64,000 bases of DNA from Leptolyngbya sp. FACHB-8 (GTDB taxonomy: Bacteria; Cyanobacteriota; Cyanobacteriia; Elainellales; Elainellaceae). Shown here piece by piece: positions 1-64,000 of this stretch. Under the pieces are notes generated by a model. It was not told the origin of the DNA. It saw only the letters and a list, made by a program, of their open reading frames with translations, and made no database searches. Each line of letters starts with the position of its first letter. Within the stretch, counting starts at the first letter, position 1. The stretch spans positions 1 through 64,000 of the forward strand of contig NZ_JACJOO010000053.1 in the NCBI RefSeq assembly GCF_014695575.1, in the 5' to 3' direction. Both the position numbers and the translations under genes were made by a program.

Positions 1-1
1 A

Positions 2-115
2 ACACCGTTTGAGTGGGGTGGCAAGCGAGCGGCACGACGACAACGAGCGCGATCTAAACGACCTAAGCATCGATTAGGAGGGTCTGGGGCTGTAACCCAG
101 TCCTTGGTGGCCTGA
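2..115 (+). CDS. Possible 3' end of an unidentified gene, cut by the window edge
   Basis: The second forward frame is open from the left edge to a TGA at 113-115. It would encode a 37-residue, arginine- and lysine-rich tail that ends in SLVA. The other two forward frames close sooner, at 10 and 78. The stop lies 43 bases before the stop of the convergent RNA methyltransferase gene, which is a normal spacing for two converging genes. The peptide is too short and too basic to assign to any family, and it could be a chance open frame. The upstream sequence would decide. Confidence 0.25.
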
Positions 116-157
116 AATGCTCCACCTGAAATGGCAATACTCACGCCAGATGACCCA

Positions 158-946
158 CTAGTGAGACTTCAGCGATCGCTGACGCTGTGCTTCATATACG
201 AGAAGGGCAGCGGCGATCGCCACATTCAGTGACTCTACCCCTGCTGCCAGAGGTATTTTGACCCCAACATCGGCCAGGGCGACTACGTCTGCTGACAATC
301 CTGCCCCTTCATTGCCCAGCAGAAACAGAGAAGGTCGTGTCAGATCCACGTCCCAGTAAGTTGCGGTAGCTGTGGGTAGCGTTGCGATTACCTGCATCCC
401 CAACGCTTGACATTGCCGCAATTGCCCTGGCAAATCCGCCGTTACAGCCATCGGCAGGCGGAACCACTGCCCTGCTGTGGATCGCAGCACCTTTGGGTTT
501 TCCAGATCGACGCTGTCCTGGGTCAGCCACAGACTATCAACACCAGCCGCCGCAGCCGTACGAATGATGGTGCCCAGGTTTCCAGGGTCTTGCAAAGTTT
601 CCAGGGCAAGCCCCAGGGTTGGGGCCGGTGGAATGGATTGGGGAGCCTGACGGGGCGCTGTGGCAACAATCCCATCGGGACTAACGGTCGTAGCGATCGC
701 CTCCAGCACAGCCTCACTCACCAGTTCAAGGCGCTGAGCCTGGTGTTCCAGATAGGCCCAGAGGTCGGGATGGCGATCGCGCCACTCTGGGGTGCAGCAT
801 ACCGTCTCTACAGAAAACCCTGCCGCCCGTGCTTCCTCCAACAGGTGTGTCCCCTCCAGCAAAAACAAACCCGTTTCCCGACGGGCTTTACTGCGATGCA
901 GTTTCCGCATCTGCTTAACTAAGGGGTTTTGCAGGCTGGTTAACAT
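158..946 (-). CDS. SPOUT (TrmH/SpoU) family RNA 2'-O-methyltransferase
   Basis: This 262-residue protein probably transfers a methyl group from S-adenosylmethionine to a ribose 2'-hydroxyl in rRNA or tRNA. An N-terminal substrate-binding domain (about residues 1-95, with the usual NPLVKQMRKL opening) precedes the trefoil-knot SPOUT domain. All three SPOUT motifs are visible: ETLQDPGNLGTIIRTA, LFLLGNEGAGLS, and IPLAAGVESLNVAIAAALL. The frame stays open seven codons further upstream, but family members start at MLTSLQNPLVKQ, so I use the ATG at 944-946. It resembles RlmB/TsnR-type enzymes. The exact target nucleotide cannot be read from the sequence. The family call is secure. Confidence 0.9.
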   Translation of the reverse strand: MLTSLQNPLVKQMRKLHRSKARRETGLFLLEGTHLLEEARAAGFSVETVCCTPEWRDRHPDLWAYLEHQAQRLELVSEAVLEAIATTVSPDGIVATAPRQAPQSIPPAPTLGLALETLQDPGNLGTIIRTAAAAGVDSLWLTQDSVDLENPKVLRSTAGQWFRLPMAVTADLPGQLRQCQALGMQVIATLPTATATYWDVDLTRPSLFLLGNEGAGLSADVVALADVGVKIPLAAGVESLNVAIAAALLVYEAQRQRSLKSH

Positions 947-1213
947 GATCGATTGACAAAAGCGCAAGTCTACGCGACAGCAACACTAAAATTACTTTAT
1001 CTAGAGAAAAGCTCAGACCAGGCGAGTTGATAATTCTGCTCTCGAAGCAATATCTCAGGTCAAGCACAAGCCTTACAACAATTTCAGCTAGCTAGAACAG
1101 TAAATATTAAGAAATTTGATATTTCTTTCAAAACTACCCAAAATGATAAGAGATTTCTCTACTTCGGCTTGTCGCAAAGTTCCGACTAGTACCCAGGCTG
1201 GAGAGAAACCTGC

Positions 1214-1266
1214 CAAAAAGAAATCCCCTAGACCATCAACTCGAAAGTTAAAGCCGGGGATTCTTT
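1214..1266 (-). terminator. Rho-independent terminator downstream of tRNA-Leu
   Basis: Read on the minus strand, AAGAATCCCC (1257-1266) pairs with GGGGATTTCTT (about 1219-1228), and a run of T follows at once. It begins 15 bases after the tRNA 3' end. The 5' portion of the gap between the methyltransferase start and this hairpin (947-1213) is AT-rich, and I see no gene in it. Confidence 0.6.
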
Positions 1267-1280
1267 AAGGCAATGATTTA

Positions 1281-1364
1281 TGCGGAACCCGGGACTTGAA
1301 CCCGGAAGTCTTTGCAGACACTAGAACCTGAATCTAGCGCGTCTACCAATTCCGCCAGTTCCGC
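1281..1364 (-). tRNA. trnL-CAG: tRNA-Leu (anticodon CAG)
   Basis: The minus strand folds as a class II tRNA of 84 bases. The acceptor stem pairs GCGGAAC with GTTCCGC, the discriminator base is A, and no CCA is encoded. The anticodon stem pairs CTAGA with TCTAG around the loop TTCAGGT, which gives anticodon CAG. A long variable arm follows (TGTCTGCAAAGACT), as expected for leucine. The T-arm reads CCGGGTTCAAGTCCCGG. No intron is present. Confidence 0.97.
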
Positions 1365-1510
1365 ATGTGTTTTGCAGCACCGTTTGGCTTTGCATCACGA
1401 TTTACCATTGTGCGGCATGAGCCCCTGCCTGTCAACAGGCAGTCGAAAGTTTTTTTTCCAGAATCGCCTGAGTCGCGCTAACCTGGCCTTGCAAGAGGCA
1501 CAACTAAGCC

Positions 1511-1538
1511 TGGACAACCCAGGGGTTTCCGGTAGAAT
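1511..1538 (+). promoter_or_regulatory. Candidate sigma-70-type promoter for murA
   Basis: TGGACA at 1511-1516 and TAGAAT at 1533-1538 are separated by 16 bases and lie about 73 bases before the murA start. They match the -35 and -10 consensus at five of six and five of six positions. The placement is plausible, but it is inferred from sequence only. Confidence 0.4.
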
Positions 1539-1610
1539 CAAAACCGTCGTGGGCGATAGCAGACGGCGTCATCCGGGATTACTTAGCCCTAGAGCCTGTT
1601 TACGCGAGTT

Positions 1611-2975
1611 TTGGAGGACAAACCTATCATTCGGCCTAACACTTCACTCAACCATTCTTCATCTGCCGAGGGTGCGGATGTCCTGCGAATCTGGGGGCAG
1701 CACCCCCTCTCCGGCGAAGTTCGTATTAGTGGTGCCAAAAACTCTGCGCTGGTTGTGATGGCCGGGGCTGTGCTGTGTCCTCAAGACTGTCGAATTCGCA
1801 ATGTTCCGAATCTGATGGATGTAGCCCGGATGGGCGAGATTCTGGAATCTCTTGGAGTCAAGGTCAAGCGAACTGGCGACACTTTAGATATCGACGCCCG
1901 TCACATTGGTCAATCAAAAGCGCCTTATGAGCTGGTCAGCCAGCTGCGGGCCAGTTTCTTCGTGATTGGTCCATTGCTGGCGCGGCTCGGGGTTGCCCGA
2001 GTCCCCCTGCCAGGCGGCTGTGCAATCGGGGCACGGCCTGTGGACTTGCATGTGCGCGGCTTACAAAGCATGGGTGCCGAAATCCAGATCGATCAGGGCA
2101 CGGTTTACGCCTGCATACCCGGATCTGGTGCCCGGCTGAAAGGAGCACGAATCTACATGGATTACCCCAGTGTAGGTGCTACAGAAACGCTGATGATGGC
2201 GGCTACCCTGGCTGATGGGGAAACTATCCTCGAAAATGCTGCCCAGGAACCTGAAGTCGTCGACCTGGCAAACTTCTGCCGAGCCATGGGGGCAAAAATT
2301 CGGGGTGCTGGCACCAACACCATCGTCATCTCAGGCGTCCCTAACCTACATTCGGTTGATTACTCCATCATTCCCGACCGGATTGAAGCCGGGACGTTTT
2401 TGGTTGCCGGTGCGATTACGCGATCGCCCATTACCATTACCCCCGTAGTACCCGACCATATTGCAGCGGTTGTCGCCAAACTACAGGCGATTGGTACCGA
2501 AGTCGTTGCCGAAGCTCCTAACCGCCTGCGGCTGGTGCCCGGAAATGAGCGTCGAGCTACGGATATCGAAACCCTACCCTATCCGGGTTTTCCGACCGAT
2601 ATGCAGGCCCAATTTACGGCACTCCTCGCGGTAAGCGAAGGCAACAGCGTGATCACCGAGACCGTATTTGAGAACCGTCTGCGTCATGTGGCAGAACTCA
2701 ATCGTATGGGAGCTGACATTCGGGTGAAGGGCAGCAATGCCATCATCCGGGGTGTACCCTTCCTGACGGGTGTACCTGTGGATGCGAGTGACCTGCGAGC
2801 TTCCGCAGCCCTCGTCATTGCAGGCTTAGCAGCGCAGGGAATGACCACCATTCGCGGTCTGCACCATCTTGACCGGGGCTATGACAATCTGGAGGAAAAA
2901 CTCCGCCGACTAGGAGCTAGAGTCCAACGGGTGCGGGATGATGTTCCGGTAGAAGAAGTGGTTTCCAACGCCTAG
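1611..2975 (+). CDS. murA: UDP-N-acetylglucosamine 1-carboxyvinyltransferase MurA
   Basis: MurA adds enolpyruvate from PEP to UDP-GlcNAc, the first committed step of peptidoglycan synthesis, in the cytoplasm. The 454-residue protein has the EPSP-synthase-like fold with the invariant Lys43-Asn44 in SGAKNS. The catalytic cysteine is Cys137 in [12 protein letters not shown], so this is a fosfomycin-sensitive-type active site. The frame has no ATG in its first part. The upstream in-frame stop is at 1590-1592, and TTG at 1611 is the only standard start before the conserved core. GGAGG overlaps that TTG, so the true initiation site is unusual and deserves mapping. The gene converges with the next one, sharing a terminator hairpin. 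Confidence 0.96.
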
Positions 2976-2997
2976 TTGCGCTATTCAGACTAGAAGT

Positions 2998-3020
2998 AGT
3001 GCGGTGCAAAGTACCGCACT
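2998..3020. terminator. Bidirectional terminator hairpin between murA and the MBL gene
   Basis: AGTGCGGT (2998-3005) pairs perfectly with ACCGCACT (3013-3020) over a 7-base loop. It lies in the 59-base gap between two convergent stop codons, so it can end transcripts from both sides. U-runs are short. Confidence 0.6.
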
Positions 3021-3034
3021 GCTTTGTCATAGAT

Positions 3035-4714
3035 CTACCCAGTTTGCGAATTATCCAAGGGGGGATAGGGCGCGATCGCCTCAAATGCAGGACAGTAGCC
3101 TTCAGGACTGACGCGGAAGCCATGGAGCGGTGATGCCTGGTTCCAACAGCGTTGGCCTCGGCAGTATTGGCAATTTTGGCAACACTCTGTGTCTGTGGGA
3201 AGCAGGCGATCGCGGTTGCGGTTCAGAACTTCTCGCTGGAGGACAGTGCGAATGACTAGTTCTTCGCCTTGCCAACGGGCTTCAACAACCCCTGTATCAG
3301 CGAACTGGGCCCAACGCGGATCAGCCATCAGGGTTTCGGGAAGCTGGATTTGTACACCGGTTTCCGTTTCCAGAAGTTCACCCTGGTAGTGGTTATCTGG
3401 CGGGGCCGGTTGGATAAAGGTTTCACCAACCGGCAGGTCTACGAGCGTGCCGACCGAAGGCGTATGGAGTTGGTAACGGTTTTGTAGTTCTTCTAGACTG
3501 GTGAGATCGGCCAGATACGTCGGCGGGCCATGGAAGAAGACAACGTGCTGAGGCCGCAGATTGTGAATGAGCTGGGTTGTGCTGGGGCCATCGCAGTGTT
3601 CGCTAAGCAGGTAGGTCTCCAGAGTAAGCTGACCACTCTGGAGAGCGGTTGGAAGGGAAGGCGATCGCGCCGTCCCAGTGGAGAGGATAGACTGAGTCGG
3701 GTCGAACTCTCCGGGCTGATGTGATAGCAGGAGCAACCAGGGAAAGGCACTCGCTTCCAGGTATGGTTCTAAAGCAGCCTCACGATGGCTTAAGACAATG
3801 CAGGGTTTCGACGATGAGAGGGCCTTGGACAAATTGGTATTGGGGAGTAGGCGACGTACGTGAGGCCGCACACGCTCGTCCCAAAATAAGGGTTGATGAC
3901 GGGCAAAGTTTTGGACAGAGCTGGGCAGGTGGGGAAGCAGCGACAGGTACGCATCACACCCGGCAGCAATCATGGGATCGACCCAAATATCGATGTCGCG
4001 CCCAGTGAAATGGTGGTGGCTCCGCAGCAACATGAGCAACTCTTGGCCCAAGCCTAAAGTTGCCGTTGGCAGCAGGACAGAATGCTGGTGGGCGATCGCT
4101 CGATCAATCAACTCCGCCAGGTGGTTTTCCTGCTGACGGCGACGCGGGTGTCGGGCCGTGCCATAGGTCCCTTCAACAATCAGCACATCAGGACGTAAGC
4201 CCCGTAGTTCTTCTAAGGGCAAACCATTAACCAGACGTGCATTGGAAAGCAGAAAATCGCCTGAGTAGAAAACGGTATAGGAGCGGTCACGCCCCTCATA
4301 GGTCAGTTGCAATGCCGCGGCTCCTGGCAGATGGCCAGCAGGAAAAAGCTCGACGGTAAAGCCGGGCAGGAATTCGACAGGCGATCGCCACGGCAATGCC
4401 TGCCCCATAGATGCCCCAACCTCCGAATCATCCAACCAATTCAGCGGCAGGAGTTGAGTCGTGGCCTCGCTGGCGTAGATAGGTAGTTTTGGAAAAAGCC
4501 GATGTAACTCCAGCAGACCTCGGGCGTGATCTGCATGGGCATGGGAACAGAACACCGCATCCACTGGGGGCATCCCCCTGGCTGATGCCAGGAGCGGTGT
4601 CAGGTCGGTAAGGCCACAATCCAGCAAAATGCGATAGTTGCCCATCCGAACCATGAGGCAGACCCCCTCATGAAGGGAGTCGACCCCGTAGGGTAAACAG
4701 GCCAGTTCAGTCAC
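3035..4714 (-). CDS. MBL-fold metallo-hydrolase with beta-CASP-like architecture
   Basis: This 559-residue cytoplasmic protein has the metallo-beta-lactamase fold. The zinc motif HAHADH lies at residues 58-63 (His58, His60, Asp62, His63), and the later SGDF and VEGTYG elements fit the family. The mid-section, with a VVFFHG motif, resembles the beta-CASP and RNA-metabolising branch (CPSF/Ysh1-like nucleases), so an RNase-type activity is likely but inferred. The last 45 residues hold a cysteine cluster, CQNCQYCRGQRC plus one more Cys, which looks like a metal site. It is the sole gene between murA and the small membrane protein. The start is the first ATG of the frame. Confidence 0.8.
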   Translation of the reverse strand: MTELACLPYGVDSLHEGVCLMVRMGNYRILLDCGLTDLTPLLASARGMPPVDAVFCSHAHADHARGLLELHRLFPKLPIYASEATTQLLPLNWLDDSEVGASMGQALPWRSPVEFLPGFTVELFPAGHLPGAAALQLTYEGRDRSYTVFYSGDFLLSNARLVNGLPLEELRGLRPDVLIVEGTYGTARHPRRRQQENHLAELIDRAIAHQHSVLLPTATLGLGQELLMLLRSHHHFTGRDIDIWVDPMIAAGCDAYLSLLPHLPSSVQNFARHQPLFWDERVRPHVRRLLPNTNLSKALSSSKPCIVLSHREAALEPYLEASAFPWLLLLSHQPGEFDPTQSILSTGTARSPSLPTALQSGQLTLETYLLSEHCDGPSTTQLIHNLRPQHVVFFHGPPTYLADLTSLEELQNRYQLHTPSVGTLVDLPVGETFIQPAPPDNHYQGELLETETGVQIQLPETLMADPRWAQFADTGVVEARWQGEELVIRTVLQREVLNRNRDRLLPTDTECCQNCQYCRGQRCWNQASPLHGFRVSPEGYCPAFEAIAPYPPLDNSQTG

Positions 4715-4812
4715 TGTTCTCGGTGATGCGATCGCCTACAACTTGTAGCTCTGTTACAACATGGTGTCTTTCGCAGGTTGACCCGTGAAAAACGCACGGC
4801 TAAACCGAAGGC

Positions 4813-4935
4813 TTAGTGGGCTGAGCCGTTGCCATGGTAGTTGTCAGTGTCGTAGAACCCATTGCGGGTGCCGAAGAACAGGCAGGCCAGAATAAAGATA
4901 GGCGTCAGACCGAGCAAAATAACTTTAACGTCCAT
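4813..4935 (-). CDS. Small single-helix membrane protein, 40 residues, unidentified
   Basis: The ORF runs from ATG at 4933-4935 to TAA at 4813-4815. A GAGG ribosome site lies 7 bases upstream of the start. Residues 5-21 (VILLGLTPIFILACLFF) form one transmembrane helix, followed by a polar tail with GTRNGFYDTDNYHGNGSAH. Size, single helix and the short N-terminus resemble the small accessory subunits of cyanobacterial photosystems, the cytochrome b6f complex or NDH-1. I cannot match it to a named one (it does not look like PsbJ, PsbX, PetG, PetN or PsaM). The clean start, ribosome site and amphipathic layout make it a likely real gene. Confidence 0.65.
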   Translation of the reverse strand: MDVKVILLGLTPIFILACLFFGTRNGFYDTDNYHGNGSAH

Positions 4936-5164
4936 GTATTAACCTCGTTGTCTCGCCCGGAAGCGAGAGGGAAAACGGCTCATTTTGAAGGAGACTTTGA
5001 TGTAACACGAAGGGAACATACTGTACCCTCCGTCATTACTATACAATCCCTTTTTTAGACCGCAGGAGCGTCAATACGCCAACTTCCGGTAAGTTTTGTG
5101 AAAGGATGACGCCGCTGGGCTTTTATACAATCTACCGATTGTTATTGCCTACAGACATCGTTCT

Positions 5165-5806
5165 ATGGCTGCATTCATGTTGACAAATATCTCTACCCCG
5201 CTAGATCCAAACTCTCCCATCGACACGGAATGGTTGTCGCGCTGTGCGACTGACGTTGCTCCAGACCTGCTGGGGTGTGTCCTCGTACGGCAGTGGTCGG
5301 ATGGTAGTTGCATCCGTGGATTGATTGTCGAAACCGAAGCTTATATCCCTGGAGACCCTGCTTGCCATGCTTACCGTCGTCGCACCACTCGAAACGCTGT
5401 CATGTTCGGCCCACCAGGCTTTTCCTACGTTTATCTAATTTATGGAATATACCATTGCCTCAATGTGGTGACTGACCAGGATGGCGTTCCAAGTGCCGTA
5501 CTCATTCGCGCTCTTCAGTTTGATAGCCTCCCCCCAGAGGCTCCTGTCCGTCAGGAAAAACTGAGCCGAGTAGGAGCCGGACCGGGCAAGCTCTGCCGCG
5601 CCCTTGGCATTAATCTCAGCCTGACCGCTCAACCCCTCAAACCCGGCGAACCCCTCTGGCTAGAGCATCGATCGCCCCAATGGCAACAGGCTCAGGAGGC
5701 GGGGGCGATCGCCATCACCCAAACAACCCGCATCGGGCTCACCCAGGGCACGGATCTCCCCTGGCGTTGGTACGTTACCGATTCTCCCGCAGTCTCACGC
5801 CGCTAA
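5165..5806 (+). CDS. aag: 3-methyladenine DNA glycosylase (AAG/MPG family)
   Basis: The enzyme removes alkylated and deaminated purines from DNA in base-excision repair. The 213-residue length fits the bacterial AAG family. The signature [10 protein letters not shown] holds the catalytic glutamate (Glu58), and the family motif [20 protein letters not shown] is intact. [13 protein letters not shown] is also typical. Two starts are possible: ATG at 5165, and ATG at 5177 (MLTNIST). No strong ribosome site separates them. The gene converges on hfq across a 23-bp perfect hairpin. Confidence 0.93.
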
Positions 5807-5811
5807 AAAAG

Positions 5812-5860
5812 CATGGTTGCCGGGTTGTGTGAGCAAAGCTCACACAACCCGGCAACCATG
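5812..5860. terminator. Long perfect hairpin between aag and hfq
   Basis: Two 23-base arms (5812-5834 and 5838-5860) are exact reverse complements around the triloop AAA. The hairpin lies between convergent genes and probably terminates both transcripts. It is one of the series of very long intergenic hairpins in this window. Confidence 0.65.
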
Positions 5861-5877
5861 GAATTATGAAAATGTGT

Positions 5878-6096
5878 TTAGAGCATCTTCGGCTTCATAT
5901 AGACAATAGCCGTGCGCCAAACAATGGTGGGTTGGTCGTAATGATCCACCACACAGATGCAGTTAGTATCCTGCCAGCGCATTTTTCCTGTAATGAGATC
6001 ATTCGTAATCAGCTTCAGCTCAACTTCCTGCCCATCACGAATCAAGGTTTGAATTTGCCGGATGCTTGGTAAGCCAGTTTCCAGTTCCGTAGCCAT
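5878..6096 (-). CDS. hfq: Cyanobacterial-type Hfq (Sm-like protein)
   Basis: This 72-residue protein matches the divergent cyanobacterial Hfq. Sm1 covers about residues 20-50 (LIRDGQEVELKLITNDLITG) and Sm2 about 50-68 (TIVWRTAIVYMKP). The canonical Sm2 KH motif of enterobacterial Hfq is absent, as is usual for cyanobacteria. There it has been linked to motility, type IV pili and natural competence in Synechocystis rather than to general sRNA pairing. It forms hexamers in studied species. The gene is divergent from dapF, with a purine/pyrimidine-rich repeat in the shared upstream region. Confidence 0.88.
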   Translation of the reverse strand: MATELETGLPSIRQIQTLIRDGQEVELKLITNDLITGKMRWQDTNCICVVDHYDQPTIVWRTAIVYMKPKML

Positions 6097-6164
6097 AGGG
6101 GCGATCGCTCAACAACGAAATGTTACTCGTTCAAACTATAGCCATTTCTGGAAAGAGTGGCATC

Positions 6165-6312
6165 TTTTGGGGGAGAGAGGGTAGAGGGCAGAGGGCAGGA
6201 GATTACGAGTAGGCAAGGAATTAGTTGCTCTGGCAAGCTTCTGTCTCTGCTCCCCATCTTCAGCCTAAATTTCCCTTCTGCCTCCTGCCTTCTGCCCTCT
6301 GCCTTCATTAGA
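6165..6312. repeat. Purine/pyrimidine-biased heptamer repeat tract
   Basis: The left part (about 6170-6200) has repeats of GGCAGAG on the plus strand. The right part (about 6260-6312) has CCTTCTG/CCTCCTG repeats, that is, the same unit on the minus strand, so the tract can fold on itself. A related tract lies at 35130-35225. Such short tandem units resemble the STRR sequences known from filamentous cyanobacteria. It fills the divergent hfq/dapF upstream region. Confidence 0.6.
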
Positions 6313-6346
6313 TAATAAGCAAAGTGACTTTCTGGAGTAGCTGGGA

Positions 6347-7189
6347 ATGGAGTTCAAAAAGTACCACGGGCTGGGCAATGATTTTGTTTTGTTGGATAAC
6401 CGCCATCAACCTGAGCCATTAATTACGCCGGAGGAAGCGGTGAAGTGGTGCGATCGCCACTTCGGCATCGGTGCCGATGGCGTCATTTTTGCCCTTCCCG
6501 GCCAGGATGGGACGGACTACACCATGCGAATTTTCAATTCCGATGGGTCAGAGCCAGAGATGTGCGGCAACGGTATTCGCTGTCTGGCCCGCTTCCTGGC
6601 AGATTTAGAAACCGCGGAGACAGGAACTTCGCGCCCGGTCTACAACGTGCATACTCTGGCAGGAACGATGGTGCTGCGGATGCAGGCCGATGGACAGGTG
6701 ACAGTGGATATGGGTCTACCTCGATTACTGGCAGAGGAAATCCCTACAACACTGGGAGAGCCTGGTACCAAGGTGATTGACCAAACTCTGGAGGTCGCCG
6801 GGCAGAACTGGCAGGTTACCTGCGTCAGCATGGGTAATCCTCACTGCATCACGTTTGTAGATGATGTAGCCGCCATTCCTCTGGAGCAGATTGGACCTCA
6901 GTTTGAAAATCACTCTGTGTTCCCCAAACGCATCAATACAGAATTTATCGAAGTAGTGCGCCCAGATTACCTGAAGATGCGGGTGTGGGAGCGGGGCGCT
7001 GGTATTACCCTGGCTTGTGGCACAGGGGCCTGTGCATCCTTGGTAGCGGCTGTGTTGAATGGGAAGAGCGATCGCCGCGCCACCGTCGAACTCCCCGGCG
7101 GCCCTCTGCAAATTGAGTGGAATGAAACCGATCAGCATCTGTACATGACAGGGCCAGCAACCCTCGCATTTGCTGGACAGGTTGCATAG
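6347..7189 (+). CDS. dapF: Diaminopimelate epimerase DapF
   Basis: DapF converts LL-diaminopimelate to the meso form, for lysine and peptidoglycan synthesis, in the cytoplasm without a cofactor. The 280-residue length is standard. The opening [16 protein letters not shown] is diagnostic. Both catalytic cysteines are present: Cys73 in MCGNGIRC and Cys224 in [16 protein letters not shown] upstream of the ATG serves as ribosome site. It is followed by a perfect 16-bp terminator shared with the convergent YciI-like gene. Confidence 0.97.
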
Positions 7190-7208
7190 CTGCATTCCAA
7201 ACACTGAG

Positions 7209-7249
7209 GGCAAAAGGCGCGTGGAGCATTACCCCACGCGCCTTTTGCC
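7209..7249. terminator. Shared terminator of dapF and the YciI-like gene
   Basis: Arms 7209-7224 and 7234-7249 pair perfectly over 16 bases with a 9-base loop. The stem ends in CCTTTTGCC, which supplies part of a T-run. It sits exactly between the two convergent stop codons. Confidence 0.7.
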
Positions 7250-7519
7250 TTAGATAGCTTGAATCCACTCCATCACGGTGTATTCCGTCCAGATGCCATT
7301 TTTCCAGTAGGGATCGCCTTCTACGAGCGATCGCACGGTCGCTTCATCTGGTGCATCATAAATGGCAAAAACCTTTGTCACATCTTTAGTTGGGCCAATG
7401 GTCACTAACACCCCAGACTCTTTCTGCTGGGCTAGACCATCCAGATGAGCTTGCCGAAACGGTGCCCGCTTTTCTAACACATCCTCGCAATAGCTGCCCC
7501 ACATTACATACTTTGGCAT
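7250..7519 (-). CDS. YciI-like protein
   Basis: The protein is 89 residues from the ATG at 7519 (MPKYVMWGSYC). Two earlier in-frame ATGs exist at 7525 and 7528. It matches the YCII family, with a ferredoxin-like alpha-beta barrel. FRQAHLDGL holds the conserved His, and the conserved acidic residue lies in EGDPYWKNG. Family members are small cytoplasmic proteins, often dimeric, with mostly unproven catalytic roles. No function can be claimed from the context, which is a convergent pair with dapF. Confidence 0.85.
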   Translation of the reverse strand: MPKYVMWGSYCEDVLEKRAPFRQAHLDGLAQQKESGVLVTIGPTKDVTKVFAIYDAPDEATVRSLVEGDPYWKNGIWTEYTVMEWIQAI

Positions 7520-7591
7520 TGTCATCACTCCAGACCACTTCGACTCTTCACTATGCCATCAATCCTGGCCATCAATCCTAGTACTCTGCTC

Positions 7592-7859
7592 AGGAATTTT
7601 TGAGGGGTCTACAACCCCTCAAAAATTCCTTAAATTTAATTTTTAAGTGTGGGGTTACCCCATGCTTAAAAACTGACAGACCGCTAATACGCTGAGGCAG
7701 AAATCCATCACCTATGTTTTGTGTGGGGTGCTTCGCACTCCACACAAAACATAAGTTGCGAACTTAGGCCGCAGCCTACTAGTCATCACCCCTGGATTGT
7801 GTTGCAAATATGTGGATGATTGGGAGGGGCGGCCGTGCCTCCCCTCCCAATCATCCACA
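7592..7859. repeat. Cluster of four intergenic hairpins
   Basis: In the 465-base gap before the GH10-like gene there are four separate stems. 7592-7607/7615-7630 is a perfect 16-bp stem. 7640-7654/7658-7672 is imperfect. 7713-7731/7735-7753 is a 19-bp stem with one G-T pair, and its apex is GCTTCGC. 7811-7829/7841-7859 is a perfect 19-bp stem. No ORF in the gap is convincing. One or two would suffice for termination, so the array suggests accumulated repeat elements. Confidence 0.75.
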
Positions 7860-7993
7860 GAAATTTACACCTGGACAAAATTTTGATATTCAAGCGATTC
7901 AGTAGAAACATCCTGCTGAGCAACACATTCTTTGATAGATATAAATGTCTGTGACCTAAGATTGAGGCGAGATTTCCCACCGTTGGTTTTGCA

Positions 7994-9328
7994 GTGTTGG
8001 AGCCTATGAGATCGCAATTTTGTGCAGGATGGCAGTTCGGCCATAGACGTTCTGTCTGGAAGAAGCTTAAATACAGCGTTCTAATTCTATTAGCCGTGCT
8101 GACTACGTACCTGACGGGGTTGGGGGGAGCGATCGCCCAGCAAGTTCCCATTACCAATTTTCCAGAAGTTCCTGGTGCTGACTCAGTTCTGCCAGCCCCT
8201 ACACCTATACCCACTCGCTCCTTTCAGGAAATTCGAGGGGTTTGGGTGACGACGAATGACATGGATATTTTGCGCGACTCCTTCCAGTTGCAGCAAGCCA
8301 TGGCTCAGCTCTCGGCCCTTAACTTCAACACGGTCTACTCCGTCGTGTGGAATTCAGGTTACGTGTTGTATCCCAGCCCTGTCGCCCAGCGAGAAGGTAT
8401 CCAACCCTTTGTATGGCGTGGCGTTGATGGGCAGGATATGTTGGCCGATTTGGTCAACCATGCCCATCGGCAGGGATTACTGGCCATCCCCTGGTTCGAG
8501 TTTGGCTTTATGGCTCCGCCCCTCTCGGAGCTGACCATGAACCATCCCAACTGGCTCACCCAGCGGCAGAATGGCACCAATACTTCCGTCAGCGGTGCCG
8601 GAGAAGTGAACTGGCTCAATCCCTTCAATCCGGAAGTGCAGCAATTCATTACCGACCTGGTACTGGAGGTCGTGACCCGCTACAATGTCGATGGGATTCA
8701 GTTTGACGACCACACCAGCCTGCCTGTGGAATTTGGCTATGACTCCTATACCATGGGCCTCTACGAGCAAGAAACCGGACAACCGCCCCCAGCCAATGCC
8801 CGCGATGCCGCCTGGATGCGCTGGCGTGCCGACAAGCTCACAGCTTTTATGACGCGGCTGCATGATGCCGTGAAAGCCCGCAAACCCAACATTATTTTCT
8901 CAGTGTCACCCAACCCCTACGACACAGCCTATAACAGCTACTTACAGGATTGGCTGACCTGGGTGCGTCAGGGTATTGTTGATGAGTTGCTGGTGCAGGT
9001 GTATCGCCCAGATATTGGCAGCTTTACGGACCAAATTAGCCGCCCAGAAATTCAAGAGGCGCGACAACTCATCCCTACGGCAGCCGGAATTCTCACGGGC
9101 TTACGGAATCAGCCTGTACCCATGCGGTTGATTCAGTCGAAGATTCAGGCCGCGCGATCGCGCGGATTAGGTGTCGCTTTCTTCTTCTACGAAAGCCTTT
9201 GGGACGAAGCCCCAGAGCCTCCAGCAGAACGGCAGTCTAGCTTCCAGGTGATGTTCCGGGCTCCGGCGGTACGAACACGGCTGGCGGCGGCTCCTGCACC
9301 GATGCCAGAGCCGACGTTGGATTGGTAA
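7994..9328 (+). CDS. Secreted GH10-like (GHL10/DUF187) glycoside hydrolase
   Basis: The ORF opens with GTG at 7994; ATG at 8006 (MRSQFCAGW) is an alternative. After a basic stretch, residues about 20-48 form a signal peptide (LKYSVLILLAVLTTYLTG, then a cleavable AIA-QQ). The catalytic domain (about residues 75-410) begins with EIRGVWVTTND and carries FNTVYSVVWNSG, YPSPVAQREG and DGIQFDDHTS. The last is typical of the GHL10 TIM barrel, where the Asp residues bind substrate. Relatives in E. coli (YddW) act on cell-wall or envelope glycans. The substrate here is unknown. The protein likely works in the periplasm or outside the cell. Confidence 0.85.
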   Translation: MLEPMRSQFCAGWQFGHRRSVWKKLKYSVLILLAVLTTYLTGLGGAIAQQVPITNFPEVPGADSVLPAPTPIPTRSFQEIRGVWVTTNDMDILRDSFQLQQAMAQLSALNFNTVYSVVWNSGYVLYPSPVAQREGIQPFVWRGVDGQDMLADLVNHAHRQGLLAIPWFEFGFMAPPLSELTMNHPNWLTQRQNGTNTSVSGAGEVNWLNPFNPEVQQFITDLVLEVVTRYNVDGIQFDDHTSLPVEFGYDSYTMGLYEQETGQPPPANARDAAWMRWRADKLTAFMTRLHDAVKARKPNIIFSVSPNPYDTAYNSYLQDWLTWVRQGIVDELLVQVYRPDIGSFTDQISRPEIQEARQLIPTAAGILTGLRNQPVPMRLIQSKIQAARSRGLGVAFFFYESLWDEAPEPPAERQSSFQVMFRAPAVRTRLAAAPAPMPEPTLDW

Positions 9329-9333
9329 TCGGT

Positions 9334-9412
9334 AAACCTCCTGCATGAATCGGTTTTTGAGGGTGTCAATTGTTGCGCGGCAAAGCTACGCAACAATTGA
9401 CACAGGAAGTCT
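9334..9412. repeat. Family C repeat element, copy 1
   Basis: The element starts with ACCTCCTGCATGAATCG and ends with CAGGAAGTCT. The inner arms 9364-9377 and 9389-9402 pair perfectly over 14 bases. The outer ACCTCCTG pairs with CAGGAAGT with one mismatch. A second copy is at 51697-51775, and a degraded one at 33322-33390. It follows the GH10-like gene and could also end its transcript. Confidence 0.8.
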
Positions 9413-9523
9413 CGTAATCGGTCATCATTTATGGCGTGTGGGAAGGTGAGCACCTAATTTTGCAGCCGATGAGCTTAGATATCCAGATTCCTGGAGAATT
9501 TAGGGATCTGAGTAGCTTTGGTT

Positions 9524-9585
9524 CGAATAGTTTTTCTGAGACCCTTGATTTTGTGTACACGACACGCAAAATCAAGGGTTTTTAA
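9524..9585. repeat. Degenerate family B-like hairpin
   Basis: AGTTTTTCTGAGACCCTTGA resembles the family B left arm AGTTTTTCTGAAACC plus TTGATTTTG. ACCCTTGATTTTG (9541-9553) pairs with CAAAATCAAGGGT (9567-9579). The distal outer arm of family B is missing. It lies just upstream of the zinc-ribbon gene. Confidence 0.5.
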
Positions 9586-9624
9586 GAAGAATGGTCCAGC
9601 CTATTGTCGGTGCCTGGAGGGAGT

Positions 9625-10095
9625 ATGACTCGATTTTTGGATACGGGAAAATCTCTCGATGCTTTTCAGGATGAGGTTTTAGTGCGTTGTCCTAATTGCC
9701 AGGGCTGTGCAATGATCCGACTGGTTACCCCCAACGATACGAGTGGTTGGTTTGCGCCTCGTCGCCTAACGTGTTCAGCCTGCGGTACTGCCCAGGATTG
9801 GACGGACACGATGGTTCAGTTTAAAGCCAGTGAGCCGACGGATGCCTTTTTTCGGTATCCGTTGTGGCTGCAAACGCCCTGCTGTAATCAGATTTTATGG
9901 GCCAACAATCAAGAGCATCTGGATTTCCTGGAAAACTTTGTTCGGGCAACATTACGGGAGCGGCAACCGGACGATCGCTATGGCTGGTTCAATCAGAGCC
10001 TCGCATCACGCTTACCCAAGTGGATGCAGTCGCGCAAGCATCGTGATGAAGTATTGAGGGCGATCGCTAAACTCCGCACTAAGCTTCCTTCCTAA
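9625..10095 (+). CDS. Zinc-ribbon protein, conserved hypothetical
   Basis: The start is the ATG at 9625 (MTRFLDTGK). A GGAGGG ribosome site at 9616-9621 decides it against the earlier TTG. The 156-residue protein has two CxxC pairs, CPNC near residue 22 and CSAC near residue 50, forming a zinc ribbon, then TPCCNQ and a charged helical C-terminus. No enzymatic motif is seen. Such ribbons bind nucleic acid or proteins. The nonapeptide-repeat gene starts 52 bases downstream on the same strand, so the two may share a transcript. Confidence 0.7.
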   Translation: MTRFLDTGKSLDAFQDEVLVRCPNCQGCAMIRLVTPNDTSGWFAPRRLTCSACGTAQDWTDTMVQFKASEPTDAFFRYPLWLQTPCCNQILWANNQEHLDFLENFVRATLRERQPDDRYGWFNQSLASRLPKWMQSRKHRDEVLRAIAKLRTKLPS

Positions 10096-10147
10096 GGATC
10101 TGGATTTGGTAACCTGTAATGGTCCTTAGGTAAATGAGGAGGATGGG

Positions 10148-10414
10148 ATGGGTACAGGTTGGTTGATTCCAGAACAGGGTTTCTTAAGTTTGGTAAGCTA
10201 CCGCAGCATCCTCAGCATCGGTAGTGCCGGAAGTATTTTGAGTATTGGCAGCGTCGGTAGCATTCTGAGTATTGGCAGCGTCGGGAGTATTTTAAGTTTT
10301 GGAAGCGCCGGAAGCATCTTAAGCGCATTTAGTGCCGGAAGCATTTTATCTGTATTGAGCGTTAGCACAATTCTCAAAACCCTTCGCTTTACGATGGGAA
10401 TTCCGATGGAGTAA
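10148..10414 (+). CDS. Nonapeptide tandem-repeat protein (SILSIGSxG)
   Basis: The 88-residue ORF has a strong ribosome site, GAGGAGG at 10136-10142, five bases before the ATG. From residue 20 to about 73 the protein is six copies of a nine-residue unit SILSIGS(A/V)G, drifting at the end to SILSAFSAG, SILSVLSVS and TILKTL. The regular Ser/Gly with Ile/Leu spacing suggests a small beta-solenoid or a stacked amyloid-like fold; this is inference. There is no signal peptide or cysteine. It follows the zinc-ribbon gene and is closed by a hairpin with a T-run, so it reads as a real expressed gene. I do not recognise a named family. Confidence 0.65.
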   Translation: MGTGWLIPEQGFLSLVSYRSILSIGSAGSILSIGSVGSILSIGSVGSILSFGSAGSILSAFSAGSILSVLSVSTILKTLRFTMGIPME

Positions 10415-10434
10415 TACTGTTAGGCCTTACACAT

Positions 10435-10480
10435 CTTTGTTGTGTGTTGTGCGGCGCACACCACACACAACAAAGTTTTT
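10435..10480 (+). terminator. Terminator of the nonapeptide-repeat gene
   Basis: CTTTGTTGTGTGT (10435-10447) pairs with ACACACAACAAAG (10463-10475). The stem extends imperfectly to the loop, and the sequence then runs into TTTTT. This is one of the few hairpins in the window with a proper U-run. Confidence 0.7.
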
Positions 10481-10499
10481 GTATTAGCTGTAACGTTTG

Positions 10500-10605
10500 T
10501 ACAGCACTTTTCAAGCCTATGAGGTACAAGTTATTTTTGTGAGAGCCTCGCTCCGCGAGGCTCTCACAAAAATAGCTGCATTTTATTCAAGCGCAAAGCG
10601 CTGTA
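10500..10605. repeat. Family D repeat element, copy 1
   Basis: Terminal inverted repeats TACAGCACTTT and AAAGCGCTGTA (one mismatch) bound a 106-base element. Inside, arms 10532-10551 and 10555-10574 pair perfectly over 20 bases. Copy 2, at 63630-63734, has the same layout with different but still paired inner bases. The element lies between a terminator and ppk2. Confidence 0.8.
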
Positions 10606-10711
10606 TCTTTGCTTTCAGTTGCAAAACTTTGAAGATTTGTTCGAAGCCAAAACATTAGAAAAACTATAGAAATTCAAGGCATTATCCTACTTTAGAGTGG
10701 ATTAAAGTGAC

Positions 10712-11695
10712 ATGCCTCACAAGAAGCCGGATCTCGCTATGAACCCTAAAAAGCTTGATGAGTTCGTAACATCCACCAACGGCAGCTCATTAATGGCTTC
10801 CCAAAAGAAGAAAAAATCTAAAAAGAAGAAATCTAAAGAGAAACAACTCAAAGAAAAACATTTAGAAGAAGCCAGTCCTCTACATTTAGAGAAACAAACA
10901 ACCGAGGATGAAGGAAGTTCCAAACTCACCAATAAATACTACGAGAAAGAACTGGCGAAGCTACAGCTAGAGCTGGTCAAAATGCAGTATTGGGTAAAGT
11001 TTACCGGAGCCCGGATCATCATTGTGTTTGAAGGGCGGGATGCCGCCGGAAAAGGGGGCACCATCAAGCGCATTACTGAGCCAATGAATCCACGGGGATG
11101 TCAGATTGTGGCTTTGGGAACGCCGAGCGATCGCGAAAAGACCCAATGGTACTTCCAACGCTATGTGGCGCACCTGCCTGCTGCGGGCGAAATTGTCTGC
11201 TTCGATCGCAGTTGGTACAACCGGGCCGGGGTTGAATATGTGATGGGCTTTTGCTCTGCCGATGAGCATCGGGAGTTTCTACAAACCTGCCCTGAGTTTG
11301 AGCGGATGCTGGTGCGATCGGGCATCATCCTACTGAAATATTGGTTCTCCGTCAGTGATGAAGAACAGGAGCGCCGCTTCCAGGCTCGCATGACTGACCC
11401 CGCCCGCCGCTGGAAACTGAGCCCAATGGATTTAGAGTCGCGCGATCGCTGGGTCGAATACTCCAAAGCAAAAGACGTGATGTTTGCCCATACCAACATC
11501 CCTGAAGCTCCCTGGTTTACCGTCGAGGCCGATGATAAAAAGCGGGCTCGGCTCAACTGCATTCACCATATTCTGAGCAAAGTTCCCTATGTCGATATGA
11601 CACCAGATCCTCTAGAACTGCCGCCACGAAAATCTGGTGGAGGGTATGTGCGACCTCCGCGAAACGAACAGTTTTTTGTACCAGAAGTTTACTAA
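10712..11695 (+). CDS. ppk2: Polyphosphate kinase 2 (PPK2)
   Basis: PPK2 moves phosphate between polyphosphate and nucleotides. The P-loop kinase domain (about residues 72-310) has Walker A GRDAAGKGGT (108-117) and the lid/Walker B region FDRSWYNRAGVE (164-175). The first 70 residues are a low-complexity, lysine-rich extension, with KKKKSKKKKSKEK at 32-44, likely disordered and perhaps polyphosphate-binding. Later starts (ATG for Met10 or Met28) would shorten it. The single-domain layout suggests the class I group, which mainly uses ADP or GDP; that is inference. ppk1 lies 24 kb away in the same window. Confidence 0.93.
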   Translation: MPHKKPDLAMNPKKLDEFVTSTNGSSLMASQKKKKSKKKKSKEKQLKEKHLEEASPLHLEKQTTEDEGSSKLTNKYYEKELAKLQLELVKMQYWVKFTGARIIIVFEGRDAAGKGGTIKRITEPMNPRGCQIVALGTPSDREKTQWYFQRYVAHLPAAGEIVCFDRSWYNRAGVEYVMGFCSADEHREFLQTCPEFERMLVRSGIILLKYWFSVSDEEQERRFQARMTDPARRWKLSPMDLESRDRWVEYSKAKDVMFAHTNIPEAPWFTVEADDKKRARLNCIHHILSKVPYVDMTPDPLELPPRKSGGGYVRPPRNEQFFVPEVY

Positions 11696-11780
11696 ACCTG
11701 AATTCAGGTTAAGGGCGTTTTCGAGTGCCGCGCGACGCGCGGCACTCGAAAACGCTCATTTTGGCGTAACTTCCGTTTAG
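11695..11780. repeat. Family A repeat element, truncated copy 1
   Basis: The palindrome AACCTGAATTCAGGTT (11695-11710) overlaps the ppk2 stop by one base. It is followed by the family A first hairpin: arms 11715-11734 and 11736-11755, 20 bp, perfect. The sequence then keeps CTCATTTTGGCGT but lacks the second hairpin and the outer closing arm. Full copies are at 16621-16744 and 53404-53527. Confidence 0.8.
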
Positions 11781-11852
11781 CAACACAAAACAGATGCTGG
11801 CATCACTACTTTGCGATGTCAAAAGTTGAGGGGTTCTATATGGGGGGATTAC

Positions 11853-11889
11853 AAGGAGCGTGTGTAGGCTTTGCCTCTATACGCTCCTT
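11853..11889 (-). terminator. Terminator of the radical SAM gene
   Basis: AAGGAGCGT (11853-11861) pairs with ACGCTCCTT (11881-11889), and the inner bases extend the stem imperfectly. It lies 23 bases beyond the stop of the minus-strand gene. Confidence 0.5.
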
Positions 11890-11911
11890 CAAGGAAAGGC
11901 TCACAGTCGCC

Positions 11912-13498
11912 CTACCCCGCAACAGCAAGTTCCCGTTCCTGGGAAGCGGGAGCTTCCCCAAGGGGATCGAAGCCAATTTGTTGGGTGATGCGTTCACGGG
12001 CTAAGGTGCGGTACTCCAGGAAGTGTTCCCCTGCGGCACAGAGGCCAATGTAGAGATTGAGGAATTGGGGTTTCTGGGTGGCGATCGCCCAAAACTGTTG
12101 CCAGAACTGCCGTCGGGCACCTTCTTGATAGATGCCTCGAATCCAAAAGAGCCGGGCCGTTAGATTCAGGCTTTTACCCAGGGGGAAGTGCACATTCTGG
12201 TGCAACCGAGGGTTGGCAGTAATGTTGAGACATTGCTCGAAGCAACGCCGCAGGTAATTTTTAGGTTCATAGAGGTACCACAGGGTGTGGGCATATTCTT
12301 GGGCAATTTCTACAAGGGGACGAGTAGGTACAAAGTTCATCAAGCAGTTTTGGTCCCCAACCTCTGTAATGCCTTGACTTTGCAACAGTCGCTCTTCCTT
12401 CTCTAGCCGCTGCCACAACGCAGTGTTTGGCAACGCCTGGAGAACGCCGAGCATGGGTTGAGGGATGCTCGTCGCTTCAACAAAGGCACGAATGCGATCG
12501 CCCGCCCCTGCCCGCTCGCCATCAAACCCAAGAATAAATCCGGCATAAATGAGCAAGCCCGCCTCGTTAATGGTGCGGCACGCTTCAATTAAAGGATTGC
12601 GAGTGTTCTGCTGCTTGCGGGTGACTTGCAGACTATCCTGATCCGGCGTTTCAATTCCCAAGAACACCCCGTAGAACCCTGCCTGAGCCATTAGATCCAG
12701 AAGTTCTGTATCCTCCGCCAGGTTTACCGACGCCTCGGTGAGGAAGGTAAATGGGTAATTGCGGGCTTCCATCCAGGGAATTAACTCTCGCAGCAACCGT
12801 TTGACATTGCGCTGATTACCGATGAAGTTGTCATCCACGATAAAGATTGAACCTCGCCAACCCAAATCGTAGAGGGATTGCAGTTCTGCCAGGGTCTGGC
12901 CAGGTTCTTTGGTGCGAGACTTACGCCCATAAAGGCTGATAATGTCGCAAAACTCGCAGTTGAACGGGCACCCCCGCGAAAACTGAATAGCCATCATCAA
13001 GTACTGGTCACGCTGAAGTAACTCAAAGCGTGGAATAGGACTGGTGGTAACGTCAGGTTTTTCACTCGTACGGAAAGTTCCCTGTTCCTGCCCCTGGGCG
13101 ATCGCCTCCAAAAACATTGGAATCGTAATCTCCCCCTCATCCAAAATCAAATAATCTGCTCCGTTCTGTAGAGCAGGTTCAGGGACAGAGGTCGGGTAAG
13201 GACCACCCACAGCAACCTTTTTGCCAAAGCGATCGCCCTTCCGAATCAACTCATGAAAATCTTCTTTTTGGGCTAGCATTGCCGAGAGAATGACAATATC
13301 ACACCATTCCCAATCTGCATCAGTTTCGGGGCTAACATTGCGGTCATAAAACCGAATTTCCCATTCTTTTGGAAGCAATGCAGCGACAGTCAGAATACCT
13401 AAGGGTGGAATGGTTGCCTTCAGCCCAGCCAGCTCCATGAAGCGATCGTAAGACCAAAATGTTTTTGGAAATTGAGGATAGAGCAATAATGCTTTCAT
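11912..13498 (-). CDS. B12-binding-domain radical SAM protein (DUF4070 type)
   Basis: The 528-residue protein has an N-terminal cobalamin-binding Rossmann domain (about 1-145). The radical SAM core follows, with its 4Fe-4S motif in RGCPFNCEFC (Cys177, Cys181, Cys184), and then a C-terminal domain of about 150 residues like DUF4070. The opening LYPQFPKTFWSYDR and IPPLG resemble the subfamily that includes the hopanoid C-2 methylase HpnP. A methylase role is possible, but I see no hopanoid genes nearby, so the substrate is open. The family is typical of cyanobacteria. It starts at the first ATG and stands alone. Confidence 0.85.
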   Translation of the reverse strand: MKALLLYPQFPKTFWSYDRFMELAGLKATIPPLGILTVAALLPKEWEIRFYDRNVSPETDADWEWCDIVILSAMLAQKEDFHELIRKGDRFGKKVAVGGPYPTSVPEPALQNGADYLILDEGEITIPMFLEAIAQGQEQGTFRTSEKPDVTTSPIPRFELLQRDQYLMMAIQFSRGCPFNCEFCDIISLYGRKSRTKEPGQTLAELQSLYDLGWRGSIFIVDDNFIGNQRNVKRLLRELIPWMEARNYPFTFLTEASVNLAEDTELLDLMAQAGFYGVFLGIETPDQDSLQVTRKQQNTRNPLIEACRTINEAGLLIYAGFILGFDGERAGAGDRIRAFVEATSIPQPMLGVLQALPNTALWQRLEKEERLLQSQGITEVGDQNCLMNFVPTRPLVEIAQEYAHTLWYLYEPKNYLRRCFEQCLNITANPRLHQNVHFPLGKSLNLTARLFWIRGIYQEGARRQFWQQFWAIATQKPQFLNLYIGLCAAGEHFLEYRTLARERITQQIGFDPLGEAPASQERELAVAG

Positions 13499-14160
13499 AA
13501 TCTTTCCTCTAATCAGCTTAAATTAAATCTGATTGATCCTCCCACAGGCAATCACGGCCTCCATTACCCCAAAGGGGTAGATTTAGAAAACCTATTTTGT
13601 GCGTTTGAACAAACGAATTAAAGCATTGTTATTAGATATACCGAACTCTACAAGGCAATCCCAATTCTATTTTATGCAGCATTGCTTTAAGAACATAAGT
13701 TTTTGACAGATATAGCGCCCAAAATCTGTGTAGCAAAACAGCTCCAGCAAACACGCAGATTGCATACATTTCAGAAAAAGTATACTTTCTTTAAGCAAGA
13801 TTAACGTGTAACTCTTCCTGCTAGGGGGAGTGAGAGCCCTCATCATGTGATCCTTTTTTCAAACCCGTACCTTTATATAAATAACGTTAAGACTATTGAG
13901 TATTTCAGTTCGCCATAGCGTTTCTATATGATTTATGGAATACCTATTAAAAGATGAGTACATTCCATCTTTCAAAGGGTAGTTAGAACCTGCTTAAATC
14001 GGTTGATGTTTCGCACCGTTTAAAAACGGAGTATAAATCTCTTCAAAATTTTTTCACTTGCCGTTTTCTAAGTCGGCTTCAACGATGTAGAAATGGCACT
14101 TTCAGCCATTCCCTGAGATGTTATTTCTTATGCTGCAACATTATTTCAAATATCGTTCAG
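13499..14160. other. AT-rich intergenic region without a visible gene
   Basis: About 660 bases upstream of the radical SAM gene contain no convincing ORF on either strand. There are AT-rich blocks and a short perfect palindrome, CCGTTTAAAAACGG, at 14016-14029 followed by TATAAA. Promoters of the radical SAM gene, or an unrecognised small RNA, could lie here. Nothing stronger can be supported. Confidence 0.5.
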
Positions 14161-14255
14161 CAATACTCTGGACAGTTTTTCTGAAACCTTTGATTTTGCG
14201 TGCGCGAAGCGCACGCAAAATCAAAGGTTTCAGAAAAACTGTCCGAACTAATGTT
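14161..14255. repeat. Family B repeat element, copy 1 (36-bp perfect arms)
   Basis: Arms 14170-14205 and 14209-14244 are exact 36-base reverse complements around the loop GAA, giving the apex GCGAAGC. The flanks CAATACTCT on the left and GAACTAATGTT on the right recur, inverted, around copy 2 at 50105-50200. No target duplication is evident. Confidence 0.9.
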
Positions 14256-14436
14256 CAGGAAACGTCTGAAAGTTGATGGTTTCAAAAACTTCAACAACCC
14301 ACGGAAGCTTAGCAGGATTTGCTATGGTTTGGGCATCGCCAGGTAGGAGGGCGATCGCCAACCCCGTCCTGTAATCGATTGAATCAGCCTGGAATAGCTG
14401 ACCGTTTCCCTGTAGTGGATCGGAGGCTTTGCTCAC
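14248..14436 (-). CDS. Small hypothetical protein, uncertain
   Basis: The 62-residue ORF starts with GTG at 14434-14436 and has no clear ribosome site. Its sequence (DYRTGLAIALLPGDAQ, KLPWVVEVFETINF) has a balanced, protein-like composition and no low complexity. Its last codons and TAG stop (14248-14250) lie inside the flank of repeat element B, so the element may have created the present C-terminus. It is divergent from the M4 protease, 95 bases away. No family is recognised, and it may be a chance frame or the remnant of a longer gene. Confidence 0.35.
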   Translation of the reverse strand: MSKASDPLQGNGQLFQADSIDYRTGLAIALLPGDAQTIANPAKLPWVVEVFETINFQTFPEH

Positions 14437-14531
14437 TTACTTAAGGCGATCGCCCCGTCATAAGCCCCTAACTGCAACGGTTTCCACCCATTTCACGACT
14501 CCCATTACGCCCCAAAAGGAGAAGGATTTCG

Positions 14532-15581
14532 ATGGTTTTACGTCAACATACCTGCTTTGGTAAATGTACGTGTCAGTTCATTCCTCCCATTGTCACCAGC
14601 AACCTGTCCAAATCGGGAGTTGAAGCAGCACGGACAAGTTCTCTGGAAAGCCAACGGCAACGCGCCCGCCGCACCCAGAAGGACATTAGTGTAACCTTAT
14701 TGGCTATGGCTCAGACCGGTCAAAGCCTACGGCAAGTGTATGACTGTCAAAGTAAGTGGGTACAACGGGTTAAACTCATTCGCGAAGAAGGGGCTGCTGC
14801 CATCACAGATCCCGTTGCCAACCAGGTTTATGACAGTGTTGGTATTGTTCGCGAATTCTTCAAAACAGTTTTAGGCCGAAATTCCATCGACAACTTGGGC
14901 CTAAATCTCGTCCTCAACGTCCATTTCGGCAAAAAGTATATGAATGCTTTTTGGGATGGGGATGAAATGACCTTTGGCGACGGTGATGGCAAAATCTTTA
15001 CCAATTTTGCTCAATCCCTGGATGTCATTGCCCACGAATTAGCCCATGGCGTGACTCAGTACACAGCCAATTTGGAATACAAGAACCAATCGGGAGCCCT
15101 CAACGAAAGTTTCTCGGATGTATTTGGCAGTGCCATCACTCAATACGCTAAGGGTGAAACAGCCGATACAGCGGACTGGCTGATTGGAGACGAAATTATG
15201 GGGCCAGAGTTGTATGGCGAAGCACTGCGTTCCATGAAAGACCCTGGCACCGCCTATGACAACGCCCTCATGGGCAAAGATCCTCAGCCCGCCCATATGA
15301 AGGACTACTATACAGGAGCTGAAGATAATGGCGGGGTTCACATTAACAGCGGTATCCCCAACAAAGCCTTTTATTTAACAGCCATGGACATTGGCACCGA
15401 CAAAGCGGTGCAAATTTGGTATGCCGGTCTATTACGCCTTACGGCTACTGCTGATTTCAATATGGCGGCCAGTGCTTTAGTGGAAGCAGCCCGGGTACTC
15501 GTCCGGGATGGCAAAGTTCCTGTCGGTTCCCCTCAAGTCGTGCGCAGTGCATTTCGAGCGGTGGGCATTCCAATCGTTTAA
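14532..15581 (+). CDS. Protealysin-like M4 metalloprotease
   Basis: This 349-residue thermolysin-family protein has a short, protealysin-type precursor instead of the long FTP/PepSY propeptide. The prepeptide holds FIPPIV near residue 17. The catalytic domain has HELAH (His168, Glu169, His172), the third zinc ligand Glu192 in NESFSD, and the catalytic His270 in NGGVHINSG. The C-terminal helical domain ends at FRAVGIPIV. No signal peptide is present, in line with protealysin-type enzymes that are often intracellular. AAAAGGAGAAGGA upstream is the ribosome site. The inhibitor-like gene follows 150 bases downstream, the usual partner arrangement. Confidence 0.92.
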   Translation: MVLRQHTCFGKCTCQFIPPIVTSNLSKSGVEAARTSSLESQRQRARRTQKDISVTLLAMAQTGQSLRQVYDCQSKWVQRVKLIREEGAAAITDPVANQVYDSVGIVREFFKTVLGRNSIDNLGLNLVLNVHFGKKYMNAFWDGDEMTFGDGDGKIFTNFAQSLDVIAHELAHGVTQYTANLEYKNQSGALNESFSDVFGSAITQYAKGETADTADWLIGDEIMGPELYGEALRSMKDPGTAYDNALMGKDPQPAHMKDYYTGAEDNGGVHINSGIPNKAFYLTAMDIGTDKAVQIWYAGLLRLTATADFNMAASALVEAARVLVRDGKVPVGSPQVVRSAFRAVGIPIV

Positions 15582-15590
15582 GAAGAGGAT

Positions 15591-15620
15591 TGATTTTGCA
15601 GGGATGTCCCTGCAAAATCA
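15591..15620. repeat. Hairpin between protease and inhibitor genes
   Basis: TGATTTTGCAGGGA (15591-15604) pairs perfectly with TCCCTGCAAAATCA (15607-15620). The 2-base apparent loop is sterically tight, so the last pairs must open. It may attenuate transcription between the protease and the inhibitor and so set their ratio; this is inference. Confidence 0.6.
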
Positions 15621-15731
15621 GCCTCAAATCACCATGAAATATGATTTTGCACATCCAGACCGGATCTGACGCTGGTTCATGAAGTCATTGCTGCGCCAAT
15701 ATATCAGGGGTTTGCTCTTTCTGTTGGAGGA

Positions 15732-16052
15732 ATGATGCTGATTCACTACAGCAGCTCAGGAGGCTTTGCCAATCTCCGCCTGACGTACTCTGTTGACACC
15801 ACCAAATTACCCCAGGAACTCGCCCAAGAACTGGAGCGTCTGGTCAATCAAACAAAGTTTTTTACGTTACAAGCGGCACCTGCGATTTCCGCTGCAGGAG
15901 GGCTGCCGGACATGATGCAATACGAGATTTCAATCCAGCAGGGTGAGGAGCGGCGATCGCTCCACTACAACGATATGACCATGCCAGAACAACTGCGATC
16001 GCTCCAGGAGCGTCTTCAGGAATTGGCTCTGGAGCAGCGGTCCCAATCATAG
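15732..16052 (+). CDS. Emfourin-like inhibitor of M4 proteases
   Basis: The 106-residue protein resembles emfourin, the protealysin inhibitor. The N-terminal strand IHYSSSGGFANLRLTY carries the SGGFA motif expected to enter the protease active-site cleft. The middle helix (LPQELAQELERLVNQTKFF) and the late strand MQYEISI complete the small alpha-beta fold. Two ATGs at 15732 and 15735 follow GGAGG; the second gives better spacing. The gene directly follows the protease gene on the same strand, the arrangement known for protealysin/emfourin operons. The assignment rests on motif, size and context; no alignment was run. Confidence 0.75.
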   Translation: MMLIHYSSSGGFANLRLTYSVDTTKLPQELAQELERLVNQTKFFTLQAAPAISAAGGLPDMMQYEISIQQGEERRSLHYNDMTMPEQLRSLQERLQELALEQRSQS

Positions 16053-16094
16053 CTCCACTCAATTCAGGCTCAAATACGAGCCAGGTTCTTTGAT

Positions 16095-16568
16095 ATGAAA
16101 CATCCAAAATACGGATTATGGTTCCAGAGAACAGGTTTGATCGTCTCTCTGGCAGCACTGCTATTGGTGGGAGCCCAGCCCAATGCTGCATTTTCTTGCC
16201 AGCGGGTTCCAGGAAATCAGATTTCTGCTCGTCTGGATCAACCTTTTCAATTGGGGGTTCAACAACAGATCGTTATTGATGGGCTCACGATTCAATTCCT
16301 TGGTGTATCCGACGACTCCCGCTGCCCTAGCAATGTCCAGTGCATATGGGCCGGGCAGGTGAGTGCCCGGTTCCGGGTCAGCGCCAACGATGCCCCTGCT
16401 GAAGAGGTTGTGCTAACCAAAGGTGCAGGTGCCGATGCGCAATCCAGCACAACGGTGGGCCGCTATCACATTCAATTGAGTGAAGTAGCCCCTTATCCCA
16501 ACACGCAACAACCCATTGAAGCAGGTGACTACACCGTAACGCTCACCATTACCTCCAATCCTCAGTAA
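16095..16568 (+). CDS. Small secreted protein of unknown function
   Basis: The protein has 157 residues. Residues about 10-34 form a signal peptide (LIVSLAALLLVGAQPNAAFS). The mature part is beta-rich and has a conserved-looking DDSRCPSNVQCIWAGQVSA, where two cysteines seven apart probably form a disulfide. That cysteine/tryptophan motif is common in small bacterial periplasmic or lipoprotein hypotheticals. It ends in YTVTLTITSN, a typical Ig-like last strand. It is 42 bases downstream of the inhibitor-like gene and probably co-transcribed, so a link to the protease is possible but unproven. Confidence 0.75.
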   Translation: MKHPKYGLWFQRTGLIVSLAALLLVGAQPNAAFSCQRVPGNQISARLDQPFQLGVQQQIVIDGLTIQFLGVSDDSRCPSNVQCIWAGQVSARFRVSANDAPAEEVVLTKGAGADAQSSTTVGRYHIQLSEVAPYPNTQQPIEAGDYTVTLTITSNPQ

Positions 16569-16580
16569 AAGAGGGTGCAT

Positions 16581-16628
16581 CTCAGTTTTGTGAATGTGGC
16601 AGACTTCGCCACATTCACAAAACCTGAG
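16581..16628 (+). terminator. Hairpin after the secreted-protein gene, overlapping element A2
   Basis: CTCAGTTTTGTGAATGTGGC (16581-16600) pairs with 16608-16628, with one bulged base. Its right arm ends in AACCTGAG, which is also the first arm of repeat A2. The two folds therefore compete for the same bases. Confidence 0.65.
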
Positions 16629-16744
16629 TTCGGGTTAAGGGTGTTTTCGAGTGCCGCGCGACGCACGGCACTCGAAAACGCTCATTTTGACGTGCGCAAA
16701 GCGCACGTCAAAATGAGCACTTCAGCTTATCCCGAACTGAGGTT
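16621..16744. repeat. Family A repeat element, full copy 2 (three-way junction)
   Basis: The outer arms 16621-16639 and 16726-16744 pair over 19 bases with two mismatches. They enclose hairpin 1 (16641-16660 with 16662-16681, two non-Watson-Crick positions) and hairpin 2 (16680-16697 with 16701-16718, 18 bp, perfect, loop AAA). The element is 124 bases, the same length as the copy at 53404-53527. Confidence 0.88.
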
Positions 16745-16905
16745 GAATAGATAGCGATTATGAAGTTTGGGAAAACGCGATCGCATAACCATTCCCTCAA
16801 CCGTTTTGACCCCAACTCATCGTACCCAGCCAGAGAGTATTACGGCGATGTCCAGCCTGACGCAATTTGGTTCGAAGAGTTATTTTTGAGAAGCCTTAGA
16901 ACGCA

Positions 16906-16931
16906 AAAGAGGGGGCGATCGCCCCCTCTTT
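16906..16931 (-). terminator. Transketolase terminator centred on HIP1
   Basis: A perfect 26-base palindrome, AAAGAGGGGGC-GATC-GCCCCCTCTTT, has the HIP1 octamer as its centre. On the minus strand it ends in CTCTTTT, 25 bases beyond the tkt stop. It is likely a genuine rho-independent terminator. Confidence 0.75.
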
Positions 16932-16955
16932 CTTCAAAAGCAAGCTCTCAGCCGA

Positions 16956-18971
16956 TTAACCCAGCAAAGCTTTGGCTTTAGCAACCACGTTATCGACGGT
17001 GAAGCCAAACTTCTCCATACAAACGTTGCCAGGAGCCGATGCACCGAAGCGATCGATGCTCACAGTGTCGCCATCAGAGGTGACATACTTGTGCCAACCC
17101 ATGCTGATACCGGCTTCCACCGCTAGACGCTTGGTCACAGCCTTAGGCAGTACGGACTCTTTGTAAGCTTCATCTTGCGCTTCAAACAGATCCCACGCAG
17201 GCATGGACACAACACGCACTTTCTTGCCTTCAGCAGTCAGCTGAGCAGCCGCATCCACGCAGAGGCTCACTTCGGAACCAGTCCCAATCAGAATCAGGTC
17301 AGGAGTACCGTCGCATTCCACAACGGTGTAAGCACCCTTCGCAACACCTTCAATGGAAGAACCAGCCAGGTTGGGCAGGTTTTGACGGGTCAATGCCAAC
17401 AGGGTCGGCTTCTTCGCAACAGCATTCTCAATCGCCACCTTGTAGGCACCGGAGGTTTCGGTGCCATCAGCGGGACGCAGAACGGTCAGGTTGGGAATAG
17501 CACGTAGGGAAGCGATGGTTTCCACAGGCTGGTGAGTGGGGCCATCTTCACCCAGAGCAATGGAGTCGTGGGTCATCACCCAGATCACGCCTACCTGAGC
17601 CAGAGCCGACAGACGGATGGAAGCCCGCATGTAGTCGGTGAATACCAGGAAGGTCGCACCGTAGGGAATCAGGCCGGAGTTATGCAGGGAAATCCCATTA
17701 CAGATAGCGCCCATACCATGCTCACGCACACCGAAGCGCAGGTTGCGATTCTCGTAAGCGCCCTTCTGGAAGCTGCCGCTGATCTTCAACTCCGTCAGGT
17801 TGGAGTGGGTCAGGTCAGCAGAACCACCAATCAGTTCAGGCAGGACGGGAGCCAGAGCATTCAAGCAGATCTCGGAGTGCTTCCGGCTGGCTAGAGCTTT
17901 GTCTTCGGGGGTATAAACGGGCAGAGCCTTATCCCAACCCTCGGGCAGTTTGCCACTCAGGAAGCGCTCGAACAGAGCCGCCTCTTCAGCGTACTTCGTC
18001 TTGTACTGAGCCCAGGTTTCGTTCCACTCAGCCTCCAGGCTGGCACCGCGATCAATCGCCTGGCGCATGTGGCTGAGAGCGTCATCGGGAATCACAAAGG
18101 GATCGTAAGTCCAACCCAGGTTATCGCGGGTCAGCTTGTTCTCATCAGCGCCCAAAGGTGAACCGTGAACACCGGCGGTGTTGTTCTTGTTGGGGGAACC
18201 GTAGCCGATGGTGGTGGTGACCTTAATCATGGTCGGCTTGTCGGTAACCGCTTTGGCTTCTGCGATCGCCTTCGCAATACCTTCCAGGTCGTTGTTTCCA
18301 TCTTCGACGTGCAGCACGTGCCAGCCATAAGCTTCGAAACGCTTGCTGACATCTTCGGTGAAGGAGATTTCGGTGTTGCCGTCGATAGAAATGTGGTTGT
18401 CGTCATACAGAGCAATCAGCTTGCCCAGACCCAGGTGACCCGCCAGGGAGCAGGCTTCACCGGAAACCCCTTCCATGTTGCAGCCATCACCCAGGATGAC
18501 GTAGGTGTAATGATCAACCAGCTTCAGATCATCTTTGTTGAAGCGGGCCGCCAGGTGGGCTTCAGCCATAGCCAAACCAACCGCGTTGGCAATCCCCTGA
18601 CCCAGAGGGCCGGTAGTAACTTCTACACCAGGGGTCTCGAAGTTTTCGGGGTGACCGGGGGTTTTAGAGCCCCACTGACGGAAATTTTTGACATCATCCA
18701 GTGTCACGCTGTCGAAGCCAGCCAGGTACATCAGGGCATACTGCAACATGCACCCGTGACCCGCAGACAATACGAAGCGATCGCGATTGAACCACTGCGG
18801 ATTTTTGGGATTGATCCGCAGAAATTGATCCCACAGCACAAAGGCCATCGGCGCTGCACCCATGGGCAGACCGGGGTGACCAGATTTGGCTTTTTCGACG
18901 GCATCAATCGCGAGAAAACGAATCGAATTTACGCAAAGCGCTTCAAGGGTTTGGGTGGTTGCAACAGCCAT
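16956..18971 (-). CDS. tktA: Transketolase
   Basis: Transketolase moves two-carbon units between sugar phosphates in the Calvin cycle and the pentose phosphate pathway, using thiamine diphosphate. The 671-residue length is standard. The diphosphate/metal motif [13 protein letters not shown], the substrate-binding HGSPLG, and the glutamate of the cofactor-activating REHGMGAI are all present. The N-terminus, with [26 protein letters not shown], is canonical, so the ATG at 18971 is secure. Codon use is strongly biased and regular, as expected for a highly expressed photosynthetic carbon gene. It has its own terminator and stands alone. Confidence 0.98.
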
Positions 18972-19262
18972 GACTTCCTCTATTCAAGTGGCGTGGACAG
19001 GGGTATGACGGGCAAATTTGGGCGATCGCACCAAACACTGCTTTTGGAAACAGTAAGCAACTATACCTATTGCCCTTTACTTGTAGTGTATACCACTGTG
19101 CTCCTAATCTATCCTGCCATCAAATGGCAGGAAGCAACGTTTCTGGAAAAGGAAGTTTGGGGAGAATTTATCACTCCTGTAGAGCTAGCTAACATTGCTT
19201 CAGGGCCAATACTTGGGTGGGATGGAAGGAGAACAATTCAGCTCACTCAACACTGGGCATTG

Positions 19263-19328
19263 CTCAATAAAGCTATGAAATGGGGTGTGGAATCGTAGTT
19301 CCACACCCCATTTCATAGCTTTATTGAG
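19263..19328. repeat. 30-bp perfect hairpin downstream of ycf66
   Basis: Arms 19263-19292 and 19299-19328 are exact 30-base reverse complements around TCGTAG. It lies 18 bases beyond the ycf66 stop and is far longer than a terminator needs. The rest of the gap back to tkt (18972-19262) holds no secure gene. Confidence 0.85.
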
Positions 19329-19346
19329 TAACGGGCAACAAGGAGC

Positions 19347-21290
19347 CTAGCGATCGAACCAGGCATCGTTGTCCTCCTCATCCCAGTCATCCCAATTGTC
19401 GACTGGAGGGGTAACGTCGTCGTCGGTAATAGCGATCGCCTTAACATCAACCACCACCCGATCCTCAGGTGTCAAAGTACGGTTGGCAGCGGCGACCATG
19501 TCGGCGAAGGTCAGCTCCTCAGGCTCAATAATAGGCTGCACAGGGGGCGGTTGGATGGGAGTTGGCAGATCGGGCGGTTCGTTCCAGTCCATATCCCAGT
19601 CTTCTGCTGAGCCGTTAGATACGGATTCTTCTGTGTCTTCTTCACCCCAATCCTCCTCCTGTAAGGATTCTGAGACATTTGGCATAGACAGATCGAGACC
19701 CTTTGCAGTGGCGATCGGCACGGGTGAGGGGAGTGCACCATCATCAACGACAGATTGGCGATCGGTTGGGCTGTCCTCCAGAACATCGTCCTCACGTTCG
19801 TCCTCCACAGACGCTGTTTCTCCAGCAGGCACAGCTCCGCCCCAGAGATCCTGGGTCATCGCCTCCCATTCGGTCTCTGGCTCATCGGTAGGAGACGTCG
19901 CGGGTGGAGCCATCAGCGCTTCGGATTCCTGCTCTATACCCGATAGATCGCCTGATGTAGACTCCGTCGGAAAAGCAATGCTATCGGACGTCCCTGATAT
20001 TGTCTCAGCGAGTTCAGAGGTTTCATCGGCCTGATTTGTGGCTGTTTCCACTGGCTCTATTGAGGTCGGAATTGGGCTCTCTGGTGGAATATCGCTGATA
20101 TCCTGTGGACCCGTTGGGAGTTCCAGGGCTGGAACCATCGTCTCTGTATTGACAATGTAAGATGGCTCGTCTGCAACGGTCGGGCTGGGTGACGGAGGAG
20201 CAATCTCCATGGGCGTCGTCGCGTCGAAAGACTCTTTGGGAGGAGCCGGAGTCACCTCTACGACATGAGCGACAGCGGTGGGCTCCGTGCCAGGGGGAGG
20301 GGTAAAGGGAATATCCGCTGCTGTTTCGGGCTCAGAACCTGTTTGGGGAGTGGAGGCGTCGCTGGGTGCGGGTGTCAGTTCCGAGGACGGAGTATCCACA
20401 ACAGAAACAGACTCTGGCGTGAAATCCCTTTCGGGCGCGGGGGCCAGACGTTCAGCAGGAGGTTCTGAAACTGGGGCCGCACTTGTATAAGCCTGAGCCG
20501 TTTCTACCGGTGGCTCTGGATTTTGAGCCGACTCAGATGTGGGTTGAGGCGAGGCGATCGCCCTCTCCAGATCTGATGCTTCTATTGCTGAAGCTGATTT
20601 AGTACTTGAAGCATTCTCATTGTTCGACTCGGGCGTTGCGGTCGGTTCGTTGAGTGGTGGGGTTGAGGCGATCGCCACTTTCGTTTCAGGGGCAACTTCC
20701 GTTTGCGGAGCCTCTGTTTTACTGAGAGCTGCGTCAGGAGAGGTGGCAGATTGGGAAGCAGGAGTTTCTTGAGTTGTTTTCGGCTTTTTACGAACCTTAC
20801 GCGGTTCAGCTTCCGCCCCCTCGGCTGTTTTCACGGGTGCTTGAGGAGCCATTTTGGGCTGGGGTTTTGCTTGTAAGTTGCCCACTGTACGGCCTACCTG
20901 GTCGGGTAAGCCTTTTAGAGGTGCAGGTAAGGGCAACTGCTCCCAGCGCTGTTTAAATTGGCTCCCAAGTTGAGTGGCATTCAGAAACAACACATCACCG
21001 ACGGATTTACCAGAACTGGATACCCAAGTCTGTTGGTCGTAGGGGGTAAGTTGCCGCCGCATAGCAAGGGTTTGCCAGCCCAACCAGCCCAATACCACGA
21101 CGCTGGCTACTTGGCCTAATAAGACGCCACCTGTAATCCGGCCAGAGTAAACCCACAGTGCCAGTGCATAGAAGAAAATGACGCCACTCCAGATGAAGTC
21201 GTTCTTGCGATGCACTTCTGGGAAGAAGAAGGCTGCCATGTAGAGAATGAAGCCGCTCAAGCCAACTAAAATCGCCAGAAGATGAGCCAT
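19347..21290 (-). CDS. ycf66: Ycf66-family membrane protein with a very long acidic tail
   Basis: The N-terminal 90 residues match Ycf66: helix LLAILVGLSGFILYMAAFFFPEV, then DFIWSGVIFFYALALWVYSGRITGG, then QVASVVVLGWLGWQTLAMRRQLT. This part should sit in a membrane. Residues from about 150 to 560 are a Pro/Glu/Thr/Ser/Ala-rich disordered region. The last 80 are acidic (NWDDWDEEDNDAWFDR). I recall Ycf66 proteins as usually near 300 residues, so 647 is unusually long. Its role in cyanobacteria is unknown. Three copies of CACGCACAATGG lie at and upstream of the start codon, the nearest containing the ATG. Confidence 0.85.
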   Translation of the reverse strand: MAHLLAILVGLSGFILYMAAFFFPEVHRKNDFIWSGVIFFYALALWVYSGRITGGVLLGQVASVVVLGWLGWQTLAMRRQLTPYDQQTWVSSSGKSVGDVLFLNATQLGSQFKQRWEQLPLPAPLKGLPDQVGRTVGNLQAKPQPKMAPQAPVKTAEGAEAEPRKVRKKPKTTQETPASQSATSPDAALSKTEAPQTEVAPETKVAIASTPPLNEPTATPESNNENASSTKSASAIEASDLERAIASPQPTSESAQNPEPPVETAQAYTSAAPVSEPPAERLAPAPERDFTPESVSVVDTPSSELTPAPSDASTPQTGSEPETAADIPFTPPPGTEPTAVAHVVEVTPAPPKESFDATTPMEIAPPSPSPTVADEPSYIVNTETMVPALELPTGPQDISDIPPESPIPTSIEPVETATNQADETSELAETISGTSDSIAFPTESTSGDLSGIEQESEALMAPPATSPTDEPETEWEAMTQDLWGGAVPAGETASVEDEREDDVLEDSPTDRQSVVDDGALPSPVPIATAKGLDLSMPNVSESLQEEDWGEEDTEESVSNGSAEDWDMDWNEPPDLPTPIQPPPVQPIIEPEELTFADMVAAANRTLTPEDRVVVDVKAIAITDDDVTPPVDNWDDWDEEDNDAWFDR

Positions 21291-21350
21291 TGTGCGTGCG
21301 TCCTGCCGTCAGGATTCCATAACCATTGTGCGTGATCACCATTGTGCGTG
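21287..21350. repeat. Three 12-bp direct repeats at the ycf66 start
   Basis: CCATTGTGCGTG occurs at 21287-21298, 21323-21334 and 21339-21350. On the minus strand each reads CACGCACAATGG, and the first contains the ycf66 ATG. The two upstream copies are 16 bases apart. Confidence 0.75.
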
Positions 21351-21399
21351 AGATTTTCACGTTTCAGCTAGGGAATTCCAGCACTCACGTAAAATTGCC

Positions 21400-21466
21400 G
21401 GGTGCATCCCACTTTTGTAGGTGAAGTGGGATGCACCCGCTTCACCTACAAAAGTGGGATGCACCC
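21400..21466. repeat. Hairpin with competing internal copy (bistable inverted repeat)
   Basis: Arms 21400-21426 and 21440-21466 pair perfectly over 27 bases. The 13-base loop holds TGGGATGCACCC, a copy of the last 12 bases of the right arm. The left arm's first 12 bases can thus pair with either copy, giving two exclusive folds. It sits in the 439-base divergent region between ycf66 and ictB. Confidence 0.85.
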
Positions 21467-21729
21467 AAATTGACTGAATGTCGTTATCCATTGGGTACGA
21501 AATCATTTATTGAATGTCAAATCCGCTTAGTCCAGCCAGTACTTCTCATGGCGGAATCCAGCCCGAACGATCGCTTGAGGTGATTGTTCGGCTTTGAAGC
21601 TCACCATGAGAATTGCTGTATTCAAGCGGATCCCATATATGAGGGACGGAGTAGTGATACTATTCCAACCAGCCTGGTTCCACTGGGCTAAAATTTTCAT
21701 CTCAAGATAAAGTCCAGGAAATTTTCCCT

Positions 21730-23142
21730 ATGACTTCGGCCTTTAATGCCGTTTGGCAACAACTCACCTTTGCGAATGGGGCTCCCCAGGACTGGGTGAA
21801 GTACAGTTATCTGCACCGTTTGGTGGGAAGCTTGGCTTCCTGGCGGCAGGGAAGTTGGCTGATGCAGTGGGGCGATACCCTGGGCATGGGACTGGCGGCG
21901 ATTCTGTTCTGTCTGGCCCCGTTCGTCTCGACGGCGCTGATTGGCGTCATGATGCTGGCCTGTGGTCTGTATTGGGCCATCCTGACCCTGTCAGATGAGG
22001 ATGGAGCCGGGGTAACGCCCATTCACATGCTGGTGTTGCTGTACTGGTTCATTTCGCTGATTGCAACGGCGGCGTCTCCTGTTAAGGCCGGGGCGGCGGT
22101 GGGGTTGATGAAGCTGACCCTGAATGTGCTGCTGTTTCTGTTGTTAGCACGGGTGTTGCGATCGCCCCGTCTCCGGTCTACCCTGATCACCCTTTACCTG
22201 ATGACGGTTTCCATTGTCAGCGTTGTTGGAATGCGGCAATGGTTCTTTGGAGCCAATGCTCTCGCCACCTGGGTTGATACTGAATCCACTCTGGCGGGAA
22301 CGACTCGGGTTTATAGCTTTTTAGGCAACCCAAACCTGTTAGCGAGTTATCTCATTCCGGCTTGCATTATGAGTGCAGCGGCGGTGTTTGCATGGCAGCG
22401 CTGGGTACCCAAGGCGCTCGCCGTTGGGTTGTGGGTCTTGAATTCGGCTTGCCTAGTGCTGACCTTTAGCCGGGGGGGTTGGATTGGCTTTGTCCTGTCG
22501 GGCTTTGCCCTTCTATTGCTGCTGGTGCATTGGTTTAGCGTTTATCTGCCCAGGTTCTGGCGGAAGTGGGCGTTACCGATTGTGCTTGGAGTGACTGCTG
22601 CTGTCGTTGTGGCGGCCGTGATTGCCGTTGATCCCTTACGCGATCGCGTTCTTAGTATGTTTGCCGGACGAGAAGACAGCAGTAACAACTACCGCATCAA
22701 CGTGTGGGCCGCTGTCCGCCGCATGATTCGCGATCGCCCCATCCTGGGCATTGGCCCCGGTAATACGGCCTTTAACAAGGTTTATCCTAGCTATCAGCAG
22801 ACGGGTTACACCGCTCTAAGTGCCTATTCCATCTACCTGGAAATCCTGGTGGAAACGGGCATCATCGGCTTTACCTGCTTCCTGTGGTTGCTCACCGTCA
22901 CCTTCACGATGGGTTGGGAGCGCATTCAAACCTTGCGGGCAGCCGGCGATCGCAATGGTTTCTGGTTGATGGGGGCGATCGCGACGATGATTGGAGTCCT
23001 CAGCCACGGTCTTGTTGATACTGTTTGGTATCGGCCCCAGATCAGTAGCCTTTGGTGGCTGATGCTGGCTCTTGTGGCCAGTTATTACCTGCCCATTACC
23101 AACAGAAAGCCGACAGAAGCGAGTACGCCAAGCGAACTTTGA
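21730..23142 (+). CDS. ictB: IctB-like O-antigen-ligase-family membrane protein
   Basis: This 470-residue polytopic membrane protein has about ten helices. It matches cyanobacterial IctB, first described as a putative bicarbonate transporter but belonging to the Wzy/WaaL O-antigen polymerase/ligase superfamily. Family markers include YSFLGNPNLLASYL, LTFSRGGWIGF and, in the large periplasmic loop, YRINVWAAVRRMIRDRPILGIGPGNTAFNKVYP. The conserved Arg residues there fit the ligase fold. Its physiological role (carbon uptake or surface glycan assembly) is unsettled. AGGAAA precedes the ATG. It stands alone and is followed by a 14-bp hairpin. Confidence 0.88.
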   Translation: MTSAFNAVWQQLTFANGAPQDWVKYSYLHRLVGSLASWRQGSWLMQWGDTLGMGLAAILFCLAPFVSTALIGVMMLACGLYWAILTLSDEDGAGVTPIHMLVLLYWFISLIATAASPVKAGAAVGLMKLTLNVLLFLLLARVLRSPRLRSTLITLYLMTVSIVSVVGMRQWFFGANALATWVDTESTLAGTTRVYSFLGNPNLLASYLIPACIMSAAAVFAWQRWVPKALAVGLWVLNSACLVLTFSRGGWIGFVLSGFALLLLLVHWFSVYLPRFWRKWALPIVLGVTAAVVVAAVIAVDPLRDRVLSMFAGREDSSNNYRINVWAAVRRMIRDRPILGIGPGNTAFNKVYPSYQQTGYTALSAYSIYLEILVETGIIGFTCFLWLLTVTFTMGWERIQTLRAAGDRNGFWLMGAIATMIGVLSHGLVDTVWYRPQISSLWWLMLALVASYYLPITNRKPTEASTPSEL

Positions 23143-23173
23143 CGAGTACTACGCAACTTCAGTTTTTCTAGTG

Positions 23174-23204
23174 AAGGTGGGGGGTGCTTCGCACCCCCCA
23201 CCTT
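23174..23204. terminator. Hairpin after ictB with a GCTTCGC apex
   Basis: AAGGTGGGGGGTGC (23174-23187) pairs perfectly with GCACCCCCCACCTT (23191-23204) around TTC. On the minus strand the apex reads GCGAAGC, the same as in families B and E. Confidence 0.65.
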
Positions 23205-23277
23205 CTAGCTAAGTATATCTATGGTGGGGCGTAAAGCACTCCCATCCTCAAACATAGGTTGATTTCCGCCGCTTAGA

Positions 23278-24948
23278 TTAAGGAGCACGATACAGAATAT
23301 AGGGAAAGACTTCGTGGGCGATCGCCAAATCCAATCGATGCCAGGAGCGCGTCAGGAAATAGGGCGCGTCGTATTTCTCCATCAGGGCGATCGCCTCCTC
23401 TGTATCCAGGCTGGCAAATCTCTGCCGCAATTGTTGTCGAATCTCACGCCCGACGTTTGGGGTTCCCCGGAGCCATTCAATATTCTGGGACAACCGGGTG
23501 AAGGTGCCTGCGGTTAAATCATCTAGCCGGTGGTACCACTCCACAATTTCGTTGGGGGTCTGAGGCATGAACTTGTAGCCTGCCACAATGGGTCGCTCGG
23601 CCAGCCAGGTGAAGCTATCGCGATCCAACGGCATGATAATGAATTGTGCGTTTTGAGGCGTGTTTTGCCGCACCCAAGCGCACAGTTCAGACCAGGCCGG
23701 ATTGACAACCTGGGGTTCGCTGGGAAAGTGGGCGATCGCCCCCAGTTGCGAGCTAAAGATGACTGTTTGCCCAACCGCAAAAATAACCAGTAACCCTGTG
23801 CTCACTCGTTCCCACAATCGGGGATGGTGACATAGCGCCTGCTCCAGCAAGCACGCTAACAGAAAGCAGGCACCCAACGGCAGCATCACGTCTCCCAGAC
23901 GAAAAGGATAGTATTGCAACCATCGCCCCTCCGCATCGAGGAGAGCCAGCACCAGGCCCAACCCATAGGGCACCAGGCTACACAGCACCAGAGCTACCCA
24001 ATCCCAACAAACCGCATACTGCTTTGCGGGAAAGAGGGAACGGTGCCGCCTCAACAGCACTACCAGAACGGCGAACACTGCCACAAATGCGGCCAACCGG
24101 GTCCAACACCAGAGCGGCCACGCGTAAGGATTTAAGTGGTGGGACAATCGCAAAAACACATAGACAAATGATGGGGAAATGTCTCCCAGGCTGGGAGAAC
24201 TGAACACCTGTTTCAGAATTGCCGGAATGGCCAGGGCAGCTCCAGCAACGTACAACCCACCCCACAGCAATAGGTTGAGCCAGCGATCGCCCATCCTCTT
24301 AAAATCAGAAGCGCCGCCAATAGAACTAACCAGAGCCGGGTGCAATCGTAGCCTGGAACGCCAACCTAGACCCCATAACACGGTTGTCACCATGGCCCAT
24401 CCACCCACCAGCACATGGAAGGACGTTGCCAGCCCCAGCAATAGCGCAACCTGCCAATAACAACCACTCAGAAGGGAGGCGATCGCCAACAACACGAATC
24501 CATACGCCACCGCCTTCGCCTCCAGGGACCCAACAATCCACTCTTCTGCCGCGACCCCCTGGTCAGAGGAGTTGTAAAGGAAGAGGGCGATCGCCAGTAA
24601 CAAAAAGGGCAAGCTCAAATTCAACCGCCGCCCAATGCCCACCAACCCTAAAGACACCAGGGCATAGCACACCAGACGGCCGATAATAGAAGTCGCTAAA
24701 AATCCCCAGGCCGCCGCCATCCGGCCCACTACCTCTGAAAAAAGAAATCGATACCCAGCAGGCTGATTCAGATACCAGTCGCCGGGAATCCAATCAGGTT
24801 GAGCCAGTTGCCGAGCTAGCGGCAGGACATCGATCTCATTATTGAGCCCCATGTTTTCCTGTAACAACAACCCAAACGTGATGAATAGCATCACGGCCAG
24901 CCACTGCACCCAGAGGCGGTTAAGTTTTAAGTGGGAGAGTTGCTTCAT
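23278..24948 (-). CDS. Polytopic membrane protein, GT-C-like, unassigned
   Basis: The 556-residue protein has about ten hydrophobic helices between residues 12 and 400. A soluble C-terminal domain follows (about 410-556), with CAWVRQNTPQNAQFIIMP and AERPIVAGYKFMPQ. An early extracytoplasmic loop has DWIPGDWYLNQPAGYRFLF, where the Asp residues could be catalytic. The layout of many helices, an early acidic loop and an outer C-terminal domain recalls lipid-linked-sugar GT-C glycosyltransferases, and I recall similar cyanobacterial proteins annotated only as DUF. Substrate and function are unknown. It converges with ictB. Confidence 0.7.
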   Translation of the reverse strand: MKQLSHLKLNRLWVQWLAVMLFITFGLLLQENMGLNNEIDVLPLARQLAQPDWIPGDWYLNQPAGYRFLFSEVVGRMAAAWGFLATSIIGRLVCYALVSLGLVGIGRRLNLSLPFLLLAIALFLYNSSDQGVAAEEWIVGSLEAKAVAYGFVLLAIASLLSGCYWQVALLLGLATSFHVLVGGWAMVTTVLWGLGWRSRLRLHPALVSSIGGASDFKRMGDRWLNLLLWGGLYVAGAALAIPAILKQVFSSPSLGDISPSFVYVFLRLSHHLNPYAWPLWCWTRLAAFVAVFAVLVVLLRRHRSLFPAKQYAVCWDWVALVLCSLVPYGLGLVLALLDAEGRWLQYYPFRLGDVMLPLGACFLLACLLEQALCHHPRLWERVSTGLLVIFAVGQTVIFSSQLGAIAHFPSEPQVVNPAWSELCAWVRQNTPQNAQFIIMPLDRDSFTWLAERPIVAGYKFMPQTPNEIVEWYHRLDDLTAGTFTRLSQNIEWLRGTPNVGREIRQQLRQRFASLDTEEAIALMEKYDAPYFLTRSWHRLDLAIAHEVFPYILYRAP

Positions 24949-25023
24949 AGAAAAATCTAATCGTGCCCTGTTGCATGGTGAGATTCACCCCCCCTAACAA
25001 AATACGATGGTAGGGTTCTAGAA

Positions 25024-25084
25024 ACGTGGATGGGATGTGGTGAAAGGGTTACGAGATGCTCCTTTCACCACATCCCATCCACGT
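25024..25084. repeat. 24-bp perfect hairpin upstream of the GT-C-like gene
   Basis: Arms 25024-25047 and 25061-25084 are exact reverse complements with a 13-base loop. The hairpin lies between the stop of the mnmD-like gene and the start of the GT-C-like gene, both on the minus strand, so it can terminate the first. Confidence 0.75.
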
Positions 25085-25106
25085 ATTTGAAACATGACCA
25101 ATCCGA

Positions 25107-25988
25107 CTAACGGATATTCCACCGTCGCCGCCAACTAGACGTGGATTCCAGTGACGAGGCCGCTTGCTCTTGCTGATGGCGTTGGGCGATCGCCTCCGGA
25201 CTCTCCTGCAACGTCAAATCTCGATAGGGAATCGCAGCACGAGTCTGCAAATGCTCCTGTTCCATTGGGGAAAGGGGAGGGAGGTCTACGACATCCAGGC
25301 TGGCAACAGTTCCCTGCGACCATTCATGGGGCAGTCCATCTCCCACAGGCAACGGCATGGAGCCAATGTGCAATCCAGCCAACTGCATGGCTCGCCGCAC
25401 CGAAGCTGCACGAGAATAGGTGGCAAGAATGCCACCGGGGGCTAGACACTGGGCGACCTGAGCAAAAAACTCCACCGTCCACAATTGTGGACAGCGACGC
25501 GGAGAAAAGGGGTCGAAGAAAATGGCATCTGCTTGAAAGCCAGATTGGGCCAGTGGCTGGATCGTTTGCCGGGCATCCCCAATCAGCAAATGGGCCTCTA
25601 GCTCAGGGCGTTGGGATTGTTGAGCGTGGGCCAATTCCTGCAGGATGGAACGGAGGGGCGGTGTCCACACGTCAACCAGAGGTGGTTGAGTTGCTGCTTC
25701 AGGCACCGTGGGGTCGAGTTCTAGCCCATATACCGTGACACAACATTGGGGGTTTGTCGCCCAGACGGTTTCCAGAGCTGCCGCTGTGTTGTATCCCAAC
25801 CCGTAGCAGACATCCAGCAATTGGAGGCGATCGCCCTTTGCTCGCTCCACCAGCTTTGTAGCCTCTGCGAACTTATCGAACGCCTCAGCTCTGGCTCCCC
25901 GAGAGCTATGGAACGCTTCGCCAAACTCTTCAGAAAAAAAAGTAAAAGAACCGTCATCGGTACGCTGAGGCGTCCAGCTTAAAGCCAT
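25107..25988 (-). CDS. MnmC/MnmD-like tRNA methyltransferase domain protein
   Basis: From the ATG at 25988 (MALSWTPQRTDDGSFTFFSEEFGEAFHS) the protein is 293 residues. It matches the methyltransferase half of MnmC, which methylates aminomethyl-2-thiouridine at the tRNA wobble position. The SAM-binding loop is LLDVCYGLGYNTAAAL. The catalytic-side motif DAIFFDPFSPRRCPQLW and the late GGILATYSRAASVRRAM are typical. The FAD-dependent oxidase half of bifunctional MnmC is absent, so this is an MnmD-type single-domain enzyme. Six earlier in-frame codons exist but are not conserved in the family. It is followed by the 24-bp hairpin. Confidence 0.85.
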   Translation of the reverse strand: MALSWTPQRTDDGSFTFFSEEFGEAFHSSRGARAEAFDKFAEATKLVERAKGDRLQLLDVCYGLGYNTAAALETVWATNPQCCVTVYGLELDPTVPEAATQPPLVDVWTPPLRSILQELAHAQQSQRPELEAHLLIGDARQTIQPLAQSGFQADAIFFDPFSPRRCPQLWTVEFFAQVAQCLAPGGILATYSRAASVRRAMQLAGLHIGSMPLPVGDGLPHEWSQGTVASLDVVDLPPLSPMEQEHLQTRAAIPYRDLTLQESPEAIAQRHQQEQAASSLESTSSWRRRWNIR

Positions 25989-26009
25989 AGAAATCACAAA
26001 TAACAAAAC

Positions 26010-26074
26010 AACCTGTCATTCTTTTTGTGGGAGTGCTGGCAAAACTACTACTCCCACAAAAAGAATGACAGGTT
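26010..26074. repeat. 25-bp perfect hairpin
   Basis: AACCTGTCATTCTTTTTGTG and the next five bases (arm 26010-26034) pair perfectly with 26050-26074 around a 15-base loop. It lies between two minus-strand genes. Confidence 0.75.
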
Positions 26075-26170
26075 ACTGGAGGCACGATCCATAGGATATT
26101 AGGGCGAGTTTTGAAACGAACGGGCAAAACTTATCCGCGCTTCGCATACAAAAAGAACTGGCAACAGAAC

Positions 26171-26995
26171 CTAATCCACAACCATCTGAGACTCTGCCCG
26201 GCTTTCGAGGAGGGGTTCCGGCTGGCGAGCAACGATGGGAGTTGCCAGGGGAGCAGCCCCTTTCCCCAATTGTGGAGGTGGGGTGAGCAGATTCAAGTGC
26301 CGGGCCAGGGCCTGCTGAACGGTGGGGTCTGGTTCGTGGGCCAGCATAATGCGAAAGCAGTCTGCCAAGTCAGCCCGGATCTCGGCAGGCGTCTCAGAGG
26401 AACGGGCCAGGCGTGTGGTCTGACGAATGGCAAGCAACCGCTTCAGAGGGCTGGGATCTGCCAATTGCTCCAGGTAATGCTCCACGCCATCGGCCGCTAC
26501 CGTTTCCGATGCCTCTGAACGCGTGTCAGGACGGCTGCTCAGCCAAAGCAAAAAGCCCAGCAGAAGAGAGCCTTCCAGCACCAACCCGATCGCCATTGCC
26601 GGATCAACAAACGGTTTGTTGAGGCTGAGGCCAGCATAGGTACTGAGAGTAGCAACAGATCCAGCCGCGATCGCCATCCCCCGGCTGCGAGTCAGCATCC
26701 CCACCATTTCTCGCCAGAAAGGCGGCAAGACCCACTGCTTCTGTGCCAGATAAAATACGGTTAAAGCGGCCCCAACTCCGGCCCCCGAGGCCAGCACAAA
26801 GCGGGTGTTGACCGATAACAGCACCAGAGCCAGCGTCGCACTCATCAACCAGGCTGGACGGGTATAGCGACGAATATAGCGCCGCCACACCTTATATTTC
26901 GGCTTCTCGGCAGCCTCTTCTAGCCAGCTCACGAGTTGCCAGAGCTGGTGCCAGAGTTGCGATGGATTGGAGTGGGGAGACATCTGGGATGACAT
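26171..26995 (-). CDS. Membrane protein with a helical-repeat C-terminus, unassigned
   Basis: The start at 26995 (MSSQMSPHSN) is chosen over the longer frame. The resulting 274-residue protein has an N-terminal amphipathic part (LWHQLWQLVSWLEEAAEK). Three or four membrane helices lie between about residues 50 and 155 (PAWLMSATLALVLLSV, AGVGAALTVFYLAQ, MAIAAGSVATLSTYAGL, AMAIGLVLEGSLLLGFLLWL). A cytoplasmic helical segment follows (VEHYLEQLADPSPLKRLLAIRQTT and EPDPTVQQALARHLNLL), resembling HEAT/ARM repeats. It may be a scaffold. No enzymatic motif is seen. Confidence 0.65.
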   Translation of the reverse strand: MSSQMSPHSNPSQLWHQLWQLVSWLEEAAEKPKYKVWRRYIRRYTRPAWLMSATLALVLLSVNTRFVLASGAGVGAALTVFYLAQKQWVLPPFWREMVGMLTRSRGMAIAAGSVATLSTYAGLSLNKPFVDPAMAIGLVLEGSLLLGFLLWLSSRPDTRSEASETVAADGVEHYLEQLADPSPLKRLLAIRQTTRLARSSETPAEIRADLADCFRIMLAHEPDPTVQQALARHLNLLTPPPQLGKGAAPLATPIVARQPEPLLESRAESQMVVD

Positions 26996-27322
26996 GGTGT
27001 TCAACCTGAAATGCTTAACCTGAATGCTCAGACGGGAAATCAACCCATACTACCTGCATGGTACAGCAGGTTTTGCTGGGGAATTGAGGATTATCGTCCT
27101 TGCCAGCTGGGTAGAAAAGAGGCGTCGTTGAAGTTTAGCCATAGGATCGTGCATTTAGTGGGGGAGTGACAGGTCCGCTGCCACTCCCACAAAAAGAAGT
27201 TCCTCTTTTTCCTACAGGCCGGCGACAGTTTTCGTGAAAGCAAGCCAGTTCTGGATGTGGATGCGCTAGGCTAAAAATTGAACTCCATTTAATGGATCAC
27301 CCATATTACACGGGAACTTGGC
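26996..27322. other. Divergent upstream region with an imperfect hairpin
   Basis: This 327-base region lies between the divergent membrane-protein and ABC-2 permease genes. GTGGGGGAGTG (27158-27168) pairs imperfectly with CACTCCCAC (27182-27190). No gene is visible. Promoters for both genes should lie here, but none is clear enough to place. Confidence 0.5.
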
Positions 27323-28222
27323 ATGAGTCAGACGGTTACTCCACCCCCCGGAAACCTGGAATCGGCCCTGAAGCCTGCGGGCCGGGCAGCGGCGATCGCC
27401 CCTCAATCCCCCGGGTTAAATGAGTTTATCCAGGAAACCGCCGCCCTCACGCGACGGCTCTTTATCCAGTTGCAGCGACGCCCTTCAACGCTAATTGCTG
27501 GGTTAATCCAGCCCATCATGTGGTTAATTCTTTTTGGCGCTCTGTTTCAGAACGTCCCCCCTGGTCTGTTCGGGGATAGTGCCAATTACGGTCAGTTTTT
27601 GGGAGCCGGGGTGATGGTCTTCACCGCTTTTGGTGGAGCACTGAATGCCGGTTTACCGGTGATGTTTGACCGGGAATTCGGCTTTCTGAATCGGTTATTG
27701 GTCGCGCCGCTGGTATCGCGGTTCTCCATCGTACTGGCTTCAGCCTTGTTCATTGCTACCCTCAGCCTCTTGCAAACCATCGCCATCATCGTCATGGGTG
27801 CAGTTTTGGGGACGGGCATTCCCGATGCGGCCGGCTTGGCTTTAGTCATTGGCATCGTGATGACGCTTGTACTGGGTGTGACCGCCCTCAGCCTGGGCCT
27901 GGCCTTTGCCCTACCCGGTCATATTGAACTGATTGCCGTCATTTTCGTCACTAACCTACCTCTGCTGTTTGCGAGCACAGCTCTCGCGCCCCTCAGCTTC
28001 ATGCCAAGTTGGCTACAGGTTGTTGCGAGCCTCAACCCCCTGAGCTACGCTATCGAGCCCATCCGTTATGTGTATCTGCATAGCAGCTGGTCCCTCAGCA
28101 GCGTTGTCATGCAGACTCCCTTTGGGGCTGTCACTCTGGGAGTTGCGTTGCTGGTGCTGTTAGGGTTCGATGCGATCGCCCTCTTGGGAGTGCGTGGATT
28201 GCTCCGACGCAACTTTGCTTAA
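27323..28222 (+). CDS. ABC-2 type transporter permease, orphan
   Basis: The 299-residue protein has a disordered N-terminus (about 35 residues) and six membrane helices. It matches ABC-2 exporter permeases of the DrrB/NodJ group. The cytosolic entry motif LTRRLFIQLQRRPSTLIAGLIQPIMWLILFG and the late SFMPSWLQVVASLNPLSYAIEPIRYV (the ABC-2 signature) are clear. Such permeases need an ATPase, and none lies next to it, so the partner must be encoded elsewhere. The substrate is unknown. The first ATG has GGAACTTGGC upstream, a weak ribosome site. Confidence 0.88.
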   Translation: MSQTVTPPPGNLESALKPAGRAAAIAPQSPGLNEFIQETAALTRRLFIQLQRRPSTLIAGLIQPIMWLILFGALFQNVPPGLFGDSANYGQFLGAGVMVFTAFGGALNAGLPVMFDREFGFLNRLLVAPLVSRFSIVLASALFIATLSLLQTIAIIVMGAVLGTGIPDAAGLALVIGIVMTLVLGVTALSLGLAFALPGHIELIAVIFVTNLPLLFASTALAPLSFMPSWLQVVASLNPLSYAIEPIRYVYLHSSWSLSSVVMQTPFGAVTLGVALLVLLGFDAIALLGVRGLLRRNFA

Positions 28223-28352
28223 GCTCATACAGGAAAATCTGGTGGGATCGCACGGCTTCCCATCAGATTTTGCGCAACATCGACCGGAGAAATTGCGTCT
28301 ATGATAGGGGGATTGGTTTCGAGCCCCCTTTATTTTTTGGGAGACCCTTACC

Positions 28353-28733
28353 ATGGTGGAAAAAATGTCGCATTCGTTTGTGCGCCTGGGTTTGATTGGT
28401 GGTGGAATGGCGATCGCCCTCTCCACGCTGGCCTGGCTGAGCCCATCGGCATCAGCCCAGGTTACTGCCAATCCCGATGATGGATTCAGCAATCCTGAAG
28501 AAGCCCGTGATGTCTTTTCTGATAACGCCGATATGGGAGACGTGATGGATATGATCCATCGCGCTAACTTCAGCAACTCTCGCACCAATGCAGAAATCCA
28601 GCTCGATCGGCGCAACAACATCCAAAATGCGGCAGAGCTTTTCCGTCAACAACAGCGCAATCGCTTGCAACAGCCACAACAGCAGCAACCCCAGCCTGAA
28701 CCTCCTACAACCTCCGTACCTGATGGTCTGTGA
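28353..28733 (+). CDS. Small secreted Gln/Pro-rich protein, unassigned
   Basis: The protein has 126 residues. A signal peptide of about 36 residues (LGLIGGGMAIALSTLAWL, then SASA-QV) is followed by a conserved-looking core, PEEARDVFSDNADMGDVMDMIHRANFSN. A Gln/Pro-rich tail ends in TTSVPDGL. It likely acts in the periplasm or thylakoid lumen. A TATGAT -10-like box lies at 28300-28305, with a GGGGG/CCCCC hairpin and T-run in the leader at about 28306-28341, possibly an attenuator. The TGA overlaps the GTG start of the DUF924 gene (GTGA), so the two are translationally coupled. Confidence 0.7.
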   Translation: MVEKMSHSFVRLGLIGGGMAIALSTLAWLSPSASAQVTANPDDGFSNPEEARDVFSDNADMGDVMDMIHRANFSNSRTNAEIQLDRRNNIQNAAELFRQQQRNRLQQPQQQQPQPEPPTTSVPDGL

Positions 28734-29314
28734 GCGGGGTCGAGGCTGTTCTGAATTTCTGGTTTGGCACTCCAGGCTCTGAGGATACATCCTATGCTGG
28801 GCGTCGCAAGCTTTGGTTTGGCAAAAGCTCAGAAGTGGATGAATACATCCGCACCGCATTCTATACGCTGTATACCCAGGCCGCGTTAGGGGAACTGGAT
28901 GGATGGCAAGCCCAGCCAGAGTCATGTTTGGCCCTGATTCTGCTGTTAGATCAGTTTCCGCGTAACCTCTTCCGTCAGAAGCCCCAAGCCTTTGCTACTG
29001 ATGAGCAGGCGCTAAGAGTGGCAAAATGGGCGATCGCCCATGGTTTTGACCAACAATTAAACCCACTGCAACGGCTATTTATTTACCTGCCGCTAGAACA
29101 TAGCGAAGTTCTGGAAGACCAGCACAAAGCCGTTGCGCTCATTGAGGCACTCGTGCAGGAAGACCCCGCCCTGGCAGACCCCTACGACTATGCCTTACGC
29201 CATCGTGATGTTATTGCACGGTTTAGCCGATTTCCTCATCGCAATGAGATTTTAGGCCGGATATCCACTCCCGAAGAGGAAGTGTTTCTCAAGCAACCTG
29301 GCTCACGATTTTAA
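28730..29314 (+). CDS. DUF924 family protein
   Basis: The 194-residue soluble protein matches DUF924. It has VLNFWFG near the start and RRKLWFGKSSEVDEYIRTAF. LILLLDQFPRNLFR is the most conserved block, followed by FIYLPLEHSE and YALRHRDVIARFSRFPHRN. The fold is TPR-like and all-helical. No activity is established for the family. Its GTG start overlaps the TGA of the secreted-protein gene, which argues for co-expression. Two tandem hairpins follow. Confidence 0.88.
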   Translation: MSGVEAVLNFWFGTPGSEDTSYAGRRKLWFGKSSEVDEYIRTAFYTLYTQAALGELDGWQAQPESCLALILLLDQFPRNLFRQKPQAFATDEQALRVAKWAIAHGFDQQLNPLQRLFIYLPLEHSEVLEDQHKAVALIEALVQEDPALADPYDYALRHRDVIARFSRFPHRNEILGRISTPEEEVFLKQPGSRF

Positions 29315-29319
29315 GTCAC

Positions 29320-29380
29320 AGTCACAGTTATGGAGGAACGGTGGGTGCGTTGCACCCACCGTTCCTCCATAACTGTGACT
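29320..29380. repeat. 29-bp perfect hairpin after the DUF924 gene
   Basis: Arms 29320-29348 and 29352-29380 are exact 29-base reverse complements with a 3-base loop, GTT. The stem starts six bases after the DUF924 stop. Confidence 0.8.
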
Positions 29381-29403
29381 GTAAACCCTGCTCTTACAAA
29401 CGA

Positions 29404-29440
29404 AAGAGGAGGGTGGGCACTTTGAGCCCACCCTCCTCTT
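29404..29440. terminator. Terminator of the small-regulator gene
   Basis: AAGAGGAGGGTGGGC (29404-29418) pairs perfectly with GCCCACCCTCCTCTT (29426-29440). It lies 17 bases after the stop of the minus-strand gene and between convergent genes. Confidence 0.65.
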
Positions 29441-29456
29441 CAATTTGACGGGTACT

Positions 29457-29741
29457 TCAGGCCATTTCTTTAGAATTACGCAGGCGAATTAGTTGACGGC
29501 GCATTTTAGGAGAGGCCAGAACCTCAGAAATTTCCTGGGCGTTCACTTCAACCTGAATGTGTTCCAGGTATTCGTCAGCGCCGCAGGCAAAGGCATCCAG
29601 GAGGGTTTCGAGGAGTTGCTCGCGATCGCCCAAAACTGCTTTTTCTTCAATTAAACGAAACTTGAGATGAATTTCGCAATCGTAAACACCGATTTCTGAG
29701 GCATCTGAGGCAGACTGTTGCTTTGCAGGTTTAGGGTTCAT
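29457..29741 (-). CDS. Npun_R1517-family small regulator
   Basis: The start at 29741 (MNPKPAKQQ) gives 94 residues, close to the family size; the frame is open 14 codons further. The block EIGVYDCEIHLKFRLIEEK, the segment LGDREQLLETLLDAF and the closing PKMRRQLIRLRNS match the family annotated from Nostoc punctiforme as heterocyst-differentiation transcriptional regulators. The family also occurs in cyanobacteria without heterocysts, so the name does not prove differentiation here. No classical DNA-binding motif is visible. A long AT-rich leader region lies upstream. Confidence 0.8.
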   Translation of the reverse strand: MNPKPAKQQSASDASEIGVYDCEIHLKFRLIEEKAVLGDREQLLETLLDAFACGADEYLEHIQVEVNAQEISEVLASPKMRRQLIRLRNSKEMA

Positions 29742-30590
29742 CGTCTGAAAAATCTGTAGCGTATGGGACCAGAAGAGGTTCAACGAAACTTCGAAAATTA
29801 CCCAGCCTATTACTGAACTTGCCAGTGCCTATCGGCCCAAAATGACGCCAAGAAAAACTGTTTTCAATTTAGTTTTCCCTGAACCATGAAGGGTGATACA
29901 TAGCACTCATCAAAAGTCTTTATCTTTCTTAATTGAAACGAATTTAACGTTTGGTCAAAACAATAATGATGGCAGTTGATATTCTGAACATAACATTTCC
30001 ACCTTGACTCTAATAGACTGAAACAGTGAAGTATCTGTGAGGAATTTGATCCTCCTTTACGACGGCTTCAAGAAACCTTGAATAATTCTCAATTCAGTAC
30101 TTACACGGAATCCTCAATCACTTCAAAAGGCAATTTTTGTTCTCATTCCGGATAGTTCTTAAGAAGCTGGAAATCCTTGCGAGGCAACCAACAGAGAAGT
30201 TTTAACCCAAAATCATTCAATCGTAATAGGGGTTATGTACTGTGTTTCGAAAGGCACATAATCAGCATTTAAACTGTCTAAGGAAATTTACTAATCCCTC
30301 TAAAATAAAATTATTTCTTGCGAGCTTTAAATAGCACATAGTTACTTCAAGGTCTTCATACACATCAGGTTAGAAAACTTGAAATTCTTGTAAAGTACTG
30401 ACAGTCTTTTTATAAAGTTTGAAAAATAGCCCAGTAAAACTACTTTTAAGCCTGCGGGTAGTAATACTGGTTTTAATGCACTTCAGACTCATTCTTCAGT
30501 GTTAAATAGCTCCGTACAATTCAATAGCAAGAGTAGCTTTTATACCCTCAAGAATACTGAAGCAAGAAAACAACATACTTTAATAGAAAA
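29742..30590. other. Long AT-rich intergenic region without a visible gene
   Basis: About 850 bases upstream of the small regulator and beyond the menF terminator have no ORF with coding character in any frame. HIP1 sites are missing, unlike nearly all other sequence in the window. The stretch could be a long regulatory leader of the regulator gene or hold an untranslated RNA. I see no diagnostic structure. Confidence 0.55.
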
Positions 30591-30621
30591 CCTGTAGTGC
30601 TGTTCTTGTGGGCACTACAGG
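30591..30621 (-). terminator. Terminator of menF
   Basis: CCTGTAGTGC (30591-30600) pairs with GCACTACAGG (30612-30621). The minus-strand product then runs into TTTTCT. It lies 24 bases after the menF stop. Confidence 0.6.
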
Positions 30622-30645
30622 CTACCAGGTTTTATTGGTATTAAT

Positions 30646-32052
30646 TTATGCTAGTGCTCGAAGTAAGGCCTGTAATTTTAAGTTGACCTCGGCCTGTTCC
30701 CGCTGGGGGTCAGATCCTGAAACAATTCCTGCTCCCGCGAACAGGCGAGCATGGTGCCCTGTTAGCAGGGCTGAGCGAATCCCTACAATAAATTCTGCAT
30801 TACCAGCCGCATCCACCCAGCCGATAGGAGCCGCATAGAGCGATCGCCCAAAGGACTCATGCTTCTGGATCAACTCCATCGCTGTCTGCGGAGGAATTCC
30901 CGCAACTGCCGGAGTTGGATGCAGGGTTGCCAGGATATCCATGGCATGTAGATCAGCAGGCATGGAGCCATAAAGGGGGGTATGTAGGTGCTGGATATTA
31001 GAGAGTTTTAGTAATTCAGGCGTAGGGCGGCCCTGAGGCGTGATAGTGAGTTGGGTCAGGCGATCGCTCAAAAAATCCACCACAATCTGATGCTCATGGC
31101 GTTCCTTCGGACTGTGCAGCAGTTGTTGCCCTAGAGCTGCATCTTCAATAAGGGTACGCCCTCGGGCAGCAGAACCAGCCAGTGCATCAGTCATCAGCCG
31201 CCCTTCACGAATGCGTACCAAGGTTTCAGGACTGGCCCCCAGAAATGTCGTACTCCCCCCGTGGTTTACGGAGAACACCCGGCAGTCGGGATGCAACTGC
31301 CGCAAATTTTGCAACGACTGCACAGCATCAAACGGGATGGGAGAAAACACATCCAAGGCATGGGCCAACACCAACTTATGTACCTGGTTCTGCTGGATTG
31401 CCTGGAGAGCTGACACGACAGCGCTGGGGAAGCTCTGCAATTCATCCGTCTGCCAGAACTGACTTAGAGGCGCAATACCAGGAGTCAGGCTGGGCCGTAA
31501 CTCGGCCTGAATGATAGTTTGAAACTGATGCCAGAGCGTTTCGGTCAGCGGTTCCAGGTTGCCATAGGCCGGTTGAGGCAAGTGGGCGATCGCCTGGTAC
31601 TGATTCTGCCGCCGAATAACCTGCCACTGGGGCAAGACCAGTTCCCCTGGCAGAAACCCATACTCTGGCGCGTCATTCTGATCAAAAAAAGTAAAACTGC
31701 CCAGGAAATATTGATGCTTTAAAGCCTCGGGCGATCGCACTGCTGCATTCCAGGCAGTTAACTGGCGTTGTATGGTTCGGAAACGCTGAGGACCGTCAGC
31801 CGTTATCCGGTGGGCAACCCCAAAACTGGCGATCGCCTCATGGGTAGATGGTTTTTCTAGATAGAAGTGAGCCGTACCATTTTGAATCGCAGTTTGGATC
31901 ACCGCCAGGGGGTCGACCGGGTCAATGTCAAACACGACCGTTGTAATCGCTGGGGTATCAGTACTGAATCGTGATTGCTGAAACTCAGAAAGGAAACAAT
32001 GGAGCGTTTTAAGGTCTTTGAAAGGATGTGTTTTATTGGGGAGAACTGGCAT
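30646..32052 (-). CDS. menF: Isochorismate synthase MenF
   Basis: MenF converts chorismate to isochorismate, opening the phylloquinone (vitamin K1) pathway that supplies the photosystem I secondary acceptor. The 468-residue chorismate-binding protein has KLVLAHALDV, TTFLGASPETLVRIREG, TDALAGSAARGR and SPKERHEHQIVVDFL. The closing block has HPTPAVAGIPPQTAMELIQKHE and GAGIVSGSDPQREQAE. The last two carry the Mg-binding glutamates. It is divergent from menA, the later prenyltransferase of the same pathway, 288 bases away, so the shared region probably coordinates both. Confidence 0.93.
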   Translation of the reverse strand: MPVLPNKTHPFKDLKTLHCFLSEFQQSRFSTDTPAITTVVFDIDPVDPLAVIQTAIQNGTAHFYLEKPSTHEAIASFGVAHRITADGPQRFRTIQRQLTAWNAAVRSPEALKHQYFLGSFTFFDQNDAPEYGFLPGELVLPQWQVIRRQNQYQAIAHLPQPAYGNLEPLTETLWHQFQTIIQAELRPSLTPGIAPLSQFWQTDELQSFPSAVVSALQAIQQNQVHKLVLAHALDVFSPIPFDAVQSLQNLRQLHPDCRVFSVNHGGSTTFLGASPETLVRIREGRLMTDALAGSAARGRTLIEDAALGQQLLHSPKERHEHQIVVDFLSDRLTQLTITPQGRPTPELLKLSNIQHLHTPLYGSMPADLHAMDILATLHPTPAVAGIPPQTAMELIQKHESFGRSLYAAPIGWVDAAGNAEFIVGIRSALLTGHHARLFAGAGIVSGSDPQREQAEVNLKLQALLRALA

Positions 32053-32340
32053 GAGTCCGTTGCTGGGTCAGGGATGCAGATCCCAGAATGGGGTACGACA
32101 ACTGCGCTCAGCATTACCTTTTTGGAAAGGGCATGATCCAAACGTAGAAGCCACACAGCCATTCCGACGCGAATCTGTCTCTTACAGGTAACACAATTTC
32201 CCAGGTGCCCGGATCCATTCCCAATTGGAAGGGTCACAAGTCTTTACACTCCAGCCCGCAGAAAGCACCTGAGAGCGCTTCCATAAGCCTTAGAATGATG
32301 GGGTTTCAGTCTTTTATTATGGTTCTTTACTTCCACCGGG
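32053..32340. promoter_or_regulatory. Divergent menF/menA promoter region
   Basis: The 288 bases between the two start codons contain no ORF. TAGAAT near 32291-32296 is a candidate -10 box for menA. No clear menF promoter can be placed. It is listed because both genes belong to one pathway. Confidence 0.4.
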
Positions 32341-33309
32341 ATGACCATTAAGCCGATTCGATCCCTCGCGTCTCCGGCCAAAGGGGAGGTGCGATTCTTT
32401 CAGAAAGAGGCTACGCCACCGCGCTCCAAAAAACTCTGGATGGCTGCCATTAAGCCGCCGATGTATAGCGTGGCTATCATGCCCATCGCCCTGGGCACAG
32501 CGATCGCCTTTTATCAAACCGAAGCGCTTCATCTTCCGATTTTTCTACTCTTTCTTGTCTCGGCCATTCTGATTTTGGCCTGGGAAAATATCACAAACGA
32601 TGTGTTCGATTCGGACACAGGAATTGATAAAAATAAGCACCACTCCCTGGTCAACTTGACGGGTAACCGTCGCCTGGTTTTCATGATTGGCAATCTGTGC
32701 CTGACCCTGGGAGTTTTAGGGATTGGAGCGATCGCGCTGCTGCAACGGGATACGACCGTCTTGCAACTGATTCTGGCCTGTTGTGCCCTGGGCTATCTCT
32801 ACCAGGGGCCACCCTTCCGCTTAGGATACCTGGGACTGGGCGAAGTTCTCTGCTTCTTTGCCTTCGGCCCCCTGGCAGTACAAGCAGCTTACTACAGCCA
32901 GGCTCAGCACTTCTCAGGCATGGCTCTGGCCGCCTCGGTGATTCTGGGCATTACCACCAGCCTGGTGCTGTTCTGTTCCCACTTTCATCAGGTGAACGAC
33001 GATATTGCAGCCGGGAAGCGATCGCCCATTGTTCGTCTAGGTACTCAGCGTGGTGCAGCCCTGCTCCCCTGGATTTGCAGTAGTGTTTTCTTCCTGGCGG
33101 GCCTGTTTCTGGGATTTCAAATCTTCCCGTTGTGGACGCTGCTGATTTTGCTCAGTACGCCTCCAGCGGTGCAGTTGTGTAAGCATGTGTGGCGCTTCCA
33201 CAACCATCCTGACAAAGTGAGCAACTGCAAATTTATTGCCGTAGCATTTCACTTTTGGAGTGGGGTACTGTTATGTGCGGGGTTTGCGATCGCGGCTCTC
33301 TCTACCTAA
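32341..33309 (+). CDS. menA: 2-carboxy-1,4-naphthoquinone phytyltransferase MenA
   Basis: MenA attaches the phytyl chain to the naphthoquinone ring in phylloquinone synthesis, in the membrane. The 322-residue UbiA-family protein has about eight helices. The first Asp-rich motif is NDVFDSDTG (preceded by ENIT), and the second region is NDDIAAGKRSPIVRLG. Both carry the Mg-prenyl-diphosphate ligands. An N-terminal extension of about 35 residues precedes the first helix; later starts are possible. It pairs divergently with menF. Confidence 0.92.
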   Translation: MTIKPIRSLASPAKGEVRFFQKEATPPRSKKLWMAAIKPPMYSVAIMPIALGTAIAFYQTEALHLPIFLLFLVSAILILAWENITNDVFDSDTGIDKNKHHSLVNLTGNRRLVFMIGNLCLTLGVLGIGAIALLQRDTTVLQLILACCALGYLYQGPPFRLGYLGLGEVLCFFAFGPLAVQAAYYSQAQHFSGMALAASVILGITTSLVLFCSHFHQVNDDIAAGKRSPIVRLGTQRGAALLPWICSSVFFLAGLFLGFQIFPLWTLLILLSTPPAVQLCKHVWRFHNHPDKVSNCKFIAVAFHFWSGVLLCAGFAIAALST

Positions 33310-33321
33310 CTCCCTCTGTAA

Positions 33322-33390
33322 AGACCTGCTGGATAAATCGTTTTTTGAGGGCGTAAATCGCTGCGAGCCAGGCAACAATTTACACAGAAG
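33322..33390. repeat. Family C repeat element, degraded copy 3
   Basis: AGACCTGCTGGATAAATCG and TTTTTTGAGGGCGTAAATCG follow the family C layout seen at 51697-51775 (AGACCTCCTGCATGAATCG and so on). The right arm has decayed to GGCAACAATTTACAC, so the stem is weak. It follows the menA stop. Confidence 0.6.
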
Positions 33391-33396
33391 AACTAA

Positions 33397-33427
33397 AAGA
33401 GGCACGGTGCATTACACCGTGCCTCTT
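33397..33427. terminator. Bidirectional terminator between menA and ycf23
   Basis: AAGAGGCACGGTG (33397-33409) pairs perfectly with CACCGTGCCTCTT (33415-33427) around a 5-base loop, between convergent genes. Confidence 0.65.
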
Positions 33428-33445
33428 CTGTTTATCGAGTTCTCA

Positions 33446-34189
33446 TTAACGACGAACAGGAACGGTGTTGGAAATCGCTTCTACCAGGCTCCGCACAGCG
33501 GCGATCATCGCCACTTCGCTGTTGAGTTGGTTGATAGCAGAACCAACACCGATGCCTGCGGCTCCAGCGGCGATCGCCATGGGAGCCGTGACGCTGGAGA
33601 GACCCGACGCACAAAGCACGGGAACGGAAACGGCCCGAGAAATTTCAGAAGCGGCTGCCAGAGTAGGAGCGGCTTTCTCGATCAGGCCCAGGGTGCCAGG
33701 GTGAGTGGGCTGACTGCTGGTGCCACCTTCGGTTTGAATAACATCTGCACCGGCTTCTACTAGAGCCTGGGCCAGGTCAACTTGCTGATCCAGGGTGAGG
33801 ATGTGGGGCACGGTCACCGACAGGGTGATGTTGGGTAGCAGCGCGCGGGTTTCGCGGGTCAGAGCCAGTACTTCCTCGGCTTCAAAGCGACGGCCCTGAG
33901 CGTAGAACGCATCAAAGTTACCAATTTCAATCAGGTCAGCTCCAGCGTTAACGCAGATCACAAATCCCTGAGGGTCGACCGCCGAAACGCAAATGGGCAG
34001 AGTAGTCAGTTGTTTAGCCCGGTGCACCAGTTCAGGACGAGCAGCAATGTCTACAAAGGTTGCACCACCGCGATCGGCAGCCAGAACGACAGCAGCCACG
34101 CGCTCGATATCGTAATTGGTCAAACCGCTGATAACTTTGAGGGCGTTGCGCTTGTGGAAGGCACTGTGAAGCGTCGGATGCATGGTCAT
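33446..34189 (-). CDS. ycf23: Ycf23/DUF561 TIM-barrel protein
   Basis: The 247-residue soluble protein matches the Ycf23/DUF561 family, conserved in cyanobacteria and red-lineage plastids. It opens with HSAFHKRNALKVISGLTNYD. It shows the alternating beta-alpha pattern of a TIM barrel: ATFVDIAARPELV, LPICVSAVDPQGF, GADLIEIGNFD, LSVTVPHIL, GADVIQTEGGT, VPVLCASGLS and GAAGIGVGSAIN. The GIGVGSAIN end resembles a phosphate-binding loop. The reaction is unknown. It lies upstream of the menA convergence point and about 310 bases from cpcT. Confidence 0.88.
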   Translation of the reverse strand: MTMHPTLHSAFHKRNALKVISGLTNYDIERVAAVVLAADRGGATFVDIAARPELVHRAKQLTTLPICVSAVDPQGFVICVNAGADLIEIGNFDAFYAQGRRFEAEEVLALTRETRALLPNITLSVTVPHILTLDQQVDLAQALVEAGADVIQTEGGTSSQPTHPGTLGLIEKAAPTLAAASEISRAVSVPVLCASGLSSVTAPMAIAAGAAGIGVGSAINQLNSEVAMIAAVRSLVEAISNTVPVRR

Positions 34190-34417
34190 GAATGTCCTCG
34201 TTAATGACTCAAGTGAGGGGCGATCGCGATTGAAAGCTACCAGAACGGCACCCCAAAGACTCTAGAGCGAATCATGATTTGCCTCTAGCGCAGGGATTGT
34301 ACCGTACGGGCTTTTCAAACGAACACCAGGTTGCAGAGAATAAGATTCGCAAACCGTAGGGATTATTGTGCCACACTCCATGCTTGCCCACCGTGTTTGA
34401 GCATTGATTCTAGTCTC

Positions 34418-34451
34418 GTTCAGTTTTGCTGCGATCGCAGCAAAACTGAAC
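34418..34451. repeat. 34-bp perfect palindrome centred on HIP1
   Basis: Bases 34418-34451 are a perfect palindrome whose middle is GCGATCGC. Outer bases extend it with TTCAGTTTTGCT and its complement. It sits next to the cpcT terminator. Confidence 0.8.
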
Positions 34452-34454
34452 ACA

Positions 34455-34489
34455 GCAAAAGAGAGTGGGATTGGCCCACTCTCTTTTGC
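34455..34489 (-). terminator. cpcT terminator
   Basis: GCAAAAGAGAGTGGG (34455-34469) pairs perfectly with CCCACTCTCTTTTGC (34475-34489), 12 bases after the cpcT stop. The minus strand ends the stem in CTCTTTTGC. Confidence 0.65.
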
Positions 34490-34501
34490 AAAGATTGGCG
34501 A

Positions 34502-35089
34502 CTAGACCGCAACTTCATCGGCAAAGCGTGTACGGGCTACAAAGTGGAACGGCCCCGCGACAGAACCCCATACCAGTTCATCGGTTTCTGGATCACGGCC
34601 CCGATCGTAGCTAATGAGGGTTTCACCATCCGCTTCAAAGGCGTTGTCCAGATAGGTGGTTTTATCCTTCCGCACGACTATACAGCCTTTACCAATCACC
34701 TGCCCCCGAAAACACTTGCCGGTCCACTCTACATTCATGTCGCAGCCGGACATTTTTTCGAGGCGATCGCCCGTCAATTTCTCCAACCGGGTGCGATCGC
34801 GGGAGGCTCCAAAGAATTCCGCTTCATCCTTAACTTTGTAGTTTTCTAAAAGGATGCGCCCGTCCTCCACCAACATTTTCAGCACCCGCACTCGATAGGG
34901 CTGATCGAGCGCCATGTCGTAAGCTTGCTCCAAAAATAATGCCGGGGTACCCAACAAATCTGTTGGTAAGGGACGCATGCACACCCGTATGTGGGCGAAG
35001 AAGGGAGGATTTTCAAAAGCCTGCTCTTGATTGCTGTAGTCCGCTGCCATCCAGCGCATCAGGGTGGCAACATCCGTCGCATGGGTCAT
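34502..35089 (-). CDS. cpcT: CpcT/CpeT-type phycobiliprotein lyase
   Basis: The 195-residue protein matches the CpcT/CpeT chromophore lyases. In studied species CpcT attaches phycocyanobilin to the distal cysteine (Cys153/155) of the phycocyanin beta subunit. It forms an antiparallel beta-barrel dimer in the cytoplasm. Visible blocks are LMRWMAADYSNQEQAFENPP, FFAHIRVCMRPL, LFLEQAYDMALDQPYRVRVL, GCDMNVEWTGKCFRGQVIG and TYLDNAFEADGETLISYDRG. CpcT and CpeT cannot be separated from sequence alone. Two other bilin lyase genes (cpcE, cpcF) lie 6-8 kb away, but no phycobiliprotein gene is in the window. Confidence 0.9.
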   Translation of the reverse strand: MTHATDVATLMRWMAADYSNQEQAFENPPFFAHIRVCMRPLPTDLLGTPALFLEQAYDMALDQPYRVRVLKMLVEDGRILLENYKVKDEAEFFGASRDRTRLEKLTGDRLEKMSGCDMNVEWTGKCFRGQVIGKGCIVVRKDKTTYLDNAFEADGETLISYDRGRDPETDELVWGSVAGPFHFVARTRFADEVAV

Positions 35090-35129
35090 GGGTATAAGGA
35101 GGTTTTCGTTAGAGTTTTGTGACAGTCAT

Positions 35130-35225
35130 TATGATAAGGCAGAAGGCAGAGGGCAGGAGGCGGAAGGTGGGAGGGAAAATGGTGAAGTTGAGGGCTGTGG
35201 GAGAGGGAAGCAGAGATGGGAGTAG
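35130..35225. repeat. Purine-rich heptamer repeat tract
   Basis: GGCAGAAGGCAGAGGGCAGG and following purine-rich units cover this stretch. It is the reverse complement of the type at 6260-6312. It is the largest part of the cpcT-ppk1 intergenic region (602 bases) and holds no gene. Confidence 0.6.
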
Positions 35226-35246
35226 CCTATGAGCTGGGTCAGGAGT

Positions 35247-35313
35247 CATCAGGTGTTTTCTTGTTGGGTCATGCGTATGGAGTGGACATCACCCAACAAG
35301 AAAACACCTGATG
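35247..35313. repeat. 23-bp perfect hairpin
   Basis: CATCAGGTGTTTTCTTGTTG and three more bases (35247-35269) pair perfectly with 35291-35313 around a 21-base loop. The remaining 380 bases to ppk1 show no convincing gene. Confidence 0.75.
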
Positions 35314-35691
35314 CTTTTTAAGACCACGGCTTAGCGGGGAGCGGTAAATTAGAACTAGGGCAACTTGTTGAGAAAGAAGGGTTTAGCTTCTTAAGTAGAG
35401 GAATCAGAAACCTTTTGCTGGAGATTTTGCATGAATACTTTTGAGCGTTCAGCATGAGTGCCTAAGAGCTCCAACGCTAACCGCTAATAGCCCTATGTAC
35501 GAGGGCAGCGTGCGGATCAACAAGCTCCTTGGAATAAGGAGCAGAAGCATTTCCCATCCAGGCCCTCTGGCGAACCTGTCTTTCCTTCGGCTCCTGCCCT
35601 TCATCCTTTGCTCTATCCCGATGTCTTTAACAACACCTCCATTCCTCAAAACCTTTTGGGATGATTTCACTAACGCAGTAGGGGCCGCACG

Positions 35692-37833
35692 ATGACGACA
35701 ACCGCGAAGGCAACACAAGAAAATATTAATCTCAGTAATCCGGCTTACTATCTCAACCGAGAGTTGAGCTGGTTGGAGTTTAACCGTCGGGTTTTGCATG
35801 AGGCGTTTGATCCTCGTACCCCATTGCTAGAGCGGTTGAAGTTTACAGCTATCTTTAGCTCCAATCTGGATGAGTTTTTTATGGTGCGGGTCGCCATCCT
35901 GAAAGAGCAGGTCGAGGCGCAGGTGAGTCGCTTAACACCGGATGGGCGATCGCCCAAACAGCAACTCATTGAAATCTGTCAACAACTGCGACCCATGGTG
36001 GTTGAACAGCATCGATTTTTTGAGCAAACCTTGCGGCCTCAGCTTGAAACCCATGGCATTTATTTACTGAATTACATCGACCTCAACCAGGAACAGCGGC
36101 TTTATCTGCAACAGTACTTTGAGAAGCGCATTTTCCCGGTTCTCACTCCTCTGGCAATCGACCCAGCCCACCCATTCCCCCACATTTCCAACCTGAGTCT
36201 GAACCTCGCCGTACTCGTCAAAGATCCACAAACCGATAATGAGCGGTTCGCTCGGGTGAAAGTCCCCAACAGCTTGCCCCGGTTCATTACCCTACCCGAG
36301 AACTTACAAGTATTTGACAAGGATGGTCACGCTATGGTGTGGGCAGGGATACCGCTGGAACAGGTGGTTGCGCACAATCTAGACGTGTTGTTCCCAGGTA
36401 TGGCGATTCAGGAGTATTATCCTTTTCGCATTACGCGTGATGCAGACTTTGAGGTGAGTGAAGATGAAGCGGACGACCTGCTGCTGGCGATCGAGCAAGA
36501 ATTGCGGCGGCGGCGGTTTGGCGGCTCGGTCGTCAGGATGGAGGTCTACCCCTCTATGCCGGAGAACATACGGCAGACCCTGATGGAGGAAATGGAGCTG
36601 GTTGAAGGCGACATTTACGAAGTGGAAGGGTTACTGAATCTCAAAGACTTATTTGCATTAGCTGGATTGCCACTGCCAGAACTGAAGGATGAACCCTGGC
36701 CTCCGGTGCTTCCCGCACGGTTGCGATCGCCCAACGACGAGCAAGAAGCACCGGATATGTTTACAGTGATTCGCAATGGCGACTTGCTCGTGCATCATCC
36801 TTATGAATCGTTCAGCGCTACGGTAGAACAATTCATCTACCAGGCAGCTCACGACTCCCATGTGCTGGCCATTAAGATGACCCTGTACCGCACATCGGGA
36901 GACTCGCCCATCGTTAACGCTCTGATTGCCGCTGCTCAGAACGGTAAACAGGTCGCGGCTCTGGTAGAACTGAAAGCCCGTTTTGATGAGGAAAACAACA
37001 TCACCTGGGCACGCAAGCTAGAAGATGCGGGGGTGCATGTCGTGTATGGCGTTGTGGGTCTGAAAACCCACACCAAAGTAGTTCTGGTGGTACGCCAGGA
37101 AAATGAGGAAATTCGCCGTTATGTGCACATTGGCACGGGCAACTATAATTCCAAAACAGCACGGCTATACACGGATTTGGGATTGCTCAGCTGCCGGGAT
37201 GAGTTGGGAGCTGACCTGACGGATTTGTTCAATTACCTGACGGGGTATTCGCGTCAGCATGCCTATCGGAAGCTGCTCGTCGCTCCGGTCAATTTGCGCG
37301 ATCGCATGTCTGCCCTGATCCGTCGCGAAATCGACCATGCCCGTGATGGCCGCGATGGTCGTATCATTGCCAAGATGAATTCGCTGGTAGACGCCAAAAT
37401 TATTGTTCTACTCTACGAAGCTTCCCAGGCTGGGGTAAAAATTGACCTGATTATTCGAGGTATCTGCTGCCTCCGCCCTGGCATTGAGGGGGTTAGCGAG
37501 AATATCCGCGTCATCAGCATTATTGGGCGGCTCCTGGAGCATTCCCGTATCTTTTACTTCGGCAATGGTGGGGAGGAGGAAGTCTATATCGGCAGTGCCG
37601 ATTGGATGCCCCGCAACCTGGATCGACGGGTAGAAGCCATTACCCCCGTAGAAGACCCCGCTCTGATGGCGGATTTGAAGGAACAGCTTGATATTTTTAT
37701 GGACGACAATCGCCAGTGCTGGGATTTACATGCCGATGGCACCTACACCCAGCGCCGTCCTGATAACGGCACTGTTTTAAACGCTCAGGAGTTTTTAATG
37801 CAGCGCGCGGTAGAAGCCAGCCAGATTCGATAA
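35692..37833 (+). CDS. ppk1: Polyphosphate kinase 1
   Basis: PPK1 reversibly builds polyphosphate from ATP. The 713-residue length and four-domain layout are standard: N-terminal YLNRELSWLEFNRRVL, head domain, and two phospholipase-D-like C-terminal domains. The autophosphorylated histidine lies in RYVHIGTGNYNSKTARLYTD, and the second conserved histidine in LLEHSRIFYFGNG. The ATP-contact residues in KMTLYRTSGDSPIV and ARFDEENNITWA are present. The ATG at 35692 has only a weak purine-rich upstream sequence. It converges with the GGDEF-EAL gene. With ppk2 at 10.7 kb, both kinase types are in one window. Confidence 0.97.
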   Translation: MTTTAKATQENINLSNPAYYLNRELSWLEFNRRVLHEAFDPRTPLLERLKFTAIFSSNLDEFFMVRVAILKEQVEAQVSRLTPDGRSPKQQLIEICQQLRPMVVEQHRFFEQTLRPQLETHGIYLLNYIDLNQEQRLYLQQYFEKRIFPVLTPLAIDPAHPFPHISNLSLNLAVLVKDPQTDNERFARVKVPNSLPRFITLPENLQVFDKDGHAMVWAGIPLEQVVAHNLDVLFPGMAIQEYYPFRITRDADFEVSEDEADDLLLAIEQELRRRRFGGSVVRMEVYPSMPENIRQTLMEEMELVEGDIYEVEGLLNLKDLFALAGLPLPELKDEPWPPVLPARLRSPNDEQEAPDMFTVIRNGDLLVHHPYESFSATVEQFIYQAAHDSHVLAIKMTLYRTSGDSPIVNALIAAAQNGKQVAALVELKARFDEENNITWARKLEDAGVHVVYGVVGLKTHTKVVLVVRQENEEIRRYVHIGTGNYNSKTARLYTDLGLLSCRDELGADLTDLFNYLTGYSRQHAYRKLLVAPVNLRDRMSALIRREIDHARDGRDGRIIAKMNSLVDAKIIVLLYEASQAGVKIDLIIRGICCLRPGIEGVSENIRVISIIGRLLEHSRIFYFGNGGEEEVYIGSADWMPRNLDRRVEAITPVEDPALMADLKEQLDIFMDDNRQCWDLHADGTYTQRRPDNGTVLNAQEFLMQRAVEASQIR

Positions 37834-37892
37834 ATTTAGGTTGATGGGGGTCTGTAGACACTCCAATCAACCCAAAAGCAAGAATCGTGAAC

Positions 37893-37929
37893 GAGGCATG
37901 GTGGTGTACAACGCACACAACCATGCCTC
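37893..37929. terminator. Bidirectional hairpin between ppk1 and the GGDEF-EAL gene
   Basis: GAGGCATGGTGGTGT (37893-37907) pairs with ACACAACCATGCCTC (37915-37929) with one mismatch, between convergent stops. Confidence 0.6.
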
Positions 37930-37937
37930 AGTTCTGG

Positions 37938-40900
37938 TTAAAACAAAGAGCGGCCCTCCTGAAGCAACTCATAGGCTTTACCGGCGGGAAGCCCTCGGGA
38001 AAACAGGTAGCCCTGCCCCATTTCACAACCCATAGCCTGAATTTGGGCCAGTTGTTGGAGGGTCTCAATCCCTTCGGCGATCGCCTCCAATCCCAACTGA
38101 TGGCTGAGGGCAATGATGGTGGCAGCAATCTGACAGTTTTTGCTGTCTTCTTGCATCTGCAATACAAAAGAACGGTCAATTTTGAGAGCATCAACGGGCA
38201 GCCGATGCAGATAGTTGAGCGAAGAATACCCTGTTCCAAAATCATCAATGCTGATATGTACACCTCGGACCTGAATTTGTGTCAGCACTTCAATCGTGGT
38301 TGTAATGTCTGCAATCAGCATGCTTTCGGTAATTTCCAGCGTCAGACAGCGGCTGGGAATTTGCGTCTCTGCCAGAATTGCATCGATATGATCGAGCAAC
38401 AGAGGATTGTAGAGATCCTGAGCGGAAAGGTTTACGCTCATACGGAGGGCTGACCACTGGGGAAATTTCTGTTGCCAGACGGCGAGTTGCCGACAGGCTT
38501 CGCCCATCACCCAAATGTCGAGGGGCACAATCAAGCCGGTTTCTTCTAGCAATGGAATAAATGCGGCTGGCCCGGTAAATCCTTGAACGGGATGATTCCA
38601 ATGCACGAGGGCTTCAAAGCCTACAAGATGGCCGGTGGCGACTTTGACAATGGGTTGATAGTGCAATACAAATTCTTGCCGCTCTAGAGCTTTACGCAAG
38701 TCATTTTCCAGTTGCATTTGTTTTAGCATCTGGGCATGCATAGCCGCATCAAATATGACATAGCGGGACTTGCCCTGAGCTTTTGCGCGATACATTGCAA
38801 TATCTGCATCACGCAATAAATCAGATGCCTCAATGTATTGCGACGAGCCAATCACAATGCCAATGCTGGCACTCAACACCACCTCTCGACTTTCCATCGC
38901 CAGGGGCGATCGCAATGCGGCCAAAATCCGCTCTGCTACATCCACAATCGTCGAGTTCTGAGCCACATCATCCAGCAAAATTACGAACTCATCCCCGCCT
39001 AAGCGGGCTGCCAGATCCACCGGGCGCAGAATTTGCTGCAAGGTCTGAGCAACCGAAATCAGCAGTTCATCCCCGACCAGATGTCCCAGACTGTCGTTGA
39101 TAACTTTGAAGCGATCGAGATCCAAAAACAGCACGGCAAAGCAATAGTCTGCGTTCATCCGTTGGCGCTGAATAGCTAGCTCTAACCGTTGCATTAGCAG
39201 AGCCCGATTGGGCAAATCGGTAAGGGCATCGTGCAGGGCGTTGTAGATGAGTTGGTGCTCGGCTTGTTTGCGATCGCTAATATCCTGAAAAGCAGCGATC
39301 GCATACTGCACTGCTCCTTTGTCATCAAGAATCGGAGTTGCCCATAGTGCTAAAGGGATAACGCTGCGATCTGGACGGTGAATTTCTAGATCTTCAGCCC
39401 AGGCAAATTCTCCGGCGATCGCCCGCACATTAGGCAGCTCATCATTTGGGTAAAGCTCCTGGGTGTTCTCTCGAAACACGCGCATGCGGTAGTTCAACCC
39501 CTCCATCCCCGTCGCCGCTGTATCCTGGAGTCCCAACAAATCTTTGCCAATCTGGTTAAGGTAAGCCAGCTTACCCGTTGGGTCATGTACAGCGACACCA
39601 ACGGGCAACGCTTCCAGAAATTGCGTCAGGCGGTTTTCGCTATCCGTGAGAGCCTGGTTCAAAGACCGGAGCTGTTTGAACGATGACTGAAGCTGAAAAG
39701 CCATCTGGTTAAAAGACGCTGCCAGTTCATCCACCTCGCGGATGGGGCCTGCCGGCACTGTCGCTTGCAAGTCTCCCTGGGCAATGGCATGGGCTGCCTG
39801 ATTGAGTTGTAGCAGCGGGCGAGTCAACCGTTGTGTTGTCATCACTCCCGAATAGGTTGCTAACCCCAGAGCTGCCAAACATAGCAAAATCGTGTTGCGG
39901 TTATTGGCCTGAATCTGCGACATAAAGTCAGACTCTGGCACGACCACGACCACCAACCAATCCAACCCCCATTTGTCCTGGTAGGGCAGCACATCCACCA
40001 TGTGGGGCTTGCCATGGATGGACAGTCTCAGGTTTTGGGTCGTTTGAACGGCATCAAAAGATTGAAATTGTTGCAGCAGGGCCAGGGATGTGTCCCGTAA
40101 CAGCTCATTGTCGCTTTTTATGGCCTGGATGCGTTCTGTCTTACCATCGGGTGCGACCACAAAGGGCTGAGGTAACGCAGAACTAGCTACCAAGTTGCCA
40201 TTCCGCTCCAGGATAAAAATTTGTCCCGTATGCCCAATTTCAATTTGTTGCAGAAACTTACTGATCGCCCCCAGCCCCAAATTATTCCCGACCACCCCTT
40301 GCACTTCCCCCGTGTGATCAATGATCGGAACACTGGCAGGCAGATCGATGCGGGGGGTTATTTGCAGGGGAAAGATATCGCCCCAGGTAAATGTACGCTG
40401 CCGTAATGCCTCGGTGTACCAGGGCCGCTGTCGAATATCAATGAAATTGGGAAGAATCCGTTGAAACGCGCCCCATTCTCCATCGGGCCCCGACTCAAAA
40501 ATGCGATTGGGGCCCGGAACTTTCTCCCGTATAGCCAGCACGATTGTATCGGGCTCAAGCCGCTGAGCGGCGACAAACTGTCCGGCTGGATTGCCATAGT
40601 AAATGACCCCAATCGAGGGGTAGCTCTTGAGCTGATGCCAGAAGTACGTACCTAAAAACTTCAGATCCTGATTAGACCAGTGATTGGCAATGAGCTCTAA
40701 ATTGCTCTGATTGATGAGTTGGGCCGTTTCTAGCTGGTAATCTAAATACTCTTGAACTCGAGCCAGGCTCTCGGAGCGCACATGAGAGGAAAGCTCCTGC
40801 ACAGTTTTTGCACTGTTTTGGAAGGAGAGCCAGCCTGTAATGCCGACAGCGATCGCCATTTGCGTCACGAACGGCACAATCAGCACCCATCGCAGGGGAG

Positions 40901-40949
40901 CTTTTTGCCGAGAAGATTTCAGGCTTGCATCAGCACTGTTAGACTGCAT
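37938..40949 (-). CDS. Membrane-bound GGDEF-EAL c-di-GMP enzyme with sensor, HAMP and PAS
   Basis: From the ATG at 40949 (MQSNSADAS) the protein is 1003 residues. It has a first membrane helix (about 18-42), a large periplasmic dCache-like sensor to about 345, and a second helix. A HAMP domain (ending about 425), a PAS domain (about 440-560), a GGDEF domain and an EAL domain follow. GGDEF is intact in RLGGDEFVILLDD, and RPVD five residues upstream is a complete inhibitory I-site. EAL is intact (GFEALVHW), with ITES, DDFGTGYSSL and AEGIET. Both activities, synthesis and hydrolysis of c-di-GMP, are therefore possible. The ligand is unknown. Confidence 0.93.
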   Translation of the reverse strand: MQSNSADASLKSSRQKAPLRWVLIVPFVTQMAIAVGITGWLSFQNSAKTVQELSSHVRSESLARVQEYLDYQLETAQLINQSNLELIANHWSNQDLKFLGTYFWHQLKSYPSIGVIYYGNPAGQFVAAQRLEPDTIVLAIREKVPGPNRIFESGPDGEWGAFQRILPNFIDIRQRPWYTEALRQRTFTWGDIFPLQITPRIDLPASVPIIDHTGEVQGVVGNNLGLGAISKFLQQIEIGHTGQIFILERNGNLVASSALPQPFVVAPDGKTERIQAIKSDNELLRDTSLALLQQFQSFDAVQTTQNLRLSIHGKPHMVDVLPYQDKWGLDWLVVVVVPESDFMSQIQANNRNTILLCLAALGLATYSGVMTTQRLTRPLLQLNQAAHAIAQGDLQATVPAGPIREVDELAASFNQMAFQLQSSFKQLRSLNQALTDSENRLTQFLEALPVGVAVHDPTGKLAYLNQIGKDLLGLQDTAATGMEGLNYRMRVFRENTQELYPNDELPNVRAIAGEFAWAEDLEIHRPDRSVIPLALWATPILDDKGAVQYAIAAFQDISDRKQAEHQLIYNALHDALTDLPNRALLMQRLELAIQRQRMNADYCFAVLFLDLDRFKVINDSLGHLVGDELLISVAQTLQQILRPVDLAARLGGDEFVILLDDVAQNSTIVDVAERILAALRSPLAMESREVVLSASIGIVIGSSQYIEASDLLRDADIAMYRAKAQGKSRYVIFDAAMHAQMLKQMQLENDLRKALERQEFVLHYQPIVKVATGHLVGFEALVHWNHPVQGFTGPAAFIPLLEETGLIVPLDIWVMGEACRQLAVWQQKFPQWSALRMSVNLSAQDLYNPLLLDHIDAILAETQIPSRCLTLEITESMLIADITTTIEVLTQIQVRGVHISIDDFGTGYSSLNYLHRLPVDALKIDRSFVLQMQEDSKNCQIAATIIALSHQLGLEAIAEGIETLQQLAQIQAMGCEMGQGYLFSRGLPAGKAYELLQEGRSLF

Positions 40950-41413
40950 ACTGCGTCGAGGAAGATCCGAAAAGGCAACAGCTCCAAAGACAGGAGGGTA
41001 GAACACAAGGTGAAGTTCTGGACAAGGCGAAACAATGGAATGTGGCGGGAAAGTCAGAAGAGCCTGGAGTCAGAAGTATTCCTGCTATCACACCATTGTG
41101 CCCGCATCATCGCAGGATCTTGCCCTGCTACCCCTTAAAGGCTGAACCCGATTAAGCCTGCTTCATTAACTAACTATAAGCAGAGGGGGATGCCGGGTTT
41201 CTCTTTTTGTATCCTTAAATAACGGCAGGGCAAGCAATCTTGCCTTTTGCCTATTGAAAAAATTTTATTAGGAAGACGACCAACTTACTTCGTCTGAATG
41301 CATGAGGGTAGAACCTCTAACCGGGCGAGAGGGCTATCCCCTAGAACGGATCGTCATCCTTTCAACCTTTTTCAACTCACAATCAATACTCAGGAGTAAC
41401 AGGTCTGAAGGTT
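40950..41413. other. Intergenic region between divergent genes
   Basis: This 464-base stretch separates the GGDEF-EAL gene (minus) from cpcE (plus). I find no convincing ORF and no long hairpin, unlike most other gaps. It should hold both promoters. Confidence 0.45.
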
Positions 41414-42238
41414 ATGGCACAGGGCGAAAGTCAAACAGATGGTACCTTGACAGTGGAGCGGGCGATCGCCAACCTGCGCGGAGACGACTTGGGGCTTCGG
41501 GTCTATGCCGCCTGGTGGTTGGGTCGTTTTCGAGTGAATGAACCCGAAGCGGTAACGGTACTCATTGAGGCGTTATCGGATGAAGCTGATCGAACGGAAG
41601 CAGGTGGCTATCCACTGCGCCGGAATGCAGCCCGAGCGTTAGGGAAACTGGGCGATCGCCGCGCTGTCTCCCCCCTTACCGAGTCTTTAAAGTGCACCGA
41701 CTTCTATGTACGCGAAGCCGCGGCCCAATCCCTGGAAATGTTAGGCGACCCGGTCTGTGTACCCGCCCTGGTAGCGCTGCTACAGGACGAAGTACCCGGA
41801 ACCCTACCGTCTCCAGAACAGCCAGACTTCATCCAACCCTACGACTCCCTTCTGGAAGCACTGGGTACTCTACAGGCGGCTGATGCAATCCCCCTGATCA
41901 AGTCATTTTTAGAGCACCCCATTGAGCGGGTACGCTATGCAGCAGCCCGCGCGCTGTACCAGCTCACCCCTGATCCGAATGAGGCGAGCCAATATGGCGA
42001 TGTGCTGGTGCAGGCCCTGTCAGGACGCGACTTGCAACTGCGACGGGCGGCCCTGGCAGATTTGGGGGCTATCGGTTACTTAGGAGCAGCGGATGCGATC
42101 GCTGAAACCTTGGCCGAAAATAGCCTCAAGCTGATTGCCCTGAAAGGTTTACTGGAACACGCCATGCAGCAAAGTGAGGGCGATACACTTCCGCCAGAAG
42201 CCGTACGCGTGATGCAATTGATGGATGCTTTGCTGTAG
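41414..42238 (+). CDS. cpcE: Phycocyanin alpha-subunit phycocyanobilin lyase, CpcE subunit
   Basis: CpcE with CpcF attaches phycocyanobilin to Cys84 of the phycocyanin alpha subunit. The 274-residue protein is a stack of HEAT-like repeats. AIANLRGDDLGLRVYAAWWL, PLRRNAARALGKLGDRRAV and DFYVREAAAQSLEMLGD match CpcE closely. The C-terminal LRRAALADLGAIGYLGAADA and AVRVMQLMDALL are the usual ending. The partner gene cpcF follows on the same strand after 444 bases. In many cyanobacteria the two lie directly behind cpcBAC; here no phycocyanin gene is in the window. Confidence 0.92.
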   Translation: MAQGESQTDGTLTVERAIANLRGDDLGLRVYAAWWLGRFRVNEPEAVTVLIEALSDEADRTEAGGYPLRRNAARALGKLGDRRAVSPLTESLKCTDFYVREAAAQSLEMLGDPVCVPALVALLQDEVPGTLPSPEQPDFIQPYDSLLEALGTLQAADAIPLIKSFLEHPIERVRYAAARALYQLTPDPNEASQYGDVLVQALSGRDLQLRRAALADLGAIGYLGAADAIAETLAENSLKLIALKGLLEHAMQQSEGDTLPPEAVRVMQLMDALL

Positions 42239-42682
42239 TCACCTCTACAGCATCTTCCAAGCCGGTTATAGGAGAAGGATATGAGGCAAAGTTTATATCC
42301 TTCTCTCACAACAGAGCGGAAAGGGATACAAAAAACTTTAGTCCGAGTTAAGGGACGTTTCGCACTCACCAACCGGAGAGCCCGGAAAAATCAGGCATCG
42401 TTTTTCGCGGACTCAAGAAGAAACGTTCCAGGGGTTTTGTAACGAAATCATTGAGATAGCGATCGCATCGAAAAGCGTCTAATCGTTGCATTTTGTCACA
42501 TATTTGAAATTGATCCCTATCCGCCCCACAATCAAATATAGAGATTCTATAAACACCCCGTTCGATTCAATTTAAAGGCGACGCAGTTTCAAGTTCGAGT
42601 GCTTTTCCATCTCGGTGGATCTCAGTGCTCCTCTGGCTCGATGACCCTGTTTTTATTCCATTAACAAATTAAATTACGCATC
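42239..42682. other. cpcE-cpcF intergenic region with an 11-bp hairpin
   Basis: GAGAAGGATAT (42272-42282) pairs perfectly with ATATCCTTCTC (42295-42305), a likely cpcE terminator, so cpcF may have its own promoter. AGTCCGAGTTAAGGGACGTTT near 42341 is reminiscent of the family A outer arm and could be a remnant. No ORF is visible. Confidence 0.5.
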
Positions 42683-43468
42683 ATGACGAATACCCAACCT
42701 CAGGTTTTAATTCGTGCGGTTCAAGATGCTGACTCTCCTCTTAAGCTGATCAAGGCGGTTAATGCTCTCGCTGAGGCCCATCACCCCGAAGCCATTCCAA
42801 CCTTATTGGAAGTGCTGGGCTACAACAACCCGGGTGCCGCTGTAGCCGCTGTAGACGGGCTTGTGCAATTAGGAGATATGGCGGTAGAGCCCCTCCTGAA
42901 GCACCTGGATGGGCACAACTACACGGCTCGGGCCTGGGGCGTTCGTGCTCTGGCTGGGATCGGCCATCCCAGCGGTCTAGAAACCTTACTGACAACCCTC
43001 AAAACCGACTTTGCCATGAGCGTGCGTCGGGCCGCTGCCCGAGGTTTGGGCAACATTCGCTGGCAAGAAATGCCTGAAAGCGATCGCCCCGCTGCGCAAG
43101 CTGCCGCCATGGAGACCCTTCTGGTTGCCAGCCAGGATGGAGAGTGGATTGTGCGGTATGCGGCGATCGCGGCATTACATGCCCTGGCAACCGCCCTCTC
43201 TGACCCTAAAGCGATCGCACACATTCAAGCCGGTTGGCAGCAGCAGCTTCAGGTAGAAGAGACGCTGGCCGTGCAGGCGCGCATCCGTTTGGCTCAGCAG
43301 AGCCTTCACAGCCACACTCCCAGCGATGGCACTCCCGAAGGCGACTGGTACGCGACCCTGGAGCGGCTCTACCACCGCAAATCAGAAGAGCGTCCTATGG
43401 CCGAAGGCGACCCACGCAAATTCCGGGAAGTGGCTGCCTCCCTGAGCGCTCGCTACAACGCTGAATAA
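42683..43468 (+). CDS. cpcF: Phycocyanin alpha-subunit phycocyanobilin lyase, CpcF-like subunit
   Basis: The 261-residue HEAT-repeat protein matches CpcF. Key blocks are IPTLLEVLGYNNPGAAVAAV, LDGHNYTARAWGVRALAGIG, DFAMSVRRAAARGLGNIRW and GEWIVRYAAIAALHAL. CpcF is usually near 210 residues. Here a C-terminal extension of about 50 residues is present (DWYATLERLYHRKSEERPMAEGD). The ATG at 42683 has no clear ribosome site. It should act as the CpcE partner. The related subunits PecF and CpeZ are alternatives, but the pairing with a clear CpcE favours CpcF. Confidence 0.85.
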   Translation: MTNTQPQVLIRAVQDADSPLKLIKAVNALAEAHHPEAIPTLLEVLGYNNPGAAVAAVDGLVQLGDMAVEPLLKHLDGHNYTARAWGVRALAGIGHPSGLETLLTTLKTDFAMSVRRAAARGLGNIRWQEMPESDRPAAQAAAMETLLVASQDGEWIVRYAAIAALHALATALSDPKAIAHIQAGWQQQLQVEETLAVQARIRLAQQSLHSHTPSDGTPEGDWYATLERLYHRKSEERPMAEGDPRKFREVAASLSARYNAE

Positions 43469-43502
43469 ACTCTTCTCTGGTATCCCGCCATGTAGCCGAA
43501 AC

Positions 43503-43538
43503 GTTGATTTTTCGTGGGTAAATCCACGAAAAATCAAC
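43503..43538. terminator. cpcF terminator-like hairpin
   Basis: GTTGATTTTTCGTGG (43503-43517) pairs perfectly with CCACGAAAAATCAAC (43524-43538). GTTGATTTT also begins the inner arm of family B copy 2, hinting at common ancestry. Confidence 0.65.
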
Positions 43539-43670
43539 CTCAGCTAGCATAAACATTCTTGAGGAGCCGAAGAGCTCCGCAAAAATTCTTGACAGACAGT
43601 GAGTTGGCGAAGATTCCAGGAAATATTACGGTAGACTGTTGAAATTTCAAGCCTTTCTGACATTTGCAGT

Positions 43671-45455
43671 TTGACATATCACCGTTCACAGCCAAATCCT
43701 AGTGATCCGTCTGGGCACAATAACCCACATTCTGACGGGGTACCACCTTCCTCAGAAGGGCGGTCAGGATCTTTTGAGCATCCTATGGCTGCGCTTCTGG
43801 CAGGAGACGGTGACTCCTTGGAAGTGGGCAACCTGGCCCTCACAGTTGACTACCTTAAAAACGAATCGACGTTTCTGGATGCCATCACCATTCAGCTTTA
43901 CCAGAAGCTGCTGGAACGCTATGGCGAAGAACTCGATCAGGAAATCACCAGCGACACCATCTTCACGAACATCAAGGACTTAGCCGACGACTGGCTGGAG
44001 CAACAGCATCGCTGGCCACAATTGGTGCAAGAGTTGCGCTCGAATCTTGTCATGCGCGCCTTACAAGATATGGAGCGAGACCTGGGGGATGCGGTGCTGC
44101 AATCCCTTGACTGGGAAGCGTTTAATCGGATGCTGTTGCAGTATTTGGGGAATGGCGATCGCGATCGTCTCAACGCCCGTTTGGCCCAGTTAGAATCCTT
44201 TCACGGTCAGCGGATTGCAGAGCAGATTGTCCAATCCCTCAATTTAGAGCAACAGCCCTTCTCAACTATAAAACGGATGCTACGGCTGGGCACGGAGGCT
44301 CCCCGCATTGTCTCCACCCCCGAAGTCGAGGAAGTGGGAACCGGGCCGATCGCAGAAATCCCCAGTGAGTTTCCTGTAGTCAGTCAGGAAGATGCAGAGG
44401 GCGTTCTTTATTTTTCCGATCGGCTACAGACTGATCTGTGGGATGCCGATCTGCGTAACGTTGCCTTCCTGCGATACCAGTCGCGACATAACCGCAATGC
44501 TTATCTGGAGCACTATGTCACCAATCCATCCGATCTGATCTACTTGCCCTGGGAAATGACCGAGCAGCTCCTGCAAAAGTTTGGCCTCAGTGCTACACGC
44601 CTGCATTTGCTGTTCTGCGCCTTTGCGATGCAGCATGAACAGACCTGGCACGGTAGTTTTCAGCTCGATATGGATGACATCCTGCCGCTTTTGGATGGCA
44701 CCCGTCCTCCCCGAATGGGCCGCGCTACCCGGCAAAACCAGATCGCAGGCTTAGCCTATGCACTGTCATGTCTGCTGGTGAAAATGATTTGGGGAGAAAC
44801 GGCGACCCCGCTGATTCAAACCCCCGTTGCCAAACTTTGGGACATTCTGATTGAACCCCAGGGCAACCTGGATTGGAGCAGTGGCCGCATTGAACAACCG
44901 GAAGCGATTCATGTATTAGTACGCCCTGGCCTCTGGGTTGAGGGCATTGCCCAGCGGTCAGAGGGCCGATTGGGAACAGCACTGCAACACTTTGGACGAA
45001 TGGCTGTCCTTCTGTTACAACGGCAGGCCTTTACCAATGATCTGGCACTACGACTCCTGATTTATTTGATGCTCGATACCCGGCTGCAAGCCAGCTCGTC
45101 CAATCCCCATGAGTACGAGGTGCGGCGACTGCTGTCGATCGGTCTATCAAGCACTGAACCCATCGATGACCTCAGCTTAAGTGAAGCTCAGGGACTCTTT
45201 GATCAGTGGCATCAAACCCTCTCCATCTTTGCAGCATTGGGCTGGCAACCCCGCCCCAGTGGCACGGGGGCCGTGACTAAGACAGTGCTCAACCCCAGCC
45301 ACTTCTACCGTAGCCCCTACCCCCGTTGGCTCGACCCCACTCAGGAAATCCGCAAACCGAAGGGTTGGGTCGGTAACTGGCTGGATCAACGGCTGGCCCT
45401 GTATCCACCGTTGGAGGCGACCGCCCTGGGCGGCAACCGACTCGAAGTATCTTAA
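43671..45455 (+). CDS. Large conserved-looking cyanobacterial protein, unassigned
   Basis: The frame gives 594 residues from TTG at 43671. The first 38 residues are polar and disordered, and an ATG at 43785 (MAALLAGDG) is an equally good start, as neither has a ribosome site. The rest is soluble and mainly helical, with SLEVGNLALTVDYLKNESTF, the segment DDWLEQQHRWPQLVQELRS, a charged middle, and DPTQEIRKPKGWVGNWLDQR near the end. There is no signal peptide, membrane helix or known catalytic motif. It follows cpcF on the same strand after a hairpin, so it is probably separate from it. I do not recognise the family. Confidence 0.7.
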   Translation: MTYHRSQPNPSDPSGHNNPHSDGVPPSSEGRSGSFEHPMAALLAGDGDSLEVGNLALTVDYLKNESTFLDAITIQLYQKLLERYGEELDQEITSDTIFTNIKDLADDWLEQQHRWPQLVQELRSNLVMRALQDMERDLGDAVLQSLDWEAFNRMLLQYLGNGDRDRLNARLAQLESFHGQRIAEQIVQSLNLEQQPFSTIKRMLRLGTEAPRIVSTPEVEEVGTGPIAEIPSEFPVVSQEDAEGVLYFSDRLQTDLWDADLRNVAFLRYQSRHNRNAYLEHYVTNPSDLIYLPWEMTEQLLQKFGLSATRLHLLFCAFAMQHEQTWHGSFQLDMDDILPLLDGTRPPRMGRATRQNQIAGLAYALSCLLVKMIWGETATPLIQTPVAKLWDILIEPQGNLDWSSGRIEQPEAIHVLVRPGLWVEGIAQRSEGRLGTALQHFGRMAVLLLQRQAFTNDLALRLLIYLMLDTRLQASSSNPHEYEVRRLLSIGLSSTEPIDDLSLSEAQGLFDQWHQTLSIFAALGWQPRPSGTGAVTKTVLNPSHFYRSPYPRWLDPTQEIRKPKGWVGNWLDQRLALYPPLEATALGGNRLEVS

Positions 45456-45465
45456 GGGAATCTTT

Positions 45466-45564
45466 AACTCAACTTCGGGTTCAGGCCTTTTTCGAAGGGA
45501 TTGCTTCGCATTTCCCTTGAAAAAGCCCTTTTCGGCGCGCTTCGGCTTATCCCAACCTGAGGCA
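45466..45564. repeat. Divergent family A-like element, copy 4
   Basis: AACTTCGGGTT and CTTCGGCTTATCCCAACCTGAGG match the two outer arms of family A. The interior has one hairpin, CTTTTTCGAAGGGA with TTTCCCTTGAAAAAG, whose apex includes GCTTCGC (45503-45509). The second hairpin is missing. It lies between convergent genes. Confidence 0.55.
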
Positions 45565-45580
45565 GCATCTTTCCCCGCCG

Positions 45581-46204
45581 TTATGCAAGAGACAATAAGC
45601 CCGGAAGCAGACTCCCAATCCCGACCAGAATAAATTTGACGCCAAAAGCCGCTAGAATCAGGCCGCTGATACGAGTCACAATGCTTAAGCCGTCATTGCC
45701 TAACTGCGTCGCCAGGGTTGGGGAGAAGTGGTAGGACAAGTAAATAATGAACGTGGCGATCGCAATAATCACTGCCATCAACAGCCACTGCACCGGATTC
45801 CGGTAAAGGCTGGCGTAGACAATGAGTGTACTAATAACCCCCGGTCCCGTAGTAACGGGCAAAGCCAGGGGAACGACGGCGATCGACTCTCCCCGATCAT
45901 CCACAGGTTGATGCTTCTGGTTACGTCCCTGGGCCATGCTCAACCCCATGTTGAGGAGCAACAGCCCACCGGCGATCTGGAAGGCGTGAATGTCGATACC
46001 CAGAAATGCCAGCAGTGTATTGCCTAACAGAAATGACACCAGCATGATGATGCCAGAAGCGATCGCCCCCTGAATAGCCACCTCCTGGCACCGCCTGGGG
46101 CTTTCCCCTGCCGTCAAACTCACAAAAATCGGTGCAATGGCAACGGGATTAATAATCACCACCAACCCCACCAGTAAATTCAAAAACTCCGTTGGACCTG
46201 CCAT
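45581..46204 (-). CDS. MarC-family membrane protein
   Basis: The 207-residue protein has six membrane helices and matches the MarC/UPF0056 family. FLNLLVGLVVIINPVAIAPIFVSLT is the diagnostic first helix with its NP motif. GIDIHAFQIAGGLLLLNMGLSM and PLALPVTTGPGVISTLIVYA are also typical. The family was named for a multiple-antibiotic-resistance locus, but no transport function is proven, and a drug role should not be assumed. It converges with the unassigned large gene and is divergent from gcvT. Confidence 0.9.
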   Translation of the reverse strand: MAGPTEFLNLLVGLVVIINPVAIAPIFVSLTAGESPRRCQEVAIQGAIASGIIMLVSFLLGNTLLAFLGIDIHAFQIAGGLLLLNMGLSMAQGRNQKHQPVDDRGESIAVVPLALPVTTGPGVISTLIVYASLYRNPVQWLLMAVIIAIATFIIYLSYHFSPTLATQLGNDGLSIVTRISGLILAAFGVKFILVGIGSLLPGLLSLA

Positions 46205-46317
46205 AGCCGCCCCTGATTCAGCTGGATACGTTCAACTTCAGTCTATTCCTTTGCCTTCTGCCACCCATCATAGGCAGATAATGATAGCGTTAGGAAGCAC
46301 AGTTATTCCTTACGGCA

Positions 46318-47421
46318 ATGGCTGAATCCCTTCAACAGACACCGCTCTACCCTCTGGAACTGGAACTAAAAGCCCGTATGACTCCCTTTGCCGGGTGGGA
46401 AATGCCAGTTCAATTTAGCGGCATCACCCAGGAGCACCAGGCGGTACGGCAACAGGCCGGCATGTTCGACATCTCACACATGGGTAAGTTTGCCTTACGG
46501 GGAAAAGGTGTCCTGGCCCTGTTGCAAACCCTCGTCCCTTCAGATCTCAGCCGTTTACAATCCGGGCAGGCGCAATACACCGTATTTCTAAACCCCCAGG
46601 GTGGAATTATTGACGACCTGATCGTGTACTTTCAGGGCACCGACCGCAACGGGGATGAGCGGGTACAACTGATCGTCAACGCTGCCACGACCCAGAAAGA
46701 TCGCGATTGGGTTTTGGGAAATGTAGGCCACGCCATTCAGTTTGAGGACCAATCCCTCTCTCAGGCCCTGCTGGCTGTGCAGGGGCCTGCTGCTGTTGCC
46801 ACCTTGCAAAAGTTTGTACAGGAAGATCTCTCAGTCATTCCCCGATTTGGACATCTGGAAGGAACGGTACTTGGTCAACGCAGCTTTTTAGCTCGCACCG
46901 GATATACCGGGGAGGATGGCTTTGAAGTGATGGTGGCACCAGAAGTAGCGCAGGAGTTGTGGCGATCGCTCCTCGCAGCAGGCGTTACCCCCTGTGGTTT
47001 GGGGTGCCGTGACACTCTCCGCTTAGAAGCCGCCATGGCCCTTTACGGCCAGGATATCGACGATACCACCACTCCCCTGGAAGCCGGGTTGAACTGGCTG
47101 GTGCATCTGGACAGCACACCGGAATTTATAGGGCGAGCCGTACTGGAAGCGCAAAAGCGCGAAGGTGTCGCTCGACGGTTGGTGGGGCTACAACTGGAGG
47201 GCCGAAACATTGCGCGCCATGACTATCCGGTGCTGTATAACGGGGAAGTCGTGGGTAAGATTACCAGCGGCACCCTATCGCCAACTCTGGGTTACCCAGT
47301 CGCGTTGGCCTATGTGCCCGTGGCTCTTAGTAAAGTGGGACAAGTCGTGGAAGTTAGTATTCGGGGCAAAACCTTTCCGGCAACGGTGGTTAAGCGTCCT
47401 TTTTATCGAAACGCATTGTGA
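46318..47421 (+). CDS. gcvT: Glycine cleavage system T protein (aminomethyltransferase)
   Basis: GcvT passes the aminomethyl carbon from lipoyl-GcvH to tetrahydrofolate, releasing ammonia. In cyanobacteria the system serves photorespiratory glycine breakdown. The 367-residue length is normal. TPFAGWEMPVQF, QQAGMFDISHMGKF, RTGYTGEDGFEVMV and CGLGCRDTLRLEAAMALYGQDID are the family blocks. The Asp in MFDISH, corresponding to catalytic Asp101 of E. coli GcvT, is present. gcvH follows 164 bases downstream on the same strand. No gcvP lies in the window, and no glycine riboswitch is seen upstream. Confidence 0.96.
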   Translation: MAESLQQTPLYPLELELKARMTPFAGWEMPVQFSGITQEHQAVRQQAGMFDISHMGKFALRGKGVLALLQTLVPSDLSRLQSGQAQYTVFLNPQGGIIDDLIVYFQGTDRNGDERVQLIVNAATTQKDRDWVLGNVGHAIQFEDQSLSQALLAVQGPAAVATLQKFVQEDLSVIPRFGHLEGTVLGQRSFLARTGYTGEDGFEVMVAPEVAQELWRSLLAAGVTPCGLGCRDTLRLEAAMALYGQDIDDTTTPLEAGLNWLVHLDSTPEFIGRAVLEAQKREGVARRLVGLQLEGRNIARHDYPVLYNGEVVGKITSGTLSPTLGYPVALAYVPVALSKVGQVVEVSIRGKTFPATVVKRPFYRNAL

Positions 47422-47585
47422 GATAGAAATACCCGACGGAAAAGTGCTGAAGGAATTCAAAAACCTAGAGGTCAGAATTCCTAGAAATAGCGCAAAATCG
47501 GTTTGAGCGATTTTCGTTGGGTCGGCAACGCCGCATACCCTCCCATCGTGTCTACAGCAGTGCTTGTTACAAGGAATATCGAATT

Positions 47586-47975
47586 ATGTCCTTTGACTAC
47601 CCCGAAGACCTGAAATATACAGATACCCATGAGTACGCTCGCGTCGAAGGCGAAATCGCCACGATTGGCATTACAGCTTTTGCCATTGATCAACTGGGCG
47701 ACATCGTATTCCTGGAATTGCCGGATGTAGGCGCAGCCCTTGAGAAAGGTGAAAATTTTGGTACCGTCGAGTCTGTAAAGGCGGTCGAAGACCTCAAATC
47801 CCCAGTAACAGGGACCGTCATTGAACGCAATGATGCGGTAGTCGATGCCCCCGAACAACTGGCCGATGATCCGTATGGCGAAGCCTGGTTACTCAAGGTG
47901 CGTCTGGATGCACTGGATGAAATGGAAGATGCGATGTCAGCCCCCGAGTATCGTGCCCTGGTAGAAGGCGAGTAG
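47586..47975 (+). CDS. gcvH: Glycine cleavage system H protein
   Basis: GcvH is the lipoyl carrier of the glycine cleavage system. The start is the ATG at 47586 ([20 protein letters not shown]), with ACAAGGA upstream, giving the usual 129 residues; the open frame extends further but is not conserved. The lipoylated residue is Lys65 in [13 protein letters not shown]. The fold-defining [15 protein letters not shown] and GEAWLLKVR are present. It probably shares a transcript with gcvT, and a 10-bp terminator hairpin follows. Confidence 0.97.
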
Positions 47976-47990
47976 GACGCTACCTAGGCA

Positions 47991-48021
47991 GAGGTGTGCG
48001 ATGCAAGATGCCGCACACCTC
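47991..48021 (+). terminator. gcvH terminator
   Basis: GAGGTGTGCG (47991-48000) pairs with CGCACACCTC (48012-48021), 16 bases after the gcvH stop, with an 11-base loop. Confidence 0.55.
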
Positions 48022-48112
48022 CGCTAATTGGATAACCCTGGGCAATCTGCCAGGGTTGCGAAGGCATGTATTGAACAGTTCTCCACACAAGGACAAAGAG
48101 GTGCCAAAGATA

Positions 48113-49927
48113 TTACACAACCAAATCTAATTGATAGCGTGTGGAATCATAAGCAGATCCTCCGACACTGATGTAGTAAACACCTGGCGTTAATGCTTGA
48201 ACCAGACTCACACTTGTTCCGGTTCGTGCTATCAGTTGCTCACCATAATCAATCACTGCATTATTATTTGTGTCTCGATACAGCGTTACTGTAGCACTAT
48301 CATCCAAACCGATCAGTGTTGCAGTAAAGCTCCGATTACTATCTACCTGAAAGCGATAGTAATCTACCTCATCGAATTTACCCACGTAATCTTTCAACGT
48401 TATGGATTGAGAGAGGAGCCCTAAATCACGACCAGTATTTGCCTGACTACCCGGATCAGAAGAAGTCGTGTAATCAGGGTAGGCTGTTGCGTTTAACGTG
48501 AGATCATAGCGGGTTGAATCATAGATATAGCGTTTAACACTCAGGTAATAAACTCCAGGTGTTAGCCATTCGCTAAAGCTTTCCGTCACACCACTCTTAC
48601 TCACAACCGACTCACCACTATCAATCACACTGTTATTGTTGATGTCTTTATAAAGGGCAGTGTTAATCCTACCTTCTAAACCATTAAAAACGGCACTAAA
48701 ACTGCTTACAGAATCGACTTGGAAGCGATAGTAATCTATATCATCGAGATCACCAACATAGTTTTGCAAAGTTGTTGTGGTAGACAGTGCATTTAAGTTT
48801 TGCGCCAGGTAAGCCTGATTACCCGGATCAGGCGTCGAGACATACCCTGGATAGGTTGTTGAGTTTAGAGTGAGGCTATAACGGGTTGAGCTCGACAAAT
48901 ATTGTTGAACACTAATGTAATAACTACCGGGTGTTAACAAGGCACTGAAGCTGCTACTCGTACCAGCACTGCCGTTCGCAACGTTTTCGTTACTATCAAT
49001 CACACGGTTATTGTTCAGGTCCTTGTACAATCGCGTCCATGTACTGCCATCCAAACTTTCCGTAATGGCATTAAACTGCGTGACCTCATCAACTTGAAAT
49101 TGATAATAGTCAACATCATCTAAAGCACCCACATAGTCTTTGAAAACAGCGTTAGCGGGCAGAGACCCAAGCAGGCGTGCTGTGTTGGCCTGATTTCCTG
49201 GATCAAGACTTAGCGTATAGCCTGGATAGTTAATTGAACTGAGATTGAGGGTGTAGCCTGCAGAACTATAATATGAACCCTCAACCCTCAAGAAGTAGAA
49301 TCCAGTGGGCAGTAAATTGCTGAAACTAATGCTACTGCCATAACGACTCGTAACCAGTTCATTGTTGTCAATCGCCCGATTATTGTTAATATCCCGATAC
49401 AGGTAAGTGCTCAAACTTCCGCTGGGACTACTGATGTTAACACCAACATTGCTCAAGGCACTTCCTTGAAAGCGATAGTAGTCTGCCGCATCCGTGCCCC
49501 CGACAGACTCTCGGAGTGTGAGGCTTCCGGGCAAAATTCCTAAATTGCGGGCTGAAGATGGAGTATTTCCTGGTTCCGGTTGCACGACCAAGGCATTGAG
49601 TTTTAGCGTGTATGAAGTATTGCCGCTAATTCTGCCAACCCGGATGTAATAGAGACCGGTATTGAGGGTGCGAGTGATCGCCTGCCCCTGCCCAGCAGGA
49701 GGTTGGTTAAATTGGGTAATTAGAGTACCTGACCGATTCAGCAATTTCAAGTTGGTTGATTGCTGCAACTGATTTAGAGAAAACGTCAGACGGCTACGAG
49801 TTCCTAATTGAAACTTCACATAATTAACTCGATCCAGGCTTGTGAGGGAATCTTGCAGGCTACGGAGACCCGAAAGTGTACCGAGATTTCGAGCTGTGTT
49901 GAGGGTATTATCCTGCGTTGAACTCAT
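48113..49927 (-). CDS. Tandem PPC-domain repeat protein with Ca-binding-like loops
   Basis: The 604-residue protein has one short PPC (bacterial pre-peptidase C-terminal) domain at about 1-115, then four near-identical units of about 121 residues. Each unit runs DPGNQANTAR...LG, DYYRFQVD, an EF-hand-like loop and a closing YYISV...YSLTLN. The loops are DINNNRAID, DLNNNRVID, DINNNSVID and DTNNNAVID, which look like calcium sites. There is no signal peptide and no protease domain. Such proteins can leave by type I secretion, but no adhesin or C-terminal signal is certain. It is AT-richer than its neighbours. Its target and role are unknown. Confidence 0.8.
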   Translation of the reverse strand: MSSTQDNTLNTARNLGTLSGLRSLQDSLTSLDRVNYVKFQLGTRSRLTFSLNQLQQSTNLKLLNRSGTLITQFNQPPAGQGQAITRTLNTGLYYIRVGRISGNTSYTLKLNALVVQPEPGNTPSSARNLGILPGSLTLRESVGGTDAADYYRFQGSALSNVGVNISSPSGSLSTYLYRDINNNRAIDNNELVTSRYGSSISFSNLLPTGFYFLRVEGSYYSSAGYTLNLSSINYPGYTLSLDPGNQANTARLLGSLPANAVFKDYVGALDDVDYYQFQVDEVTQFNAITESLDGSTWTRLYKDLNNNRVIDSNENVANGSAGTSSSFSALLTPGSYYISVQQYLSSSTRYSLTLNSTTYPGYVSTPDPGNQAYLAQNLNALSTTTTLQNYVGDLDDIDYYRFQVDSVSSFSAVFNGLEGRINTALYKDINNNSVIDSGESVVSKSGVTESFSEWLTPGVYYLSVKRYIYDSTRYDLTLNATAYPDYTTSSDPGSQANTGRDLGLLSQSITLKDYVGKFDEVDYYRFQVDSNRSFTATLIGLDDSATVTLYRDTNNNAVIDYGEQLIARTGTSVSLVQALTPGVYYISVGGSAYDSTRYQLDLVV

Positions 49928-50104
49928 GTGTATAGAAGCAATGCACAGGTGCAGCGAGACATTTTGCCGCTAGGATTATCTCTAACTTTCAGGTCTTAAA
50001 GCCTCAGCACTCCTCCGGAATTACCGTTAGAAATTCGAGTTTTTTTGCGTACTATTCAGGTCGGCACTTTGTTGTGCGATCGCCATTTGTATGCAGACAA
50101 CTAT

Positions 50105-50200
50105 AAACATTAGTTCGGACAGTTTTTCTGAAACCGTTGATTTTGCGTGCGCGAAGCGCACGCAAAATCAACGGTTTCAGAAAAACTGTCCAGAGTATTG
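50105..50200. repeat. Family B repeat element, copy 2 (36-bp perfect arms, inverted orientation)
   Basis: Arms 50117-50152 and 50156-50191 pair exactly over 36 bases around GAA, apex GCGAAGC. ACATTAGTTC on the left and AGAGTATTG on the right match the flanks of copy 1 (14161-14255) in reverse orientation. One stem pair differs from copy 1 and is compensated. Confidence 0.9.
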
Positions 50201-50258
50201 TATAAAGAAGCTATGAAGATGAATTATTACCCAGGCTACTTTGTTCTTTCAGAAACAG

Positions 50259-51044
50259 CTACTTGATGGTACACAGGTAATATAACCACATCTCTACATT
50301 CGCATCTAATTCAAGCTGGTTTTTAATTTCTAATCCAGTACTCCAAGAATAGATTTGAATATCGTAGAAGTTTTCGGCAAGTTGTTTTAATTGATCAGCG
50401 GGGTTGATGTAATAGGTTTTTAGACGAAAGTTATGGGATTCGTCTTTGATAATGGCGTGATCTAATTGTTGTAGTTGAGCCAACGTGAGCGATCGGTTCG
50501 CCAAGCGCAGAATCGCCAGCATAACTAAATTCACGTAAGTTTTAAGGGGATTAAAACTGAATTTGTTTTGTAGTTTAAATTCCCGTATCATCCCCTGAAG
50601 GCTATGAGTTGAGAAGAAGAAATACCCTCCTGACTTTCCCACCCTGGAAATTTCTTGTAATGCCTTTAAGCGCTCTTCGTGAGAAATATAATCAATCCCA
50701 TTAAAGCTAAATAAAATAAAATCAAATGTGTTGTCGGCGAACTGGCTCAGGTCACGGACATCGCAAACCTGAAAGTGCATTTGTGATGTACTCGGGAAGC
50801 GCCGTTTACAGGCAGCAATCATATCGGCAGAGTAATCAATTCCCACATATTCTGATACCAGTGGGGCAAAATGCTGGGTTGTTCGCCCACCGCCTACACC
50901 AATATCTAAGAGTTTGATTTGCGGCCATTCAGGCTTGAAGCGGCGCAAAATAGTAGCTTCTGCGGGCTGGAGCTGACGTAATTGGGCATAGTATGACACA
51001 ACATCCGAGGCTGTGTAGGTTTTCTGATTGCGGTTCGCGATCAC
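50259..51044 (-). CDS. Class I SAM-dependent methyltransferase
   Basis: The 261-residue protein has a Rossmann methyltransferase domain. Motif I is LLDIGVGGGRTTQHFA (about residues 50-65), the acidic loop is YVGIDYSADMIAACKRR, and the DVRDLSQFADNTFDFILFSFNGIDY region is motif II. The C-terminal 70 residues are variable and may shape the substrate site. The substrate is unknown. The start overlaps the cbiT stop by four bases (ATGA), so it is translationally coupled to cbiT. That could suggest a cobamide-related role, but the sequence gives no direct support. Confidence 0.85.
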   Translation of the reverse strand: MIANRNQKTYTASDVVSYYAQLRQLQPAEATILRRFKPEWPQIKLLDIGVGGGRTTQHFAPLVSEYVGIDYSADMIAACKRRFPSTSQMHFQVCDVRDLSQFADNTFDFILFSFNGIDYISHEERLKALQEISRVGKSGGYFFFSTHSLQGMIREFKLQNKFSFNPLKTYVNLVMLAILRLANRSLTLAQLQQLDHAIIKDESHNFRLKTYYINPADQLKQLAENFYDIQIYSWSTGLEIKNQLELDANVEMWLYYLCTIK

Positions 51045-51643
51045 TCAAACTTCTCGCCACTAACAATAAACATCGGATCGAGGGCTGCAAAGATTTGATT
51101 AATACCTCGAGTTTCTAAACGGTTGAGAGCTGATTGAACCACTTCAATGTTTCGCATTCGCAATTCTGAAAGGCACTCAGAAATTGCATAAAGTGACTCA
51201 AAATTAGTCGCGGTTGCAACGACACGTCCTCCACTTTTCAACCGCTTCCAAGTTGCCTGCAAAATATCTTTGATAGAACGGCCTCCCTCAATGCAAACGC
51301 AATCCGGAGCTTGTTTCAAATCCACCAAGCACTCCGGAGCACTCCCTTCAATAACCGTGACATTGGTGACAGAGAAGCGATCGCAATTCCGCCGAATCAA
51401 GCTTGCCACTTCTTCATCTCGCTCAATGGCAAAAATCTGCCCTCGCGGGCAGAGAAGTCCCACTTCCACCGGAATTGTCCCCGTTCCTGCGCCGATGTCC
51501 CACAAAATTGCATTCGATTGAAGCCGCAGTTGTGACACCAGCAGTACACGAATTTCGCGCTTGGTGAGGGGAATACCGGGGAGCTGTTCGAAGAGTTCGT
51601 CAGGTATGCCGGGGGTGCTGTAGGGCCAGAGGGAGGGGGACAT
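51041..51643 (-). CDS. cbiT: Precorrin/cobalt-precorrin C15-methyltransferase (decarboxylating) CbiT
   Basis: CbiT methylates C15 and decarboxylates the C12 acetate side chain during corrin-ring synthesis for cobalamin. The 200-residue protein opens with PGIPDELFEQLPGIPLTKREIRV, where LTKREIR is a hallmark. The SAM motif is LWDIGAGTGTIPVEVGLL, followed by IFAIERDEE and GSAPECLVDLKQAPDCVCIEGG. The partner CbiE, often fused or adjacent, is not here. The downstream methyltransferase overlaps it. No cobalamin riboswitch is visible upstream, where a family C repeat sits about 55 bases before the start. Confidence 0.9.
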   Translation of the reverse strand: MSPSLWPYSTPGIPDELFEQLPGIPLTKREIRVLLVSQLRLQSNAILWDIGAGTGTIPVEVGLLCPRGQIFAIERDEEVASLIRRNCDRFSVTNVTVIEGSAPECLVDLKQAPDCVCIEGGRSIKDILQATWKRLKSGGRVVATATNFESLYAISECLSELRMRNIEVVQSALNRLETRGINQIFAALDPMFIVSGEKFE

Positions 51644-51696
51644 GGGGGAGGGGTGAATGAGTGGGGGCAGGCACGTTGTTTATAACACCCTACACT

Positions 51697-51775
51697 AGAC
51701 CTCCTGCATGAATCGTTTTTTCAGGGCGTGAATCGTTGCGTAGCTCCGCCACGCAACGATTCACGCAGGAAGTCT
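51697..51775. repeat. Family C repeat element, copy 2
   Basis: The element has the same ends as copy 1 (AGACCTCCTGCATGAATCG ... CAGGAAGTCT). Its arms 51726-51741 and 51751-51766 pair perfectly over 16 bases (GCGTGAATCGTTGCGT). Copy 1 has a different but paired inner sequence. Confidence 0.8.
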
Positions 51776-51806
51776 ACTGTAGAATTCTCCGAGTGCCAAG
51801 GGATGA

Positions 51807-53282
51807 CTATTGAATCACACGGAATTTTTCCAGGGTGGGATCGGTGCTGCCAGTCAGGATGCCGCCAGCAGACTGGATGCCCTGGAGGTAGGCGATCGCT
51901 TCTTCCGTGACGATTTCGCCAGGTACCAGCACGGGAATACCGGGAGGATAAGGGCAGATGAGGTCGGCAGCGATATGGCCGGGAGCCTGCTCGACTGGAA
52001 TGAGGTTGGTATCCGCAAAGAAAGCATCACGGGGGGTGAGGGCAAGGGGAGAGTGGGGTGGGGTAGGGGTGGGGGAAAAGGGAGACAGGGAGGGAGAGGG
52101 ATGGTGTTGATTTAACAAAGTCTTAAAAGCGTTAATGAGTTGCTGAATGTCGGTTTCGGTGGTGCCCAGGGTGAGGACGAAGGTGAGGCTGTGCAGACCC
52201 GGAAGTTCGCAAGTGACCTTGTACTCCTCGTGGAGAATTTCGTCAGCTTCGAAGCCTGTAAGCCCAAGCTCACGAATGTCCACAGTCAAGCGGGTACGGT
52301 CAAAAAAGACTGAATCTACGACGTCTTGCAGTTGTAGATCTGGCAAATCTAAGACTTTGAGACCGGGAATAGAGGAAAGGCGATCGCGCGCCATCTGAGC
52401 CAAGGCCAACGTCCGTTCCATTAAGACAAAACCAGATTCCGCCATTTGCAGGCGGGCAGCATCCAGCGAGGCTAGCAGCAAGTAGCTGGGGCTGGTAGAT
52501 TGCACAAGGGCTAGGGCTTTTTGAATACGATTGGGGGAAACACGATCGCCCTGGGCGTGGAGCATTGCTGACTGGGTTAGGGCTCCCAGGGTCTTGTGGG
52601 TGGACTGCACAACCACATCTGCTCCGGCGGTCAAGGCAGGAGTTGGCAGGTCGGGATGGAAGGCGAAGTGGGCTCCATGCGCCTCATCTACTAAAAGGGG
52701 AATGTTGTGTTGATGGGTCAGGTGCGCGATCGCCTTCACATCGCTGCATACGCCGTAGTAGGTCGGAGACACCAGCATCACAGCCTTGGCATCCGGATGC
52801 TGCTGCAACGCCTCTGCAATTCGTTGAGGGGGAACACCATGGGCAATCCCCCAATGGGGATCTAATTCAGGGGTGACGAAGATGGGGACTACTCCCGAAA
52901 GGATCAGGGCGGCGATCGCAGACTGATGGCAGTTACGCGGCAGAATAAGCTTGTCTCCGGGGCGGCAGGTGGCCAGCACCATTGCCTCAATGCCCGATGT
53001 AGACCCGTTTGCCAAAAACCAGGTGCGATCGGCTCCAAAGGTTTGAGCCGCTAACTCCTGTGCTTCACGAATAACCCCTTCAGGAGCAAATAAATTATCG
53101 AGATCGGGCAGTTCCGGCAGGTCGACCCGGAAGACGTGCTCTCCCAAGAGTTCGGCCAGTTCTGGATGGACGCCGTGACCGCACTTGTGCCCCGGCACGT
53201 AGAAAGGAGCGTGGGGGCGATCGCGTAACGAGCGAAGTGTTTGCAGTAAAGGAGCCAGAACGTCAGGAATAGAAGGTGGCAT
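51807..53282 (-). CDS. Orn/Lys/Arg-decarboxylase-like PLP enzyme
   Basis: From the ATG at 53282 (MPPSIPDVLAPLL) the protein is 491 residues. It matches the fold-type I Orn/Lys/Arg decarboxylase group (SpeA/CadA-like, as in many cyanobacteria), which makes polyamine precursors. APFYVPGHKCGHGVHPEL, RTWFLANGSTSGIEAMVL, LLVDEAHGAHF and the PLP lysine in VVQSTHKTLGALTQSAML are present. The C-terminal domain follows a Pro/Ser-rich linker (SPFSPTPTPPHSPLALTP) that interrupts the usual sequence. The exact amino acid used cannot be read. The frame extends 26 codons into an upstream hairpin, which argues against that longer start. Confidence 0.85.
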   Translation of the reverse strand: MPPSIPDVLAPLLQTLRSLRDRPHAPFYVPGHKCGHGVHPELAELLGEHVFRVDLPELPDLDNLFAPEGVIREAQELAAQTFGADRTWFLANGSTSGIEAMVLATCRPGDKLILPRNCHQSAIAALILSGVVPIFVTPELDPHWGIAHGVPPQRIAEALQQHPDAKAVMLVSPTYYGVCSDVKAIAHLTHQHNIPLLVDEAHGAHFAFHPDLPTPALTAGADVVVQSTHKTLGALTQSAMLHAQGDRVSPNRIQKALALVQSTSPSYLLLASLDAARLQMAESGFVLMERTLALAQMARDRLSSIPGLKVLDLPDLQLQDVVDSVFFDRTRLTVDIRELGLTGFEADEILHEEYKVTCELPGLHSLTFVLTLGTTETDIQQLINAFKTLLNQHHPSPSLSPFSPTPTPPHSPLALTPRDAFFADTNLIPVEQAPGHIAADLICPYPPGIPVLVPGEIVTEEAIAYLQGIQSAGGILTGSTDPTLEKFRVIQ

Positions 53283-53306
53283 GGATGAGGGGTTATACGA
53301 TCTCCA

Positions 53307-53371
53307 GTTAAAGAACGATGAATATGCAGTGGTACGGCCCAACGCGCCACCGCATATCATCGTTCTTTAAC
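53307..53371 (-). promoter_or_regulatory. Hairpin in the 5' leader of the decarboxylase gene
   Basis: GTTAAAGAACGATGAATATG and following bases (from 53307) pair with 53347-53371, with one bulge and one mismatch. The left arm ends 24 bases upstream of the ATG at 53282. It could act as an RNA element or be a repeat that landed in the leader. Confidence 0.5.
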
Positions 53372-53403
53372 CGGATCTGATATGAGTTGACCGCTCCTAC
53401 TTT

Positions 53404-53527
53404 AACCTGAGTTCGGGTTAAGGGCGTTTTCGAGTGCCGCGCGTTGCGCGGCACTCGAAAACGCTCATTTTGGCGTGCGCAAAGCGCACGCCAAAATGAG
53501 AACTTCGGCTTATCCCGAAGTGAGGTT
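53404..53527. repeat. Family A repeat element, full copy 3 (three-way junction)
   Basis: The element is 124 bases, like copy 2. The outer AACCTGAGTTCGGGTTAAG pairs with CTTATCCCGAAGTGAGGTT at the far end with a few mismatches. Hairpin 1 has GCGTTTTCGAGTGCCGCGC and its exact complement. Hairpin 2 (from 53464) has CTCATTTTGGCGTGCGC, loop AAA, and its exact complement. One hairpin-2 pair is G-C here and A-T in copy 2. Confidence 0.9.
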
Positions 53528-53573
53528 ACTTTACATTACACTCAGCAAACACAGGCTTTTGGGAAGCAGTTTT

Positions 53574-53677
53574 AGGAGATTTCTGCATAAGAATTTACCC
53601 AGGATGTTGGTGTTTTGCCCGCGAAGCGGGCAAAACACCAACATCCTGGGGGGCAATTTCATTGCTGGAAATCTCCT
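53574..53677. repeat. Element E: 25-bp perfect hairpin inside an outer 10-bp stem
   Basis: AGGAGATTTC (53574-53583) pairs with GAAATCTCCT (53668-53677). Inside, arms 53598-53622 and 53626-53650 pair perfectly over 25 bases around GAA, apex GCGAAGC. It lies 46 bases from element A copy 3. Confidence 0.85.
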
Positions 53678-53883
53678 TAATCCCTACTAGCCGATGGCTC
53701 AGTGTCATTTCCGGGTTCGTGACCAAGCTTGAAAAATGAATCAATAGCTTACAAATGTAGCGGTTCTGAAACGATCTGCCGTTCTTCACGAAGTAATTTG
53801 AAGCTCTAATACAGTCTGTAATCAAAGCTCGTCAGCTCAATTTTGCTTCGGTACTCTAGAAGTAGAGTTAAGTATAAGTACTC

Positions 53884-54102
53884 ATGAATGAATTCGAACT
53901 GGCTCTGTTCTCTCTACTTCAAGTTCTTCCTTAAATTCTCTCTGATCATCCCTGTAGCCTCTAGGAACTCGTCCAGGAATCTGCCAGGCAGTTACGTCAA
54001 CCCATTCAAGAAGTTCTGGCTCCATTTACCGAAGCACTCCATACGCTATCCCAAGCAGGCACCGTTCATTACGATCGCCAGCACAATCAGGTTTACTTGT
54101 AG
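53884..54102 (+). pseudogene. Decayed ORF with two in-frame stops, unidentified
   Basis: One frame starts with ATG at 53884 (MNEFELALFSLLQVLP), then has TAA at 53932-53934 and TAG at 53962-53964. It continues with a coding-like C-terminus (ELVQESARQLRQPIQEVLAP, then FTEALHTLSQAGTVHYDRQH, ending VYL) to TAG at 54100-54102. The amphipathic, non-repetitive character on both sides of the stops argues that this was a single gene of about 72 codons. I do not recognise the family. The next 238 bases to the esterase gene hold no gene. Confidence 0.45.
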
Positions 54103-54340
54103 AGGTTGCCCATCACCTGAAAGGGTAGACAAGCACAGATTCATGGCGACAAGACTGAGCCATAGATTATGGAATTTAGCCTCCTCTGGGCGATCGCAAA
54201 TCCATAATCATCTCCATACACAAACCGAGGCAGATTTTGTGAAATTGATTTTACAAACGCTTCAAATCAAAAGAATTAATTCCTTCACAAAGTCTGCCTA
54301 AAATAATGATAACGAGCTTGTTTCAACTATCCCCTACTGA

Positions 54341-56068
54341 ATGGCCTCTGTAATTCGCCTCCCTAAAATCAAACCTTCCTCAAAAATCATTCAAAGTATT
54401 GTTACTCTAGTTATCGGTTTCGCAATGGTACTGATGCTAAATAGTTGCAATGCTTTAGTCACCAATCAACTTCCCAATACATTGACCCTGCCCTCTATCA
54501 TCAACCACCACATGGTGCTTCAGCAGCAAGCGAATGTGGCGGTTTGGGGATGGGATCGGCCAGGTACCACTGTGCAGGTTGAGTTTCGTGACCACCAGCA
54601 ATCTGCTCAGGCAGGATTGGATGGCCAGTGGATGGTGCAAATTCCCAGTGGCCCTGCAGGAGGTGCATTTTCCCTCAGCGTTCGTGGCACCCAAACCATT
54701 GTCTTAGAAGATGTGTGGGTTGGGGAAGTGTGGGTTGCAGGTGGGCAAAGCAATATGTGGTGGGCGGTACAGGCCAGTTGGAATGCCGAGCGAACCATCC
54801 CGGCTGCCACCAACTCGGCCATCCGCATCTGGGACGCGAACACGGGCGATCGTGCTCTGGGCTGGAGTTCGGATACCCCTCAAAAAACGGTACCTACAGA
54901 ATGGAAAATAACTACCCCTGAAAGCGTTGGGGCATTTCCTGCAACACCCTACTTCTTTGCCCAGGAGCTTTATCAGGCTCTCAAAGTGCCCATTGGGATC
55001 GTTCATCTGGCCGTACCCGGACAGGACATCGAAGCATTTCTCAGCCGCGAATTTATGACGGCCCACGTACCGCCGATGGTTGAAGCGGCCGGCTCTAAAA
55101 AAGAGGTGCGGTCCAGTGGCTTATTCAACGGCATGGTTTACCCCGCAGCTCCTTTTACGACCCGTGGTTTTCTGTGGTGGCAGGGTGAAGCGAATGCCGA
55201 TCGCGCCCTCCAATACCGGGTTTTATTTCCTGGATTAATCGAGGAGTGGCGACACCTGTGGCACCAGGAAGATGCGCCATTTCTCTTTGTCGAGTTAGCC
55301 AACTTCCTTCAGCCCCAAACCTTCCCCGTTGAGGATGCTCCCTGGCCTGCACTGCGCGACGCTCAGAAGGAAGCCTTGCGTTTACCCAACACAGCCATGG
55401 TTTCCACAATTGATATTCTGCTACCCGGGGAAGACACCACCGGACATCCCAGCAATAAACAGTTGGCTGGGCATCGGTTATACCTGGCCGCGATCGCCCA
55501 GGTCTACAACCAATCAGATCAGGAGTGGAGCGGGCCAGTGTTTAAATCGGTGGAATTTCGAGGCAAGGAGGTGATCGCGACCTTTGATCACGTTGCCGAG
55601 AGGTTAGTCACTCAGGATGGTCAGCCCCTCAGAGGCTTTGCCCTGGCAGGGACAGATCAGCGCTTCTTCTGGGCAAAGGGACGCACCGTAAACAATACCG
55701 TTGTGCTGAGCAGTCCATCGGTCGAACAACCAGTTGCTGTGCGCTACGGTTGGGCCAATAACCCCATTGGCAATCTCTATAACTCTGCGGGGTTACCAGC
55801 CTTTCCATTCCGGAGTGATAACTGGGTACTACGAGTCAGAAAGTTGCAGCTTCAACAAATGGACTGGCGCACATTAGCGACAACCATCGATCGCGAACTC
55901 ATACCTCAGCAATCTACCTTGCGCGATCGCTGGAACCTGATCTATACAACTCTGGCCCAGCGCCCTCAGGTCGTCAAACCTCTGATTGAGCAACTGCTGC
56001 AGCAACCGATGGAAGAAGAAATACTGCCGAACGCATTGCTTGCACTTCTTAAAAAACTAGAGTCCTGA
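54341..56068 (+). CDS. Sialate O-acetylesterase-like lipoprotein
   Basis: The 575-residue protein has an N-terminal hydrophobic segment (about residues 18-33) ending in LNSC, a likely lipobox. It should thus be anchored outside the inner membrane. A beta domain with INHHMVLQQQANVAVWGWDRPG precedes the SGNH-hydrolase domain. The nucleophile is in VAGGQSNMWW, FLWWQGEANADRALQYR is the third block, and the late GHPSNKQLAGHRL carries the catalytic His. The last 65 residues are an added helical tail. Family enzymes remove O-acetyl groups from sugars. The substrate may be an exopolysaccharide, which is inference. Confidence 0.82.
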   Translation: MASVIRLPKIKPSSKIIQSIVTLVIGFAMVLMLNSCNALVTNQLPNTLTLPSIINHHMVLQQQANVAVWGWDRPGTTVQVEFRDHQQSAQAGLDGQWMVQIPSGPAGGAFSLSVRGTQTIVLEDVWVGEVWVAGGQSNMWWAVQASWNAERTIPAATNSAIRIWDANTGDRALGWSSDTPQKTVPTEWKITTPESVGAFPATPYFFAQELYQALKVPIGIVHLAVPGQDIEAFLSREFMTAHVPPMVEAAGSKKEVRSSGLFNGMVYPAAPFTTRGFLWWQGEANADRALQYRVLFPGLIEEWRHLWHQEDAPFLFVELANFLQPQTFPVEDAPWPALRDAQKEALRLPNTAMVSTIDILLPGEDTTGHPSNKQLAGHRLYLAAIAQVYNQSDQEWSGPVFKSVEFRGKEVIATFDHVAERLVTQDGQPLRGFALAGTDQRFFWAKGRTVNNTVVLSSPSVEQPVAVRYGWANNPIGNLYNSAGLPAFPFRSDNWVLRVRKLQLQQMDWRTLATTIDRELIPQQSTLRDRWNLIYTTLAQRPQVVKPLIEQLLQQPMEEEILPNALLALLKKLES

Positions 56069-56112
56069 TTGCCCATTAGCGAAGTCACGCGTTCCGGCTG
56101 CGTTGCATGCAA

Positions 56113-56142
56113 AGGTCCAGTGTTTCCCAAAACACTGGACCT
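56113..56142 (+). terminator. Terminator of the esterase gene
   Basis: AGGTCCAGTGTTT (56113-56125) pairs perfectly with AAACACTGGACCT (56130-56142), 44 bases after the stop codon. Confidence 0.6.
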
Positions 56143-56221
56143 CTAAAGTTTCAGCCTCTCTGCGTCCTGTTCACAACTCTCCCGGCCAGGGAAACCTAGA
56201 CCATGAGTTCCTGGCAACACA

Positions 56222-57865
56222 ATGGCTTCTAAGTCTTCTAACGCTTCAGCCTGTTCCTCATCCCAACCGATGACTGACCGCACCCAGGCAACCCGCCGCC
56301 TCACTATTTTTTATGTGTCGTCGTTGAGTGCGATCGCCGGTCTTTCCATTCTGGGTCAATTGCTCATTCAAAATGCACTGAAACAGCAGGAACTCGACAT
56401 TCAAGTCATTAGCGAAGCTCAACAGCAAAAAATGCTGATTCCGCAGATGACGCGAACCGCAATGCTGATGCAGATGAGCAGCGATAGTACAACAAAAACC
56501 CAGTATCAGGAGGAAATGGAGGAGGCAATCGCTAACGCGAATTCCTGGGAACAAACCATGGGTACGTTGGCACGAGACGGACGGCTGTCTCAGTCCCGAC
56601 GGCAGCAAATTCAACAAATGGTCGATCAGCTTGCACCCACGCATCAACAGTTGATTACGACAGCGCAGCAAGCGATGACAGGGCAGAAGGGGCAAGGAGG
56701 GCAGGACAGAGGAGCTGGGGGGCAAGAAGCTGAGCCAGGTGGAAACAGCCGAGGTGCGGTTCCGCTGCCGGGACAGAGACAGCCACCACCCTTGGGACAG
56801 CGTCCTGGCCAAGACCCACAGGCTCAAGCTGGGCAGCAACCTCCTCCTCCAAGGGGACAGCAACAGCCACCAGCACCTGAACAACGTTCTGGGCAGAGGC
56901 AGCCACCCGGAGCGGGAGGGCAGCAGGGGGGTGATCCCATGGAATTGGAACACAGATTTATGCGGGATTTGGATCAGTTGATTCTGACCTACAACCAGCA
57001 GGTGGCCGCCAGTACCCAGTATCTCAAGCAGTTGGAGTTGGGGCTTTTGGTGGTGACGTTAGGGGTGCTAGCCATGGAGGGCCTGGTGGTATTTCGCCCG
57101 GCTGTCAACAAAATTCGTGAAACCATGAGGGCACTGGCAGAGTCCTTGCAAAAAACTCAAGCCATGGCTAAACGGCTAGAACAGGAGCAGAAGAAATCGG
57201 AAAAACTGTTGCTGAATATCTTGCCTCGGCCTGTAGCCCATCGGCTGAAAGAGAGCCAGCAGGCGATCGCCGATGGCTTTGCAGAAGTCTCTGTTCTATT
57301 CGCTGACATTGTAGGCTTCACACAACTCTCCACCACCATGCCGCCCCAACAACTGGTGGGGTTACTCAACGAGATCTTCTCTACCTTTGACGAACTGGCA
57401 GAACGACACGGCCTGGAGAAAATCAAAACCATTGGCGATGCGTATATGGTGGTGGGAGGCTTGCCCACGCCCCGGGCCGATCATGCAGAGGCGATTGTAG
57501 CGATGGCGATCGATATGCAGAAGGCGATCGCCACCTTTAATCAGAAAAACAAGCAATCTGTTCAGATTCGTATTGGCATCAACTCTGGCCCCGTCGTTGC
57601 TGGAGTGATCGGCATCAAAAAGTTTATCTACGATCTCTGGGGTGACACGGTCAATACAGCTAGCCGGATGGAAGCCTATGGCGTTCCGGGTGGCATCCAC
57701 ATTACAGACAGTACGTATCAACGGATCAAGCACAAGTACCAGGCCGAGTCTCAGGGCATTATGCCCATCAAAGGAAAAGGAGATATGGAAACCTACTTAA
57801 TCGTCGGCCCTAACAGCGACGTGAAGATTCCTACAACCAGTGCACGAAGGGTTCAGCGTCCCTAA
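56222..57865 (+). CDS. Membrane adenylate cyclase with PilJ-type sensor and low-complexity insert
   Basis: The protein has 547 residues (alternative start ATG at 56270). Membrane helix 1 spans about 27-50 and helix 2 about 271-291. The external region between them resembles the type IV pili methyl-accepting sensor (residues 55-152), but is broken by a Gly/Gln/Pro-rich stretch at 155-240. The class III cyclase domain starts near 350. The metal-binding aspartates are Asp362 (LFADIVGF) and Asp406 (TIGDAYM). Substrate residues Lys402 and Asp471 (IYDLWGD) indicate ATP, hence cAMP. Asn478 and Arg482 complete the transition-state contacts. It likely makes cAMP in response to an envelope signal. Confidence 0.9.
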   Translation: MASKSSNASACSSSQPMTDRTQATRRLTIFYVSSLSAIAGLSILGQLLIQNALKQQELDIQVISEAQQQKMLIPQMTRTAMLMQMSSDSTTKTQYQEEMEEAIANANSWEQTMGTLARDGRLSQSRRQQIQQMVDQLAPTHQQLITTAQQAMTGQKGQGGQDRGAGGQEAEPGGNSRGAVPLPGQRQPPPLGQRPGQDPQAQAGQQPPPPRGQQQPPAPEQRSGQRQPPGAGGQQGGDPMELEHRFMRDLDQLILTYNQQVAASTQYLKQLELGLLVVTLGVLAMEGLVVFRPAVNKIRETMRALAESLQKTQAMAKRLEQEQKKSEKLLLNILPRPVAHRLKESQQAIADGFAEVSVLFADIVGFTQLSTTMPPQQLVGLLNEIFSTFDELAERHGLEKIKTIGDAYMVVGGLPTPRADHAEAIVAMAIDMQKAIATFNQKNKQSVQIRIGINSGPVVAGVIGIKKFIYDLWGDTVNTASRMEAYGVPGGIHITDSTYQRIKHKYQAESQGIMPIKGKGDMETYLIVGPNSDVKIPTTSARRVQRP

Positions 57866-57904
57866 ACAGATCCTCAAGAGCGCGTATCAAATCTTCTGAG
57901 CATG

Positions 57905-57967
57905 GACCAAAACCAGAAGGCTATTTTTCTGTCACTTCGCGGCAGAGCATAGCCTTCTGTTTTGGTC
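57905..57967. terminator. Bidirectional hairpin between the cyclase and the isomerase gene
   Basis: GACCAAAACCAGAAGGCTAT (57905-57924) pairs with 57949-57967 with one bulged base. The genes on either side converge here. Confidence 0.65.
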
Positions 57968-58006
57968 GGCCAGATGCTTATAAAAGCCAACCAAAATGCC
58001 ATCCAA

Positions 58007-59077
58007 CTAATGAACCGCAACCTCCCCTAACTGCTGAATTTGTTCATCCTCATAGCCAGCAGCCTGAAGGGGACCAACCACATCCATAGCCATGTCTGGC
58101 ACATAGCAAACGACCAGGCTCGCCTCCCCTTGAGGCACAATTTGTACTTGCCCGATCGCCGCAGGCAAGATACAGGACTCTCCGGGAGGCAAAGATTCAG
58201 TACCGCCCGCGAACTGTAGCTCTACAGCATGATCACCTACATTCGTCAGCGTGGAGCAACGGTGGGGGTGGGAAGGTTCGGTGTGAGGTGCCGTCAGCGT
58301 CCAGCGTTCCATGGCGAAGTAGGGACCAGCACAGCAGAGAACACGACGGTTAGGTTCGCTCTCCAACACCAGGCCTGGGTTTGGGCGGGGATGATAATGA
58401 TTCTTTAGCTCATCCAACGTCCCATTGATGTTGGCGTGCCATTGCTCGGTTGAGAGCGGTTGGCCATACAGGTCGTGAGGCATGACAAATTGCCCTAAGT
58501 CAGAGGTTTGCTGCACCTCAAATACCAGGGCATCTGGGCCAAAGGAGTGGATAATTCCCCCTGGCACATATATTGTGTCTCCAGCCTGGATGGGATAACG
58601 GTGAATGACGGCATCGTAGTCTTTATTAACGAATGCTTCGAACAATTCTTCCCGGCTGAAGTCGCCTTTTAATCCAGCCAAAATGGTTGCACCGGGTGCG
58701 GCCCAGAGAATGTGCCAGGCTTCTGTTTTACCGTTGGGTTCGTTGTATACCCGGGCTGCAATTTCGTCATCGGCATGGAGATGGACGGGGAGCATGTGGG
58801 AGGCGTCTAGAAACTTTTCTAGCAGTGGGAAGTGGGGCCCGCGCCAACCCTGTCCGACCAGTTCATCGGGGTCACTCTGAATGAGGTCGTGGAGGGTTTT
58901 TCCGGCGAAGGAGCCGTTGGTGACGGTGCCGGTGGTATCGCGGTAGTCGCTAATTTCCCAGGTTTCAGCGATGATGCCTTCGGGCATGTTCTGCTTGTGA
59001 AGGCGATCGGGGATGAGACGTTCACCGAAGGCATAGTGACGAACGTGGGCGGTGAGTTTGATGGGATACCAGTTCAT
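58007..59077 (-). CDS. manA: Class I mannose-6-phosphate isomerase-like enzyme
   Basis: The 356-residue cupin protein matches type I phosphomannose isomerases, which interconvert mannose 6-phosphate and fructose 6-phosphate. The zinc-site motif is PVHLHADDEIAARVYN, where the second His and the following acidic residues fit. GKTEAWHILWA and GDTIYVPGGIIHSFG are the other two cupin blocks. The C-terminal part is a second cupin. It is the last gene of the putative sugar-importer operon, 200 bases after the permease, with two hairpins in that gap. The context suggests it acts on the imported sugar after phosphorylation, but no kinase gene is present. Confidence 0.85.
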   Translation of the reverse strand: MNWYPIKLTAHVRHYAFGERLIPDRLHKQNMPEGIIAETWEISDYRDTTGTVTNGSFAGKTLHDLIQSDPDELVGQGWRGPHFPLLEKFLDASHMLPVHLHADDEIAARVYNEPNGKTEAWHILWAAPGATILAGLKGDFSREELFEAFVNKDYDAVIHRYPIQAGDTIYVPGGIIHSFGPDALVFEVQQTSDLGQFVMPHDLYGQPLSTEQWHANINGTLDELKNHYHPRPNPGLVLESEPNRRVLCCAGPYFAMERWTLTAPHTEPSHPHRCSTLTNVGDHAVELQFAGGTESLPPGESCILPAAIGQVQIVPQGEASLVVCYVPDMAMDVVGPLQAAGYEDEQIQQLGEVAVH

Positions 59078-59114
59078 ATAAGCTCGTCCTTATTAACTCT
59101 GTGTGACAACTTTA

Positions 59115-59155
59115 AGGGTTGTTTTTTAGTTGCAAAGCGCCTAAAAAACAACCCT
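59115..59155. repeat. Hairpin between permease and isomerase genes
   Basis: AGGGTTGTTTTTTAG (59115-59129) pairs perfectly with CTAAAAAACAACCCT (59141-59155). The loop has GCAAAGCGC, a motif also found in families A and D. Confidence 0.65.
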
Positions 59156-59232
59156 GGAAATATATTCGTCAAAGATGGAGATATTTGGCGAAGACCTGGC
59201 TTGGGGGCACGTCTGGGGTACATATTAGGGGA

Positions 59233-59264
59233 GTTGTTTTTGGCTCCTAGGAGCCAAAAACAAC
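59233..59264. terminator. 32-bp perfect palindrome after rbsC-like
   Basis: Bases 59233-59264 are a perfect palindrome (GTTGTTTTTGGCTCC and its complement). It lies 12 bases after the permease stop, so it may reduce read-through into the isomerase gene. Confidence 0.65.
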
Positions 59265-59276
59265 AAAAGAAAAAGC

Positions 59277-60278
59277 CTAGCGGGCGGCGGAGCGGGTGCG
59301 GAGGCGGTCGATGGCGACGGCGATGATGATGACCAGGCCTTTGACTACTAACTGCCAGAAGAAGGACACGTTTAATAGGGTAAGACCATTGTTCAACAGG
59401 GCAATGATTAATGCACCGAGGAGGGTACCCCAGATGGTGCCGATGCCGCCGGAGAAACTGGTGCCGCCTAAGATGACGGCAGCGATCGCATCCAATTCAT
59501 ACCCCTGGCCCAACATACCGGTGGCGCTGTAGAGGCGGCTGGCGCTCATTACCCCAGCCAGGCCGGAGAGTAAGCCGCTCATGCCATAGACAAACAGCAA
59601 CACCCAACTGACTTTAATACCAGTCAAGCGGGCGGCTCGGGCGTTACCTCCCACAGCATAGATATAGGTTCCTAACACGGTGCGCCTGAGGATGAACCAG
59701 CAGACGGCGATCGTGATTAGGGCAATGATAACCAGGGTGGGAATGCCGGCGATACGGCTGTTGCCAACCCAGGCGAAGTTGATGTCTGGGTTAATGACAG
59801 TCGTACCATTAGCCAGGAGGTAGGCCAGCCCTCGCAAGCCCGTGTAAGAACCCAGAGTCACGATAAAGGGGGGCAAATCCAGGTACGCAATGAGCGAACC
59901 GTTCAACAGTCCTAAGCCCAGGCCTGCTAACAATGCCACTGGGATCGAAAGGGCACCCAACGGCGATAGCGACGTCAGCATCCCCACCACCGCTGTGACT
60001 CCGAGGATTGACCCCACCGATAGGTCAATCCCTCCGGTCAGAATCACGAAGGTCATCCCCGCTGCCAGCACGATATTAATGGAAGCTTGCCGAACAACGT
60101 TGATCAGGTTGCTAGCGGTAAGAAAGTTGGGCGTGAGAACCGTGAATAGAATGCAGATAATCAGCAGGATGGGAAGGATACCTGCTACTTGAAAGAAGGT
60201 TCGTAAGGACTCCCGCCGATCCGCTTTGCGGCGATCGCCCCCCTGCTTCCGCGTGGTATGGGTCTGTAGTTGGCTCAT
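59277..60278 (-). CDS. rbsC: Sugar ABC transporter permease (RbsC-like)
   Basis: The 333-residue protein has about eight to ten helices and matches the ribose/xylose/galactose permease family (BPD_transp_2). [36 protein letters not shown] is the diagnostic entry block. The cytosolic coupling loop [17 protein letters not shown] contacts the ATPase. It overlaps the ATPase gene by four bases (ATGA), so they are translationally coupled. The N-terminal 25 residues are polar. The RbsC label reflects family, not a proven substrate. Confidence 0.9.
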
Positions 60279-61825
60279 GCTAAGTTCATCTCCCTTGCGC
60301 CCGTGGCGTAAACCATAATGTTTTCCTGGGTAATCGCTTCACCCGTAGTGCCGCCCACTTCGCCGACCAGGCGGCCCTCGCGCATGACTAGAACGCGATC
60401 GCTCATACCAATCACCTCCGGCAGTTCACTCGAAATCATTAAGATCCCGACTCCCTGAGCCGCTAAGTCGCTGATGATGCGATAAATTTCACTTTTCGCG
60501 CCGATGTCTACACCTCGGGTCGGTTCATCTAGCAGCAACACTTTGGGTTTAATCGCCAGCCAACGAGCCAGCAGTAACTTTTGTTGGTTGCCACCGGATA
60601 AATCCACCGCCCGCGTATTGGGGCTGGCAAGACGAATGCCCAACTGCTCAATGGCATCGGCAGCAATGTTTTTGAGGAACCCCAGGTTCATTACTCCAGC
60701 TTTCGCTCGCTGCCCCAACACGTTCATAGTGATGTTGTTGTGCGAACTCATTTCCAGGAACAACCCCTGGTCTTTGCGATCCTCTGGAACGTAAGCAATC
60801 CCAACGCGTAAAGCATCGACCGGGCTGTCAATATGCAGCCTGCGCCCTTGCAAGTAAACCTCGCCCCCCGATCTCGGGTCTGCTCCAAAGATGAGGCGCG
60901 CCAGTTCTGTACGGCCCGCCCCTACCAATCCAGCCAACCCGAGGATTTCTCCGGCATAGAGATTGAAGCTGGCTGGCCCAATTTCCCGACCATCGGTCAG
61001 ATCAACGACTTGCAAGAGCGGTGCCTCATCGGCAGCCATTGATGCATGGGATTCATGCTCATAAAAGTCTTGAAGTGGGCGACCTACCATCATTTGTACC
61101 AGGCGATCGGCGGAAATAGTTTGATGCTCCAGGCTGCCTACATATTCGCCATCTCGCAACACACTGACGCGATCGGCAAGGGCGTACACTTCCTCCATGC
61201 GGTGGCTGATGTAGATGATTGCGATGCCATCATCCCGCAGCCGCCGGATCAGACCAAACAGCCGCTCTGTCTCCCGATCAGACAGAGCGGCTGTCGGCTC
61301 ATCCATGACCAAAATGCGGCTCTTATCTTTAAGGGCTCGTGCAATCTCAATTTGCTGCTGCTCGGCAATGGAAAGGGTCGAGACGGTCGTTTTAGGGGAG
61401 AAACTGGCTCCCAAACTCTCTAGAATCGCCTCTGCCTCCTGATACATTTGATCCCGCTGCAAAAACAACCCTGCCCGAGTTCTTTCCTGCCCCATGAAAA
61501 TGTTTTCGGCAACGGTCAGGTTAGGGGCGACATTCAACTCCTGATAAATCAGGGTGATGCCCGCTGCCCGTGCCTCGCTTGGGTGCGTAATCTTGGTGGG
61601 TTGCCCGTTAATGAGAATTTCACCGGAATCTGCACTATAGGCCCCGGCCAAAATCTTCATCAAGGTACTCTTGCCCGCACCGTTTTCCCCCATCAAGGCA
61701 TGGACCTCGCCAGGATACACAGTCAGATTGACATTGCGGAGGGCGGAGAAACCAAAAAACTGTTTACTAATACCCCGCATCTCCAACACAGGAGCCGTGG
61801 AGCCGAGGTGAGTTGCATCGGTCAT
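60275..61825 (-). CDS. rbsA: Sugar ABC transporter ATPase with two domains (RbsA-like)
   Basis: The 516-residue protein has two ABC domains, as in RbsA/MglA. The first has Walker [10 protein letters not shown], signature [16 protein letters not shown] and Walker [13 protein letters not shown]. The second has a degenerate Walker A ([16 protein letters not shown]), with [16 protein letters not shown] and [12 protein letters not shown]. That asymmetry is normal for this class. It starts at 61825 and follows the binding-protein gene after 86 bases that contain a hairpin, an arrangement that often lowers ATPase expression relative to the binding protein. Confidence 0.93.
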
Positions 61826-61854
61826 AGTGTTTTAGATAGCTCATTAGAAGGAAT

Positions 61855-61887
61855 TGATATTGGATGCGTCCTGCGCACCCAATATCA
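61855..61887 (-). promoter_or_regulatory. Intercistronic hairpin between binding protein and ATPase
   Basis: TGATATTGGATGCG (61855-61868) pairs with CGCACCCAATATCA (61874-61887), with one G-T pair. Such stem-loops after binding-protein genes are known to protect the upstream mRNA or to partly terminate. Confidence 0.6.
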
Positions 61888-61911
61888 GCGTCTCAAACTG
61901 GAATTAAAACC

Positions 61912-62925
61912 CTACTTACCACTGTCACTGGTCCAGCCCTTGTACTCGTTCACGTTCTCCTGAGTAATCAGTTGAACCGGAACTAGCACTCGGTCTTCAG
62001 CGGGTGGATTGCCCTGCAAAATGTTATTGCCCACATCAACAGCAGTTTCAGCCATCTTGAAGGGATCTTGGGCTGCCGTGGCAATGAACAAACTATCAGG
62101 ACGCCTCAGCACTTCCACCGCTTCTGGTGCGCCGTCTACACCGACAATGAAGAAATTACTGCGTCCTGCTTGTTTCGCCGCCAGCTCGGCTCCAATCGCA
62201 GTGGGGTCATTGATCGAAAACACCGCATCAATGTCTGGGAAGGAGGTGAGCAAATCTCCCATCACCCGCAGGCCACCCTCGCGGCTACCCTCAGCATTCT
62301 GGTCACGCGAAAGAACATTGATGCCTGGATTCTTCTCAAACACACTTTCGCAACCATTCACCCGGTCAATGACGGCAGACACTGGAGGGCCGTTAATAAT
62401 TACCACATTGCCCTGACCGTTGAGCCGTTCAACAATGAACTGGCACGCCAATTCTCCCGCCTGTATGTTGTTCGATGTCACCGTGGCATCCACACCACCT
62501 TCAGCATCGACGTCAACCGCTACAACAGTTACCCCAGCCTCTTTAGCCGCTCGTACTGCCGGAGCAATACCTTTAGAATCTGCAGCATTGAGCAGAATCA
62601 GGTTGACCCCAGAGGAAATAAAGTTTTCCATCTGGTTAATTTGTTGGTTCAGGTCGTAGCCACTCGACACAACGGTTGCTTTAATGGCACCCCCACCCAA
62701 GCGCTGGGCAGCAGCTTTAGCCCCTTCCCCAACTTGAACGAAGAAGGGGTTGCCTAAATCCCCAACAGTAACGCCCACAGCCTTCAGCTCTTTTGCCTCA
62801 CCATTTCCACCAGCTGTCGTTCCAGCCTGGGGATTGTTAGCCTGACCTGAATTCTCCATCGTGCAGGATCCCAGAGTCCCACCGATAAGCCCAAATAGGC
62901 CAAGTGCGATCGCTAACTTTCTCAC
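61912..62925 (-). CDS. rbsB: Sugar-binding lipoprotein of the ABC importer (RbsB-like)
   Basis: The 337-residue protein has a lipoprotein signal (LAIALGLFGLIGGTLGS-C), with acylation at Cys21. A linker rich in Asn, Ala and Gly follows to about residue 48. The periplasmic-binding-protein type 1 fold follows: AVGVTVGDLGNPFFVQVGEG, YDLNQQINQMENFISSGVNL, AVDVDAEGGVDATVTSNN and DAVFSINDPTAIGAELAA. The D-ribose/allose group is closest by motif. It is the first gene of the operon and should be made in excess. The substrate is not settled; the downstream isomerase hints at a hexose. Confidence 0.92.
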   Translation of the reverse strand: MRKLAIALGLFGLIGGTLGSCTMENSGQANNPQAGTTAGGNGEAKELKAVGVTVGDLGNPFFVQVGEGAKAAAQRLGGGAIKATVVSSGYDLNQQINQMENFISSGVNLILLNAADSKGIAPAVRAAKEAGVTVVAVDVDAEGGVDATVTSNNIQAGELACQFIVERLNGQGNVVIINGPPVSAVIDRVNGCESVFEKNPGINVLSRDQNAEGSREGGLRVMGDLLTSFPDIDAVFSINDPTAIGAELAAKQAGRSNFFIVGVDGAPEAVEVLRRPDSLFIATAAQDPFKMAETAVDVGNNILQGNPPAEDRVLVPVQLITQENVNEYKGWTSDSGK

Positions 62926-63629
62926 AACGTATCTCCTTTCCTACAGTTCGGATCAAGCGGAGGAGCAGGAAACAAACCATCTCGACATCGCAAAGCTGGA
63001 GCTCGGCTTAACCAGGCTCTAACCTAACCAACTGAAGTAACTCTCGGTTTCCTTAACTTTTTTGCGCTAGCTCTGTTTTGACGTCAAGGTGCTTTGCTAT
63101 TGATTGCTGCGGTAGCGAGCAAAGCTTGTTCATCCAAAATACAAAGCTGAGATGTTCCTACAGTGTTGTGTTTGCTTAAACGGATTTAGCCCAACATATT
63201 AAAAGCAAAACGCGTCAATGGTTAGGAACCAAAAACACTTTGAAAAACTAGGGTTATTCACAGTAAACACCCATGAGGAACATAAAACCAATGGCAATTC
63301 GTCAAGAAACCCATGAAGCTCGGGTCTTCAATCAGCGTTTTATTTGCTCTCCATTTTCTAATCCTATACGAGGCGTTTTTTTCACTCTCCTCCGAATAGC
63401 GTACGACCAAAGAAATAGGTATTTTTACAGCTCAAAATAAAAGGCTTACCAATCAAGCATTTTCAGCCTTAACAAAGCATTTATTACACTATAAGTTTTT
63501 AATAAAAAGTAACCTTTCAAAGATATACTTCCATTGATCTTTATTCGGATACTTAATGTTCTCAGTTAAATCAGAGTAATTTGTATTTTTGTAAAAGAGA
63601 ACGCACGGCAACTAATATCTTTTTAACCT
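62926..63629. other. AT-rich upstream region of the sugar operon, no gene seen
   Basis: About 700 bases have no ORF of coding character. HIP1 is absent, and the stretch is notably AT-rich, like 13499-14160 and 29742-30590. The operon promoter and any operator should lie near its left end. No repressor gene is adjacent. Confidence 0.5.
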
Positions 63630-63734
63630 TACAGCGCTTTTCAAACGCTTAAAACTTGGTTGTTTTTGTGAGAGCCGCATGGAGCGCGGCTCTCACAAAA
63701 ACAACCGTGGCTGATTCAAGCGCAAAGCGCTGTA
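63630..63734. repeat. Family D repeat element, copy 2
   Basis: Perfect 11-bp terminal inverted repeats TACAGCGCTTT and AAAGCGCTGTA bound 105 bases. The inner arms 63658-63678 and 63686-63706 pair exactly over 21 bases (GGTTGTTTTTGTGAGAGCCG and one more). Copy 1 at 10500-10605 has the same frame. Confidence 0.85.
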
Positions 63735-63773
63735 GTACAGGACAAAACCTTCAGAACCCAGATTTTTTCAAGG

Positions 63774-64000
63774 TTAATAGACCAGAACAGGCACTCGTTT
63801 GTAGGCGGGAGTACGCGATCGCTCATCCACCTGCGCTGTCATCAACACATTCGCCTCGGGGTAAAACATCAATGCCGCACCCCGGCGCACCGCCCCACAA
63901 ATAATCTCAATCTGCTCCAGCTTGCCTGCATCGCCCTGTACCGTAACCAGCTGGTGATCCACAAAGCCACCTTCGCGCACATCCTCCGGGTTCATCAAAA
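63774..64000 (-). CDS. C-terminus of a molybdopterin oxidoreductase (FdhF/YdeP-like), cut by the window edge
   Basis: The frame is open from the right edge to the stop at 63774-63776. It encodes the last 75 or so residues of a molybdopterin-dependent oxidoreductase. Blocks NPEDVREGGFVDHQLVTVQG and AALMFYPEANVLMTAQVDERS match the MopB C-terminal cap domain of formate-dehydrogenase-like FdhF/YdeP proteins. The ending TPAYKRVPVLVY is a typical finish. Substrate and cofactors cannot be judged from this piece. The apparent start at 63998 is only an artefact of truncation. Confidence 0.75.
   Translation of the reverse strand, partial: LMNPEDVREGGFVDHQLVTVQGDAGKLEQIEIICGAVRRGAALMFYPEANVLMTAQVDERSRTPAYKRVPVLVY

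Follow-up and report, generated by a model that had tools for sequence, protein, structure and literature searches.

A high-copy, hairpin-bearing MITE family of IS982 type in Leptolyngbya sp. FACHB-8, with compensated stem changes and inverted hairpin spacers

Nezha is reportedly a cyanobacterial MITE, and it can be likened, by description only, to the 124-nt repeat reported here, as both are short inverted-repeat elements of cyanobacteria. Among the MITEs of Anabaena sp. 90, one group is given a predicted structure of three inverted-repeat sets (PMC3542288); these MITEs are short inverted-repeat elements too, but as presented there they bear no similarity to the insertion sequence (IS) ends of their genome (type II), and the likeness is again one of description. 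ISs of the IS982 family have 5'-AC ends, inverted repeats, direct repeats of variable length and a DDE transposase of ~290 aa, and the family lists a Nostoc member, ISNsp1 (PMC7335449). The 124-nt repeat has the 5'-AC ends and the variable direct repeats in common with these ISs, which in contrast are ~1 kb long and coding; the word MITE is absent from the main text of that account (PMC7335449). An IS982-derived MITE has been described in the Cardinium endosymbiont of Oedothorax gibbosus (PMC9769881). Like the 124-nt repeat, it is non-autonomous, lacks a transposase, is present in high copy number and has inverted repeats that closely resemble those of an IS of the IS982 family. It differs in its length of about 240 bp and in sharing its genome with the parent IS, and the main text of its description contains neither 'hairpin' nor 'secondary structure' (PMC9769881). 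None of the matches listed from the openly licensed literature on IS982 MITEs has the architecture described below; as far as the literature searched goes, this IS982-type MITE family is new, and its hairpin module is unusual.

Template switching in hairpins has been described as one kind of event that yields arm homogenisation, compensated changes and inversion of the loop or spacer, and the earlier cases include 69 clusters with loop inversions, found in reconstructed histories of rRNA, and 10 inverted spacers from genes of yeast (PMC8794818, PMC8604942). In contrast to those rRNA histories and yeast genes, the present repeat provides at least 17 and at least 15 spacer changes among 56 and 55 copies, respectively, of one family in one genome. 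By title, none of the matches listed from the openly licensed literature links bacterial hairpin MITEs with template switching.

Architecture, copy number and insertion sites of the element

The stretch of DNA analysed (the window) comprises the first 64,000 nucleotides of contig NZ_JACJOO010000053.1. A sequence-only reading had pointed to two full copies of a repeat with a common length and fold, together with a truncated and a divergent copy (Table 1). Both full copies are indeed 124 nt long and are 93% identical, and their single-stranded DNA, folded with a few flanking bases, reaches -54.9 and -59.8 kcal/mol (z ~ -12; 0 of 200 shuffles equally low). The order of parts is the left end AACCTGAGTTCGGGTTAAG, hairpin 1, hairpin 2, a short linker and the right end, which reads CTTATCCCGAACTGAGGTT in the copy at 16621 and CTTATCCCGAAGTGAGGTT in that at 53404. 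The latter is flanked on both sides by a 5-bp target-site duplication, ACTTT. No duplication is visible around the copy at 16621, whose left end is overlapped by another hairpin; this terminator-like hairpin at window positions 16585-16623 extends into the first bases of the copy. The truncation at 11695 was read correctly and lies inside hairpin 2, and the first base of this copy is the last stop-codon base of a polyphosphate kinase 2 ORF. The divergent copy at 45466 is a relative insofar as it retains end-like sequences and a hairpin-1 remnant; because hairpin 2 is absent and the fold does not stand out from shuffles (z -1.35; 22 of 200 equally good), it is classed here as a decayed relative only. 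A scan of the window against Rfam at gathering score returned tRNA as the only match, with no structured RNA family for the repeat.

Table 1. Coordinates of the element copies in the window and of the parts of the copy at 16621
Feature	Position	Strand	Remarks
Full-length copy, subfamily A1	16621..16744	+	124 nt; flanked by a 157-aa ORF and a convergent transketolase gene
Left terminal inverted repeat	16621..16639	+	AACCTGAGTTCGGGTTAAG; end type is that of the G016 elements and L293
Hairpin 1	16641..16681	+	19-bp arms; 3-nt spacer GAC at 16660-16662; two mismatched or wobble pairs in this copy
Hairpin 2	16682..16716	+	16-bp arms; 3-nt spacer AAA at 16698-16700
Right terminal inverted repeat	16726..16744	-	minus-strand reading AACCTCAGTTCGGGATAAG
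Second full-length copy	53404..53527	+	flanked by an Orn/Lys/Arg decarboxylase gene (-) and a 137-aa ORF (+)
Truncated copy	11695..11780	+	ends within hairpin 2
Decayed relative	45466..45564	+	end-like sequences and hairpin-1 remnant; hairpin 2 gone

The expectation of many copies in the genome was borne out, as the terminal motif with up to three mismatches matched 619 times in the 6.93-Mb genome, compared with 6 matches for the reversed control, which would correspond to roughly 300 elements; the exact paired-end pattern gave 117 matches (control, 0). The terminal inverted repeats (TIRs) are 19 nt long and imperfect, and the 124-nt element carries no transposase gene. Hairpins and target-site duplications were analysed in 81 copies of exactly 124 nt, a sample biased towards copies with good ends, drawn from 117 TIR pairs of all lengths in the sampled loci of this genome, a set that includes chance or nested pairings. 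An identical duplication of 4-6 bp lies directly outside AACC...GGTT in 65 of the 81 copies (4, 5 and 6 bp in 49, 12 and 4 copies, respectively), compared with a mean of 3.3 and a maximum of 10 copies when the flanks were re-paired at random (1000 shuffles). The element ends are (A)ACC...GGT(T) and the commonest target letters are T-ANNT-A, short and AT-rich, so that the duplication can also be read as 6 bp around ACC...GGT. In 464 kb of sampled sequence (the window plus further stretches of the same genome), 0 of 18 copies lay inside ORFs of at least 120 codons, compared with 75% of random placements, a count that a gene split by an insertion would escape. A search for an empty insertion site in G001, one other genome of the genus, gave two matches, both away from the insertions, and the insertion site is therefore read from the duplications only.

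These results also bear on the three-way junction proposed by the sequence-only reading, which had overlooked the mobile element, its target-site duplications and its IS982 parent. The outer stem and the two hairpins are present, but the outer stem consists of the transposon ends; since conservation of these ends is expected for transposase sites, the outer stem alone does not argue for a three-way-junction RNA.

Shorter derivatives of 80-84 nt exist, some with duplications (for example L025 and L256). Three palindrome-like elements of 80-81 nt (L108:2155-2235, L221:597-677 and L230:569-648) have two left ends around one hairpin and no right end, the form expected if one half gets copied onto the other. 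In an 83-nt element (L256:649-731) the outer halves of both hairpins are fused via a GTGCGC/GCGCAC core; GCTTT is found on both of its flanks, and this deletion derivative thus also appears to transpose.

IS982-type transposases and relatives of the element in other genomes

The IS982 transposase model NF033520 had no match above its cut-off in the genome of strain FACHB-8, and the autonomous partner was therefore sought in relatives. The one weak match, of 23.7 bits at C91, was rejected as the parent IS, being below the cut-off of 130 and having no such TIRs within its locus. In G001 we found a 969-bp element (L293, 1308-2276) that has the ends AACGTGAGTACGGGATAAG and AACGTCAGTACGGGTTAAG, is flanked on each side by AGCT and contains an open transposase frame, which scored 260 bits against NF033520 (cut-off 130) and E 2e-68 against PF13612, and which is 71% identical to an IS982-type stretch from G016, a genome from the same family but a different genus. 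G016 itself holds four elements of 933-990 bp (L068, L077, L083 and L091) with the same end type around transposase frames, some of them broken; a stretch from one of them shares 63-72% identity with the frames in the remaining three. The TIR scan covered 30 loci (L062-L091), namely the PF01609 matches in the FACHB-8 genome (G000), G013 and G016, and TIR pairs 0.9-1 kb apart were found in the four G016 loci. A 120-aa IS982-type stretch from G016 had no match in G000 or G013. Absence of the parent IS from its own genome weakens a claim of present mobility, not of origin, and the FACHB-8 copies may now be stranded. Taken together, we conclude with strong confidence that the repeat is a non-autonomous transposable element (MITE) of IS982 origin, which adds a high-copy, hairpin-bearing family of this type to the cyanobacteria.

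The hairpin form was found in 3 of 60 genomes (G000, G013 and G016) and is absent from G001, and the exact paired-end pattern occurred in 9 of 388 genomes of the class, with 117 matches in G000, 63 in G016, 18 in G013 and one in each of six others. Three of the four loci in Kaiparowitsia implicata have the hairpin form. Three genera agree in the arm, spacer and total lengths of their consensus. In other cyanobacteria, six elements of 124 nt share the ends but do not have the two big hairpins (four folded, two judged by reading). They show similarity above shuffles for the hairpin-2 outer arm (p 0.001-0.03) and the linker (p 0.0065-0.055), and none above shuffles for the hairpin-1 arms (p 0.06-0.66) or the hairpin-2 inner arm (p 0.1-0.9); this pattern is suggestive of hairpins that arose by palindromisation, with the right end as the source.

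On its own, the terminal motif is found widely among bacteria (at least 80 loci), and several cyanobacteria contain short elements bounded by ends of this kind. Elements of ~120-300 nt with IS982-type ends were also seen in many unrelated bacteria (L121, L123, L144, L154, L166, L179, L186 and others), including Arsenophonus, Calothrix and an Alteromonadaceae genome. MITEs of the IS982 family thus seem to be common in bacteria.

Compensated stem changes and spacer inversions

Selection for a structure is usually demonstrated by covariation, and ~300 dispersed copies that combine compensated changes with spacer inversions could allow mutational and selective explanations to be separated by counting. 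The sequence-only reading had set the hairpin-2 arms TTTTGACGTG/CACGTCAAAA of one copy against TTTTGGCGTG/CACGCCAAAA of the other; the arms are exactly as quoted, both sides differ, and compensated changes extend far beyond this pair. In an alignment of 42 distinct copies, the first distinct rows of the copy lists (27 from FACHB-8, 6 from G016, 8 from G013 and 1 from Kaiparowitsia), standard pairs fill 98.0% of the cells in hairpin 1 and 99.6% of those in hairpin 2. Two-sided changes affect 16 of 35 hairpin pairs and 2 of 17 pairs of the outer stem, that is, of the TIR pair; the whole structure holds 205 two-sided changed cells compared with 69 in shuffles, while the number of further pair types showed no excess over shuffles (45 versus 44.6; 261 of 500 as high). 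Stem changes are compensated both within the FACHB-8 genome and between genera. Pair 21-59 retains stepwise intermediates, with CG in 66, TG in 7, TA in 7 and CA in 1 of the 81 copies. The 65 copies of subfamily A1, out of the 81, contain 66 mismatched stem cells versus 38 compensated ones, and this persistence of mismatches indicates that arm homogenisation is far from complete. Half-changed pairs were G.T versus A.C in 23 versus 33 cases in A1 and 7 versus 4 in A2; by this weak test G.T is not clearly above A.C, and hence there is no sign of wobble tolerance on one transcribed strand.

The 3-nt spacers, counted in closed stems, vary in a different manner. Among 54 closed A1 stems for each hairpin, the hairpin-1 spacer is GTT in 27 and AAC in 22, and the hairpin-2 spacer is AAA in 27 and TTT in 21; the members of each pair are reverse complements of one another, three bases apart, with few intermediates. 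The hairpin-1 spacer of A2 is TTC in 9 and GAA in 2 of 12 stems. Eight copies identical at the 118 other positions include four combinations of the two spacers (AAC with AAA in 2, GTT with AAA in 3, AAC with TTT in 2 and GAC with TTT in 1). Divergence from the consensus per site is 0.44 in the spacers versus 0.03 in the stems and the rest of the element. On a tree of the copies built without the spacers (56 copies for hairpin 1, 55 for hairpin 2; few variable columns), the spacers require 17 and 15 changes, respectively, compared with 16.8 and 15.7 for shuffled labels. Among the other sites, 21 vary in 4 or more copies; 19 of them need fewer changes than shuffled labels (sites 103 and 119 do not), for example site 21 with 4 versus 11.5 and site 5 with 4 versus 9.0. 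The tree, however, was built with the help of these sites and without the spacers.

In the relatives, the evidence for flips is weaker, since most of their spacer pairs (GAC/GTC, CGG/CCG) are one base apart and flips are there inseparable from point mutations. The 18 copies of G016 have the hairpin-1 spacers GAC (11) and GTC (7) and the hairpin-2 spacers GTC (10), ACC (5), GAT (1), GAC (1) and ATC (1), with a skewed orientation in hairpin 2 (GTC 10 versus GAC 1; ACC 5 versus GGT 0). Among 20 copies of G013, hairpin 1 has CGG in 4, CCG in 3 and CAG, CGA and GCG in one each, and hairpin 2 has GTC in 10, GAC in 4 and ATC and GCC in one each; the rest are without a clear 3-nt spacer.

The spacer flips seem to be local and do not seem to involve the whole hairpin. 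Mismatch 21-59 reads TG in 7 copies with the spacers GTT (4), AAC (2) and GAC (1), and CA in one copy with GTT; mismatch 70-86 reads TG in all 3 copies that have it, with the spacers AAA, TTT or GAA. Inversion of whole hairpins (cruciform flipping) as the usual cause of the flips is disfavoured, as the outer mismatches mostly keep their configuration, in what are small numbers. The spacer inversions in otherwise identical copies are a footprint of template switching, which copies arm onto arm and can produce compensated changes in one mutational event, so that covariation need not mean a kept fold; that the fold must be kept because both sides had changed, as the sequence-only reading concluded, is therefore not a necessary inference.

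Candidate explanations for the hairpins

The reading that we favour, and hold to be likely, is that of an IS982-type MITE whose hairpin arms are copied onto each other by template switching. An IS982-type transposase, once in the cell, would have recognised the ends and thereby spread the element, and the 'outer stem' would be the pair of its sites. At DNA replication the polymerase would, as the spacers suggest, switch template between hairpin arms or strands; such a switch would invert the spacer in place and could copy arm onto arm, and the arms would thus stay complementary, with changes showing up as compensated pairs. Taken by their parts, template switching between hairpin arms is probable and a retained structural function of the hairpins is possible. 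The compensated changes need no selection for the fold, and it is possible that selection still acts; the fold is real, and DNA copying between arms probably accounts for at least part of its upkeep.

Selection for the hairpins as a functional RNA or DNA structure, whether for transcript protection or insulation or as a cruciform in transposition, would explain the same stems by classical compensatory evolution and is compatible with template switching; because the two can act together, the confidences attached to these explanations overlap. The nearly complete pairing of both stems, the two-sided changes in 16 of 35 hairpin pairs, the stepwise intermediates and the lengths held constant across the consensus of three genera all fit selection, but the spacer inversions indicate arm-to-arm copying, G.T is not clearly above A.C among half-changed pairs as a wobble-tolerant RNA of fixed strand might show, six 124-nt cyanobacterial elements with the same ends do without the two big hairpins, and Rfam offers no match at gathering score in the window besides tRNA. 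This selective explanation appears doubtful to us. Gene conversion between ectopic copies, by which spacer variants of few origins would have spread, is less plausible still: the high copy number offers many templates and the A1 copies are very similar, but the 3-nt spacers behave unlike 19 of 21 other sites on the tree (a test that is partly circular), and the conversion tracts would have to be a few bases long.

For flips in perfect hairpins, assembly error is a serious rival. Such an artefact would be expected to look much like the A1 counts, as an assembler working with short k-mers cannot tell a spacer from its reverse complement in a perfect hairpin, and coin-tossing would give proportions near 50:50 that are random on the tree. 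Both orientations are nevertheless found in A1 copies with a stem mismatch no more than 8 bp from the spacer, where a 19-mer fixes the orientation: in hairpin 1, 14 such copies have GTT (6), AAC (4), GAC (2), CTT (1) and AAT (1), and in hairpin 2, 12 have AAA (6), GAA (2), TTT (2), TTC (1) and TCT (1). Furthermore, the hairpin-2 orientation in G016 is skewed 15 to 1 over two spacer types, and short k-mers alone would hardly resolve ~300 repeats of 124 bp into 95 contigs, which makes an assembly artefact quite improbable. Two sub-terminal hairpins in a short high-copy element also resemble single-strand elements of the IS200/IS605 type (PATE or REP/RAYT), in which a Y1 transposase would recognise the hairpins. 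To our knowledge, IS200/IS605 elements make no target-site duplications, but 65 of the 81 copies have them and the TIRs are those of DDE-type IS982 elements; an assignment to that group is hardly credible.

Beyond the favoured reading of an IS982-type MITE with arm copying, the hairpins could be a self-renewing module. Every cycle of replication or transposition would take the element through a folded, single-stranded form in which the arms would be copied onto each other and the spacer flipped, so that the family would become and stay perfectly palindromic. We regard this extension as speculative and rather unlikely. If it held, mutation would be the main source of covariation in high-copy hairpin repeats, and a genome of this kind would contain hundreds of template-switching records. 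The present family is a warning that hairpin MITEs should not be called structured RNAs from covariation alone.

Other hairpin repeats were seen in the same genome. A second family, with the ends TAGACCTCCTGC/GCAGGAGGTCTA, is present at window positions 9333-9412 and 51696-51775 and at loci L299-L328; it gave 43 matches, some of them the reverse strand of the same copy, with 40 of 72 candidates scored. By eye, it has apparent 3-bp duplications such as ACT or ATT, and its tips occur in the reverse-complement forms GAA/TTC, AAA/TTT and GGA/TCC, so that the inversion of spacers may extend across the genome. A repeat of 94 nt, palindromic for the most part, lies in opposite orientation at 14161-14254 and 50108-50201, with a compensated change of CTTTG/CAAAG to CGTTG/CAACG and a GAA spacer inverted relative to its flanks. 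A further hairpin repeat, at 10530-10605 and 63659-63734, shows stem differences that are compensated (A/T to G/C), and its copies share a tail ending in GCGCAAAGCGCTGTA.
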